Shown one piece after another: positions 1 to 44,914 of a stretch of DNA of 44,914 nt. This DNA is from Actinomycetes bacterium (GTDB lineage: Bacteria; Actinomycetota; Acidimicrobiia; Acidimicrobiales; Acidimicrobiaceae). The stretch spans positions 1 through 44,914 of the forward strand of contig JAJYDM010000008.1 in NCBI GenBank assembly GCA_021777475.1, written 5' to 3'. The stretch's first letter is position 1; every line of letters starts with the position of its first letter. The position numbers and the translations under genes were made by a program. The notes below the pieces were generated by a model, which saw only the letters and a list, made by a program, of their open reading frames with translations, was not told the DNA's origin and made no database searches.

Positions 1-2
1 CC

Positions 3-275
3 GATCTTAGTAATGAAACTCGCGGGAGGCTCAAGGCGTCGACTGACATGGCCAACGTTTCGCTGAAGATACCGTCGATACACCCAATGCTTGGCATCGA
101 CTCCTTCCCCGTTGTAAACCACCAGCCGGAGTTCACCGCCGCCTGTGTAACTGCCCCTGCGGACAGAGCGGTTATCGATGGCGCCATCGCCATGGCGCTC
201 ACCATAATCGATTCCGCCAGCGATCCCGAGATGCGTACCTACCTGATGGAAAAACGCACCAACTCGAGCCGTTAG
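3..275 (+). CDS. M20 family amidohydrolase/peptidase, C-terminal fragment
   Basis: The frame is open from the left window edge to the stop, so only the last ~90 residues are present and the start lies outside the window. The segment reads TDMANVSLKIPSIHPMLGI and then a DRAVIDGAIAMALT helix. This is the usual C-terminal pattern of AbgB/M20D-type amidohydrolases, in which the His of the IHPM-like motif is a metal ligand at the dinuclear site. These enzymes hydrolyse N-acyl or aminobenzoyl amides of amino acids; the substrate cannot be told from this fragment. It converges on the downstream flavoprotein gene with a 4-base overlap of the two stop codons. An internal ATG at 48 exists but would leave out conserved residues, so it is not a true start. 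Confidence 0.75.
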   Translation, partial: DLSNETRGRLKASTDMANVSLKIPSIHPMLGIDSFPVVNHQPEFTAACVTAPADRAVIDGAIAMALTIIDSASDPEMRTYLMEKRTNSSR

Positions 276-1630
276 TCTGCGGCTTCGGCAAGTGCCTCCG
301 CCAAAGCCGGATGAACCAGCACGGACTCGACAATATCAGTGACCCTGAGTCTTGCGGTCACCGCAACGGCGATGACCGAGATTAGCTCTGCCGCATGCGC
401 TCCAACTATTGAACCTCCGAGCACCACCCCGGTGGCAGGATCGGACAGGATTTTGACAAAGCCTCTGGCGTCACCATCGATTAGGGCCCTTGGATTCGAT
501 GCGAAGGGAACCTTTGTAACCCTAATCTTGCGGCCTTGGGCAAATGCCTCAGCCTCGGCTAGTCCTACGTCAGCGATTTCTGGCTCGGTGAATATCGCGG
601 ATGCCGCTTTCTCGTAGTCGAGATGCCGATGCTGACGACCATCCAAGCCCATTACGTGTTCAGCGACCTTGCGACCTTGCATCGAGGCGACGGATGCCAA
701 CTGGAGCTTTCCTGAAAGATCGCCTGCGGCATAAATATGGGAGACATTTGAAACACAGTGGTGATCAATCGGAACGTAACCCCACCGGTCTACGAACACA
801 CCAGCATTCTCAAGGCCAAGATTTTCTGAATTTGGCACTGACCCAATTGCCAAAAGGGCATGCGAGCCATCTATTGTTCGCTGGTCATCGCAAACAACCC
901 TGACACCATCACCAGTCCGATTGATACCGATTGCTCTTGCACCCTTGTACAAGTGCACGCCCGATTCAAGAAAGTCGGTCTCCAAAGCTGCGGCGACTTC
1001 GGGATCCTTCGCTGGCAGAACCTGCTGCCGCGAAACCACAAGGGAGACCCTTGAGCCAAACGAACGGAACATGTGAACAAACTCGACGCCGGTCACTCCA
1101 GAACCGATTACTACCAGGTGCTCGGGGATCTCCTTCGGCGGATATGAATGCCTGGTAGTGAGAATTCTCACACCGTCCACCTCCGCCCAATCAGGCACTC
1201 GCGGCCTCGAACCGGTAGCGACTAGGATAGCGTCGGCATCTACCATCTCCTCGCTGCCGTCCGCGAAGGTTGCCAGCACCTCATGAGTGGAAATGATCTT
1301 TCCGGAGCCCCTGATCACCCTCACGCCTTGAGAACCCAGCAGCTGGTCGAATGACCTAGCAAGCTTGTCGGTGATAGAGCTGACCCGGATCTTCAGTTCG
1401 TCTAAATCAGGTGTAATTCGCTGTGTCGGCAAGCCGATCCTGTCGGCACGCTCCAACTTTTTTATGACAGCACCGGTGGCAATCATGGCTTTGGATGGAA
1501 CGCAGTCCCACAGGTTGGCAGCCCCTCCAAGGATATCCTTTTCGATGAGGGTGACCTGAGCGCCCAAACGGGCTCCATGTGTTGCAGCTTGGACCCCGGC
1601 GGGACCACCACCGATTATCACAAATTTCAC
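272..1630 (-). CDS. lpdA: NAD(P)H-quinone reductase-type flavoprotein disulfide reductase (LpdA, Rv3303c-like)
   Basis: A 452-residue flavoprotein with the fold of dihydrolipoamide dehydrogenase. An FAD-binding GGGPAG is at residues 8-13, an NAD(P)-binding VVIGSGVTG near residue 173, a second FAD motif YAAGDLSG near 295, and a C-terminal dimerisation domain with HPALAE. The active-site segment reads GGAANLWDCVPSK: the second redox Cys is kept but the first is Ala. Loss of this disulfide matches the M. tuberculosis LpdA (Rv3303c) branch, which reduces quinones rather than lipoamide. This is an inference by motif; a genuine E3 with both cysteines is encoded elsewhere in the window at 16389-17807. 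It is separated from the mutase gene upstream by only 5 bases, so the two are probably co-transcribed. Confidence 0.85.
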   Translation of the reverse strand: MKFVIIGGGPAGVQAATHGARLGAQVTLIEKDILGGAANLWDCVPSKAMIATGAVIKKLERADRIGLPTQRITPDLDELKIRVSSITDKLARSFDQLLGSQGVRVIRGSGKIISTHEVLATFADGSEEMVDADAILVATGSRPRVPDWAEVDGVRILTTRHSYPPKEIPEHLVVIGSGVTGVEFVHMFRSFGSRVSLVVSRQQVLPAKDPEVAAALETDFLESGVHLYKGARAIGINRTGDGVRVVCDDQRTIDGSHALLAIGSVPNSENLGLENAGVFVDRWGYVPIDHHCVSNVSHIYAAGDLSGKLQLASVASMQGRKVAEHVMGLDGRQHRHLDYEKAASAIFTEPEIADVGLAEAEAFAQGRKIRVTKVPFASNPRALIDGDARGFVKILSDPATGVVLGGSIVGAHAAELISVIAVAVTARLRVTDIVESVLVHPALAEALAEAAD

Positions 1631-1635
1631 TAATT

Positions 1636-3219
1636 CTAACCTCGAGGTTGATAGGTGCCGAAAACGGTCCGCAATGTATCGGAGACCTCACCAAGCGTTG
1701 CCCGCCTGCGCAATGCCTCTTTCATAGGGTAAAGGAGATTGCTTCCTTCCCGTGCCCCCTTCGCCAGATCAGCCAATGCATCGGCAACTGCTGTGCCATC
1801 CCTCTGCACTTTCAGAACACTTACTCTCGCAACTTGCTGTGCTTGAAGGGCAGGATCTATTGGAAACACTTCCGGAGACTCTGGAGCCTCGTCGATGAAT
1901 TCATTGACGCCAACAATGATCTTTGACCCAGAGTCCACAGCCTTCGCGTAGGCGTATGCGGCCTGTTCGATTTCGTCCTGCATGTAACCTGATTCAATCG
2001 CGTTGACCGCTCCACCAATGGCGTCGATCTGCCCAAGATAGTCCCATGCGCGCTCTTCTATCTGATCGGTGAGCGTCTCCACAAAATATGATCCTCCTAG
2101 CGGATCAGGAGTGTCTGTCACCCCTGACTCGAATCCAACTATCTGCTGAGTTCGAAGTGCAATCTTCGCAGCTTTAGTGGTCGGAAGTCCTAGAGCTTCG
2201 TCAAATCCGTTGGTGTGCAAGGACTGTGTTCCGCCCATTACTGCAGCTAAGGCCTGTATCGCCACCCGCACGATGTTTATCTCAGGCTGCTGAGCGGTGA
2301 GCGTCGATCCCCCGGTCTGGGTGTGAAAACGAAGCAGTAGAGATCTCTTATCTTTAGCATGGAATCTCTGCACCATCACCTGCGACCATATTCGTCTTGA
2401 GGCACGGTACTTGGCGACCTCCTCGAAGAGATTGTTGTGGGCATTCCAAAAAAAGGAAAGCCGGGGAGCAAAGTCATCGACGTCGAGGCCAGCGTCGATG
2501 GCTGCCTGGACATAGGCAATGCCATTTGCGATCGTAAACGCGATCTCTTGTACCGCAGTGGATCCAGCCTCACGAATGTGATATCCAGAGATGGAAATCG
2601 TGTTCCAGTTTGGCAGATTATCGTGACAGTAGCTGAATGTGTCGGTGATCAGCCGCATGGAAGGCCTAGGGGGGTATATATAGGTACCCCTGGCGACATA
2701 CTCCTTCAAGATGTCGTTTTGAATCGTTCCCCTGAGGACTTTTGGTGACACACCATTTTCTTCCGCCACAAGCTGGTAAAGCAGCAGAAGAATGGAAGCG
2801 GTGGAGTTGATTGTCATTGAGGTTGTCACTGTGTCCAGTGGAATATCCCGGAATAACAGCTTCATGTCTTCTATGGAATCGATGGCAACGCCCACCTTTC
2901 CCACTTCCCCCTCAGCTCTAGGGTGGTCGGAGTCAAGCCCCATCTGAGTTGGCAGATCAAATGCACAGCTCAACCCGGTCTGGCCAGCCTTGAGCAGGAA
3001 CTTGAACCGCTCGTTGGTCGCCTCTGCGGTCCCGAAACCGGCATACTGACGCATTGTCCACAGGCGGGACCGGTACATGTCCCTGTAAACACCTCGGGTA
3101 AACGGTACGTCTCCAGGTGACCCCAGCTTCAAGTCTGGATTCCAGCCATCGAGCTTTTCAGGTCCATAGATCGGCTCAATCTCTATACCCGACTCTGTCT
3201 CGTGGTTAATTTTCCGCAT
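1636..3219 (-). CDS. mutA: methylmalonyl-CoA mutase, large (catalytic) subunit without B12 domain
   Basis: About 527 residues of the (beta/alpha)8 acyl-CoA mutase domain: [17 protein letters not shown] near the N-terminus, then [28 protein letters not shown] and [12 protein letters not shown]. Tyr in RQYAGF and Arg in ARGTYIYP are the pair that marks methylmalonyl-CoA mutase; isobutyryl-CoA mutase has Phe and Gln at these sites. The cobalamin-binding DxHxxG domain is absent, as in split mutases, so a small subunit must come from elsewhere; none is in the window. The reading frame can be extended to 3255, but that would run through the hairpin at 3242-3271, so the ATG at 3219 is preferred. The enzyme interconverts methylmalonyl- and succinyl-CoA using adenosylcobalamin. 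Confidence 0.88.
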
Positions 3220-3235
3220 AAACAAAGACAATAAT

Positions 3236-3271
3236 CGAAAAGGGCCCAGATTCACAAAAGAACCTGGGCCC
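3236..3271 (-). terminator. Rho-independent terminator of the rhodanese-MoeB gene
   Basis: A perfect 8-bp inverted repeat, GGGCCCAG/CTGGGCCC (3242-3249 and 3264-3271), has a 14-base loop. On the minus strand it is followed by TTTTCGATTATT. It lies 38 bases after the moeB stop and just before the preferred mutase start. Confidence 0.7.
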
Positions 3272-3308
3272 CATTCCCGTCAATAACTCCGCATGCAACG
3301 ACTCACCC

Positions 3309-4481
3309 TCAAGCTGTAGCCAGCACCTTCGCGTGAGGCATGCACAAATGGTCATACTCCGCGATGACAATCTCGTCAACATCAGGACCGCAAGCAGGGC
3401 AGCTCGGATCCCTTCTCATCTTGAATGTTCTGAAGGTCTCCTCAAGGGCATCGTAGGCAAGCAATCTTCCAACTAGAGGATCCCCCAGTTCAAGCAGGAG
3501 CTTAATAGCCTCCATTGCCTGGATTGATCCAATGATTCCCGGAAGGACTCCCAGGACACCAGCTTCAGCACAAGATGGGGCGAGTTCGGCAGGTGGAGGT
3601 TCCGGCACAAAGCAACGGTAGCACGGACCAGCATAGGGATTGAACACTGTAACTTGGCCTTCAAACCGGAATATCGAACCATGCACCACTGGAATTCGCT
3701 TCAAGAGGGCAGCATCGTTGACAAGGTACCGTGTCGGGAAGTTATCCATTCCGTCCACAATCACGTCGTATCCGTCAATAACATCCAGTACGTTGTCTGC
3801 CCCAAGTCTCATGTCATAGGTAATGACCTCAACGTCGGGATTCAGAAGCGAAATGGTCTTCTTTGCAGAGTCGACCTTTCTTTGGCCAATTCTGTCAACG
3901 TTGTGCAGTACCTGTCGCTGCAAGTTTGACGCATCGACTTCGTCCATGTCAATGATTCCGATGTGGCCGACGCCGGCCGCCGCCAGATACAAGGCCGCTG
4001 GCGAACCAAGCCCACCGGCTCCAAGCAAAAGTACACGCTTCTCCAAAAGCTTCTGCTGTCCAGCCTCACCAACCTCTGGCAACAGCAGGTGACGCTGATA
4101 GCGATTCCTCTGTTCGGGCGTCAGAGTCTTAGGCGTTACCCACTTCAAACCTTCGTCTTTCCATCTATTGAAGCCCCCTGCCATGGACAGGACCGTCTCG
4201 TATCCGAGCTCCTGAAGTGACTTTGCCGCCAAGGCTGAGCGCACCCCACCGGCGCAATAAACGACAATCTTTTGTCTCTTGTCAGGGATCCGGCCTTCCA
4301 CCTGTACTTCAAGATTCCCTCTTGGCAGAAACATTGAGTTCTCAATGGTTCCCTGTTCGTACTCGTCAGCTTCGCGAACGTCTAGGAACAGCCAGCCCTT
4401 CCCAAGCTTCGACGCACTTATTGTATCGATCTCTTCAATCTGAGACTTAGTCTTAAGTAAAATCTCTCTAAAACTTGCCAT
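3309..4481 (-). CDS. moeB: MoeB/ThiF-type adenylyltransferase with N-terminal rhodanese domain
   Basis: A 390-residue two-domain protein. Residues ~15-112 form a rhodanese domain with active-site CAGGVRS (Cys76). Residues ~120-380 form an E1-like adenylyltransferase with the nucleotide loop GAGGLGS (154-160), DMDEVDASNLQRQ, a catalytic Cys in APSCAEAG, and zinc cysteines CYRC and CPAC. The enzyme would adenylate the C-terminal Gly-Gly of a sulfur-carrier protein (MoaD, ThiS or CysO type), and the rhodanese would supply persulfide sulfur. In the common MoeZ arrangement the rhodanese domain is C-terminal; here the order is reversed. GGAG lies 8 bases before the ATG. A terminator follows the gene. 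No carrier protein gene is nearby, so the pathway (molybdopterin, thiamin or cysteine) is undecided. Confidence 0.88.
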   Translation of the reverse strand: MASFREILLKTKSQIEEIDTISASKLGKGWLFLDVREADEYEQGTIENSMFLPRGNLEVQVEGRIPDKRQKIVVYCAGGVRSALAAKSLQELGYETVLSMAGGFNRWKDEGLKWVTPKTLTPEQRNRYQRHLLLPEVGEAGQQKLLEKRVLLLGAGGLGSPAALYLAAAGVGHIGIIDMDEVDASNLQRQVLHNVDRIGQRKVDSAKKTISLLNPDVEVITYDMRLGADNVLDVIDGYDVIVDGMDNFPTRYLVNDAALLKRIPVVHGSIFRFEGQVTVFNPYAGPCYRCFVPEPPPAELAPSCAEAGVLGVLPGIIGSIQAMEAIKLLLELGDPLVGRLLAYDALEETFRTFKMRRDPSCPACGPDVDEIVIAEYDHLCMPHAKVLATA

Positions 4482-4513
4482 GGGTTACACTCCAGCGGTC
4501 TGTGATATTTCCC

Positions 4514-4540
4514 TTTTTAAAACCCTACCATATTAGTCAA
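4514..4540 (-). promoter_or_regulatory. possible promoter of the rhodanese-MoeB gene
   Basis: On the minus strand TTGACT (4540-4535) is followed after 15 bases by TAAAAA (4519-4514), about 30 bases before the ATG. The spacing is short for sigma-70, so this is weak. Confidence 0.3.
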
Positions 4541-4607
4541 CATTCCACGCACACCAAAATTATTGAAAATCTCAGTAACGGACAACATCCCCCTGGGAGC
4601 CAAATAC

Positions 4608-4636
4608 TTGCGAAAGTCCCGACCTGGCCTTAGTTT
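4608..4636 (+). promoter_or_regulatory. probable promoter giving a leaderless nitroreductase mRNA
   Basis: TTGCGA (4608-4613), a 17-base spacer and TAGTTT (4631-4636) are followed by six bases and then the ATG at 4643. The expected transcription start falls on the A of the ATG, and no Shine-Dalgarno sequence is present. Leaderless mRNAs are common in actinobacteria. Confidence 0.45.
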
Positions 4637-4642
4637 TTAGCT

Positions 4643-5242
4643 ATGGAGTACTACGAGCTTCTGGCCAAACGAAGAATGTACCGTCATTTCAGCAGTGAGC
4701 CAATTCCACCCGAAGTCCTTGAGAAGATACTTGATTCGGCCACACGGGGACCTTCTGCTGGATTTTCGCAAGGTTTCGACTTCCTCGTGCTCAATCAGAA
4801 GCCCGCCTTGGAACAGTTCTGGAACTTGGCCTTGACCCCTCAGTGGAAAGAGGAGACCACTTCGCACAAAGGCCTGTGGAATGCGCCGGTGGTGATTCTT
4901 CCTCTAGCCAATCCCGACGCATACATTCAGAGATATACGGAACAGGACAAGGACTACTCTCCCCTCCAAGATAAGGACCATTGGCCAGTCCCATACTGGT
5001 ACATCGATACCGCATTTGCGTCAATGCTTATCCTGAATTCAGTTGTATATGAAAACTTAGGTGCCCTATTTTTTGGCATATTTCGAAATTTGGCTTGCAT
5101 CAAGAAATCCTTTCAGATTCCCGACAATTACCATCCAATTGGCGCCATAGCGATCGGGTACCCTTCTTCGAGCGACGTTTCGGCGTCTGCCAAAAGAGGA
5201 AGGCGGGAGAAGTCCTCGCAATTTCATTTCAATCAATTTTAA
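4643..5242 (+). CDS. nitroreductase family protein
   Basis: A 199-residue FMN-dependent nitroreductase-like protein. The N-terminal KRRMYRHFSSEPIPPEVLEKIL carries the basic residues that bind the FMN phosphate, and ATRGPSAGFSQGFDFLVL is the standard second segment. A C-terminal AIAIGYP strand closes the fold. Members reduce nitroaromatics, quinones or related compounds with NAD(P)H; the substrate cannot be read from sequence. It is divergent from the moeB gene. The start is the ATG directly after a good -10 element, with no ribosome binding site, so translation is probably leaderless. The C-terminus (SAKRGRREKSSQFHFNQF) is polar and unconserved in appearance. Confidence 0.82.
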   Translation: MEYYELLAKRRMYRHFSSEPIPPEVLEKILDSATRGPSAGFSQGFDFLVLNQKPALEQFWNLALTPQWKEETTSHKGLWNAPVVILPLANPDAYIQRYTEQDKDYSPLQDKDHWPVPYWYIDTAFASMLILNSVVYENLGALFFGIFRNLACIKKSFQIPDNYHPIGAIAIGYPSSSDVSASAKRGRREKSSQFHFNQF

Positions 5243-5407
5243 CGATTACCACTCTTCGACAAAATTTCAACAAACAATCTATTAGGTCAGCGAAGTGGCG
5301 AATACTGACAGTAGCAACTCAAATTTCCACTTTACAAATCCCAGAGAATTTGACACACTGAACACTGCTTCTCCGCAAGTGACCGAATGATACTAAAGGG
5401 GAAAATA

Positions 5408-6151
5408 ATGTTAGTTACTGGAAGCGACGCAGGCGATGCGCAGGATGAGCCTTCATCAGATTCACCGAATAACGCATATTTCGTCTCAGCCAAGAAACAC
5501 CCCATGTGGGAGTTCCAGTCGCCTATCCGCATCACAAGTTGGAGAGACGTCAACATAGAATCATTGGGCTACGACCCGCGATCAAGCTACGTTGAGAAAT
5601 TCTGGTTGCCATTTCTCGGTCCATCAACAGTCTTCCTAGTCAGGAGAATAACTGAGACGCTTGAAAACGAGCCCTACGGAACCGCGATCGACTTGCAAGA
5701 ACTTTCGATCATGTTGGGCCTTGGACCCAACATCACCAAACACTCTTCCATCCAAAAGACACTCAATCGACTTCTAGTCTTTGAGCTAGCACGCATCATG
5801 CCATCCAAGGCAGTTTCCGTTCGACTGAAACTGCCGCCCTTACCACAAAGATTCATCAGTAGGCTGCCCCAAAGCTTGCAAGAGTTCCATGGCAAAGAAT
5901 TGCAGGACGGACCCGAAAACGCCCTTGCAGCCATCCGGACTCGGGCTCGATCGTTGGCCCTGGCTCTCACAAAGTTAGGACACGATCGAATGGCAATTGA
6001 AAAACAGCTGATCTCCTGGAGGTTTCACCCCTCTGTCTGCTACGAGACGCTCAACTGGATCGAAACAGTTTCCATGCCAGACAAAGCTTCATCTGATCAA
6101 CCAAACGAGACGAGTAATGATGACCTGAACATACCGAGAACTCAGCAATAG
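5408..6151 (+). CDS. actinobacterial protein of unknown function, possible winged-helix
   Basis: A 247-residue soluble protein. Residues ~40-140 read DVNIESLGYDPRSSYVEKFWLPFLGPSTVFLVRRI followed by an ELSIMLGLGPN segment and an RLLVFELARI strand. I recall similar uncharacterised proteins in many actinobacteria, where this part resembles a winged-helix fold with a basic recognition helix. A second helical region (~185-225) is rich in Leu and Arg, and the C-terminus is acidic and polar. No catalytic motif is visible. The ORF opens at 5387, but AAAGGGG sits 6 bases before the ATG at 5408, so that start is preferred. Function unknown; DNA binding is only a suggestion. Confidence 0.65.
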   Translation: MLVTGSDAGDAQDEPSSDSPNNAYFVSAKKHPMWEFQSPIRITSWRDVNIESLGYDPRSSYVEKFWLPFLGPSTVFLVRRITETLENEPYGTAIDLQELSIMLGLGPNITKHSSIQKTLNRLLVFELARIMPSKAVSVRLKLPPLPQRFISRLPQSLQEFHGKELQDGPENALAAIRTRARSLALALTKLGHDRMAIEKQLISWRFHPSVCYETLNWIETVSMPDKASSDQPNETSNDDLNIPRTQQ

Positions 6152-6311
6152 AACATCCAATTGAATTTCCCGATCTGGGCCGTGTCGCTCTCGAGAAGCC
6201 GCAATTTAGCTGACGTTGTGACATGGCCTGGTTTTGAACTTGACCTCTAGCGAGGCAAGATCCGTGGAATATCAACAATCAGGGCGTTTGATTCGCACCG
6301 CAAACACGGCG

Positions 6312-7757
6312 CTACTGTGATTTGGCCTCCAGATACTTACATAGGGTCCTGACACCAAATCCGGTAGCGCCCTTCCTGAAATAGCGGTCATCCGATTCAG
6401 ATCTGGACGGCCCTGCAATATCAAGGTGTGCCCAGGGAGTCTCTCCGACAAACTCCTTAAGCAGCAAAGCAGCAGAAATTGTTCCAGCAGCACCGGGAGC
6501 GCCGATATTCTTCATATCCGCAACTTCAGACTCTATGTGCTTCTTATATCGGTCCGGAAGAGGTAGTTGCCACAGTGGTTCTCCCGCTTCTTCTCCAGCC
6601 TGAAGAACTCCGTTTATGACACTTGGATCATTTCCCATCACACCTGCAATTTCCCGCCCCAGTGCCACCACACACGCGCCCGTTAGCGTGGCAAGATCAA
6701 TGATCTCAGCAGCCCCGTCCTCGTGGGCAAGCGAGAGCGCATCAGCGAGTACCAATCGCCCTTCAGCGTCGGTGTTCAACACCTCAACGCTTTTACCATT
6801 TCTGGCGACGAACACGTCACCGGGCTTCGTCGCCGACCCACTCGGCATGTTCTCCGTTAATGCCATATATCCGTCTACCGCGACCGCTATCCCCAGACCC
6901 GCAATCACCGAAAAAGTCGCCAACACCGCGGCCGCGCCACTCATATCGGTTTTCATTGTCATCATTCCATCGCCGCTTTTAAGCGACAAACCGCCGGAAT
7001 CAAAGGTGATTCCCTTTCCAACCAAAGCCACGACAGCCTCACCTTTTACCCCTTCTGGGCGATAGGACATCTTCACCATTCGCGGCTCCTCGACGGAACC
7101 GCGGGAAACCGCCAGTAGTCCACCAAGCGCTTCTGATTCGATCTCAGCTTTGTCCCAAACTCGACAGCTTATGCCATTTGCTTCGGACACACTCTGTGCT
7201 ATCTCGGCAAAGCGAGTGGGGGTCATGGTGGCAGCCGGCTCATTGATCAGGTCGCGTGCAAAACAGGTCGCATTTGCAACCAGCACAGCCCTATTTACTG
7301 GGCCAAACATTTGAGATGTTGCCGTGACGACAAGCTGCAAGTGCGCGAGTTGCGGTAATGACGAGGCGTCGAAACCCTTCCCCCTAAGTGCGTCATAACG
7401 GTAATGACCCAGGACTGCACCTTCCGCAAAAGCGGCTATCAGATCTGGGTCCACGCCACCCGCATTGACTGCGGCGACAGTGACGTCTTTAGCCAAGGCC
7501 CTCACGGCTGCCGCACCGGCAAGGCGAAATGCCTCTCTATCAAGATTCTCGCCAAGTCCAACAAACAAGGCCACTCGATTTGAACCGTCAGACAACGCCA
7601 CCAAGGTCTGACCAGACTTTCCAGTGAAACCGCCTCCCTGCGCAAGGTCGGGCTGGGGTAATGTTCCTCCCAACGCCTGCAAGCCATCGCGAACAAGGTT
7701 CACTTCGAAGGCTTCAGGACTACCGCTTGAAACCACAATGACCTGCAATTTATTCAT
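6312..7757 (-). CDS. pepA: leucyl aminopeptidase (M17)
   Basis: A 481-residue M17 zinc aminopeptidase. The N-terminal domain (~1-165) is variable. The catalytic domain carries INEPAATMTPTRFAE, the metal- and Lys-containing GKGITFDSGGLSLKSG, MKTDMSGAAAV, and the family signature NTDAEGRLVLADAL with the catalytic Arg. It removes N-terminal residues, preferably Leu, from peptides in the cytoplasm as a hexamer. The frame is open far upstream, but GGGAG lies just before the ATG at 7757, where family homology also begins. The stop of the upstream adenosyltransferase gene is at 7789, so the two are probably one transcript. Rv2213c, the M. tuberculosis counterpart, lies near dlaT-lipB-lipA, as this gene does. 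Confidence 0.93.
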   Translation of the reverse strand: MNKLQVIVVSSGSPEAFEVNLVRDGLQALGGTLPQPDLAQGGGFTGKSGQTLVALSDGSNRVALFVGLGENLDREAFRLAGAAAVRALAKDVTVAAVNAGGVDPDLIAAFAEGAVLGHYRYDALRGKGFDASSLPQLAHLQLVVTATSQMFGPVNRAVLVANATCFARDLINEPAATMTPTRFAEIAQSVSEANGISCRVWDKAEIESEALGGLLAVSRGSVEEPRMVKMSYRPEGVKGEAVVALVGKGITFDSGGLSLKSGDGMMTMKTDMSGAAAVLATFSVIAGLGIAVAVDGYMALTENMPSGSATKPGDVFVARNGKSVEVLNTDAEGRLVLADALSLAHEDGAAEIIDLATLTGACVVALGREIAGVMGNDPSVINGVLQAGEEAGEPLWQLPLPDRYKKHIESEVADMKNIGAPGAAGTISAALLLKEFVGETPWAHLDIAGPSRSESDDRYFRKGATGFGVRTLCKYLEAKSQ

Positions 7758-7788
7758 TTCTCTCCCGATCGGATTCATTTTCATAACT

Positions 7789-8346
7789 TCATGCGCGCTG
7801 ACCTCTAACCGCTTTGGCGGTAAGGTGAACGTCTTCCTGCCAACGTGCCAGAGTCCATACCAGGTCAGAAAGCCGATTAAGGTAAGGTCCCACCTGGGAG
7901 TCGGGATTCTCACTGGTAAACACAACGCTCAAGCGCTCGGCCCTTCTGATAACAGTGCGGGCTACATCCAGACTGGCGGAGATTCTATTCTGGCCTGGAA
8001 CGGCAAATTCGTTAGGAAAACTGAATTTGGCGGTTATCTCATCGATCTGTCTCTCGATGCTCAAGGTCATCTCCGCACTGACGGCAGTCTTTCCTTCGGT
8101 TAGCCTGCCACGATTTGCCTTATCCGTGGCAACCTCAGCCATGAGGACCCAGAGATCTGACTCTAACGCCACGAGCAGCCTGTCAATCACACTGTTTGGC
8201 TCGCATTCTGCCCGGGCTAAACCGAGGGTTGCCTGAGCCTCGTCAACGGCACCGTTAAGTTCAATCTGCGGTGCGTCTTTCCTGACCCGTCCCCCGTACA
8301 AAAGTCCGGTATTACCGTCATCGCCTTTTTTCGTATAGATCTTCAC
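7789..8346 (-). CDS. cob(I)alamin adenosyltransferase, PduO type
   Basis: A 185-residue all-helical enzyme with the N-terminal ATP-binding TKKGDDGNTGLLYG (residues 5-18), VARTVIRRAER and YLNRLSDLVWTLARW. These are the three conserved blocks of PduO/MMAB. It transfers the adenosyl group of ATP to cob(I)alamin to make adenosylcobalamin, the cofactor needed by the methylmalonyl-CoA mutase encoded at 1636-3219. The start codon is GTG and no Shine-Dalgarno sequence is visible. The gene is divergent from metH, whose product uses methylcobalamin, with 101 bases between the starts. No cobalamin riboswitch (B12 box) was recognised in that spacer. Confidence 0.93.
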   Translation of the reverse strand: MKIYTKKGDDGNTGLLYGGRVRKDAPQIELNGAVDEAQATLGLARAECEPNSVIDRLLVALESDLWVLMAEVATDKANRGRLTEGKTAVSAEMTLSIERQIDEITAKFSFPNEFAVPGQNRISASLDVARTVIRRAERLSVVFTSENPDSQVGPYLNRLSDLVWTLARWQEDVHLTAKAVRGQRA

Positions 8347-8447
8347 GCAAGATAAAGAATAATTGGCACCAAAAAGTTATCATCCAGTCGGCACCAACCC
8401 GAAGCAATACTCAGACAGTTCGAATCAGCAGGTAACCTCTAATTGAA

Positions 8448-11400
8448 ATGAGAGATTACCTCGAGCGAATTAAAGAAAAAATACTTATTTACGACGGAGC
8501 CACCGGGACTAATATTCAACTGCTCGGACTCGGACCAGACGACTTCGGCGGACCTGACCTTGAGGGCTGCAACGAAGCGCTCGTGCTTAGCCGCCCGCAG
8601 GTAATTGCGGAACTCCATGATTCGTTTCTCAAAGTAGGCGTGGACGCGATTGAAACCGACACCTTTGGTGCGTTTCCAACAGTACTTGCAGAATACGGCA
8701 TTGAGGAAAAAGCCTACGAGATCAATTTCAAAGCGGCGCAGATCGCCAAAGAAGTGGCCAGTTCATACTCCAGCACCAGTCATCCCAGATTTGTGGCAGG
8801 TTCCGTTGGTCCCGGAACAAAGTTTCCGTCGCTGGGACAAATCACTTTCAGCCAACTCAGAGATGCCTACCAGGTTCAGGCCGAAGCGTTGATCGATGGC
8901 GGAGTAGACCTAATTCTGATTGAAACGGTCTTTGACCTTCTATCTGCAAAGGCGGCAATCATTGCCGCAAGACGCGCGATGGCAAAAGTCGGGCGACAGG
9001 TCCCAATCCAAACCCAGGTGACGATTGAACTTACCGGACGGATGCTGCCAGGGACCGAAATCGGGGCAGCTCTGACCTCCCTAGACGCCATGAGAGTGGA
9101 CGTAATTGGCATCAATTGTGCCACTGGACCGGCTGAGATGAGCGAACACCTTCGCCACCTAACTGCGCACTCAAGAACCCCAGTCTCGTGCCTTCCTAAC
9201 GCCGGCCTTCCATCGGTTGTAGATGGAAAGATGCATTATGACCTGACTCCTGATGAACTTGCCGCCTATCATTCGCGATTCGTCACCGAACTCGGAGTAA
9301 GGGTTATCGGAGGGTGCTGCGGCACCACTCCGGAACACCTGCGCAAGGTTGTCGAAGTCTGTGCCAACCTTGAGCCTGCAACTCCGAAAGTGGAATTTGA
9401 GCCATCTGTATCGTCGCTGTACTCTTCCGCCTCGCTCAAACAGGAGAACGCGTACTTCGCCATAGGTGAGCGCACCAACGCAAATGGCTCGAAGAAGTTC
9501 CGTGAGGCGATGCTCTCCAAAGATTGGGAAACCTGCGTCCTAATGGCAAAAGATCAGGTTAAAGAGGGCTCCCATGCAATAGACGTGTGCGTCGATTACA
9601 CAGGCGCTGATGGAGTCGGCGACATGAATCAGATTGCCTCACGATTCGCGACACAGTCTTCGTTGCCAATAGTTCTCGACTCAACTGAACCTCCTGTCAT
9701 TGAAGCAGGTCTCCAATGGCTCGGTGGAAAGCCGATCCTAAATTCAGTCAATCTGGAGGATGGAGATAGCCCCGGAACACGGCTGGACCGCTTTTTGACC
9801 TTGGCGAGAGAGTACGGGGCCGCCGTAATCTGCACCTGTATCGACCAAGAAGGCCAGGCTCGAACCGCTGAATGGAAATTGAAAGCTGCCAAAAGCATCT
9901 ATGACGTTGCGATAAACAGATACGGACTTGAACCCCACGACCTCATCTTTGACCCACTCGCACTTCCGCTCACGACCGGCATGGAGGAGTCCCGAAAAGA
10001 CGGTATAGAGACGATTAACGCTATAAGAGCCATCAAGTCAGATCTGCCGGGGGTTTTTACGGTGATTGGTCTATCGAACACGTCCTTCGGCCTCAACCCA
10101 GTGGCTAGACACGTGCTGAACTCGGTCTTTCTAGACGAGTGTGTAAAGGCCGGATTGGACGCGGCAATTGCTCATCCCGCACGAATTCTTCCGCTGGCAA
10201 AGATTCCGGAGGAGCAGAAGCAAATCTGTCTCGACCTAATCTACGACCGGCGAAGCCCGGGATATGACCCGCTCAGCAAGCTCATACAGACTTTTGAGGG
10301 AGTCAAGAGTTCAGCTGAGGAAATTGTAGACCTTTCGACTCTCGAAATCGGCGAAAGGCTCGCCCGAAGAATAATCGATGGGAATCGGACGGGAATTGAG
10401 GCTGACCTTGATCAGGCTCTTGCAGAAGGCTACCCAGCCCTGGAAGTCATAAACAACTTCTTGTTGGACGGCATGAAGGTGGTGGGTGATCTTTTCGGAA
10501 GCGGGCAATTACAGCTGCCCTTCGTCCTATCCAGTGCCGAAACGATGAAAACTGCTGTCAGCTATCTCGAACCATTCATGGAAAAGGAAGAAACCGGATC
10601 GAAGGGCAAGGTGGTACTTGCAACTGTAAAAGGTGACGTTCATGATATTGGAAAGAATCTAGTTGATATCATCCTGACAAATAACGGCTATCAGGTATTC
10701 AATCTTGGAATCAAAGTCTCAGTCGGGGAGATGATACAAAAGGCACTTGAGGCCGGGGCGGACGCAATTGGAATGAGCGGGCTGCTAGTAAAATCCACGC
10801 TGATCATGCGTGAAAACCTCGAAGAACTCAATGAGAGAGGCCTAGAGGAAATACCTGTCATCCTGGGTGGTGCGGCCTTGACGCGAACATACGTCGAAAA
10901 GGATCTACGAGGATTATACAAAGGCAGACTGTTCTACGGAAAGGACGCCTTTGAAGGATTGCATACCATGGACCGTCTGATGGAAATGAAGAAAACTGGG
11001 GTCAATGATCCTAATTTTGGACGTGTTCTCTCCGAACGAAGACTGCCGCAGAGAAAATCCGAGAGGGATCAGGCCTTCGAAGAAAATCCCGAACTTCCCT
11101 CTAGGTCACCTGAAGTGGCGATCAATAACGAAATATTTATCCCTCCGTTCATCGGATCCCGGGTGGTCAAAGGAATCCCGTTGAATGAGATTTCCGAATT
11201 CATAAATGAAACGGCTCTTTTCCGAAACCAGTGGGGATTTAGGCCAAATTCTGGCGAACCAGATCCAGAATTCAAAGCGAGGACGAGGCCGATACTGCGT
11301 GAACAGCTGAATAAGGCCATAGCTGAGCAGATACTCAATCCACAGGTTGTCTATGGATACTATCCTGTGGGCTCCTCCAAAGGCGACCTCATCGTATTTG

Positions 11401-11918
11401 CCGATACCGAACGCACTAATGAGCTAGCAAGGTTTACCTTTCCCCGCCAAAAACGTGAGCCCTATCTCTGTATTTCGGACTTTTTCAGGCCAGTTGAATC
11501 AAATGAAGTCGACTATGCCGCATTCCATATCGTTACAATGGGCCGCAGGGCTTCTGAGGTGGCTGCCGAGTATTTCAAGGAAAACCGCTACCAGGACTAC
11601 TTGCTATTACACGGCCTGAGCGTCGAAATGACCGAGGCGTTGGCAGAATATTGGCACCACAGAATAAGGACAGAATGGGGATTTGTCGACGAGGACGGTC
11701 CAACCCTCACCGGCCTCTTCAGGCAACAGTACCGAGGCGGCCGATATTCGTGGGGATATCCTGCATGTCCTAATTTGGAAGACAACGCCACAGTCGCGCG
11801 GCTCTTGGAGGCTGGTCGAATCGGAGTGACAGTTAGCGAAGGCTTCCAGCTTCACCCCGAGCAGACGACCTCTGCAATAATTTGCCACCATCCGCGCGCC
11901 AAGTACTTCATAGCCTAA
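8448..11918 (+). CDS. metH: cobalamin-dependent methionine synthase
   Basis: A 1156-residue four-module enzyme. The homocysteine-binding barrel (~1-320) has the zinc cysteines in INCATG (~224) and GGCCGT (~287-292). The methyltetrahydrofolate-binding domain (~335-610) includes AIGERTNANGSKKFRE. The cobalamin module (~640-880) has VKGDVHDIGKN with the cobalt-ligand His near 730. The activation (AdoMet-binding) domain (~890-1150) ends with RYSWGYPACPNLED. Length is normal for the family. It methylates homocysteine to methionine in the cytoplasm. No good Shine-Dalgarno sequence precedes the ATG; a TCTAAT lies five bases upstream, so a leaderless start is possible. The gene converges on the M24 peptidase gene with 9 bases between the stops. 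Confidence 0.97.
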   Translation: MRDYLERIKEKILIYDGATGTNIQLLGLGPDDFGGPDLEGCNEALVLSRPQVIAELHDSFLKVGVDAIETDTFGAFPTVLAEYGIEEKAYEINFKAAQIAKEVASSYSSTSHPRFVAGSVGPGTKFPSLGQITFSQLRDAYQVQAEALIDGGVDLILIETVFDLLSAKAAIIAARRAMAKVGRQVPIQTQVTIELTGRMLPGTEIGAALTSLDAMRVDVIGINCATGPAEMSEHLRHLTAHSRTPVSCLPNAGLPSVVDGKMHYDLTPDELAAYHSRFVTELGVRVIGGCCGTTPEHLRKVVEVCANLEPATPKVEFEPSVSSLYSSASLKQENAYFAIGERTNANGSKKFREAMLSKDWETCVLMAKDQVKEGSHAIDVCVDYTGADGVGDMNQIASRFATQSSLPIVLDSTEPPVIEAGLQWLGGKPILNSVNLEDGDSPGTRLDRFLTLAREYGAAVICTCIDQEGQARTAEWKLKAAKSIYDVAINRYGLEPHDLIFDPLALPLTTGMEESRKDGIETINAIRAIKSDLPGVFTVIGLSNTSFGLNPVARHVLNSVFLDECVKAGLDAAIAHPARILPLAKIPEEQKQICLDLIYDRRSPGYDPLSKLIQTFEGVKSSAEEIVDLSTLEIGERLARRIIDGNRTGIEADLDQALAEGYPALEVINNFLLDGMKVVGDLFGSGQLQLPFVLSSAETMKTAVSYLEPFMEKEETGSKGKVVLATVKGDVHDIGKNLVDIILTNNGYQVFNLGIKVSVGEMIQKALEAGADAIGMSGLLVKSTLIMRENLEELNERGLEEIPVILGGAALTRTYVEKDLRGLYKGRLFYGKDAFEGLHTMDRLMEMKKTGVNDPNFGRVLSERRLPQRKSERDQAFEENPELPSRSPEVAINNEIFIPPFIGSRVVKGIPLNEISEFINETALFRNQWGFRPNSGEPDPEFKARTRPILREQLNKAIAEQILNPQVVYGYYPVGSSKGDLIVFADTERTNELARFTFPRQKREPYLCISDFFRPVESNEVDYAAFHIVTMGRRASEVAAEYFKENRYQDYLLLHGLSVEMTEALAEYWHHRIRTEWGFVDEDGPTLTGLFRQQYRGGRYSWGYPACPNLEDNATVARLLEAGRIGVTVSEGFQLHPEQTTSAIICHHPRAKYFIA

Positions 11919-11927
11919 ATGGTTCCG

Positions 11928-13067
11928 CTACCCGACCTGGTGAAGAGCCCTGTCAACCTTGTTCAATAGCTCATATCCGGTTTCTGTGGCAATCACGATA
12001 TCCTCAATCCTGGCGCCGTAAAGATTTGGGATGTAGATCCCAGGCTCAATGGAAAACGTGTTGCCCGCCCCTATTTCGTCCGTATTTCCCGCAACTATGT
12101 AAGGCTCCTCGTGCTCCTCGATTCCGATACCATGACCGGTTCGGTGAATAAAATATTGGCCGTAGCCGAACTCTTCAATATACGACCTTCCCAGTTCATC
12201 CACGCTTTCACAACTGATTCCGGCACGAACAGACTCGACTTGGCGGAGTTGAGCTGTCTTCAAGATTGCATAAAGCTCAAGAAACCTGTCTGGCATTTCT
12301 CCCGTAACCACCGTCCTAGTGATATCCGAACAGTACCCGACCGATCCATCAATTCTGAACTCGCCGCCAAAATCAACCACAATTGCCTCATCGTGGCCTA
12401 TCACGCGCTTCCCGGGTTCATGGTGAGGGGAAGCTGAATGAGGACCGGCACCCACAATTGCAAAGTTGACCTTCTGAAGCCCTTCTGCAATGAGCCGCTC
12501 GGAGATTTCCATTGAAATCCCTATCTCGCTTCGACCGATGAAACTCACTTCGCCGTCGATAATCGCCTGAGCAACTCTGTCCGTTCGCTCGGCTGCCTCA
12601 GCTAACATTGCTTGTTCTACGGGGTCCTTAACACTCCTAAGACTATTGGTTACTCTTGATGCGGGTGAAAATTTTGCACCGCACTTGGTCTGTAGGGAAA
12701 GTAGCGATACCGCCCAAGTCCGGTCAGAGATGCCCACCTTTCCACAACCTTCAAGTGCGCCAGCGACAATCTCGAACGGATCTTCATATTCGTGCCAGGG
12801 ACGTACTCTGAAAAGGTCTCCATGTAGCGAGACTCTGGGCTCTTCCAAGGCTGGAACAACCAGTACGGGCTGCTCATTCTTTCTGACCACCAGTGCCGTG
12901 AGCCTTTCAAGGGGCATGGCCTGGTAGCCAATTAGCCAAGGAAGGTCAGCGCCCAAAGACAGGACTAGGGCATCGTTTTCCACGACATCCATCTGCTCAA
13001 TTACCCGCTTCAACCTTGAAAAATAGGCTTTCGAAAACTCCGCGGCGTCAATCGTCAGTCTGTTCAT
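11928..13067 (-). CDS. M24 family metallopeptidase (Xaa-Pro aminopeptidase/dipeptidase type)
   Basis: A 379-residue protein with an N-terminal creatinase-like domain (~1-140) and a pita-bread catalytic domain. Metal ligands are visible: Asp in VVDFGGEF, Asp in YCSDITRTV, His in HRTGHGIGIEEHEEPY, Glu in FSIEPGIY and Glu in ARIEDIV. His in PHHEPGKR fits the substrate-binding position. It would cleave peptides with proline in the second position; whether it is an aminopeptidase or a dipeptidase is not decidable. It lies 43 bases downstream of lipBA on the same strand and is probably the last gene of the E3-E2-lipBA transcript. Confidence 0.87.
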   Translation of the reverse strand: MNRLTIDAAEFSKAYFSRLKRVIEQMDVVENDALVLSLGADLPWLIGYQAMPLERLTALVVRKNEQPVLVVPALEEPRVSLHGDLFRVRPWHEYEDPFEIVAGALEGCGKVGISDRTWAVSLLSLQTKCGAKFSPASRVTNSLRSVKDPVEQAMLAEAAERTDRVAQAIIDGEVSFIGRSEIGISMEISERLIAEGLQKVNFAIVGAGPHSASPHHEPGKRVIGHDEAIVVDFGGEFRIDGSVGYCSDITRTVVTGEMPDRFLELYAILKTAQLRQVESVRAGISCESVDELGRSYIEEFGYGQYFIHRTGHGIGIEEHEEPYIVAGNTDEIGAGNTFSIEPGIYIPNLYGARIEDIVIATETGYELLNKVDRALHQVG

Positions 13068-13110
13068 CAGCTACCACACGCCAGCAACCAAGACGTCCAA
13101 CTCACTATCG

Positions 13111-14787
13111 TCAAACCCTAAGAAGGGGAACGGAACTGGCAATCGCTCCAAATGAGGACTTGGCGTGGTACGAAGACCGCACCATTGGAGATGCCTCCAC
13201 ATGGCCAATGCCCAACCCTTCACCCACCTGGGCCAGCTCATGGAACTCTTCGGGAGTGATCCACCTAGCAACTGGAAAGTGGTTCACGGTTGGCCGAAGA
13301 TACTGACCAATGGTCACAATGTCACAGCCAATGGACGCCAAATCGCGGAGCGAACTAGTAAGCTCCTCCTTGGTTTCACCCATTCCCGCAATCAAGGAAG
13401 ACTTCGTGACAAGTCCTGCCTCTTTGGCTCTGGCCAGGACCGAAAGTGACCTGGCGTAGGATGCCGACGGACGCACTACGTACTGGAGTCTTGCCACGGT
13501 CTCAAGATTGTGGTCGAGCACATCAGGACGCGCATCGAACACCTTATTAAGACTGTCGCTGTCCCCCTTGCAGTCTGAGATCAAGACTTCAACACCAGTT
13601 CCTGGCGATAGACGGCGTATTTCCCTTATCGTCGCCGCAAATGCCCCTGCACCCCCATCGGAAAGGTCATCTCTCGCGACAGCAGTCACGACCGCAAACG
13701 CGAGGTTCATCTCCTTAACCGCCTCTGCCACCCTCGTTGGCTCCATCGGATCGAGAGGGGCGGGATGATTGGTCCGTACAAGGCAAAACGAGCATGCACG
13801 GGTACAGTCTTCGCCGTTGATCATGAACGTGGCGGTTCCATCTGCCCAACATTCGAAAATATTTGGGCAACCTGCCTCTTCGCACACCGTGGACAGGGAA
13901 AACTTACGCATGGTCCGTTTCACACCACGGTACTCAGGACCCATATTGGCTTTTGCCCGCAGCCAGTCCGGTTTACGTGAACCTATGGTCAGGAAGTGTT
14001 CCGCATTGAGTCCTGCCCTGTCCATTCTCTTTGAGAGACTACTTCTGTAGTTCTCACCAACCGGTGGCGTTTGCACGACTACTCGTCCAGGTTCTAGACC
14101 GCGATCCGACATCTGGCCGGGCCTTTCGTAGCGATGGAAACCGACGCTTTGGTGGAAAAATGTTCCGTCATCGAATGCCATAGCTCCGAGTCGGACAAAG
14201 GCATCAACAACTTCCTCCATGGAAACACTGATCCCCTCGTTTTCAAGTGAGGTCACCGGCTTGTCCGCGATCCCGCATGGAACGATGTGGCTGAACATTG
14301 AGAGATCTGTTTTCACATTGAGGGCAAAGCCATGCATCGATCTATTGCGGGTGATCTTGACACCAATGGCACAGATCTTCCTTGGATTGTCACCCCGTGG
14401 ATCAACCCAGACACCTGGATAGCCATCCAACCTACCTGCATTGACTAGCCCCAATTCGGCAAGGACGTCAATTATCAGCTTCTCGAGCCGATAAACATAC
14501 TTGGGCGTTCGGTCGGCTTCATCTGGAACGTTCAAAATAGGGTAACCCACCAGCTGACCAGGTCCGTGATAAGTGACATCCCCGCCCCTGTCAGCTCGAA
14601 TCATCTCGGCACCCACGTTTACCGGATCAACCAGAATATTCTTCAAGTCTGCCCTAACACCTAGCGTGTAAACACTTGGATGCTCAAGCAAAAGAAAATA
14701 CTGCTCTAAGGTATTTGCAAATAATGCTCGCTGTACCGCTTGTGCGTCGTTGTACCACACTCGCCCGAGCCATCGAGTCTGAAGCAT
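13111..14787 (-). CDS. lipBA: fused octanoyltransferase-lipoyl synthase (LipB-LipA)
   Basis: One 558-residue reading frame carries two enzymes. Residues ~1-230 are LipB: RGGDVTYHGPGQLVGYPI, the catalytic Lys in ICAIGVKI, and the catalytic Cys in IVPCGI. After a linker of ~35 residues comes LipA (~265-558): the auxiliary cluster motif CEEAGCPNIFEC (C-x4-C-x5-C), the radical-SAM motif CTRACSFC (C-x3-C-x2-C) and the C-terminal RSSYHA with the conserved Ser. The protein would transfer octanoyl from acyl carrier protein to lipoyl domains and insert two sulfurs. GGGAGG lies five bases before the ATG at 14787. The gene follows the E2 gene, whose lipoyl domain is a substrate. No stop or frameshift separates the two halves. 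Confidence 0.95.
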   Translation of the reverse strand: MLQTRWLGRVWYNDAQAVQRALFANTLEQYFLLLEHPSVYTLGVRADLKNILVDPVNVGAEMIRADRGGDVTYHGPGQLVGYPILNVPDEADRTPKYVYRLEKLIIDVLAELGLVNAGRLDGYPGVWVDPRGDNPRKICAIGVKITRNRSMHGFALNVKTDLSMFSHIVPCGIADKPVTSLENEGISVSMEEVVDAFVRLGAMAFDDGTFFHQSVGFHRYERPGQMSDRGLEPGRVVVQTPPVGENYRSSLSKRMDRAGLNAEHFLTIGSRKPDWLRAKANMGPEYRGVKRTMRKFSLSTVCEEAGCPNIFECWADGTATFMINGEDCTRACSFCLVRTNHPAPLDPMEPTRVAEAVKEMNLAFAVVTAVARDDLSDGGAGAFAATIREIRRLSPGTGVEVLISDCKGDSDSLNKVFDARPDVLDHNLETVARLQYVVRPSASYARSLSVLARAKEAGLVTKSSLIAGMGETKEELTSSLRDLASIGCDIVTIGQYLRPTVNHFPVARWITPEEFHELAQVGEGLGIGHVEASPMVRSSYHAKSSFGAIASSVPLLRV

Positions 14788-14867
14788 TTTGGCCTCCCAA
14801 TATGGGCGATTGCCACGTTGATGGCAACAAAAGATCAACTAGATTCATTGGACGATGAACCACCGGC

Positions 14868-14904
14868 ATGATGGCCCATCATCCAGCTTTATCTTCCTAA
14901 AGCT
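14868..14904 (-). promoter_or_regulatory. two adjacent inverted repeats between E2 and lipBA
   Basis: AGCTTTA/TAAAGCT (14885-14904, 6-base loop) straddles the E2 stop codon. ATGATGG/CCATCAT (14868-14882, 1-base centre) follows at once. Neither is followed by a T run, so they could be mRNA-stability or processing hairpins, or an operator, rather than a terminator. Confidence 0.4.
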
Positions 14905-16396
14905 CCTGCGCCCAGTTCCAGGTCTCGATAATTTCCTTCATCCGGCCTAGAAACGCTGCGGCATAAGCTCCGTCAATTACCCGATGGTCAAACGACAATG
15001 CCATGATCCCCACAGAGTGGATTGCAATCGACTCAGACCCGTCCGTCTGAGTCACAACAACTGGTTTTCGCTTTACCCCATCCGTAGAAAGTATTGCCAC
15101 CTGCGGCTGGTTGATTATGGAAACAGTCATGAAAGTTCCGAAGGGACCTGGGTTAGTGATAGTAAAGGTACCACCCGCAATGTCGTCAGCGCTCAATCTC
15201 TTGGACCGTGCTCTGTCCGCAAGGTCCCTGATATCTCGTGCAAGCCCTCTCAGCCGCTTCGTGTCTGCGCCATGTATGACAGGAGCTATAAGGCCCTCCT
15301 GATCTAGATCAACTGCTATCGAAAGGTTGAGGTCTTTGTGTACAATCAGCGCATTCTCACCGACAGATGCATTCAGGTGAGGGAACGTTCTCATTGCCTC
15401 TACCGTCGCACGGGCAATGAATGGCAAATACGTGAGTGAGAACCCCTCCTCGCCGCGGAACTGATCCCTCACAGCCTTCCTAACCCGCTCAACTGCTTCA
15501 AAGTCAATCTCAATAGACACCAGAGCGTGGGGTGAAGTCGCCTTTGAGCGGACCATGTGCTCGGCGGTACGACGCCTAATGTTCGTAAACGGAATGACTT
15601 CATCCCTCGCCCCCGCAATACTCGTCTCTACCGACAGACTTCGCGTTGCTGGTGACTGAACCCTGGAGGCCGACGTCGTTACCACCGACTGCGCATCTGG
15701 AATCGCCATTGGCGGTGGCTGAACAGCGGTTACAGCTGTAGCCGGTGCCTCAACCTCTGGACGCACGTCGCCACCACCCGATGCCCTCCTGTCGAGGAAT
15801 GACAAAACGTCAGATCTAGTTATCCGACCTCCAGCGCCGGTGCCAACGATATCAGCAGGATCGATTTCATTGTCATGAATGAGCTTTCGGACTACCGGGG
15901 ACAGCAGCAAAATTCCGTCGTCTACAGCTGGCGCTGAAGTCGGGGCAGGAGCGGTCGCACTCGCAGCAGCTGGCGCTGGAGTCGGGGCAGGAGCGGGCGC
16001 ACTCGCAGCAGCTGGCGCTGGAGTCGGGGCAGGAGCGGGTGCACTCGCAGCAGCTGGCGCTGGAGTCGGGGCAGGAGCGGGCGCACTCGCAGCAGCTGGC
16101 GCTGGAGTCGGGGCAGGAGCGGGCGCACTCGCAGCAGCTGGCGCTGGAGTCGGTACCTCGGCGCCTGAAGAAATGACCGCAAGAACCGTTCCGACATCAA
16201 CGGTCTCTCCCTCCTCGACAAGAATTTGAGTTAGGACGCCAGCGGCTGACGACGGAACCTCTGAATCCACTTTGTCAGTGGAAACCTCGAAAATAATCTC
16301 ATCCTGTGCAACTGAATCGCCAATTTTCTTGAGCCATTTGGTAACTGTTCCTTCAGTAACAGTTTCGCCAAGTTGTGGCATCGTAATCTCAGCCAA
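14897..16396 (-). CDS. sucB: 2-oxoacid dehydrogenase E2, dihydrolipoamide acyltransferase
   Basis: A 499-residue E2. The lipoyl domain (1-80) has the modified Lys42 in STDKVDSE. A Pro/Ala linker (82-151) is built of five copies of a 14-residue unit. The peripheral-subunit-binding domain (~163-200) reads SPVVRKLIHDNEIDPADI, and the catalytic domain (~265-499) has FDHRVIDGAYAAAFL with the active-site His. It moves acyl groups to CoA in a pyruvate, 2-oxoglutarate or branched-chain complex; the substrate is not clear from sequence, and the sucB symbol follows the actinobacterial DlaT/SucB naming. The start is TTG at 16396, overlapping the E3 stop by 8 bases, with GAAGGGG upstream. A single lipoyl domain is seen. 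Confidence 0.92.
   Translation of the reverse strand: MAEITMPQLGETVTEGTVTKWLKKIGDSVAQDEIIFEVSTDKVDSEVPSSAAGVLTQILVEEGETVDVGTVLAVISSGAEVPTPAPAAASAPAPAPTPAPAAASAPAPAPTPAPAAASAPAPAPTPAPAAASAPAPAPTPAPAAASATAPAPTSAPAVDDGILLLSPVVRKLIHDNEIDPADIVGTGAGGRITRSDVLSFLDRRASGGGDVRPEVEAPATAVTAVQPPPMAIPDAQSVVTTSASRVQSPATRSLSVETSIAGARDEVIPFTNIRRRTAEHMVRSKATSPHALVSIEIDFEAVERVRKAVRDQFRGEEGFSLTYLPFIARATVEAMRTFPHLNASVGENALIVHKDLNLSIAVDLDQEGLIAPVIHGADTKRLRGLARDIRDLADRARSKRLSADDIAGGTFTITNPGPFGTFMTVSIINQPQVAILSTDGVKRKPVVVTQTDGSESIAIHSVGIMALSFDHRVIDGAYAAAFLGRMKEIIETWNWAQEL
15926..16153 (-). repeat. 42-bp tandem repeat encoding the E2 linker
   Basis: About five and a half near-identical 42-bp units (core ctggagtcggggcaggagcg on the plus strand), differing at only a few bases. 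They encode the Pro/Ala unit PTPAPAAASAPAPA. Near-identity at DNA level, including third positions, points to recent unit duplication. Confidence 0.95.
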
Positions 16397-17807
16397 CGTG
16401 AAGTCCCCTTCCTGTCAATGCCATAACGGTCTCACCAAACGCCTCCGAGAGTGTCGGGTGAGGTTGAATGAACTGGGATACCTCTTCAGGAGTGGCTTCC
16501 CAGTTAACTGCAAGATAACCCTGGCCGAGTTGTTCCGTAACCCAGGGACCAACCATGTGGACGCCAAGGATACGACCGGCCGAACCGTCCGGCAGCCTCT
16601 CTGCCAATACCTTCACAAGTCCATCAGTCTCGCCTAGAATTCGGGCTCGTGAATTGCCGCCAAATGGATCCTTTTTCACAATCACGTCGATACCCGCCGT
16701 CCTCGCAGCTTCTTCAGTGAGTCCTGCAAAAGCAACCTCCGGGTGACAGTAGATGCACCATGGAACTTTTGAGTAATCGACCGGAGCCACCTGTTCTCCA
16801 AGAATGTGCTTGATGGCAACGATCGCCTCCGCAAAACCAATGTGCGCCAGCTGGGCAGTTGCCACCAGGTCGCCAACTGCGTAAACGCCCTGTTCGGTTG
16901 TTCTCATGTATTGGTCAACTGTAACAAACCCGCGCTGGTCTACCTCCACCTCGGCGCCAGCGCTAAGAAGACCTTCCGAGTTGGGACGCCTTCCAACTGA
17001 AACTATTACCACCTCCACCGAGACTGACTGCTGATCGCCAAAATGGACCGTGGTACCGATGGAATCCGCATGCGGGGTATGTCCAGAGACGGCAACCCCG
17101 GTGTGGACATTGATCCCTCTTCGGCGGAACGACTTCAGAACCACCTCGGCCACATCTTTGTCAACTCCTGTAAGTATCTGCGGGAGTGCCTCCAGAATTG
17201 TCACTTTGGCACCGAGATCGGCCATCATTGACGCAAACTCGCAACCTATGGCCCCACCTCCAATAACGGCAACACTCGCCGGCAGAGAATCCAATGACAA
17301 AACTTCGTCCGATGTCATCACTATTTTTCCATCGATATCGAAACCAGGTATAGACCTTGGCACGGATCCGGCAGCAAGGATGACGTTCTGACCCTCGAGC
17401 ACGCGACCGTCGGAAACTTCGACACGGCCACTACCAATGTACTTTGCAGCTCCCTCAATTACCTCGATCTTCCGACCCTTCATCAGCCCAGACAGACCCT
17501 TCCAAAGTTGGTCAACTACCTTTTGTTTTCGAGCCTGAGAAACGGAGAAATCAATTCTTGGGTCCGCTACCGTAATTCCAAATTCTGATGCTCCGGTGAC
17601 TGCCCTAAATGCGGCGGCAGTCTCAAGAAATTCCTTTGCTGGCACACAGCCCCTATGCAGACAAGTACCACCAACCTTTTCCTTTTCGACAACCGCAACG
17701 GATAATCCAGCGGAGGCACCATATAGCGCTGCTGCATAACCACCAGGCCCACCACCGATTACCAGTACGTCATATATATCAGACGTCGGACTCACCTCCA
17801 AGATCAT
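16389..17807 (-). CDS. lpd: dihydrolipoyl dehydrogenase (E3)
   Basis: A 472-residue flavoprotein with FAD motif GGGPGG (~18-23), the redox-active disulfide in GGTCLHRGCVPAK, an NAD-binding VIGGGAIGCEF near 183, the FAD motif YAVGDLVA near 313, and the C-terminal HPHPTLSEAFGE with the catalytic His-Glu pair. All E3 features are intact, in contrast to the LpdA-like protein at 272-1630. It reoxidises dihydrolipoamide on the E2 encoded immediately downstream, which overlaps it by 8 bases, so translation is probably coupled. No clear Shine-Dalgarno sequence precedes the ATG at 17807. This is the first gene of the right-to-left lipoate operon. Confidence 0.95.
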   Translation of the reverse strand: MILEVSPTSDIYDVLVIGGGPGGYAAALYGASAGLSVAVVEKEKVGGTCLHRGCVPAKEFLETAAAFRAVTGASEFGITVADPRIDFSVSQARKQKVVDQLWKGLSGLMKGRKIEVIEGAAKYIGSGRVEVSDGRVLEGQNVILAAGSVPRSIPGFDIDGKIVMTSDEVLSLDSLPASVAVIGGGAIGCEFASMMADLGAKVTILEALPQILTGVDKDVAEVVLKSFRRRGINVHTGVAVSGHTPHADSIGTTVHFGDQQSVSVEVVIVSVGRRPNSEGLLSAGAEVEVDQRGFVTVDQYMRTTEQGVYAVGDLVATAQLAHIGFAEAIVAIKHILGEQVAPVDYSKVPWCIYCHPEVAFAGLTEEAARTAGIDVIVKKDPFGGNSRARILGETDGLVKVLAERLPDGSAGRILGVHMVGPWVTEQLGQGYLAVNWEATPEEVSQFIQPHPTLSEAFGETVMALTGRGLHVG

Positions 17808-18042
17808 TTATCACTGGATCAAAGTCCACCAGTTCAAAAATTAATTGCCACCATTTCGAAACGTATTTGTTTTAACAAGTTCACCTTAATGGCAGTTGGA
17901 AAGTTACGGGCAACTAGAGCTTCTATTCGCTCAGATTGCTTTAAGAAACCCTAAAAGACGAACCGCCCAACGACATTATTCGACAGTTATCCCGCACCAC
18001 AAACCGATCGGCCTGAGGCCCAACTAGCACCAATATTACGGT

Positions 18043-18612
18043 TCAGGGCTGGGACCCACCCATCAAACGAACGAGATCAAGCGTCACTTGACAATCTATA
18101 TGTGAACGATGCCCTGCAGAAGGAAGTCTTTGATATTGATAATTGCCAAACCTTGAATTCCACGCGCCAACAAAGGCGGAGTATTTGACCATCACGCAGT
18201 CCCAATTGCTCTTCAACTTAGGAAGTTCGTTTCTTATGGCCTCGTAAAAGAGCATGCCTCGATCGAAAGAACTGTTGTAGGCGAGTAGCAATTTATCTCT
18301 AGTGACTTCTTGGAGTTGCGCCCATGTTTCTATCATCGACGGGGAGCCAACCACCAACTCATTCGAAATACCGTGTATCGCGGCAACCTCATCCGGAATC
18401 GCCACACCGGGATCAATCAAGGTGTCAAGCACCAGATCCCCAAGGCCATTCAAGACGCTCACCTCGACCACCCGGGAATACCTGGGATTGAGCCCGGTCG
18501 TTTCGGTGTCGATGATGCACCAGTCTTCTGGATTCTCGAGAAGCTGCCTGCTCCACTCGATCGCCTTGGTGCGATCTGCTAGCCTTTGTTCTCCGCTTGG
18601 CTCAGGAACCAT
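18043..18612 (-). CDS. DEDDh 3'-5' exonuclease, DnaQ-like
   Basis: A 189-residue single-domain exonuclease. ExoI is IDTETTG with Asp35 and Glu37. ExoII is AYNSSFDRG with Asp118. ExoIII is GHRSHID with the H-x4-D pattern His168/Asp173. These are the four acidic residues and the His of the DEDDh class, which removes nucleotides from DNA or RNA 3' ends with two metal ions. No polymerase or BRCT domain is attached. The ~235-base region between this gene and the E3 start at 17807 shows no gene. The true cellular role (proofreading subunit, repair or RNA turnover) cannot be told. Confidence 0.85.
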   Translation of the reverse strand: MVPEPSGEQRLADRTKAIEWSRQLLENPEDWCIIDTETTGLNPRYSRVVEVSVLNGLGDLVLDTLIDPGVAIPDEVAAIHGISNELVVGSPSMIETWAQLQEVTRDKLLLAYNSSFDRGMLFYEAIRNELPKLKSNWDCVMVKYSAFVGAWNSRFGNYQYQRLPSAGHRSHIDCQVTLDLVRLMGGSQP

Positions 18613-18678
18613 AACTCCGACGATAACATGAAGTTGAGACTATCGCTCGCACTAATACACACCAAACATCCATAGCTG

Positions 18679-19464
18679 CTAGCCGCCCAACTTACTAATA
18701 TTCCAAACTTCAGAACCCCATTGCGCCGCTAGAAAGAACCGGTCGTCCCGAACCAGGCTTTCTCTCCACTCGACCACCGTCTTGCCCGAATATGCGGCTC
18801 TCTCAAGCGAGAGAACGGGGACACTTTCGGAGAGTTCCAAAATAACACGGTCAGGCTCGGCTGGTATCGCAGCCCTTATCCTCTCCCAACCTCCGGTTAT
18901 AACAACGTCACAGCAACTCTCGAGCACCTCATATATCGAGCCGGAAGACAGATCCACTTCTGAAAGGCGAGAACCAATCTCCTTGGGAAACCATGAACGA
19001 TTAATTGCGACAACCTCATCGCCAGCTTTACGAACCCGCTCTACAAAAAATACCTCATCGCCAGGACCTGCCCCAATAGCATCAATCCCCCGATCAAGTG
19101 ACACGACTGCCTGAGCCAACACGACAGACGACTCGACCAGACCACTCTTGGTGATCTCCTTCGCCAGGCTGTAACTCGAAGCGAACAAGTGGTCTTGCCA
19201 GGGCGAAACGAAGGTTCCTTTACCCTGAACTGAGTGGAGCCTCCCCTGTTCAGTGAGCTGTCTGATAGCTTCCCTGACCGTGTGTCTCGAAATCTTGTAT
19301 GTTTGCATTAGTTCGTGTTCGGAGGGAAAACCATCACGATACGCACCTGCATCCAGCAAACGGGTAACTACTTTGACAAGTTGCGACCACAGTGGCTCGG
19401 AGCTGGATGGATCCAGTTCAATCGAAACCTCTCGCACACGATCATCTTTTGAAATCGCGTCCAC
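18679..19464 (-). CDS. GntR family transcriptional regulator, HutC/UTRA type
   Basis: A 261-residue regulator. The winged helix-turn-helix (~20-90) has the canonical FPSEHELMQTYKISRHTVRE and QGKGTFV. The rest (~110-255) is a UTRA-like effector domain. The start is GTG, three bases after the stop of the DUF1634 gene, so it is the last gene of a TauE-DUF1634-GntR operon and probably regulates it. A near-perfect palindrome of the type bound by this family lies upstream of the first gene (20787-20802). The effector is unknown; UTRA domains commonly bind small carboxylic acids, sugars or phosphonates. Confidence 0.88.
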   Translation of the reverse strand: MDAISKDDRVREVSIELDPSSSEPLWSQLVKVVTRLLDAGAYRDGFPSEHELMQTYKISRHTVREAIRQLTEQGRLHSVQGKGTFVSPWQDHLFASSYSLAKEITKSGLVESSVVLAQAVVSLDRGIDAIGAGPGDEVFFVERVRKAGDEVVAINRSWFPKEIGSRLSEVDLSSGSIYEVLESCCDVVITGGWERIRAAIPAEPDRVILELSESVPVLSLERAAYSGKTVVEWRESLVRDDRFFLAAQWGSEVWNISKLGG

Positions 19465-19467
19465 CGG

Positions 19468-19935
19468 TTAACCGCCAGCCTTGCCCAGGAGGAATGAGGT
19501 TACCAGTACCAAAAATACGAAGACAGTAATGGGTACGAAATACCGATCCCGCTGAAAAGCAAAGATCACCGCGGAGACAAGGACCCTGAGAATCGGAGTT
19601 GCCAACAGGATGATCAGTCCAAAGACGATTATCGCTTCACCTTGAAGGTGTGACAGTCCACTGAATACAGTTGAAAGGCTATGAGGGTAGTTGGAACTCT
19701 TGGTTAGTAGCGCCTTGTTTATGGCGTTGTCATGCAGGTACGTACCCGGCTTTCGGACAAATGACACTATGACTCCGACAACCACAACTGAAAGCGATAG
19801 AACAACTCCAATCCTAAGTACAGCCGATATCACCGACTCTGCCCGGTGGATCTTCTCTAGCTGTTTTCTCAGTGCCTCAGCCCTGGCATCGTCTCCCAAG
19901 ACTTGTGAGCTATCCACGACTTCTTTTCCAGCCAT
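19468..19935 (-). CDS. DUF1634 membrane protein
   Basis: A 155-residue protein with a charged N-terminal ~35 residues and three hydrophobic segments (~38-62, ~97-125, ~132-152). The pattern IHRAESVISAVLRIGVVLSLSVV followed by FSGLSHLQGEAIIVFGLIILLATPILRV fits DUF1634. Members of this family usually lie next to a TauE/SafE permease, as here: the start codon abuts the permease stop. It may be a small partner of the transporter; its function is not established. Confidence 0.82.
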   Translation of the reverse strand: MAGKEVVDSSQVLGDDARAEALRKQLEKIHRAESVISAVLRIGVVLSLSVVVVGVIVSFVRKPGTYLHDNAINKALLTKSSNYPHSLSTVFSGLSHLQGEAIIVFGLIILLATPILRVLVSAVIFAFQRDRYFVPITVFVFLVLVTSFLLGKAGG

Positions 19936-20772
19936 TTAGGCAACCCCCTTGTACAGCATTTCTATCGAAATGATCAGAAGGACGACTACGAACAGAGTTC
20001 GTATGAAACCGTTCTTAAGTCGAGGAAGCATACGCGAACCCCCGACCGCCCCAACCAGAACGCCAGCGGCGACCGGGGCTGCCACAAAGGGATCGATCTC
20101 GCCCCGGGCAAAATACACGCCCGCAGAGGCCGCAGCAGTCACACCAATCATAAAGTTTGACGTTGCTGTGGACACCTTCATGGGAAGACGCATAGCGAGG
20201 TCCATCGCAGGGACCTTTAGGGCACCAGATCCGATTCCCAATAGGCCTGACACCATTCCAGCAATATACATGAGAAAGAGGCCGAATTTTGTGTGGGTGA
20301 CCTTGTAGCGGATCTCCCTCTCCTCTGCCTCATCGAAATATGCGTCATGCAGCTGAAGCCGGTCCGCCAAGGCGTCTTTTGGAACTGGCCTATCTATGTC
20401 ACGAAAATGTCCCCGAAACATCTGAACCGCGGAATAAGCAAGTATGACTCCAAATACCACATACAGAACCTTTTGAGACACCAAACCCGCCACATATGCA
20501 CCGGTTATTGCGCCGGTAGTCGTGGCCACCTCGAGAAACATTCCCACACGCATATTTGTGAGGTGCTCCTTGACATAAGCCGCAGCTGCACCGGAAGAGG
20601 TTGCAATTACCGAAATGATCGATGCACCGATTGCCAAACGGATGTCGACGTGAAACACAAGTGTCAGAACGGGAACGACGATGATGCCTCCGCCGATTCC
20701 AAGCAGCGACCCCGCCAAACCCGCGACGACACAGATGAAAAACAACTCAACTACAAAGGAAGACATGTTCAC
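19936..20772 (-). CDS. TauE/SafE family anion permease
   Basis: A 278-residue polytopic membrane protein with about eight hydrophobic segments in two halves. The family pattern AGLAGSLLGIGGGIIVVPVLTL is at the N-terminus and is repeated as AGMVSGLLGIGSGALKVPAMDL near residue 170. The family exports sulfite, sulfoacetate or related organosulfur and C2 compounds; the substrate is unknown. Starts at GTG 20772 or ATG 20766 are both possible and neither has a Shine-Dalgarno sequence. It is the first gene of an operon with DUF1634 and GntR genes, and an operator-like palindrome is 15-30 bases upstream. Confidence 0.88.
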   Translation of the reverse strand: MNMSSFVVELFFICVVAGLAGSLLGIGGGIIVVPVLTLVFHVDIRLAIGASIISVIATSSGAAAAYVKEHLTNMRVGMFLEVATTTGAITGAYVAGLVSQKVLYVVFGVILAYSAVQMFRGHFRDIDRPVPKDALADRLQLHDAYFDEAEEREIRYKVTHTKFGLFLMYIAGMVSGLLGIGSGALKVPAMDLAMRLPMKVSTATSNFMIGVTAAASAGVYFARGEIDPFVAAPVAAGVLVGAVGGSRMLPRLKNGFIRTLFVVVLLIISIEMLYKGVA

Positions 20773-20786
20773 AGTTCTAGCTTAGC

Positions 20787-20802
20787 ACTTGTCCGTACAA
20801 GT
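20787..20802 (-). promoter_or_regulatory. operator-like palindrome for the GntR/UTRA regulator
   Basis: ACTTGTCCGTACAAGT: six-base arms ACTTGT/ACAAGT around a 4-base centre, just upstream of the permease start. The spacing and half-sites fit HutC-type GntR operators (CTTGT-N4-ACAAG). The regulator gene at 18679-19464 is in the same operon, so autoregulation is likely. Confidence 0.6.
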
Positions 20803-20873
20803 TTGACCCTCTTTCGAAATATTATGTGGGCATGCAGTTCGCGATACGATTCCAGACGAGCACGCAACTCCAT

Positions 20874-21638
20874 CTAGAACTCCATCTGCCTTCGCTTTGC
20901 GCTATGACTCCATTTCTGCCATGGCAGATTTTCCAAATACGACCACGACTTTCGATGGATCTGGCTTGGACCAATAGCATGAAGTGCACTAACATGCACG
21001 GGGGACGGATACCCCTTATTCTTCTCAAAGACGTACCAGGGATAGTGAATGGACTCGCGCTCCATCAGAGCATCACGCTCGACCTTTGCGAGTATCGATG
21101 CACTAGCGATTGCAAAGCTCTTCGAATCACCCTTCACATATGTCCTCACCTCATGAAACCCCGAAAAATTCACGCCTCCGTCCAAAAGCAGAAGCGACGA
21201 ACCAACGAATTCGCGCAATGGGGCCAATGCCCTTTCCAAGCCCAAAGTCAGCCCTGACGTCATGCCCAATTTGTCCAGCTCAGTCGGCTCTACAAAGCCC
21301 AGTCCATATCCATTTGCAAGAGCTTTTATCGGCTGCTCCAGCGACGCACGTAGCTGAGGAGAGAGTTTTTTCGAATCGTTCACGCGAAGGTATTTCAAAG
21401 GACTGGGCAATTTCTGCGATTCCGCGGCAACGCTCTCCGCTCCCTTCTCGGTCATGAACTCGAGAAGGTATTTTAGATCATAGAGAACTGCCCCGACACA
21501 GAGTGGCCCTGCCCAGGATCCACGCCCAACCTCGTCCACGCCGATGACAAATCGGTACTTGCTGGAGTCTATTTCCCGCTCAACGTGGAGTTGTGCAGCC
21601 AAAGATACTGAGAGTTGGCGCATATTACTGCCAAGCAT
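20874..21638 (-). CDS. rnhB: ribonuclease HII
   Basis: A 254-residue enzyme with the active site IGVDEVGRGSWAGPL (Asp34, Glu35), a further Asp in LLLDGGVNFSG, and KGDSKSFAIASASILAKVERD. These are standard RNase HII motifs. It cleaves RNA in RNA-DNA hybrids and removes misincorporated ribonucleotides. ATG codons at 21638 and 21623 are both possible starts; neither has a clear ribosome binding site. An insertion-like stretch (~60-85) between the first motif and NDSKKLS is longer than in E. coli. It follows the cyclase gene on the same strand with 46 bases between. Confidence 0.93.
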   Translation of the reverse strand: MLGSNMRQLSVSLAAQLHVEREIDSSKYRFVIGVDEVGRGSWAGPLCVGAVLYDLKYLLEFMTEKGAESVAAESQKLPSPLKYLRVNDSKKLSPQLRASLEQPIKALANGYGLGFVEPTELDKLGMTSGLTLGLERALAPLREFVGSSLLLLDGGVNFSGFHEVRTYVKGDSKSFAIASASILAKVERDALMERESIHYPWYVFEKNKGYPSPVHVSALHAIGPSQIHRKSWSYLENLPWQKWSHSAKRRQMEF

Positions 21639-21684
21639 ACGACATTGGCGGAGTTTCTTGGAACAATATGAAACCCGACTCAGT

Positions 21685-22791
21685 TCAATCGCTCGGATTT
21701 ACCACCCAAAGTTGTACTGAACCCAGATCCTTGAGATACCTCGGGCGCAATGGCACCAGCCGGTGCTTACTTTTGCCCGCCAAAACCTGCTGGATTCCGT
21801 CAGACACCAGAATTGATCCTGGATTCGCAATATTGACTATCCGGGAAGCGAGGTTGACCACTGGTCCGAAGTAGTCACCCTCGCGTGCGAGAACTGATCC
21901 GTACGCCACGCCTGCTCTAACCTCGGACAGCAACTTCTCTTTGGCATACTCCTCTTTAAGTTCCAAGCCAATCTCGACAGCATCCTCCGGGTCAACCACC
22001 ACAAACATGACCTCGTCGCCGATCATCTTTACTACGCGTCCATCGCGCCTGGTGACCGCATCGGATGAAAGCTCTTCAAAACGGGAAACAACAGCACCTA
22101 ACTCTTGTGTTGTAAGTTGCTGAGACAAAACCGTAAATCCTACTAGATCCACAAATCCGACCGCCAAAATTCGCTCTGATACATCGCGGGCACCTTTGTC
22201 CAACGCAACCATTGCGTGCCTTCCCGCATCGTGGAAGTGCCGAATCCATGCGTATACCAGAAGTTCAGGAACGGCCGGCAGGATTGAAGCCGAATACTGA
22301 GCGAAGCGGTCTGCCAGATCAACCGTCGTAAAGTCCTTTGACCCCAGTCCAACCCCTTTCAGGCTGTTAGAGGCCACGATTTCCGCAGCGGCGATCCTTG
22401 CCATTGAAGACCCAATTACCCGAGCCAGCTGTATGGCGACATCCTCGTCCGTGGCCTGGGAGCGCATGAGACTTGATAATGAACTGACTGCCTCGATGTC
22501 TATTGAACTGAAGATCCGGTCGTCATCCGCCACGTCTGCAAACCCGAGTGCGCGCCAGAGTCTCCTCACAATTGCAACGTCTACGCCGGTTTCGGCCGAA
22601 AGCTCTCCAATCGTCAGACGCTTCCTGGGTGGTCCCAGCATCTGGTCAACAGCGAGAAAGTGGAGCGTATCGTTCTTCAAAGCGTTGAAAATTTCCTCAT
22701 CGGAAATATCACGCTCTCTCAACATCTCAAGAAATCGGATGGGCAGTGACGATGACAGAGCTTCATTTATCTGCTCCTTATCCAAGTCCAT
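21685..22791 (-). CDS. class III adenylate cyclase with Rv1264/Rv2212-type N-terminal regulatory domain
   Basis: About 368 residues. The N-terminal part (~1-170) has a helix-turn-helix-like LTIGELSAETGVDVAIVRRL and WRALGFADVADDD, matching the cyclase regulatory domain of M. tuberculosis Rv1264 and Rv2212. The catalytic domain (~195-360) has VGFVDLVGFT and KMIGDEVMF (metal Asp residues, substrate-binding Lys), then VVNLASRI with the transition-state Asn and Arg. It makes cAMP. In Rv1264 the N-terminal domain is known to make activity pH-dependent; the same is only an inference here. No membrane segment is present. Start: TTG at 22812 or ATG at 22791; AGGAGG touches the ATG directly, which is closer than usual, so the start is unsure. 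Confidence 0.88.
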   Translation of the reverse strand: MDLDKEQINEALSSSLPIRFLEMLRERDISDEEIFNALKNDTLHFLAVDQMLGPPRKRLTIGELSAETGVDVAIVRRLWRALGFADVADDDRIFSSIDIEAVSSLSSLMRSQATDEDVAIQLARVIGSSMARIAAAEIVASNSLKGVGLGSKDFTTVDLADRFAQYSASILPAVPELLVYAWIRHFHDAGRHAMVALDKGARDVSERILAVGFVDLVGFTVLSQQLTTQELGAVVSRFEELSSDAVTRRDGRVVKMIGDEVMFVVVDPEDAVEIGLELKEEYAKEKLLSEVRAGVAYGSVLAREGDYFGPVVNLASRIVNIANPGSILVSDGIQQVLAGKSKHRLVPLRPRYLKDLGSVQLWVVNPSD

Positions 22792-22848
22792 CCTCCTCTC
22801 ACGACCGATCAAATGCTGAAATATTCTTTCATGCCTACACTAAAGATA

Positions 22849-23475
22849 ATGAGCATAAACCGAATTGATATTCAAGAATTATCGGCGCCTCACGTGATTC
22901 TCATACCTATTAGGTCATTCTCGGACAGCAAGTCACGGCTTACCTCGATCCTGAGTCCCGAAGAACGTACAGATTTCATCATAAAGTGCGCAAAAGGCGT
23001 AATTCTGGCGACTGGGACGGTACCGACCGTTATTGTCACCTCTGACCCGGAAGTTCATGATTTCGCCATTGGTCTAGGGTGCTACGTGATCAAGGACAAT
23101 GGCGTCGGTCTTAACGACGTGGTACACAATGCATTTGAATTCCTGCGCCTCAGTGGCATCCAACACATAACCATTGCCCACGGCGACCTTCCGCTCGCTC
23201 GTGACCTAACCAGCGTTTTCCGCCGCGATGAGTTTACGATCGTGCCTGATCGCAAACACGACGGAACCAACGTCATGTCATTGCCAGCTCTGGAAAGCTT
23301 TCAATTCTCTTATGGACCCATGTCGTTCAACCGTCACCTAAGGGAAGCTGAGAGACTCAAACTCAGAATCACTGTCTACGAAGATCCCAAGCTTGCCATG
23401 GACGTCGACACGCCAGAGGATTTTCAAGATCTCCTGGCTGTAGAACGCCTAGGTCGCCCCAATTCCACCAGCTGA
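22849..23475 (+). CDS. cofC: phospholactate/PEP guanylyltransferase for coenzyme F420
   Basis: About 208 residues of a nucleotidyltransferase fold: ILIPIRSFSDSKSRL, then HGDLPLARDL, PDRKHDGTNVMSLP and a C-terminal MDVDTPEDF. These match CofC/FbiD, which activates phospholactate or phosphoenolpyruvate with GTP in F420 synthesis. The ORF opens at 22813, directly against the divergent cyclase ORF, leaving no room for promoters. ATG 22849 is preferred because a TACACT -10-like element lies seven bases before it, consistent with a leaderless start. A hairpin (23485-23501) follows the stop. Confidence 0.85.
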   Translation: MSINRIDIQELSAPHVILIPIRSFSDSKSRLTSILSPEERTDFIIKCAKGVILATGTVPTVIVTSDPEVHDFAIGLGCYVIKDNGVGLNDVVHNAFEFLRLSGIQHITIAHGDLPLARDLTSVFRRDEFTIVPDRKHDGTNVMSLPALESFQFSYGPMSFNRHLREAERLKLRITVYEDPKLAMDVDTPEDFQDLLAVERLGRPNSTS

Positions 23476-23484
23476 TCCTTGCTG

Positions 23485-23510
23485 GGCCTTTCAAGAAGGC
23501 CTTCGCTCTA
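23485..23510 (+). terminator. possible terminator after cofC
   Basis: GGCCTT/AAGGCC (23485-23490 and 23496-23501) with a 5-base loop, followed by the weak T-rich tail TTCGCTCTA. It lies ten bases after the cofC stop. The poor T tract makes this uncertain. Confidence 0.4.
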
Positions 23511-23612
23511 TGATCACAACCGTGGGCTGAAGCTTTGCATGGCTCGCTACGATTTCCAGTGAAAGCGTTTCCGCGTCAAGTCTTGCCACACAAGTATCTT
23601 TAGGAGATAAAC

Positions 23613-24371
23613 ATGTCAACTTACCTGATGAGCGACAGTGCTTCCAGATCTCATAACCTCGAGGTTCCGTCGAGCGCATTGGCAATCGGCGCGCATCCCG
23701 ATGACATCGAATTCGGATGCGGAGGCACACTTGCCAAATGGGCAGCGAATGGCTGCGAGATTTTGCACCTGATATGTACCGATGGCTCAAAAGGAACCTG
23801 GAATTCCGACATCGACGGAGCCGAACTTGCGCTAAGGCGACAAAAAGAGCAGACCGAGGCGGCCCGCCGGTTGGGCGGGACAGCGCCAGTCACGTTTCTC
23901 GGTTGGACCGACGGTGAACTGGAATCGGGGATGGAGCAGCGGGCTCAAATCGTCGCCGCAATAAGGAAGCTCAAGCCCGAGATCATTCTGGCACATGACC
24001 CTTGGAAAAGGTACAGGCTGCATCCCGACCATCGGCATGCCGGCTTTCTGGCGACCGACGGTGTCGTCGCCGCTAGAGACCCGCTGTTCTTCCCGGCGCT
24101 CGGAACGCATCATCGGCCGTCAAAAATCCTTTTATGGGAAGCAGACCAGCCCGATCACGAGGAAACCATCGACGAAAACACATTTCAGGTTAAACTCCAC
24201 GCGCTAAAAGCACATGCAAGCCAGTACGAATCGACGATGGGTGTGAACCAACTAGACGATGAATCACAGATGGCGTCGTTCGAAGAAAGGCTCAGACAGA
24301 GGCTTTCTGACAACTCATTCGGACAAAAGGAGTATCTATGCGAGGTTTTCAAAGTGATAGATAAGGTCTGA
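23613..24371 (+). CDS. PIG-L/LmbE family N-acetyl deacetylase (MshB-like)
   Basis: A 252-residue zinc deacetylase. IGAHPDDIEFGCGGTL (His28, Asp30, Asp31) and LHPDHRHAG supply the zinc ligands and catalytic Asp. The family removes N-acetyl groups from GlcNAc-containing substrates; in actinobacteria the best-known members are MshB and Mca of mycothiol metabolism. The sequence does not decide between these and other PIG-L enzymes. AGGAG lies six bases before the ATG at 23613, a good ribosome binding site. The gene is preceded by 137 bases that hold only the possible cofC terminator. Confidence 0.85.
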   Translation: MSTYLMSDSASRSHNLEVPSSALAIGAHPDDIEFGCGGTLAKWAANGCEILHLICTDGSKGTWNSDIDGAELALRRQKEQTEAARRLGGTAPVTFLGWTDGELESGMEQRAQIVAAIRKLKPEIILAHDPWKRYRLHPDHRHAGFLATDGVVAARDPLFFPALGTHHRPSKILLWEADQPDHEETIDENTFQVKLHALKAHASQYESTMGVNQLDDESQMASFEERLRQRLSDNSFGQKEYLCEVFKVIDKV

Positions 24372-24670
24372 CGACCTATCGCTCTGTCACGAAGGGTGAA
24401 GATTCCAAAGCCGCTAAGACCGGACATAATGTCAAGTTTTTACAAAAGGTTTCTGCTCCTGCGCCGACTGCCGCCACACCCGGTGATATTAGGTCAGTTC
24501 GCAGGCATTTTATGGTTCCGACTGTCCGTCGGCGACCATAGTGAATTGCTCGATTCGAACCGACGCAACCACTCAGAGAAAACCTGGCGACCGGCGCTCA
24601 TGCCCTCGTTTCGTAACACCTGCGACGAAGCGGAGTCCCGCCCCAACCGAATGCGGCAAAAGGTTAGCGG
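24372..24670. other. gene-poor spacer
   Basis: Roughly 300 bases between the deacetylase and acyl-CoA synthetase stops. A 92-codon plus-strand ORF (24396-24674) crosses it, but it has no recognisable motif, an irregular composition and no clear ribosome binding site, so it is not called as a gene. A GGTTCGAATC string on the minus strand resembles a tRNA T-loop, but the flanking bases do not form the stem. Confidence 0.5.
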
Positions 24671-26221
24671 CTAATTAATTTTGCGTTCGAATCCGTTCCA
24701 GTAAGGTTCACGAAGCTTGAACTTCTGCAGCTTTCCCGTCGCGGTTCTCGCCAAAGCGTCCCTGAACTCGATTGTCGTAGGACACTTGAATCCCGCAAGC
24801 CTGGTCTTACAGAACGCCCGCAACTCCCCCTCGGTCACTTCCGACTTGGGACGTAACACCACAAGCGCCTTTACGGTCTCACCCCACTTTTCATCAGGAA
24901 CACCTATAACCGCGACTTCCGCTACAGCGGGATGCTGGTAAAGAACATCTTCAACCTCAACGGAGGAAACGTTTTCGCCTCCTGAAATAATTACATCCTT
25001 CTTGCGATCTGAGATCACAAGATAAGGCCCTTCCATGTGGCCGCCATCCCCAGTGTGAAACCATCCTCCCGCCAGCGCCTCACCGGTTGCCTCGGGATTC
25101 TCCCAATATCCTGCAAAAATGTGGTTACCTCGCGCAAGCACTTCGCCGCTGTTGTCGCAACAGACCTCTATCCCAATTGCAGGGACGCCGGCCCAACTCA
25201 GACGCTTCGACTTCTCGACCTGGTCAAGTACATCCCACTCCTTGGTCGCCCTGTTGATGGTTAGTAATGGCGAAGTCTCGGTCAAACCATAGAGTTGAAT
25301 GAACTCCCAGCCGAGCTCGCCCTCGATTCGTTCGATCGTTCTAGACGGAGGCGGAGCGCCCGCGGCCACAACTCTTACTAGGTCTCTGCCGGGGTTACCC
25401 CTCCCCTCTTCACTGCGCTTAGTGGCCGCGTCAAGCACCGATGCCCACACTGCTGGAGCCCCGCAAAGCAAAGTGACACCTTCGTTCTCGATCTTCTGAA
25501 GGATGTTTTCCCCGTCAATCTTTCTTTGAATCACGTGAGTCCCACCCATTGCCGTCACGGCATAGGGCATTCCCCACCCGTTGCAGTGAAACATCGGCAA
25601 GGTGTGCAACAAGACATCACGATCGTCGACCCCGGTGTGCCAGCCAAAAATCACCGCGTTTATCCAGGCATTTCGGTGCGTCATTTGCACACCCTTGGGA
25701 CGCGCAGTTGTACCAGATGTGTAGTTGATCGAACAGGTGAAATCCTCGTCTGCATCCCAGCTCTTGGGCCCAGGCGAAGAATCTGATAAAGGTGCAAATA
25801 GCTCCTTGTCGTGGACATTGTCTAAAACGAACAGATGTTGCACCTTAATGCGCTTTGCCATTTCTTCATATTCTGGATCCACCATGAGAACCGTCGATCC
25901 AGAGTGTCCGACGATATAGGCCAGCTCATCCTCACTAAGGCGATAGTTGATAGGCACAAGAACTCTGCCGTAACCACTGACTCCATAATATGAAACTAGA
26001 AACTTTCCGGAATTGGGCGATATAAGGGCTATGCGCTCGCCTTGGGCCACTCCCATTTCGTCAAAAGCTTTTGCCATGCCCATTGCCCGTCTGTTCAGCT
26101 CTCCGTAGGTGATGCGACCCAAATTCCCGGGTGCACTCTCCTCGTCGACCAGAGCAATCCTGTCAGGGAAGACCAGGGCGGCTCTGTCCAGAAAGTTCCC
26201 GACGTTCATATCTACCTTCAT
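24671..26221 (-). CDS. acyl-CoA synthetase (AMP-forming, FadD-type)
   Basis: About 516 residues of the adenylate-forming superfamily. The P-loop-like INYTSGTTARPKGV (~175-190), the adenine motif QLYGLTETSP (~320), GGWFHTGDGG (~390), SDRKKDVIISGGENVSS at the hinge and the C-terminal catalytic Lys in TGKLQKFKL are all present. It activates a carboxylic acid to acyl-CoA via an acyl-adenylate. The wording of these motifs fits medium/long-chain or methylmercaptopropionyl-type ligases, but chain length cannot be read. GAGGGG lies 7 bases before the ATG at 26221, which is preferred over the longer ORF start at 26248. Confidence 0.93.
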   Translation of the reverse strand: MKVDMNVGNFLDRAALVFPDRIALVDEESAPGNLGRITYGELNRRAMGMAKAFDEMGVAQGERIALISPNSGKFLVSYYGVSGYGRVLVPINYRLSEDELAYIVGHSGSTVLMVDPEYEEMAKRIKVQHLFVLDNVHDKELFAPLSDSSPGPKSWDADEDFTCSINYTSGTTARPKGVQMTHRNAWINAVIFGWHTGVDDRDVLLHTLPMFHCNGWGMPYAVTAMGGTHVIQRKIDGENILQKIENEGVTLLCGAPAVWASVLDAATKRSEEGRGNPGRDLVRVVAAGAPPPSRTIERIEGELGWEFIQLYGLTETSPLLTINRATKEWDVLDQVEKSKRLSWAGVPAIGIEVCCDNSGEVLARGNHIFAGYWENPEATGEALAGGWFHTGDGGHMEGPYLVISDRKKDVIISGGENVSSVEVEDVLYQHPAVAEVAVIGVPDEKWGETVKALVVLRPKSEVTEGELRAFCKTRLAGFKCPTTIEFRDALARTATGKLQKFKLREPYWNGFERKIN

Positions 26222-26394
26222 CCGGACCCCCTCTTGCGAAACATTCACTGGCTCTTTTCAGAGATCGACAGTCAGTCCAATAGCTAACGTACCATGACTG
26301 ATATTCAAGGCGATACCAATATTCACAATTGTCCAAGCCAAAATGAATTAGCTCCATTCGAAACCGATGCTTGCCAAGAACCAGCGTTGGACTG

Positions 26395-28416
26395 CTATAG
26401 TTCTCGCCAAAAACCAACTTCCTTTCGTGCCAGGCTATGATCGCGAAGCGCGGGGATATCCCCGACACGGTCGGCGAGGCGACGTTCGGTACGACCACGT
26501 GGCAACACCCTGTGGTTTGCCCTGCTGACAAAAAAATCCGCAAGACCTTTCGAGGTGTCGAGATAGGCAAACTCTCCAAGATGGAGCCCAAAGTCACCAT
26601 CATGGACGAACAACCTTCCTGCATCAGTGGTGCTCATAATATGAAGCGGTGAAATCATGGAGTTGAGGTTCAGGTCGCCAAACGGAATCGTACAGGCTTG
26701 GCCTCCTTCGCGGAACCTGACAAGTTGGTTCCTAACATCGATCTGACCCTGTCTTTCCTGGCCAAGGTGCACCCTGTTTGGTAGGTAATGGATCCATACG
26801 GGCTCAGAATCATAGAACCCACATGGTCCAACTCGAACTCCGAGCTGGTCTGCCAATTCCTGTCGGGCTAGATCACGATCTCTTCTCGTAGCGAAAACCA
26901 GGTGAGATTGGACCTTGCCTCCATTTGCCTGGGTCGCAGCGTCAGCAGCCACGCAACTGATCAGCCTTTTCAATTCTTGAGCTAATGAATCCGCAGGCAC
27001 AGTGCCTTCTCCCCTACCCAAGATAAGGCCCTTCCCCAGATTTGACGCACAAATGTCGGCAACCTCTGAAAGCGGAGTCATCGGCAACCCTTCGACAAAG
27101 CCATGCCTATCGTCGCAGTTTCGATTCAACACAATGACCGTATTCTGGTGACTATACCTCGAGGAGAGCTCCGCAATCTTTTCTAAATCGATCTTGCCAA
27201 AAACCACGATCTCGACTGGATCAGCAAGTGACTCATCTGGCGACAGCTCCCCGGGAAAAAAGTGGCCGACCTCTGAACCGTTAGCCAATACGCCAACGAT
27301 TCTGCCAAGAGTAAACGCCTCCACTCTCTGATAAAGATCGTCATCAAAAGCTATAAATTTCACCCATCCCTGGCCGCGGCCTGGCAACATCACTCTACGT
27401 GAAAAAGCATCTTGGAAAAGACTCGGATGGCGCACAATTGTCGGACTTGGTTTTTCCCTAATGTGACCCATAGTCCGGGGCAAAAGCGCCTGCAACTTTT
27501 CCGGAGCATGGCCATTAGAGAAAGCCTCAGAGGCCCAGCGCATTTTAAGGCTATCGGAATCCAGCGCCAACTTTTCGGACCTGGTAATCAGCGAAGCTGC
27601 CCTGGAGGCACCTGGTGCAGTGGTGCCCCAGTCGTCGAGCAGTTTTTCCACCTGGCGCGAACGCTTGGAAAAGAGCCTGGACAACTCAGCCGGAAATCCG
27701 GGAATCTCGGTGGGGCCACCAACCTCGTCAAGTCCCCTCTCTATCATGACCAACCCCAAACGCCGGTAGACCTCTGCGGCAACGGATTTTCTGTACTCGG
27801 CGGATAGCTGCTGGACCTCGGAGTAAAGGGCGTTCGAATTAACAGCCCTGAGAATGCCTGGCTTCATTTCCACCCGATTCGCCAAAATCACGTGCGTATG
27901 CACATGCGGGTCCAAGGCACGCGAAGTCTGATGCACAAATCCGACTGCTGAAATTTCAGCACCGCTACCCCAGCTCAGCCCGGGTTGAATCAATCTTACC
28001 AACCCGGCTACAGCTGAATTGTGGGCATGAAGAATCTGATTAGACGCCTCGGAAGGCAGCAACCCGAACATGATCGAAAGTTGTTTGGGAGCAACCAGGC
28101 ACAAGTCATAACCTATGTTCCTGATTGGCCGCAGAAATCTTGGATCCTTTCGCAGTCTCCGCAATTCGTCCAGCAAATCTGCCAAATGTTTAAGGTTGTA
28201 GGAGCTGGAATCCCAGGCCCCAAAAAAGCTCACCTCATTGGAATCCAGCATTCTGCGGGAATCCTCATTGCCGCTTGCGATATTCGTAAAATAATAAGGA
28301 AGCCGCCTAGAGTCAAGAGAAGTCACGAAAAGACCCGACACTTTATCCACCAAGCAATTCCGGTTTGCATACTGCGGGTCTGACCAACTATCGCAGATGG
28401 TACACCCCCCAGTCAA
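26395..28416 (-). CDS. TrwC/MobF-type relaxase with degenerate helicase region
   Basis: A 673-residue protein (from a TTG start). The N-terminal half has relaxase motifs: a Tyr pair in RLPYYF (41-42), GYDLCLVAPKQLSIMFGL (102-119; canonical form FDLTFSAPKSVS) and the metal site VHQTSRALDPHVHTHVILAN with His162, 171, 173 and 175. Such enzymes nick one DNA strand and stay attached through Tyr. The second half lacks Walker A (GxxGxGKT). Segments such as VVFGKIDLEKIAEL...NTVIVLNRN and EFAYLDTSKGLADFFV line up by eye with helicase motifs of TraI/TrwC but have lost the key residues. It begins 6 bases after the PafBC stop. No type IV secretion, coupling protein or oriT was seen in the window. The true N-terminus (TTG 28416 or a later GTG) is uncertain. 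Confidence 0.8.
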   Translation of the reverse strand: MTGGCTICDSWSDPQYANRNCLVDKVSGLFVTSLDSRRLPYYFTNIASGNEDSRRMLDSNEVSFFGAWDSSSYNLKHLADLLDELRRLRKDPRFLRPIRNIGYDLCLVAPKQLSIMFGLLPSEASNQILHAHNSAVAGLVRLIQPGLSWGSGAEISAVGFVHQTSRALDPHVHTHVILANRVEMKPGILRAVNSNALYSEVQQLSAEYRKSVAAEVYRRLGLVMIERGLDEVGGPTEIPGFPAELSRLFSKRSRQVEKLLDDWGTTAPGASRAASLITRSEKLALDSDSLKMRWASEAFSNGHAPEKLQALLPRTMGHIREKPSPTIVRHPSLFQDAFSRRVMLPGRGQGWVKFIAFDDDLYQRVEAFTLGRIVGVLANGSEVGHFFPGELSPDESLADPVEIVVFGKIDLEKIAELSSRYSHQNTVIVLNRNCDDRHGFVEGLPMTPLSEVADICASNLGKGLILGRGEGTVPADSLAQELKRLISCVAADAATQANGGKVQSHLVFATRRDRDLARQELADQLGVRVGPCGFYDSEPVWIHYLPNRVHLGQERQGQIDVRNQLVRFREGGQACTIPFGDLNLNSMISPLHIMSTTDAGRLFVHDGDFGLHLGEFAYLDTSKGLADFFVSRANHRVLPRGRTERRLADRVGDIPALRDHSLARKEVGFWREL

Positions 28417-28422
28417 AGGAAA

Positions 28423-30444
28423 TTATGAGTACATGTCCAGCAACGTCCTGACCGCATCCTCCCTCAACTGCCTGAGATGGAGCGGAAAAACGATGAACGC
28501 GGAGGGGCCAAGCCGGACCAGCACTCTGGATAACCACGCTGTTGACGAGGATTGAAACCCATACACTTCGAATTCCTGGATTTCGGCTAGCAGCCTTGGA
28601 GATGCAACAAGTCTTTCGACAAGCCATCCCGACCCGGCGGGAATTGCCAACACCACCGACTCTCCGGCCCCGCCAAAAGCGCTGGGAATATCACCTCCCG
28701 CAATCCGTTCAAGCTCACTTTCAGGCAGGTCAAAACCCCCGTCAGTCAGCTCGCATGAAATAATTCTTCCCAATGAAAAGTGCCTTATCTCATCGGTCAA
28801 ATGGCAAAATCCCCTGAGGTACCAACGTCCCGACTCGGTGAACAACTGGTAAGGATCCACCTGTCTGGTGCTGACCCGCTCAGAAGAAGACGAAAAATAG
28901 GTGATTTCCACGCTTCGGCGCTCGTTGGCGGCCGTCCTAAGGTCCTTGAGAAAGTATGGCTCTTCCATGCCAACATCCACCTCGCTCACGGCAACATCAA
29001 ACTTTGAAAGTGACTTCTTCAATTTCGCGAGTGCTGACAGCAAATACTGGTCCTGGTGGATTCCAGGAACTTTCAATGCAACGAGCGCAGTAGTCGCCAA
29101 CACCATGGCTTCGAGAGTGGTGAGCTTCCTGGGCGAAGTGATAATTTCCATGTCAATGAAACTGTCCACAGTTCCGTCATCTTCAACGATGATTTCAAGA
29201 AGCGAGTCGGGCGTATATGGCGGCAAACCGCAGCAGGCAGCAACTTCAAGCAGCCTGATAACCTCTGAATCAGTGATGCCGAAAGTCTTGGAAATCTCCA
29301 CCACCGTTGTACTCTTCTTTCTGGCAAGCCAGGGAAGAATTTTCACCAGCACCGAGTACATCGCAGTGGCACTTCGCAGATCACTCCTGCCGCCGTCTGC
29401 CTTATCGGCTGAGATCGGATCCGGGCTATTTCCCACACTCAAAGCGTTGAAAACATCTTCACCTCCGCCTGGATTATCTTGTTTGAACTGGCTTGCGACC
29501 GAGTCCCTGACTTGAGTTTCGGGCACACTGAGCATCTGGTTGAGATACGCAACCAACTCCGCAACCAGCGGCCGAGGCTCCAGTAGAACCGCCTTATCAA
29601 AGTTGCTGAGAAGCCAGTCGAAAAAAGAACCGGAGTCCGCAATCTTGATGCTGACAACCAACGACCCATCGGGTCTCCACTCTGCCGCACCCTGTCCACC
29701 GAGTTCGTAGCTAACCAGCGGTGCGACATCAGGATGAACCAGCACCCGCACTGTCACAAGATCGCCTTCCCCGATTTCCCACCTGTTCTTTGGCAGTCTG
29801 GAAGATATGTCAAAATCTCCCGGTCTTTCAAGACTATCAATGCCCGTAATTTCAACCTCTGACTCAATGCGATTGACAAGAAAGGTTTTCACCAGCCCTG
29901 ACTCACGCTCATTTCCCAATAAATACCAATTTCCCCACCTAAAAGAAATCCCGTAAACGTCCAGGTTTCGCAGCTTGGACCTGTAAGTGAATAAAACGAC
30001 TTTTCGAGCTGCCATTGCCTCAAATAGACGAAAGAGCGCAGGGTGGCTAGGGATGCTCGCTACCGTGGCATCCTGTCCAGATACCACACAACCAAGCTTT
30101 TGGAGAGCTGTCTCCCCTTCACCTCCGCCAAAACTAACCATCGCGCTTGCCGCCGCTAGCGAAGACGCCTCATCGTTACTGAAACGCAAATCTGGAATGA
30201 TCATGTCTGACTTGTCAATTTGGTATCCAAATTGTTCAACTCCGGGAATCTGGTGGGTGACAATTGGTATTCCAAGCTCGCGAAGCTCTTTCTTTGCTCG
30301 TTCGAACGCCTTATGCCGTGCGGCCGGAGAGTCTGGAAAACCGCCAACTCGGCGGGCAATCTCATCCAGAGAAAGCGGCTTTCTGGTATCCAAAAGGAGC
30401 ATAACTAAATTCAATAACCTTGGAAATTTGTCTGTCTTAGCCAA
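28423..30444 (-). CDS. pafBC: fused PafB-PafC WYL-domain DNA-damage regulator
   Basis: About 673 residues made of two tandem HTH-WYL units in one chain. The first (~1-310) begins KFPRLLNLVMLLLDTRKPLSLDEIARRV, as in PafB. Its WYL part includes VLFTYRSK and FRWGNWYLLG. The second (~360-673) has PWLARKKSTTVVEISKTFGI with ACCGLPPYTPDSL, as in PafC, and its WYL part has VEITYFSS and GRWYLRGFCHL. PafBC activates many RecA-independent DNA-damage genes in mycobacteria; fused forms are known in other actinobacteria. The ORF extends to 30537, but AAAGAGG precedes the TTG at 30444, where homology begins, so that start is preferred. No Pup-proteasome or tatAC genes are near. The relaxase gene follows by 6 bases. 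Confidence 0.9.
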   Translation of the reverse strand: MAKTDKFPRLLNLVMLLLDTRKPLSLDEIARRVGGFPDSPAARHKAFERAKKELRELGIPIVTHQIPGVEQFGYQIDKSDMIIPDLRFSNDEASSLAAASAMVSFGGGEGETALQKLGCVVSGQDATVASIPSHPALFRLFEAMAARKVVLFTYRSKLRNLDVYGISFRWGNWYLLGNERESGLVKTFLVNRIESEVEITGIDSLERPGDFDISSRLPKNRWEIGEGDLVTVRVLVHPDVAPLVSYELGGQGAAEWRPDGSLVVSIKIADSGSFFDWLLSNFDKAVLLEPRPLVAELVAYLNQMLSVPETQVRDSVASQFKQDNPGGGEDVFNALSVGNSPDPISADKADGGRSDLRSATAMYSVLVKILPWLARKKSTTVVEISKTFGITDSEVIRLLEVAACCGLPPYTPDSLLEIIVEDDGTVDSFIDMEIITSPRKLTTLEAMVLATTALVALKVPGIHQDQYLLSALAKLKKSLSKFDVAVSEVDVGMEEPYFLKDLRTAANERRSVEITYFSSSSERVSTRQVDPYQLFTESGRWYLRGFCHLTDEIRHFSLGRIISCELTDGGFDLPESELERIAGGDIPSAFGGAGESVVLAIPAGSGWLVERLVASPRLLAEIQEFEVYGFQSSSTAWLSRVLVRLGPSAFIVFPLHLRQLREDAVRTLLDMYS

Positions 30445-30498
30445 TCCATGTACCTCTTTGCCGACGCGCCAGCGGGTGAAGCGAGCACACAACCCTAA

Positions 30499-30524
30499 AT
30501 GTAGGCTCCAACTTGACCCTACAT
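30499..30524. promoter_or_regulatory. inverted repeat between pafBC and ctaG
   Basis: ATGTAGG/CCTACAT arms (30499-30505 and 30518-30524) are separated by 12 bases in the intergenic region of two divergent genes. It could be an operator for either. No match to the RecA-independent promoter consensus was made. Confidence 0.35.
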
Positions 30525-30551
30525 GCGATAATTTCAACCCAATAATACAAT
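30523..30551 (+). promoter_or_regulatory. probable promoter of ctaG, leaderless
   Basis: ATGCGA (30523-30528), a 17-base spacer and TACAAT (30546-30551) are followed by six bases and the ATG at 30558. The geometry is the same as at the nitroreductase gene (4608-4643). The -35 match is weak; the -10 match is good. Confidence 0.42.
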
Positions 30552-30557
30552 TTTGCT

Positions 30558-31433
30558 ATGGGGCCGCTTTCTTTCCAGTTGCATCCACTAACGATTGTCG
30601 TGACCTGTGTGGCCATCCTGGCATACCCTCTAATTTGCGCGGTCGATGACCGTGCCGTCAAGCATCAATCCTTGAGGGACCGGATTACTTACGGAGTACG
30701 GCAGTCTTCCGCCAAACAGATGTTACTGTTCATTATGGGCATACTGGCGTTATTCATCGCCAACTATTGGCCACTAGCCGACATGTCACAGCACTACCTT
30801 TTGTTGGCACGCATGCTTCAGCAGCTCCTGGTCACACTTGCGGCAGCACCACTTTTGCTATATTCAATTCCGAGAAGTTCAATTGTGGTAATTACGAGGC
30901 CAAGACTTTTGGATGCCACGCTAACCCAACTAACGAGACCGGTTCCAGCGATCATAATCTTCTCCGCAACCACCATAATTGCCATGACCCCGTTACTTGT
31001 AGCTTTCGAAATGTCCTCAATTTGGGCCCAGCAGCTTGTGCATGCTTGGCTGTTGGCTTCAGCGGTGCTGGCATGGACTCCAATTATGAAGATACTCCCT
31101 GGAGTAAGACAGCTGTCTACTGCAGGCAGGCTTGCTTACCTCTTCGTATTGTCGCTGCTCCCGAACATTCCAGCCTTTGTGTTGCTTTTTGCAAAAAGAC
31201 CCCTCTATCTGGGATATGCTCATTCGGAACTGGGGATCAGCCAAATCGCGGATCAGGAACTCACCGGGGCAATGGCCAAAGTCATCTCTCTCGCAGTTTT
31301 TTGGGGAGTCGCCATTTCTATCCTACTTAGAGCCGACAGAGACGAGGAGCTTGGGTTGGATCCAGACCCCATAACCTGGGATGATGTGCAACGTGAACTC
31401 GACCGTAACGCCAAGAGGTTTCCTCAGGGCTAA
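30558..31433 (+). CDS. ctaG: CtaG family cytochrome c oxidase assembly protein
   Basis: A 291-residue membrane protein with about seven hydrophobic segments. The N-terminal HPLTIVVTCVAILAYPLICA, central ARMLQQLLVTLAAAPLLLYSIPR, FEMSSIWAQQLVHAWLL, and a C-terminal DQELTGAMAKVISLAVFWG block match the caa3-type CtaG family (PF09678). These proteins help insert copper into haem-copper oxidases. The C-terminal ~25 residues are acidic and cytoplasmic. It is divergent from pafBC and has no ribosome binding site, which fits the leaderless promoter. No oxidase subunit gene is in the window. Confidence 0.85.
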   Translation: MGPLSFQLHPLTIVVTCVAILAYPLICAVDDRAVKHQSLRDRITYGVRQSSAKQMLLFIMGILALFIANYWPLADMSQHYLLLARMLQQLLVTLAAAPLLLYSIPRSSIVVITRPRLLDATLTQLTRPVPAIIIFSATTIIAMTPLLVAFEMSSIWAQQLVHAWLLASAVLAWTPIMKILPGVRQLSTAGRLAYLFVLSLLPNIPAFVLLFAKRPLYLGYAHSELGISQIADQELTGAMAKVISLAVFWGVAISILLRADRDEELGLDPDPITWDDVQRELDRNAKRFPQG

Positions 31434-31543
31434 ACGGGATTGCGGTTATTGCTAATAGATTACTTATTAACCTTTGCGCATTAGTTGAAACCCACCGAGT
31501 GCGCGCAGAGATAAAGCCTTAGTCCCCAAATTGGAGTTAACAG

Positions 31544-33373
31544 ATGTCACTTCGCCACGACCTCAGAAATGTGGCAATAATCGCCCACGTCGACCACGGG
31601 AAAACCACCTTGGTTGATGCCATGCTCAGAGAAACCGGGGCGTTCAGGGCCAACCAAGAAGTCGTTGAACGCGTTATGGACTCAATGGACCTTGAGCGGG
31701 AAAAAGGCATCACCATCCTGGCCAAACAGACTTCGATCAACTATGAAGGAGTGAAGATTAACATAGTTGACACCCCTGGACACGCTGACTTTGGAGGTGA
31801 AGTGGAGCGTGGACTTGCTATGGTCGACGGTGTCGTTCTACTTGTGGACGCTGCGGAGGGTCCGCTTCCTCAAACTAGGTTTGTTCTCAGAAAGGCTCTG
31901 GAGTCGGATCTGACAATTATTGTCGTCCTAAACAAGATCGACCGTCCGGATGCCCGCCCAAGCGAGGTCATAAACGAGATCTACGAACTCTTTCTGGACT
32001 TGGATGCCAAAGAAAACCAGATCGACTTCCCCATCGTTTACGCCAGCGCCAAGCATGGGTGGGCGAGTCTCGATCCCGACTCGCAAGGTGACAACCTCAA
32101 GCCACTGTTCGAAACGATCCTTGAACACATCCCGGCTCCGGAGTTCGACGAAGACCATCCATTCCAGGCCCTGGTAACAAACATCGACGGTAGTGCCTAC
32201 CTCGGCAGACTGGCCATTTGCCGCGTAGCAAATGGTTGGGTGCGAAGAGGCCAAACTGTCGCCTGGTGCAGAACTGACGGTTCAATTCAGAAGGGCAAAG
32301 TTGCAGAAATTCTAATTACCAACCTTCTGACAAGACAAGAGACCGAGGAAGCAGGGCCGGGAGAGATTGTCGCCATAGCGGGCTTTCAGGAAATCACGAT
32401 TGGCGAAACCCTTGCGGATGCCAATGACCCACGCCCGCTCCCAATATTACGGGTCGATGAACCAAGCCTGTCAATGACCTTCGGCGTCAACACCGCCCCG
32501 CTGTCCGGCCGCGACGGAAAAAAACTCACCGCGCGGCAGCTCAAAACCAGGTTGGACTCCGAACTGGTTGGAAACGTTTCCATCCGAGTCCTTAATACAC
32601 CACGGCCTGACACCTGGGAGGTTCAGGGCCGAGGCGAACTCGCCCTGGCAGTGCTCATCGAAACCATGAGACGTGAGGGTTTTGAACTGACAGTTGGCAA
32701 ACCCCAGGTCCTCACCAAACAAATCGACGGGAAAGTGCACGAGCCGGTTGAACGACTCGAAATAGATATGCCCGAAGAGTTCTTTGGCCCCGTTACTCAG
32801 ACACTGGCACAGCGCAAAGGCTCGCTAGACCAGGTAATAAATCACGGAACGGGCTGGGTGAGAATGACCTACTTCATCCCGTCAAGGGGACTAATCGGAA
32901 TTAGAACGGAACTTCTGACTCAAACCAAAGGCACCGCTATCATAAATCACGGCTTTGAGCGGTGGGAGCCATGGGCAGGCGAAATGCGCAACCGATCGAA
33001 CGGATCGCTGGTGGCGGACAGGACCGGCGTTTCTACGGCCTATGCACTATTGAACCTACAGGAGCGAGGCACGCTTTTCATCGGGCCTGGCGAGGACCTT
33101 TACGAGGGAATGCTCATCGGAGAAAACTCCCGAAACGACGACATGGATGTGAATCCGACCAAAGAAAAGAAGCTGACCAATATCCGATCATCCACCGCAG
33201 AAGAGTTTGTCCGCCTAACACCACCTCTTCGCATGACCCTCGAAGCCGCTCTTGAGTATTTGAACGAAGACGAATGTGTCGAAGTGACACCTGGAGCTGT
33301 CAGACTGCGCAAAGTGACTCTACAAGCGTCGGAGCGAGCCAAGACCCGCAAATCGGGCTCACAATCTAACTGA
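31544..33373 (+). CDS. typA: ribosome-associated translational GTPase TypA/BipA
   Basis: A 609-residue GTPase of the EF-G family. G1 is AHVDHGKTT (~15-23), switch II is [14 protein letters not shown], and G4 is [11 protein letters not shown]. The C-terminal half has the TypA-specific [14 protein letters not shown] and the block [20 protein letters not shown]. TypA binds the ribosome under stress and helps large-subunit assembly. Length is normal for the family (~600). GGAG lies seven bases before the ATG. The 3' end overlaps the stop of the convergent lipoprotein gene by 15 bases. Confidence 0.96.
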
Positions 33374-33787
33374 TAAGTTGTGCCTGAAACTGAACGGCAA
33401 TCTTGAGACTTCTCTTTCACCAATGACCTGCCGTGTCTTCGGTGATACAATCACCAGGGCAAAGCGGCCGATTTGGTGCAGTCCGGGAGAAGATCCTGGT
33501 TGCTCCAAACGGTATGCGACCAGACAGAAGTTTGACTCATTCGACGAAATCGACATAGACAACGTGTTCTCAGCGGTCTTTGAGTCCACAAGCCTTACAC
33601 CTAGGTAACGATCTCCAGGAGAGACGGCCCGCTGTGCAACTGGAAGCACCGCAAAACACGAGCCTGCGCCCGATGTGAGACGAAGCCTGTTAGCCGAGCA
33701 CGAAGTCAAAATCGTTCCAGCCACTATCAGAACGATCACAGGCCGCAGGATTGTCCTCGGCATTAGAGATCGCCTCAGTCTATCCAT
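33359..33787 (-). CDS. small predicted lipoprotein
   Basis: About 142 residues from ATG 33787: a basic start (MDRLRRSLMPRTILRP), a hydrophobic segment VIVLIVAGTILTSC with a lipobox (L-T-S-C) and a short secreted domain with two further cysteines (GSCFAVLPV and NFCLVAYRL). No family was recognised. AGGAGG lies six bases before the ATG, inside the end of the upstream flippase gene, which it overlaps by 8 bases; the two are clearly coupled. It also overlaps the typA 3' end by 15 bases in the opposite direction. Confidence 0.7.
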   Translation of the reverse strand: MDRLRRSLMPRTILRPVIVLIVAGTILTSCSANRLRLTSGAGSCFAVLPVAQRAVSPGDRYLGVRLVDSKTAENTLSMSISSNESNFCLVAYRLEQPGSSPGLHQIGRFALVIVSPKTRQVIGEREVSRLPFSFRHNLSVRL

Positions 33788-34838
33788 GCTTACCCTCCTC
33801 AAATATAAGCTTCGAGCCCACCGCTTCGCGACCAGCGGCCGGGGTCTTTAGTCGTAATCCGAAATAGCACCCTATGCCTGGCAATAGCCATATCCAAAAA
33901 CTGAACAATCTGTACAAAAGCACAGCTGCGATCGAAGCCTCCTGATTGCCACCGTAAGCAACAAGTGCGATGGAAATCGACCCCTCTACAACACCAAGTC
34001 CGCCAGGGGTAATCGGAAAATTAGCCGCCAGCTGACCCGCGCTGTACGCCAGCAAGAGTCCCAGGAAAGGAACGGGCGACCTTGTTGCGAAGTAGGCGAT
34101 GACCAATACAGACGCATCGAATATCCAGTTCACGAGTCCCCAAATGAACGCACGGGCGAGTCTTGATCCGGATGGGGAGATATCCCGAATATCTCGTTCA
34201 AGCTCCGAGACCTTTCGGGTCACTTTCCAGGACGCGTTGAGCAAGTGTTCCAAGAATCCCAGCAACGTTCCTACGGCTCTAATCACTCTTTCCGCACGGG
34301 CGACAAGTAAGAATGCCCCGACCAGTACTATTCCAACGCTGACAAGGGAGCCAGTCAGAGAAATGCCCGAAAGACTTCCCTCCGAGATAACAAGTCCGAC
34401 GATTGCAAGTAGAAGTAGCGACATCGCAGCCAAAACATTTGCAGCAAGAACCGCCCAACCGGACAAACCTTCGCTGGCACCCACATCCCTAAAGCGTCTA
34501 TAGGAATACACAGAGGCGAACGCCGCCCCGCCGGGAACGATGTTGGTAATTGAATTCGAGGACAAAAATATCGCCAAAATCCGCCAGAACCCAGTGTCGA
34601 CGCGCCCGGCCATCAGCATTGACCTTTGCAGTTGGGCGTAGGCAGCCATTGAACCACATTCGAGAACCAGCAGAGGGGCAAGAAAGTACAGGTCCATATG
34701 CGAGAAAATGCTCGAAATGCCCGTCAGTTCCGAACTTCGCCCCTCGACCAGGTAAACCGCTACCAGAGCGACGACCAAGACCCAGAAAATTCCGAGGAGT
34801 GCGCGGATCCTGTTGGATAATCGTCGCCGTCTAGCCAT
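33780..34838 (-). CDS. YbhN/LPG-synthase-TM-like flippase-domain membrane protein
   Basis: A 352-residue protein with about eight membrane segments. The pattern NSITNIVPGGAAFASVYSYR near residue 95 and NFPITPGGLGVVEGSISIALVAYG near residue 270 is typical of UPF0104/YbhN proteins, which are related to the membrane domain of MprF-type lysyl-phosphatidylglycerol flippases. The catalytic aminoacyltransferase domain is absent. A role in lipid or glycolipid translocation is inferred from the family only. It is followed by the lipoprotein gene with an 8-base overlap. Confidence 0.82.
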   Translation of the reverse strand: MARRRRLSNRIRALLGIFWVLVVALVAVYLVEGRSSELTGISSIFSHMDLYFLAPLLVLECGSMAAYAQLQRSMLMAGRVDTGFWRILAIFLSSNSITNIVPGGAAFASVYSYRRFRDVGASEGLSGWAVLAANVLAAMSLLLLAIVGLVISEGSLSGISLTGSLVSVGIVLVGAFLLVARAERVIRAVGTLLGFLEHLLNASWKVTRKVSELERDIRDISPSGSRLARAFIWGLVNWIFDASVLVIAYFATRSPVPFLGLLLAYSAGQLAANFPITPGGLGVVEGSISIALVAYGGNQEASIAAVLLYRLFSFWIWLLPGIGCYFGLRLKTPAAGREAVGSKLIFEEGKHG

Positions 34839-34987
34839 CGATGTCGGCCTTCATCCGTTTGCCAGCGCTAAAAAGTCGCGGCAGTGCGTAACTTTTCAAC
34901 GATGAAGTCTCTCCTGCAGCAATTCCCTTATATGAAGCATAACTATGGCTTTTGCTCAATGGTCGCTTTACCTTGTAAAAGAGGTTC

Positions 34988-35041
34988 GGCCCAGCAATTG
35001 GCTGAAACCTGATAAGTCCCAATTAAGGTTGCTTTCGGGCC
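34988..35041 (+). promoter_or_regulatory. structured region upstream of the carboxyltransferase gene
   Basis: An imperfect hairpin can be drawn: outer stem GGCCC/GGGCC (34988-34992, 35037-35041) and inner stem AATTGG/CCAATT (34996-35001, 35019-35024), with GCAA/TTGC as an alternative middle pairing. It starts 106 and ends 53 bases before the GTG at 35094. It matches no riboswitch class I recognise, so it is only a candidate leader structure. Confidence 0.3.
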
Positions 35042-35093
35042 GACTTTCGTGAAAGTCTCCACTAAGTTACTTTGACACGTTAGAGGTCAGCGG

Positions 35094-36473
35094 GTGACTA
35101 CAAACCACGACAACATAATCTCGAAACCACCAGTAAAGCTTGGAATTCTTACTAGAGTTCCGGGATCAACTGAGGTATGCGTAGCAGAACTGGGCGGACG
35201 TAGAGTCATTGCCGTCTTTTCCAATCCTGGCCAGCAAAGGGGTGCCTTCAGGCAGGACGACGGCGCAAAGATTTCTCGGGCCGCAACGCTTGCCAAAGAG
35301 AACCTGCTACCACTAGTTCTGATCCTATCAACTTCGGGTGCGTCAATATCTGATGGAGTACCTGCCCTTGTCAGCTGGGGCAGGGCGGCAAAAGCGATCT
35401 CCGACATCTCGGGCATAGTCCCAATACTCATCGGATTGACCGGACCTGCAATCTCTGGACCTGCACTCCTTCTTGGTCTTGCGGACATTGTCATCAGCAC
35501 AGTCGACTCCTACGCATATGTCTCAGGTCCGGCCATGGTCGAAGAGTTCACGGGGGTGAAGACCTCAAATTCTGAGCTGGGGGGTTCACACATTCAGGCA
35601 TCTAGGTCTGGAGTCACATCCATCGAAGTGACCGACGAAAGTGAGATCCTCGAAGGTCTTGCGGAAGTGCTGTCATATTTGCCAAACTCGACTGACCACC
35701 TTCCGCTACGAATCGACGACGATGACGACCCAAACCGGATATGCGATGAACTCGCAAAAGTCATTCCTGCGTCCCCAACGGGATCGTACGATGTCAGACA
35801 CATCATCGCAGACATCTCAGACAACGGCGAGTATTTGGAACTCCGCGCAAAATGGGCTCCTCAACTGGTGACCTGCCTGGCAAGGATCGGAGGAAGATCC
35901 GTTGGAGTCATAGCCAACCAGCCTCAGGCAATGGCGGGCACCTTGGACATTCAAGCATCTCAAAAGGGGGCGAGGTTTGTAAGATTCTGCAGTGCGTTCA
36001 ATCTTCCGCTGATCACTCTTGTCGACACACCGGGCTTTCTTCCCGGCAAGGACATCGAGTGGAGAGGCATGATAAGACATGGGGCTGAACTGGCATTCTC
36101 TTACGCCGCATGCAGCGTGCCGCGCATTTGCGTGATAATGCGAAAAGCCTATGGCGGCGCCTACATTGTAATGGACTCCAAAGGAATGGGATCTGACATC
36201 GTGTTCGCTTGGCCTCAGGCGGAAATTGCAGTCATGGGTGCGCAAGGCGCTGCACAGATACTGATGCGGAGAGCGTCAGACGAGGAGAGACTGGCCTACC
36301 AGAACAGTTACCAGCAGACCTACTTGACGCCATGGAAAGCGGCGGAAAGGGGCTTCGTGGACGCCGTCATTGACCCGGTCAGCACCAGATCTGAAATCAA
36401 CGCCGCCTTGGACATTCTGATCACCAAGAAAGAGCACGTCAGGCCATCCAAACACGCTAACTCGCCGCTTTAG
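35094..36473 (+). CDS. acyl-CoA carboxylase carboxyltransferase subunit
   Basis: A 459-residue two-lobe crotonase-fold carboxyltransferase. The N-lobe has GARISRAATL-like DDGAKISRAATL and the oxyanion-hole segment SGPALLLGLADIV. The C-lobe has LVDTPGFLPGKDIEW, GMIRHGAELAFSYA and RKAYGGAYIVMDSKGMGSD. It transfers CO2 from biotin to acetyl-, propionyl- or similar CoA. It is ~50 residues shorter than typical PccB/AccD5 proteins because the N-terminus is short. GTG is the start, with AGAGG seven bases upstream. No biotin carboxylase or carrier gene is adjacent. With the mutase it could feed the propionyl-to-succinyl-CoA route, but the substrate is unproven. Confidence 0.87.
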   Translation: MTTNHDNIISKPPVKLGILTRVPGSTEVCVAELGGRRVIAVFSNPGQQRGAFRQDDGAKISRAATLAKENLLPLVLILSTSGASISDGVPALVSWGRAAKAISDISGIVPILIGLTGPAISGPALLLGLADIVISTVDSYAYVSGPAMVEEFTGVKTSNSELGGSHIQASRSGVTSIEVTDESEILEGLAEVLSYLPNSTDHLPLRIDDDDDPNRICDELAKVIPASPTGSYDVRHIIADISDNGEYLELRAKWAPQLVTCLARIGGRSVGVIANQPQAMAGTLDIQASQKGARFVRFCSAFNLPLITLVDTPGFLPGKDIEWRGMIRHGAELAFSYAACSVPRICVIMRKAYGGAYIVMDSKGMGSDIVFAWPQAEIAVMGAQGAAQILMRRASDEERLAYQNSYQQTYLTPWKAAERGFVDAVIDPVSTRSEINAALDILITKKEHVRPSKHANSPL

Positions 36474-36477
36474 AAGC

Positions 36478-36945
36478 CTAGATTCCGTACTTGGCAAGCA
36501 AGCTCAGCGTTACGGAGGGATCAGCCACATCAACTACTACATAGTGAAATCGATGATTCTCCAGAGTGAACGTGATCGCCGTATCCCCTCTAAAGCATGC
36601 CCAAAACGCCGGCCCCTGATCACGGAACGCCCTGAATGACCCGACTCTAAAGAACGTCGGTATTGTGAGCGATCCGATTCTCCTGCTGAAGGTTCCCTGC
36701 TTGGAAAACACCTTCGGCGTCGACTCGACGCTAACAACCGAATCAAGCGGAAACGCTACTCGCTTTCGCAATGAGAGTATCCTTGCAGGACCCAGTAGGG
36801 TGACGACAACCAGGTCATGTTCGACACCCACTTGACAGACAGTGGGCAAGCTTCGCCCCCAGAAGATTATTCCGGCCCAGAAGACGAGCAACGCGCCAAT
36901 CAGTACGTATCCGACAAGCGGATTATTAGTCGCTGCAAACAGCAA
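36478..36945 (-). CDS. membrane-anchored PH-like domain protein
   Basis: A 155-residue protein with an N-terminal membrane segment (~10-30) and a beta-rich domain containing VAFPLDSVVSVEST, SLTIPTFFRVGSFRAFRDQG and TFTLENHRFHYVVVDVADP. The layout resembles bacterial PH-like membrane proteins of actinobacteria. No function is known. The start is TTG with GGAGAG upstream. It converges on the carboxyltransferase gene with 4 bases between the stops. Confidence 0.6.
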   Translation of the reverse strand: MLFAATNNPLVGYVLIGALLVFWAGIIFWGRSLPTVCQVGVEHDLVVVTLLGPARILSLRKRVAFPLDSVVSVESTPKVFSKQGTFSRRIGSLTIPTFFRVGSFRAFRDQGPAFWACFRGDTAITFTLENHRFHYVVVDVADPSVTLSLLAKYGI

Positions 36946-36999
36946 GAGACGCTCTCCAATCCCTCTTCCCCTTGTATGACATGCTCAAACTATCAGTTC

Positions 37000-37545
37000 T
37001 CAATCACTCCCGTCCACAACCAGCTCGGCGATCCTGGTCAAGGTACTCCAATTCCTTGTGGTGGCGTAGCACCGGCCAACTCGTTCCCAGAATGCATTGC
37101 CCAAGTTCGTCAAGTGGTACGGGCCGTTACAGTGGATGTAGACCTCCTTACCCCGGACAACGTAGTCATCCTCCCTCTTGTCTGTATTGACTTGAGAACG
37201 AACCAGGTCTTCGTCGATCTCCTGCTGGAGAAAGGTCACATACATGTTCGCAGTTTCAGCGCTATCAATTGAAAATGGATTGGATGCTACGAGACCTTGA
37301 ATCGCAGCCGCCCTTCGCACCAAAACCTCAACCTTAAGATGAAACTGGTCATATATGACATCTTCCAGCACATTTTTTACCTCAGACTCCGTCATCTCCG
37401 CACTGAGAACGATGTTCCCGCTCTGAAGCAGGGTGGTAACGTCCGCAAATCTGGTGTGACTCAGTGCCTCTCGCAGGCCTGCCATTGAAATGCGGTTCGT
37501 CCGCCCGACATTCACCGCCCGAAGTAAGACCACATAACGCCCCAA
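37000..37545 (-). CDS. DUF1697 family protein
   Basis: A 181-residue soluble protein starting VVLLRAVNVGRTNRISMAGLRE and TLLQSGNIVLS, which is the signature of DUF1697. The C-terminal part NAFWERVGRCYATTRNWSTL is also typical. The family has no established function. The start is TTG at 37545 with GTGAGG upstream. The PH-like protein gene follows after 54 bases. Confidence 0.87.
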   Translation of the reverse strand: MGRYVVLLRAVNVGRTNRISMAGLREALSHTRFADVTTLLQSGNIVLSAEMTESEVKNVLEDVIYDQFHLKVEVLVRRAAAIQGLVASNPFSIDSAETANMYVTFLQQEIDEDLVRSQVNTDKREDDYVVRGKEVYIHCNGPYHLTNLGNAFWERVGRCYATTRNWSTLTRIAELVVDGSD

Positions 37546-37783
37546 GATCCCTCACTCCCCGGCCAGAACACCAATTTGAATACTCAGACTAATTACCAGT
37601 TTGCTCGAGGCCGACCAGGCAGAGCCGGATCCGGGTTCAAAACGCTTAGCCCGTGCTTGAACACAATTAAATTTGCCTTCAGATCCCATGGAGCCGGAAT
37701 AGCTATACTATCCTTGCCAAATCGGATGCATTGGCAATCTACCAACCTCGCCTCTAAAGTCAGCGAAACAAGAGGAAACTGCC

Positions 37784-37819
37784 GTGGAAAAGATGCGGTT
37801 TGAAATCGTGGTTTACTGA
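37784..37819 (+). CDS. possible 11-codon leader peptide
   Basis: AGAGGAAA is followed seven bases later by a GTG that opens VEKMRFEIVVY and stops at 37817-37819, one base before an in-frame GTG (37821) of the exchanger gene. It could couple translation of the exchanger, or be chance. Confidence 0.3.
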   Translation: MEKMRFEIVVY

Positions 37820-38768
37820 AGTGGCCGAACAGTTGCTTTTACTGATTGTTGCATTGGTTGTCATCGCACTCAGCGCAGACAGATTCGTCATGGGCGCAGC
37901 AAAGACTGCAGAACTACTCCACGTTTCCCCCCTTGTGGTGGGCGTGGTGGTGATCGGTTTCGGTACAGGTCTTCCTGAGCTGTTGACTGCCACCCTGGCC
38001 AGTATCCATCACAACGCCTCACTTGGAATTGGCAGTGTGCTTGGCTCCACCGTCGTTAATAGCACTCTGGTTCTGGGTACGCTTGGCGCAATTAGCGCGC
38101 CAAGAATATCTTCGTCGGTTCTCAAACGAGAAGGCCTATCTCAACTCTTCGCTGTGACTTCATTTGGACTGGTAATAGTCTTTGCTCACGACCAGCTCTT
38201 TTATACGTTGTTGCTTATCCTGCTGGTGCTCTTCATCGGTTCCACCTTGATTGGCGCACGCAAGGAGCCGGACAACGGCGAACTTGAGCTTGAGGCAAAG
38301 ACAGTTGAAGCAGGTTACAACTGGGGAATTCGCAAATCACTTGCGGTAACCGTCATCGGGCTTCTCTTGGTTCTCGCAAGCGCGGAACTGCTTGTCTCTT
38401 CTGCCGGCAAAGTGGCAGTACATCTAGGTATATCCAAGGCCGTCATAGGAGTGACCTTGGTAGCTCTTGGCACTTCTCTGCCGGAATGGGTTACAGCAAT
38501 AGCCGCTGCGCGCCGCGGACACAGCGATCTGGTGGTAGGCAACATCTTCGGGGCCAATCTCTTCAACTCCACCGCAGTCGCCGGTGTCGCTGGATTGATC
38601 TCCCCAGGTCAACTCAACATTCCACACCTAGCATACGAATCAGGATTCATGGTCGCAGCATCCACTGTGGCAATCCTGTTCCTGTCATCTTCCAGACGCT
38701 TGTCCAAGGTGGAGGGCTGGATGCTTGTGATCGCCTACATCCTTTGGATTGGCTTCGCAGTTCACTAG
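37800..38768 (+). CDS. CaCA family calcium/sodium:cation antiporter (YrbG-like)
   Basis: A 322-residue protein with about ten membrane segments in two inverted halves. The alpha-1 repeat is VVIGFGTGLPELLTATLASI followed by GIGSVLGSTVVNS. The alpha-2 repeat is ALGTSLPEWVTAIAA followed by GNIFGANLFNST. The acidic residues in both LPE motifs bind the cation. The acidic loop DNGELELEAKT lies between the halves. A start at TTG 37800 or at GTG 37821 is possible; the latter follows a short leader frame. It would exchange Ca2+ or another cation for Na+ or H+. Confidence 0.88.
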   Translation: MKSWFTEVAEQLLLLIVALVVIALSADRFVMGAAKTAELLHVSPLVVGVVVIGFGTGLPELLTATLASIHHNASLGIGSVLGSTVVNSTLVLGTLGAISAPRISSSVLKREGLSQLFAVTSFGLVIVFAHDQLFYTLLLILLVLFIGSTLIGARKEPDNGELELEAKTVEAGYNWGIRKSLAVTVIGLLLVLASAELLVSSAGKVAVHLGISKAVIGVTLVALGTSLPEWVTAIAAARRGHSDLVVGNIFGANLFNSTAVAGVAGLISPGQLNIPHLAYESGFMVAASTVAILFLSSSRRLSKVEGWMLVIAYILWIGFAVH

Positions 38769-38774
38769 GTGCTC

Positions 38775-39458
38775 TTAATGCACGGTAAAGGGAACGCCAC
38801 CAAACTTGTCAACAAAGGCAAACTCTTCCACCGGTCTTCGCGCCAGTTTAGTCAGAAACTTTTTCGGTGTACCAAGGGTGATAAGTCCCGCAATTGCGAA
38901 CTCTTTCGGAATATCGAATACGATCTTCATTTCAGGTTCACGACGGCAGATCACCGTTGTCATCACACCTCCAAGTCCTAAAGATCTTGCTGCCAACAAT
39001 ATGTTGTGACCAAACGGGTAAACTGATCCGCCCCCTACAATGCTCTGTCGATCGAGACCATTATCGAGACATGCAAGATCAGGCAGTCTAGCCAATAACA
39101 CAAGAAGCACCGGGGATTCGTCGAGGTGATTTGCATATTGATTCGGAAAGTCCATGCTTGCCGCCTCATCAAGGTCTATTGCAGGACCTTCCCACTTTCC
39201 ATCATTTGTCGGAGCGAAGGGCACCAACCCCTTCTTGACATGGGCCATATACTCCTTCCATCCATGCGAATAGAGTTCGCGGACCTGTCGTTTGAGTTCC
39301 GGGTCTTTGACAACAAGCACCCTCCAAGGCTGACGATTGCCTCCGCTTGGAGCAAAACGCGCACTGTTCAGAATCTCATAAAGGACCTCATCAGAGTTTG
39401 GAACATCAACATACTCGCGAATGGCACCGGCTGTGGTCATCACTTCGAACAATTCCAT
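38775..39458 (-). CDS. nitroreductase family protein
   Basis: About 227 residues: MELFEVMTTAGAIREYVD, then NSARFAPSGGNRQPWRVLVV with the FMN-binding residues, and LAARSLGLGGVMTTVI with a C-terminal AGLITLGTPKKF. This is a standard FMN-dependent nitroreductase, from a different subgroup than that at 4643-5242. An ATG at 39458 is preferred over a TTG at 39467 because GGAG lies at a usable distance from the ATG. It converges on the exchanger gene with 6 bases between stops. The substrate is unknown. Confidence 0.85.
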   Translation of the reverse strand: MELFEVMTTAGAIREYVDVPNSDEVLYEILNSARFAPSGGNRQPWRVLVVKDPELKRQVRELYSHGWKEYMAHVKKGLVPFAPTNDGKWEGPAIDLDEAASMDFPNQYANHLDESPVLLVLLARLPDLACLDNGLDRQSIVGGGSVYPFGHNILLAARSLGLGGVMTTVICRREPEMKIVFDIPKEFAIAGLITLGTPKKFLTKLARRPVEEFAFVDKFGGVPFTVH

Positions 39459-39467
39459 GGCCTTCAA

Positions 39468-40119
39468 CTCTCCTCTTCGACTTGTGACATTTTCGCTTCA
39501 AGCACACAAGCTGAGCGGCAACACATGATCCACCATAGAGTAATTATTGAGGTTTATCATTATCGCGACAAGATCGAGCATCCACTCACTCACAGCATTT
39601 CATCGGTAAGTCCGGGGCTTCCAACAACCCATCTCACCCCAACAGCGACGTAATAAGTTCATAAATGACCTTGGTTAAACGGTGATCCCAATTAACCCAA
39701 ATGAAAAGACAGAACGATCCAAAGCATGCCGCCAATCGCTGGCGGCCCCGAGTCTGGGCCACGAAATCGAGATGGCCGACATGTTTCGAAAACCAAGCGA
39801 CGTTCAAGCTGCTGCACGGAGGGCAGTGGCCGTCAATGCTCACGCCATCTGGTTCCAGCTTGGAGTTACTGATCCCTTCACCAACTCGATCGCAACAAAG
39901 GTTGGCCAAATAGTTGTAATGGACGCCTATCCAAAGGGCAACATGCCCGCACTTGGCCGTTCCTCGATGACCATGGCTACATGACACCCTCGGCGATTCG
40001 GGACCCACCCATCACTTACTTCACCCATGTGGAAATAATTCGACCCACTGCCTTTACTGGGTATGGGCAGACTAGACAACTGTGAATCGATTCTTGATCC
40101 TGAGTTCTCGAAGGAGACA
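39468..40119. other. 650-bp region without an intact gene
   Basis: It holds the decayed CoA-binding gene (39574-39984) and, downstream of flgE on the minus strand, the near-repeat CTGCC/GGCAG (around 40050-40075) that may form a weak terminator hairpin. No intact gene is seen. Confidence 0.6.
39574..39984 (+). pseudogene. decayed CoA-binding domain protein (YccU-like)
   Basis: The frame beginning VIPINPN, then EMADMFRKPSDVQAAARRAVAVNAHAIWFQLGV and GQIVVMDAYPKGNMPALG matches the C-terminal two-thirds of YccU-type CoA-binding proteins (~140 residues). Just upstream, in the same frame, NKFINDLG-stop-TVIPINPN shows a TAA in place of a sense codon. The expected N-terminal VVGLSPKPGRPSH appears only as SSVSPGLPTTH in another frame (39590 onwards). 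So at least one frameshift and one nonsense mutation are visible. Exact limits are approximate. Confidence 0.6.
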
Positions 40120-41394
40120 CTATGGCATCTGCATCAATGACTGCAACGCAGTAGCCGAAGTAGAGATCACCTTGGTGTCTGCCTGATAGGCTGTTTGAAC
40201 TTCGATTAAGCTGGTGAGCTGTGAAGCCAGGTCTACATTCGAACCTTGGACTGCTCCACCCTGCACGGAGCCGAGGCCGTTTGTTCCAGGCTGACCAAGC
40301 TGAGCGTTACCTGACGCGATAGTCGAACTGAAATACGTCCCTCCCATGTCCAACAACCCCTGGGGGTTGGAAAACTGAGCCAGGGCAAGGGTCCCCAGTG
40401 TCGCGCTATTTCCGTTCGTGTAGGTTCCGGTAATCACGCCATCCGACCCGATGGAATATGACTCCAGGGTGCCCGAAGAGTACCCATCCTGCGAGGCCAC
40501 CGCCAGCGTCTGAGAACCAGCGAACTGGGTGACCGCTTGTTGAGATCCTACCGCTGGAAAGTCAATTGAGGGCGGAGTTGTCCCGGTCCATGTGTAGTTA
40601 CTGGGCTCATTGCCGATTGGGAGACTTGTCTGGCCAGTTCCGACAGCGGTTCCATTAACGGATTTGAGTTGACCGTTGCCGCCGAAAACCAGGGTTTGTG
40701 GAGAGCTCCATAAGTTAGACGATGCTCCAGTCACCGTTCCCTGCAGCGACCAACTCGTCACGGTCCCACTTCCTCCAACAGTTGGTGTGAATGTTAAAGT
40801 CACGGGAACCTGATTGCCCAGAGAGTCGTACATCGTGGTGGTAACGGGTATCGGTCCGGTGGCATTTGCGGGCAGATTGCCACCTAGAATCGCATTCTGG
40901 GTTTGAGACGGACCCCCACTTGACCCAACGATGATGCTGAGTGGAGTAGGGGGCGCCGTGGTTGGTTGCCCTGGAGCCCATCCCACAATCAGTCCACCGC
41001 TAGCCGTGGCGAGATGCCCATTGGAATCAACCTGCAGATTTCCATCACGCGTGTAGTAAGTGCTGCCACCTTGGCTCGCCACTAGAAAGCCATTGCCTTC
41101 AATGGCCACATTGCTGTTGACACCAGTCTGTTGAATGGAGCCCTGGGAAAAATCTGTGGAAATCCCCGCGATACTCACTCCAGATCCAATGGCCGACGGG
41201 TTGGTGCTGGCCTGCGTCTGTCCTACAGCTCCTGTAGCTGGCTGAAGTTGCTGAGTCAACATATCCGAAAATTGCGCAGTCTGAGAGGTAAAGCCGTCAG
41301 TCTCCGAGTTGGCAATGTTGTTGCCAATTGTGTCTAGAGCTGTCTGCATTGTAACGATGCCCGAAGCTGCGGCTCCGAGAGAACGAATTGGCAT
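40120..41394 (-). CDS. flgE: flagellar hook protein FlgE
   Basis: A 424-residue axial protein. The N-terminal MPIRSLGAAASGIVTMQTALDTIGNNIANSETDGF is the flagellar rod/hook motif, VAIEGNGFLVA and STYYTRDGNLQVD follow, and the C-terminus LIEVQTAYQADTKVISTS is the matching conserved end. The middle is rich in Gly, Ser, Thr as usual. It forms the hook outside the cell. AGGAG lies six bases before the ATG. It is last of the flagellar genes in the window, 118 bases after flgD. Confidence 0.93.
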   Translation of the reverse strand: MPIRSLGAAASGIVTMQTALDTIGNNIANSETDGFTSQTAQFSDMLTQQLQPATGAVGQTQASTNPSAIGSGVSIAGISTDFSQGSIQQTGVNSNVAIEGNGFLVASQGGSTYYTRDGNLQVDSNGHLATASGGLIVGWAPGQPTTAPPTPLSIIVGSSGGPSQTQNAILGGNLPANATGPIPVTTTMYDSLGNQVPVTLTFTPTVGGSGTVTSWSLQGTVTGASSNLWSSPQTLVFGGNGQLKSVNGTAVGTGQTSLPIGNEPSNYTWTGTTPPSIDFPAVGSQQAVTQFAGSQTLAVASQDGYSSGTLESYSIGSDGVITGTYTNGNSATLGTLALAQFSNPQGLLDMGGTYFSSTIASGNAQLGQPGTNGLGSVQGGAVQGSNVDLASQLTSLIEVQTAYQADTKVISTSATALQSLMQMP

Positions 41395-41512
41395 TTTTAT
41401 CTCCTATCTTGCAGTGAATCTGTCATCCACTGGCACACTGATTTGATGTAGTTGAAACCCCATCCGATGGTTCCTGTAGCTGATCGCGTCAACTATCCGT
41501 CCGCCCTATTTC

Positions 41513-41929
41513 CTATGGCCCAATCTTCGCGACAGAGGAGAGTCCGACATACACTCCTCCCACGTCCAACGTCGGTCCATTTTCTCCACTTTTAACATCT
41601 GTGACCGTGCCGGATACCGAACTTCCACTTGCGTCCGTTCCAGTCACAGTCTTGCCTATAAGAGATGCGGCCTCACCAATCTGCATCGATGAAGAGACGT
41701 TATTGAGCTGCTCGACCTGCGATAGCTGAGCGAGCTGGTCCATGAAACTTGACGAACTCGTCGGATTAAGCGGGTCTTGGTACTTGATCTCGTCAACAAG
41801 CATGTTGAGAAAGGTGTTAGGTTGAACAAGGCCTGCCATGCCAGTGGCACTGGAATTGCCCGACCCTGCTGGTGCAGCCGCTCCGGTAGGTGTCGTGGAA
41901 CTGCCTATGGAGCCGATTGGTGAGGTCAT
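41513..41929 (-). CDS. flgD: flagellar hook capping protein FlgD
   Basis: About 138 residues: a Ser/Gly/Ala-rich N-terminus, then NTFLNMLVDEIKYQDPLNPTSSSSFMDQLAQLSQVEQL, the diagnostic FlgD motif, and a short C-terminal domain LIGKTVTGTDASGS. It is short because the Ig-like/tudor C-terminal domain seen in E. coli is mostly lacking. FlgD caps the growing hook. The ORF extends to 42103, but that part overlaps fliK and lacks homology; the ATG at 41929 has AAGGA upstream. It lies 19 bases after the fliK stop. Confidence 0.9.
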   Translation of the reverse strand: MTSPIGSIGSSTTPTGAAAPAGSGNSSATGMAGLVQPNTFLNMLVDEIKYQDPLNPTSSSSFMDQLAQLSQVEQLNNVSSSMQIGEAASLIGKTVTGTDASGSSVSGTVTDVKSGENGPTLDVGGVYVGLSSVAKIGP

Positions 41930-41948
41930 TGTGTTGGATTCCTTTCTT

Positions 41949-43394
41949 CTAGAGGACAAGATGGAGCTGTCCGGCAGCAAATGACGAAACCGAAGACCGA
42001 GAGCTTGTCTCATCGTCCGAAACTTCTGATACCTGACGCGATTCAATTGGATACTGTAGGGGTTCGTTGCCTGACTGGGATCCCGGATCACGTAACGTGA
42101 CATTCACGCTCATCCCATTCTGAGCCAGTTGGCTCTTCAATGCATCGACGGCATGTGAAAGCGCGACGTGACCAGCCTGGGTCTGAGGAGCGAGGGAGAT
42201 CTGAAGTGCCGTATGATCCAGTGTCACAACTGCCTCGAGTCGACCCAAATCCGCTGGATGCATATCCACCACAATGGTATGGCTGCCATTCCCAGCAACG
42301 AGAGGACGTGAAATGGCTTCGGATAGAGCCTTTACATCGAGAGACGCGGATGAGCTGCCAGAGCCAGTGCTGCCGACTACCGCCGTAGAACCCTCTGTCT
42401 TTTGGACTTGCGAGAAATTGAGTTGTGCGGTAGCGCTCATTGCCATTCCTGCCGTGGAAGAGCGCAAAGCTCTGCCAGAGGTCGCTGGTCTCGCCGACTC
42501 AGCTGGCATTGGTATAGAGCTGGCCAGCCCGCCACTGACCGACCTGTCCATTGCACCAGCTCGAGTCGGCAAAGACTCCCCTGAAAGCGGAAACGGATTT
42601 TCGGAGATCTGTATTTCCTTTGTCGCACCACCGCTCGACGGAGCTAACGGAGTCTTCGAAGCATCTGTCGTCGCGATTGCGGCCATCCCCGAGTCTGTGG
42701 GCGCCGCTGCCCTCTGTGCTAGATCCGACACCGTTTGCAATGCAGATACCCCAGACATTCCTGGCACCGAAGCAATGACTGACGCTTTCAATGCCTCTAT
42801 TGAGGTTGGATGGAGCGGGGTATTCGACACTTCAACAGCTCCGATCTTCGAGCTGCCTCCTCCCTTACTCGCCTCAGCTACAGCAGCAACTTCCCCAGTC
42901 GGACTTCCTCCTGAATCAGGTTCGGCCCATTGCGACTTGACGAATTTGGATTCCAATTTTGCGCTTGCCTGCGCCGGTATAGCCGCGTCCAAAGAACCTT
43001 TTGCCCTACCCGAGTCCGCGACATCGCCGCTGCCCTTCAAAGACGCAACGGCTGTCCGGAGGTTCACGTTGCGGGGAACCTCCTGGATCGGTGCAGGCGA
43101 CACTCCGGCGGGCGCTTCTAAGGTTGATCTCTTGAGATCAGCACCTTTGCTTGCATGATTCTTTTTCCGACCTGCCCGACCTGTAGGATGGTCAGCCTCA
43201 TTAATCGGGGTCCTTCTTTGGCTAACGCGATTCTGTTTGCCCACCGAATGTTCCGATAGCACTTTGGTGAAGGACGCAACGGCATCGTTTGGTCCGATAG
43301 CTCCCTCTGTCTCTAGAGGACCTGCGATTCCCCCCACCAATCTGGGTGACACCGAGATGGCTGACACAACCACTGGAATCCCTATTGTGCTCAT
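41949..43394 (-). CDS. fliK: flagellar hook-length control protein FliK
   Basis: A 481-residue protein with a long, low-complexity N-terminal ~340 residues (Ala, Ser, Pro, Gly) and a C-terminal Flg_hook domain: THTIVVDMHPADLGRLEAV-like NGSHTIVVDMHPADLGRLEA and ALQISLAPQTQAG, then VNVTLRDPGSQSG. FliK measures hook length and switches export specificity. The start overlaps the stop of the murein hydrolase gene as ATGA, so translation is coupled. The long linker is normal for this family. Confidence 0.88.
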   Translation of the reverse strand: MSTIGIPVVVSAISVSPRLVGGIAGPLETEGAIGPNDAVASFTKVLSEHSVGKQNRVSQRRTPINEADHPTGRAGRKKNHASKGADLKRSTLEAPAGVSPAPIQEVPRNVNLRTAVASLKGSGDVADSGRAKGSLDAAIPAQASAKLESKFVKSQWAEPDSGGSPTGEVAAVAEASKGGGSSKIGAVEVSNTPLHPTSIEALKASVIASVPGMSGVSALQTVSDLAQRAAAPTDSGMAAIATTDASKTPLAPSSGGATKEIQISENPFPLSGESLPTRAGAMDRSVSGGLASSIPMPAESARPATSGRALRSSTAGMAMSATAQLNFSQVQKTEGSTAVVGSTGSGSSSASLDVKALSEAISRPLVAGNGSHTIVVDMHPADLGRLEAVVTLDHTALQISLAPQTQAGHVALSHAVDALKSQLAQNGMSVNVTLRDPGSQSGNEPLQYPIESRQVSEVSDDETSSRSSVSSFAAGQLHLVL

Positions 43395-44545
43395 GCAACT
43401 ACCCCACTTGATCCAGAAAGTCCCGCCATCGAGAGAATGTTCTTCACATACGCCTGAGTCTCAGGGTAAGGGGGAATACCCGAATACTTTGCGACGGCAG
43501 CGGAACCTGCATTGTATGCAGCCAGTGCGTTTGCATAGGAGCCAAGGCTCGTTACATATGAGGCAATTAGCCTTGCGGCCCCCTGGATTGCCTGCGTCGG
43601 GTCGGCAGAATCGATTCCCAAACCCTTCGCCGTCGAAGGCATGAACTGAGCGATACCTCGGGCTCCTGCCGGGCTAACTGCATTGGGATTGAACCCGCTC
43701 TCCTCAGATATGAGCGCTGCCAACAACGATGGCGGGATCCCGTTGGCAGCGGCCGCCCTCTCAATTGTCGATATATAGCGAAAAGGGACTTTCACAGTAC
43801 CAACCATGGCGCCGACACCAACTGTGGAGGGAACCACCCTCCGTATGGCGACAACTGCTCCAACACTTGATAACGGCTGTACCTGCACCGTAGTACCGCT
43901 AAACGGAGCGTCGATCACCTCTCCGTTGCCCAGATAGATCCCGACATGACCCGGTGCCTCAACGGTGCCATCGGATCCCGCAAAGAAAACCAAATCTCCT
44001 GGCTTGGCATTGGTGACACCCTGGACAGCCGTACCGACGGTCGCCTGCAGTTCGCTGGTGCGGGGAAGTGAGACGCCAAGGCTACCATAAACGTACTGAG
44101 TGAAACCGGAGCAATCAAAGCCACTTGGAGTGGTTCCCCCCCAGAGATACGGGGTTCCCAGAAATTGCGCCGCCTTGGCTACCACGTCCTGGCCGGTGAC
44201 CTCGCCCACGCTCGACGAACTTTCGACTCGTCCGGTGCTGCCGGTACCCTGCCCTTGCTGAGTAGCAAGCAGCAGCGAGATCAGATTGAGGTCGCTTTGT
44301 TGCCCTGTGTTTCGGGAAAGACCATCGGTCGAACTGCCGTTGAATCCATGATTCATGCCAGTGTTCCCACCTGCACCGGAGAGCGTGTCAATGGCCATCT
44401 GTTCGCTCGTAATTCTCGCCAGAGTTGCCGCAAAGGACTGACCGCTGCTGGCCACCGAGGTGCTGTCTGACGCTGTCGCCATACCACTCGGGACAGCGGT
44501 TCGAACCACACTCGCCAGAGACTGAGGAATCGATCCAACGTTCAT
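43391..44545 (-). CDS. flagellar-operon NlpC/P60 + SLT murein hydrolase
   Basis: A 384-residue two-domain enzyme. An N-terminal disordered part (~1-115) is rich in Ser, Gly, Thr. An NlpC/P60 domain (~118-235) has the catalytic Cys in FDCSGFTQYVYG and His in GHVGIYLGNGE. A lytic transglycosylase domain (~262-380) has the catalytic Glu in ALISEESGFNPNAVS and GARGIAQFMPSTAKG. No signal peptide is seen, so export through the flagellar type III system is a reasonable idea. It could open peptidoglycan for the rod, replacing FlgJ. Its ATG overlaps the fliJ stop as ATGA, and its own stop overlaps the fliK start the same way. Confidence 0.88.
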   Translation of the reverse strand: MNVGSIPQSLASVVRTAVPSGMATASDSTSVASSGQSFAATLARITSEQMAIDTLSGAGGNTGMNHGFNGSSTDGLSRNTGQQSDLNLISLLLATQQGQGTGSTGRVESSSSVGEVTGQDVVAKAAQFLGTPYLWGGTTPSGFDCSGFTQYVYGSLGVSLPRTSELQATVGTAVQGVTNAKPGDLVFFAGSDGTVEAPGHVGIYLGNGEVIDAPFSGTTVQVQPLSSVGAVVAIRRVVPSTVGVGAMVGTVKVPFRYISTIERAAAANGIPPSLLAALISEESGFNPNAVSPAGARGIAQFMPSTAKGLGIDSADPTQAIQGAARLIASYVTSLGSYANALAAYNAGSAAVAKYSGIPPYPETQAYVKNILSMAGLSGSSGVVA

Positions 44546-44914
44546 GGTCGACTTCTTGAGCTGTGACGGGAACTGCTAATATCGTCCATTTCTGCAACTT
44601 CTTCCCGCAATGCCTCCGCCCGCCAGTTGGCAAACTCTTGTCTCTCAAGCCTCGCAAGCGCGCTCGCTCGTGTGGCGGCTTCGTTCCAGGCTTGGCGACT
44701 TTCCATACATGCCGACTCAGTAGTTCGCACCTTTAGCTGGCATGATCGCATCGAGTCCGACAGACGCTCCGCCTGGTCTTGGATCCATTGCACCTCGGCA
44801 ATCGAGATCAGCCCCGTTGGAGGATCCAGTGCCGCCAGCGAAGCACTGGCCGAACGCTCCATTTCCTGCGCATGATGAAGATCTCGAAGGTCCAGCATTA
44901 GACGATTACGTGCG
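44542..44914 (-). CDS. fliJ: flagellar export chaperone FliJ, 5'-truncated by the window
   Basis: The frame is open to the right edge. An ATG at 44898 exists, but the five preceding codons read ARNRL, so with MLDLRDLHHAQEMERSAS they look like the usual FliJ N-terminus (RFRLxxVLxLRxxQE). The first few residues probably lie outside the window. About 120 residues of charged coiled-coil helix (VRTTESACMESRQAWNEA, ARLERQEFANWRAEALREE) are present. FliJ is a small coiled-coil protein of the export gate. Its stop overlaps the next gene as ATGA. Position among flagellar genes supports the call; sequence alone is weakly diagnostic. Confidence 0.72.
   Translation of the reverse strand, partial: ARNRLMLDLRDLHHAQEMERSASASLAALDPPTGLISIAEVQWIQDQAERLSDSMRSCQLKVRTTESACMESRQAWNEAATRASALARLERQEFANWRAEALREEVAEMDDISSSRHSSRSRP

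Follow-up and report, generated by a model that had tools for sequence, protein, structure and literature searches.

A LipB-LipA fusion protein shared across the class Acidimicrobiia, probably a bifunctional lipoylation enzyme

LipB and LipA, which act at consecutive steps of lipoic acid synthesis and are usually separate proteins, are encoded as one continuous polypeptide in the DNA studied here, and of the 363 genomes of the class Acidimicrobiia that were inspected, 353 carry the same LipB-LipA junction in a single open frame. We estimate at roughly 87% the probability that this fusion is a bifunctional lipoylation enzyme joining LipB octanoyl transfer to LipA sulfur insertion. It is very likely that both chemistries run in one polypeptide, the chemistry being assigned from the families to which the halves belong. 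The LipB half would accept octanoyl from octanoyl-ACP, hold it as a thioester on Cys171, and transfer it to the lipoyl-domain lysine of E2 subunits and GcvH; the LipA half would insert two sulfurs, taken from an auxiliary [4Fe-4S] cluster, by means of two SAM-derived radicals. The probable advantage is that both activities are produced stoichiometrically and co-localised, next to dehydrogenase genes.

The preliminary description of the window (the whole 44,914-nucleotide stretch analysed) had proposed that one frame carries LipB and LipA together, and this was borne out. Both are full-length within a single minus-strand frame of 558 codons that runs from an ATG at 14787 to 13111, and both halves score above the cut-offs of curated models. 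A TTG start would lengthen the protein to 575 aa; the ATG has the sequence GGGAGG 5 nt upstream. The remaining two minus-strand frames over the gene contain 25 and 32 stops, of which 4 and 3, respectively, fall in the linker, and at the window's GC content a frame of 558 codons would stay open by chance with p ~2e-11. Features of the locus and of related genes elsewhere in the genome are collected in Table 1.

Table 1. Positions of the fusion gene, its parts and associated genes (window coordinates unless a locus is named)
Feature	Position	Strand	Basis
lipBA fusion gene, putative octanoyltransferase-lipoyl synthase	13111..14787	minus	ORF, 558 aa + stop; Pfam; NCBIfam
LipB (LplA-B_cat) domain, residues 12-198	14194..14754	minus	Pfam; 1w66 fold match
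Linker, residues 199-269	13981..14193	minus	AlphaFold2; column counts, 119 non-redundant rows
LipA half, residues 270-545 (LIAS_N, Radical_SAM)	13153..13980	minus	Pfam; NCBIfam; 5exk fold match
GGGAGG, ribosome-binding-like site, 5 nt ahead of ATG	14793..14798	minus	sequence
E2 acyltransferase of 2-oxoacid dehydrogenase, one lipoyl domain (PF00364)	14897..16396	minus	Pfam
E3 dihydrolipoyl dehydrogenase-type flavoprotein	16389..17807	minus	Pfam
M24 (Xaa-Pro) peptidase, 43 nt downstream of fusion	11928-13067	minus	Pfam
E1 alpha, E1 beta, small lipoyl-domain protein	L210:463-2741, own genome contig C8	minus	
Second LplA-B_cat protein, 241 aa	L208:928-1650, own genome contig C65	plus	Pfam, 52 bits

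Pfam placed LplA-B_cat at residues 12-198, LIAS_N at 270-307 and Radical_SAM at 326-482 of the fusion protein. Two LipB models were exceeded, TIGR00214 (144.9 bits; cut-off 83.55) and NF010925 (189.3 bits; cut-off 155), while NF010921, NF010922 and NF010923 matched below their own cut-offs. The LipA model TIGR00510 was exceeded as well (338.1 bits; cut-off 310.25), as were NF004019 and NF009544. One known family, NF053790 (LplA_LipA_fuse), likewise joins, by its name, an acyl-attaching enzyme to LipA (lipoate-protein ligase/lipoyl synthase). The fusion protein scored 350.2 bits against that model's cut-off of 800, and the match was limited to residues 270-544, the C-terminal LipA part, whereas its N-terminal half passes LipB models. 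Judged by these model scores, the LplA-LipA fusion of NCBIfam and the LipB-LipA fusion are different.

Fused frames were confirmed by script in 135 loci, with L171, which duplicates the window, left out; these include the same contigs from two collections and reduce to 119 non-redundant loci at 90%. The catalytic residues named in the preliminary description are present in the window and are kept in all 135 loci wherever those residues are covered. They are K137 and C171, which we take to be the LipB Cys/Lys dyad; C302, C307 and C313 (CX4CX5C), presumably the ligands of the LipA auxiliary cluster; C328, C332 and C335 (CX3CX2C), presumably those of the radical-SAM cluster; and an RSSY motif at 537-540, with serines S538 and S539, which we assume to be that of LipA. 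All ten residues, the two serines included, were invariant among 43 aligned fused proteins. In the full set, C171 and all six LipA cluster cysteines were found in 135/135 loci, K137 in 134 with one gap, and S538 and S539 in 129, the other 6 being gaps; Y540 of the RSSY motif varies (Y 119, H 8, F 2).

These counts bear on the idea that just one half is catalytic, the other serving as a docking or substrate-binding module while another enzyme covers its step. A candidate for that other enzyme exists in the LplA-B_cat protein of contig C65 (~241 aa), a possible alternative acyltransferase or ligase; it scored 26 bits against LplAB (cut-off 550), and its sequence makes it possibly acyltransferase- or ligase-like. 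Fast-evolving lineages also offer this idea some room, LipB identity to the window being 38-40% in genomes G041 and G037. Yet both active sites are intact in every fused locus wherever covered, G037 included, and a search of the window's own genome with the fusion protein at E 0.001 returned a single match and no further one. We therefore consider a one-sided enzyme very improbable and retain the bifunctional reading.

Conservation of the fusion was assessed in a census of the class, in which 364 of 395 genomes matched the fusion and 363 were inspected (G077 was left out). Fused calls were read from match coverage and open-frame length, and where a match contained one stop, frames of at least 540 aa were taken as ending at the gene's own stop. 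By batch, the 353 fused junctions were distributed as 150/150, 33/33, 33/37, 77/80 and 60/63. Some class genomes gave two matches, and split genes were considered and rejected for these: the re-search returned one open frame in 33/33 and 33/37, the match being split in two because the variable linker cuts the alignment. The expectation that the fusion would recur across the Acidimicrobiia thus became a class-wide trait. As for the possibility, raised at the outset, that in close relatives the two genes lie side by side but apart, the relatives proved to be fused and separate neighbours were found in other classes; no separate adjacent lipB/lipA pair replacing the fusion was seen among the inspected class genomes.

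Of the ten genomes not scored as fused, six (G103, G234, G200, G143, G377 and G381) gave partial matches that we take to be contig-edge cuts. In G215 a frameshift interrupts the fused gene within the LipA N-terminus, and the G376 match, at 25%, is spurious. In G191 a contig begins with a piece of LipA that, by eye, retains the LipB C-terminal helix, and a solo LipB lies elsewhere; G092 has a solo LipB with no LipA match. It counts against our reading that some class members have a solo LipB (G092 and G191) or an extra separate pair (G052). The extra pair (L202, contig C83) is a divergent lipB-lipA pair in separate overlapping frames that occurs beside a normal fusion, and is ascribed to lateral transfer or contamination. 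When TIGR00510 was run on 20 of the 31 unmatched class genomes, 0/20 scored above the cut-off and 3 gave weak matches.

A second sample came from a scan of a contig collection, in which at least 597 stretches matched the pattern and at least 592 encode a relative. Among the best 80 loci, which were analysed, 49 were fused in one open frame and 31 were separate, some of the genomes being also in the class census. The fused loci carry the titles Acidimicrobiia, Acidimicrobiales, Acidimicrobiaceae, Microthrix and loosely named actinobacterial MAGs, 14 of the 49 being titled 'Actinomycetes bacterium', and one is titled Acidobacteria. Loose titles are unreliable: the 'Actinomycetes bacterium' locus L005 has the same linker as L096, from class genome G344. 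The fusion linker of the locus titled Acidobacteria (L037) resembles those of loci titled Acidimicrobiaceae, and the Acidobacteria label of that MAG is probably wrong. The 31 separate loci came from Nocardia, Mycobacterium, Streptomyces, Cellulomonas, Sanguibacter and other Actinomycetes.

An artefact, with a sequencing or assembly error having joined adjacent genes, was considered; the window's genome is a draft of 139 contigs, and in the Actinomycetes loci from the contig-collection scan lipB and lipA are usually neighbours. An indel at ~14000-14100 had been singled out as the possible cause. This doubt is removed because the junction is conserved in 353/363 inspected class genomes; it also recurs in 49 of the best 80 loci, with some genomes shared between the two samples. 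Error is refuted as a general explanation, and the probability that we leave to it is negligible.

In none of the loci checked outside the class were the two genes fused. Of 296 genomes in a search of the phylum, 269 lay outside the class and 223 of those 269 matched; among the matches listed, none covered both halves without stops. From these, 20 loci were picked mainly for long LipA frames: 0/20 were fused, and LipB was present in the stretch of 14. Together with the 31 separate loci above, 0/51 loci outside the class were fused, and LipB was near LipA in 45/51. The lipB-lipA pairs of Actinomycetes such as Nocardia, Streptomyces and Cellulomonas have the same gene order as the fusion, and in the 31 loci the two genes share one frame with 1-3 stops between them, an arrangement that the scan may favour. 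Unlike the fusion, they are separate genes in 31/31.

To place the origin of the fusion, 36 fused rows were picked from the 135 loci for quick maximum-likelihood trees with midpoint rooting. In the LipA tree the 36 rows fell on one side of a single branch with moderate support (SH-aLRT 90). The LipB tree needed two changes: the solo LipB of G092 and G191 lay inside the fused group, and one fused row, L168, fell on the side of the separate loci. The pattern fits one ancestral fusion of neighbouring genes, with the solo LipB copies coming later. On these sequence comparisons, a single ancestral fusion probably arose near the base of the Acidimicrobiia and was retained thereafter; it would have come about through one loss of the stop that separated adjacent lipB and lipA genes. 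The solo LipB genes L201 (G092) and L206 (G191) come from two genomes of the same family within the class and have similar-looking downstream sequence. Since both nest in the fused LipB group, they may be copies that lost the LipA half.

In the AlphaFold2 model the linker takes in the last part of a LipB helix plus a strand, then a disordered segment (219-244) and a conserved helix (247-257). Its length ranges from 26 to 177 aa with a median of 58 among the 135 fused loci, none of which has an in-frame linker stop, while the other two frames are stopped in 80 and 84 loci. A conserved R-L-x-x-A-G-V motif occupies residues 254-260, the window itself having M255 and L260; in 119 rows the column counts were R254 96, L255 86, A258 87, G259 90 and V260 78. 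Unfused LipA is preceded by a similar stretch (consensus GRKMLRxEARN), and we therefore take the linker helix motif to be an inherited LipA N-terminal helix rather than a new part.

The linker is also where the fused frame might give two products, as a polyprotein or through an internal start, with LipB and LipA acting separately after cleavage or re-initiation. The partial disorder and variable length of the linker would suit such a scheme, and so would the in-frame ATGs at residues 203, 226 and 255 of the window linker; some start codon with an SD-like motif lies inside the linker in 42/135 fused loci. An internal start for LipA was nevertheless rejected, as linker Met is not conserved: any Met occurs in 82/135 loci and none in 53/135. 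In the window, ATG203 has GGAG only 2 nt away and falls within the predicted last LipB helix (190-205). Separate products would, moreover, leave unexplained why the junction stays open in 353/363 genomes. We regard this scheme as unlikely, and a single polypeptide with two active sites as the better account.

How the two halves are arranged was addressed by structure prediction. From a 43-row alignment, AlphaFold2 returned a fusion model with mean pLDDT 90.0 and pTM 0.91, disordered at residues 219-244. A read-through control, made from the 31 unfused Actinomycetes pairs with stops changed to glycine, gave pLDDT 82.5 and pTM 0.55; its alignment was shallower and less diverse (31 rows at 62-73% identity to the first row, versus 43 rows at 50-61%). 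Because of the shallower alignment and the less confident domains, the contrast of 0.91 with 0.55 is only suggestive and may be partly technical. From the pTM of 0.91 we infer a defined orientation of the halves, and the model suggests that LipB and LipA are probably docked in a fixed way and not loosely tethered. Coevolution between the halves, sought by mean-field DCA on 135 rows (effective 101), did not cluster beyond chance, 66/500 permutations being as high; 10 of the top 50 pairs were inter-domain, versus 49% of all pairs. No interface is therefore named.

Among the best 50 PDB matches no chain spanned both halves, TMq being at most 0.51. The LipA half folds like M. tuberculosis LipA (5EXI/5EXJ/5EXK; 5exk TMt 0.91-0.95, 51-52% identity) and the LipB half like M. 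tuberculosis LipB (1W66; TMt 0.85, 44% identity); these are separate PDB chains, and roughly half of the fusion is covered by the best match. M. tuberculosis LipA and human LIAS can be aligned across the LipA half. LIAS (8UGO/8V0J, with H-protein; TMt about 0.91 to the fusion) takes part in the same two-step chemistry, including the LIPT2 step, but LIAS and LIPT2 are separate proteins, unlike the fusion. In the accessible text of one study the partner that LIAS is described as binding is H-protein and not LIPT2 (PMC12246082).

The docked model (pTM 0.91) makes direct hand-over of an octanoylated lipoyl domain, a conjecture of the preliminary description, more plausible. A stronger proposal is that the fusion forms a rigid two-site machine passing the octanoylated lipoyl domain from LipB to LipA unreleased, that this is absent from unfused actinobacterial pairs, and that it is an ancestral trait defining the Acidimicrobiia. 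We hold that proposal to be doubtful.

The genes around the fusion include one for a probable substrate. The order is E3, E2, fusion, with all three on the minus strand, E3 and E2 overlapping by 8 nt and 109 nt separating E2 from the fusion. The preliminary description had put the fusion in an operon with E2 and E3. The shared strand and the upstream E2 held up, a same-strand upstream E2 homologue being present in 45 of the 49 fused loci (E3 in 41; several others begin near a contig end), while a single operon for the three genes is only likely. Upstream E2 and E3 homologues were found in 9 and 4, respectively, of the 31 separate loci. The E2 of the window is the probable substrate and operon neighbour of the fusion. 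Its Ala/Pro-rich linker, between the lipoyl domain and the E3-binding domain, is encoded by a tandem array of a 42-bp unit (window 15925-16153; 5.5 copies, 97% matches), and the likeness of the copies suggests a recent length change. On the other side, an M24 peptidase homologue follows within ~2 kb on the same strand in 10/49 fused loci.

Elsewhere, the window's genome encodes GcvH, and on contig C8 the E1 genes stand beside a free-standing lipoyl domain and are pyruvate-dehydrogenase-type; the small protein there has little beyond one lipoyl domain, with its own stop and away from the contig edge. Candidate lipoylation substrates in the genome are thus E2, the free lipoyl-domain protein of C8, and GcvH. 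Two NifU-domain proteins are encoded as well and could help to rebuild the LipA auxiliary cluster.

Automatic naming in UniProt may already label such proteins as multifunctional fusion proteins. Full-text searches of open-licence PMC, a body that leaves most subscription papers outside its scope, turned up no evident description of a LipB-LipA fusion. In their accessible parts, a GTDB-wide survey of lipoate assembly names other fusions and not LipB-LipA (PMC10332631), a survey of lipoate enzymes discusses enzyme fusion generally without a LipB-LipA fusion (PMC3917532), and neither PMC6067878 nor PMC12246082 names one.

What is at issue here is the physical coupling of octanoyl transfer and sulfur insertion in lipoate assembly, a pathway that serves central carbon metabolism. 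Pipelines that name one half only may mis-annotate the fusion, which also makes a simple marker gene for the class. It occurs naturally and class-wide, its predicted model is confidently docked, and both the arrangement of the two enzymes and lipoyl-domain hand-over could be studied in this one protein.
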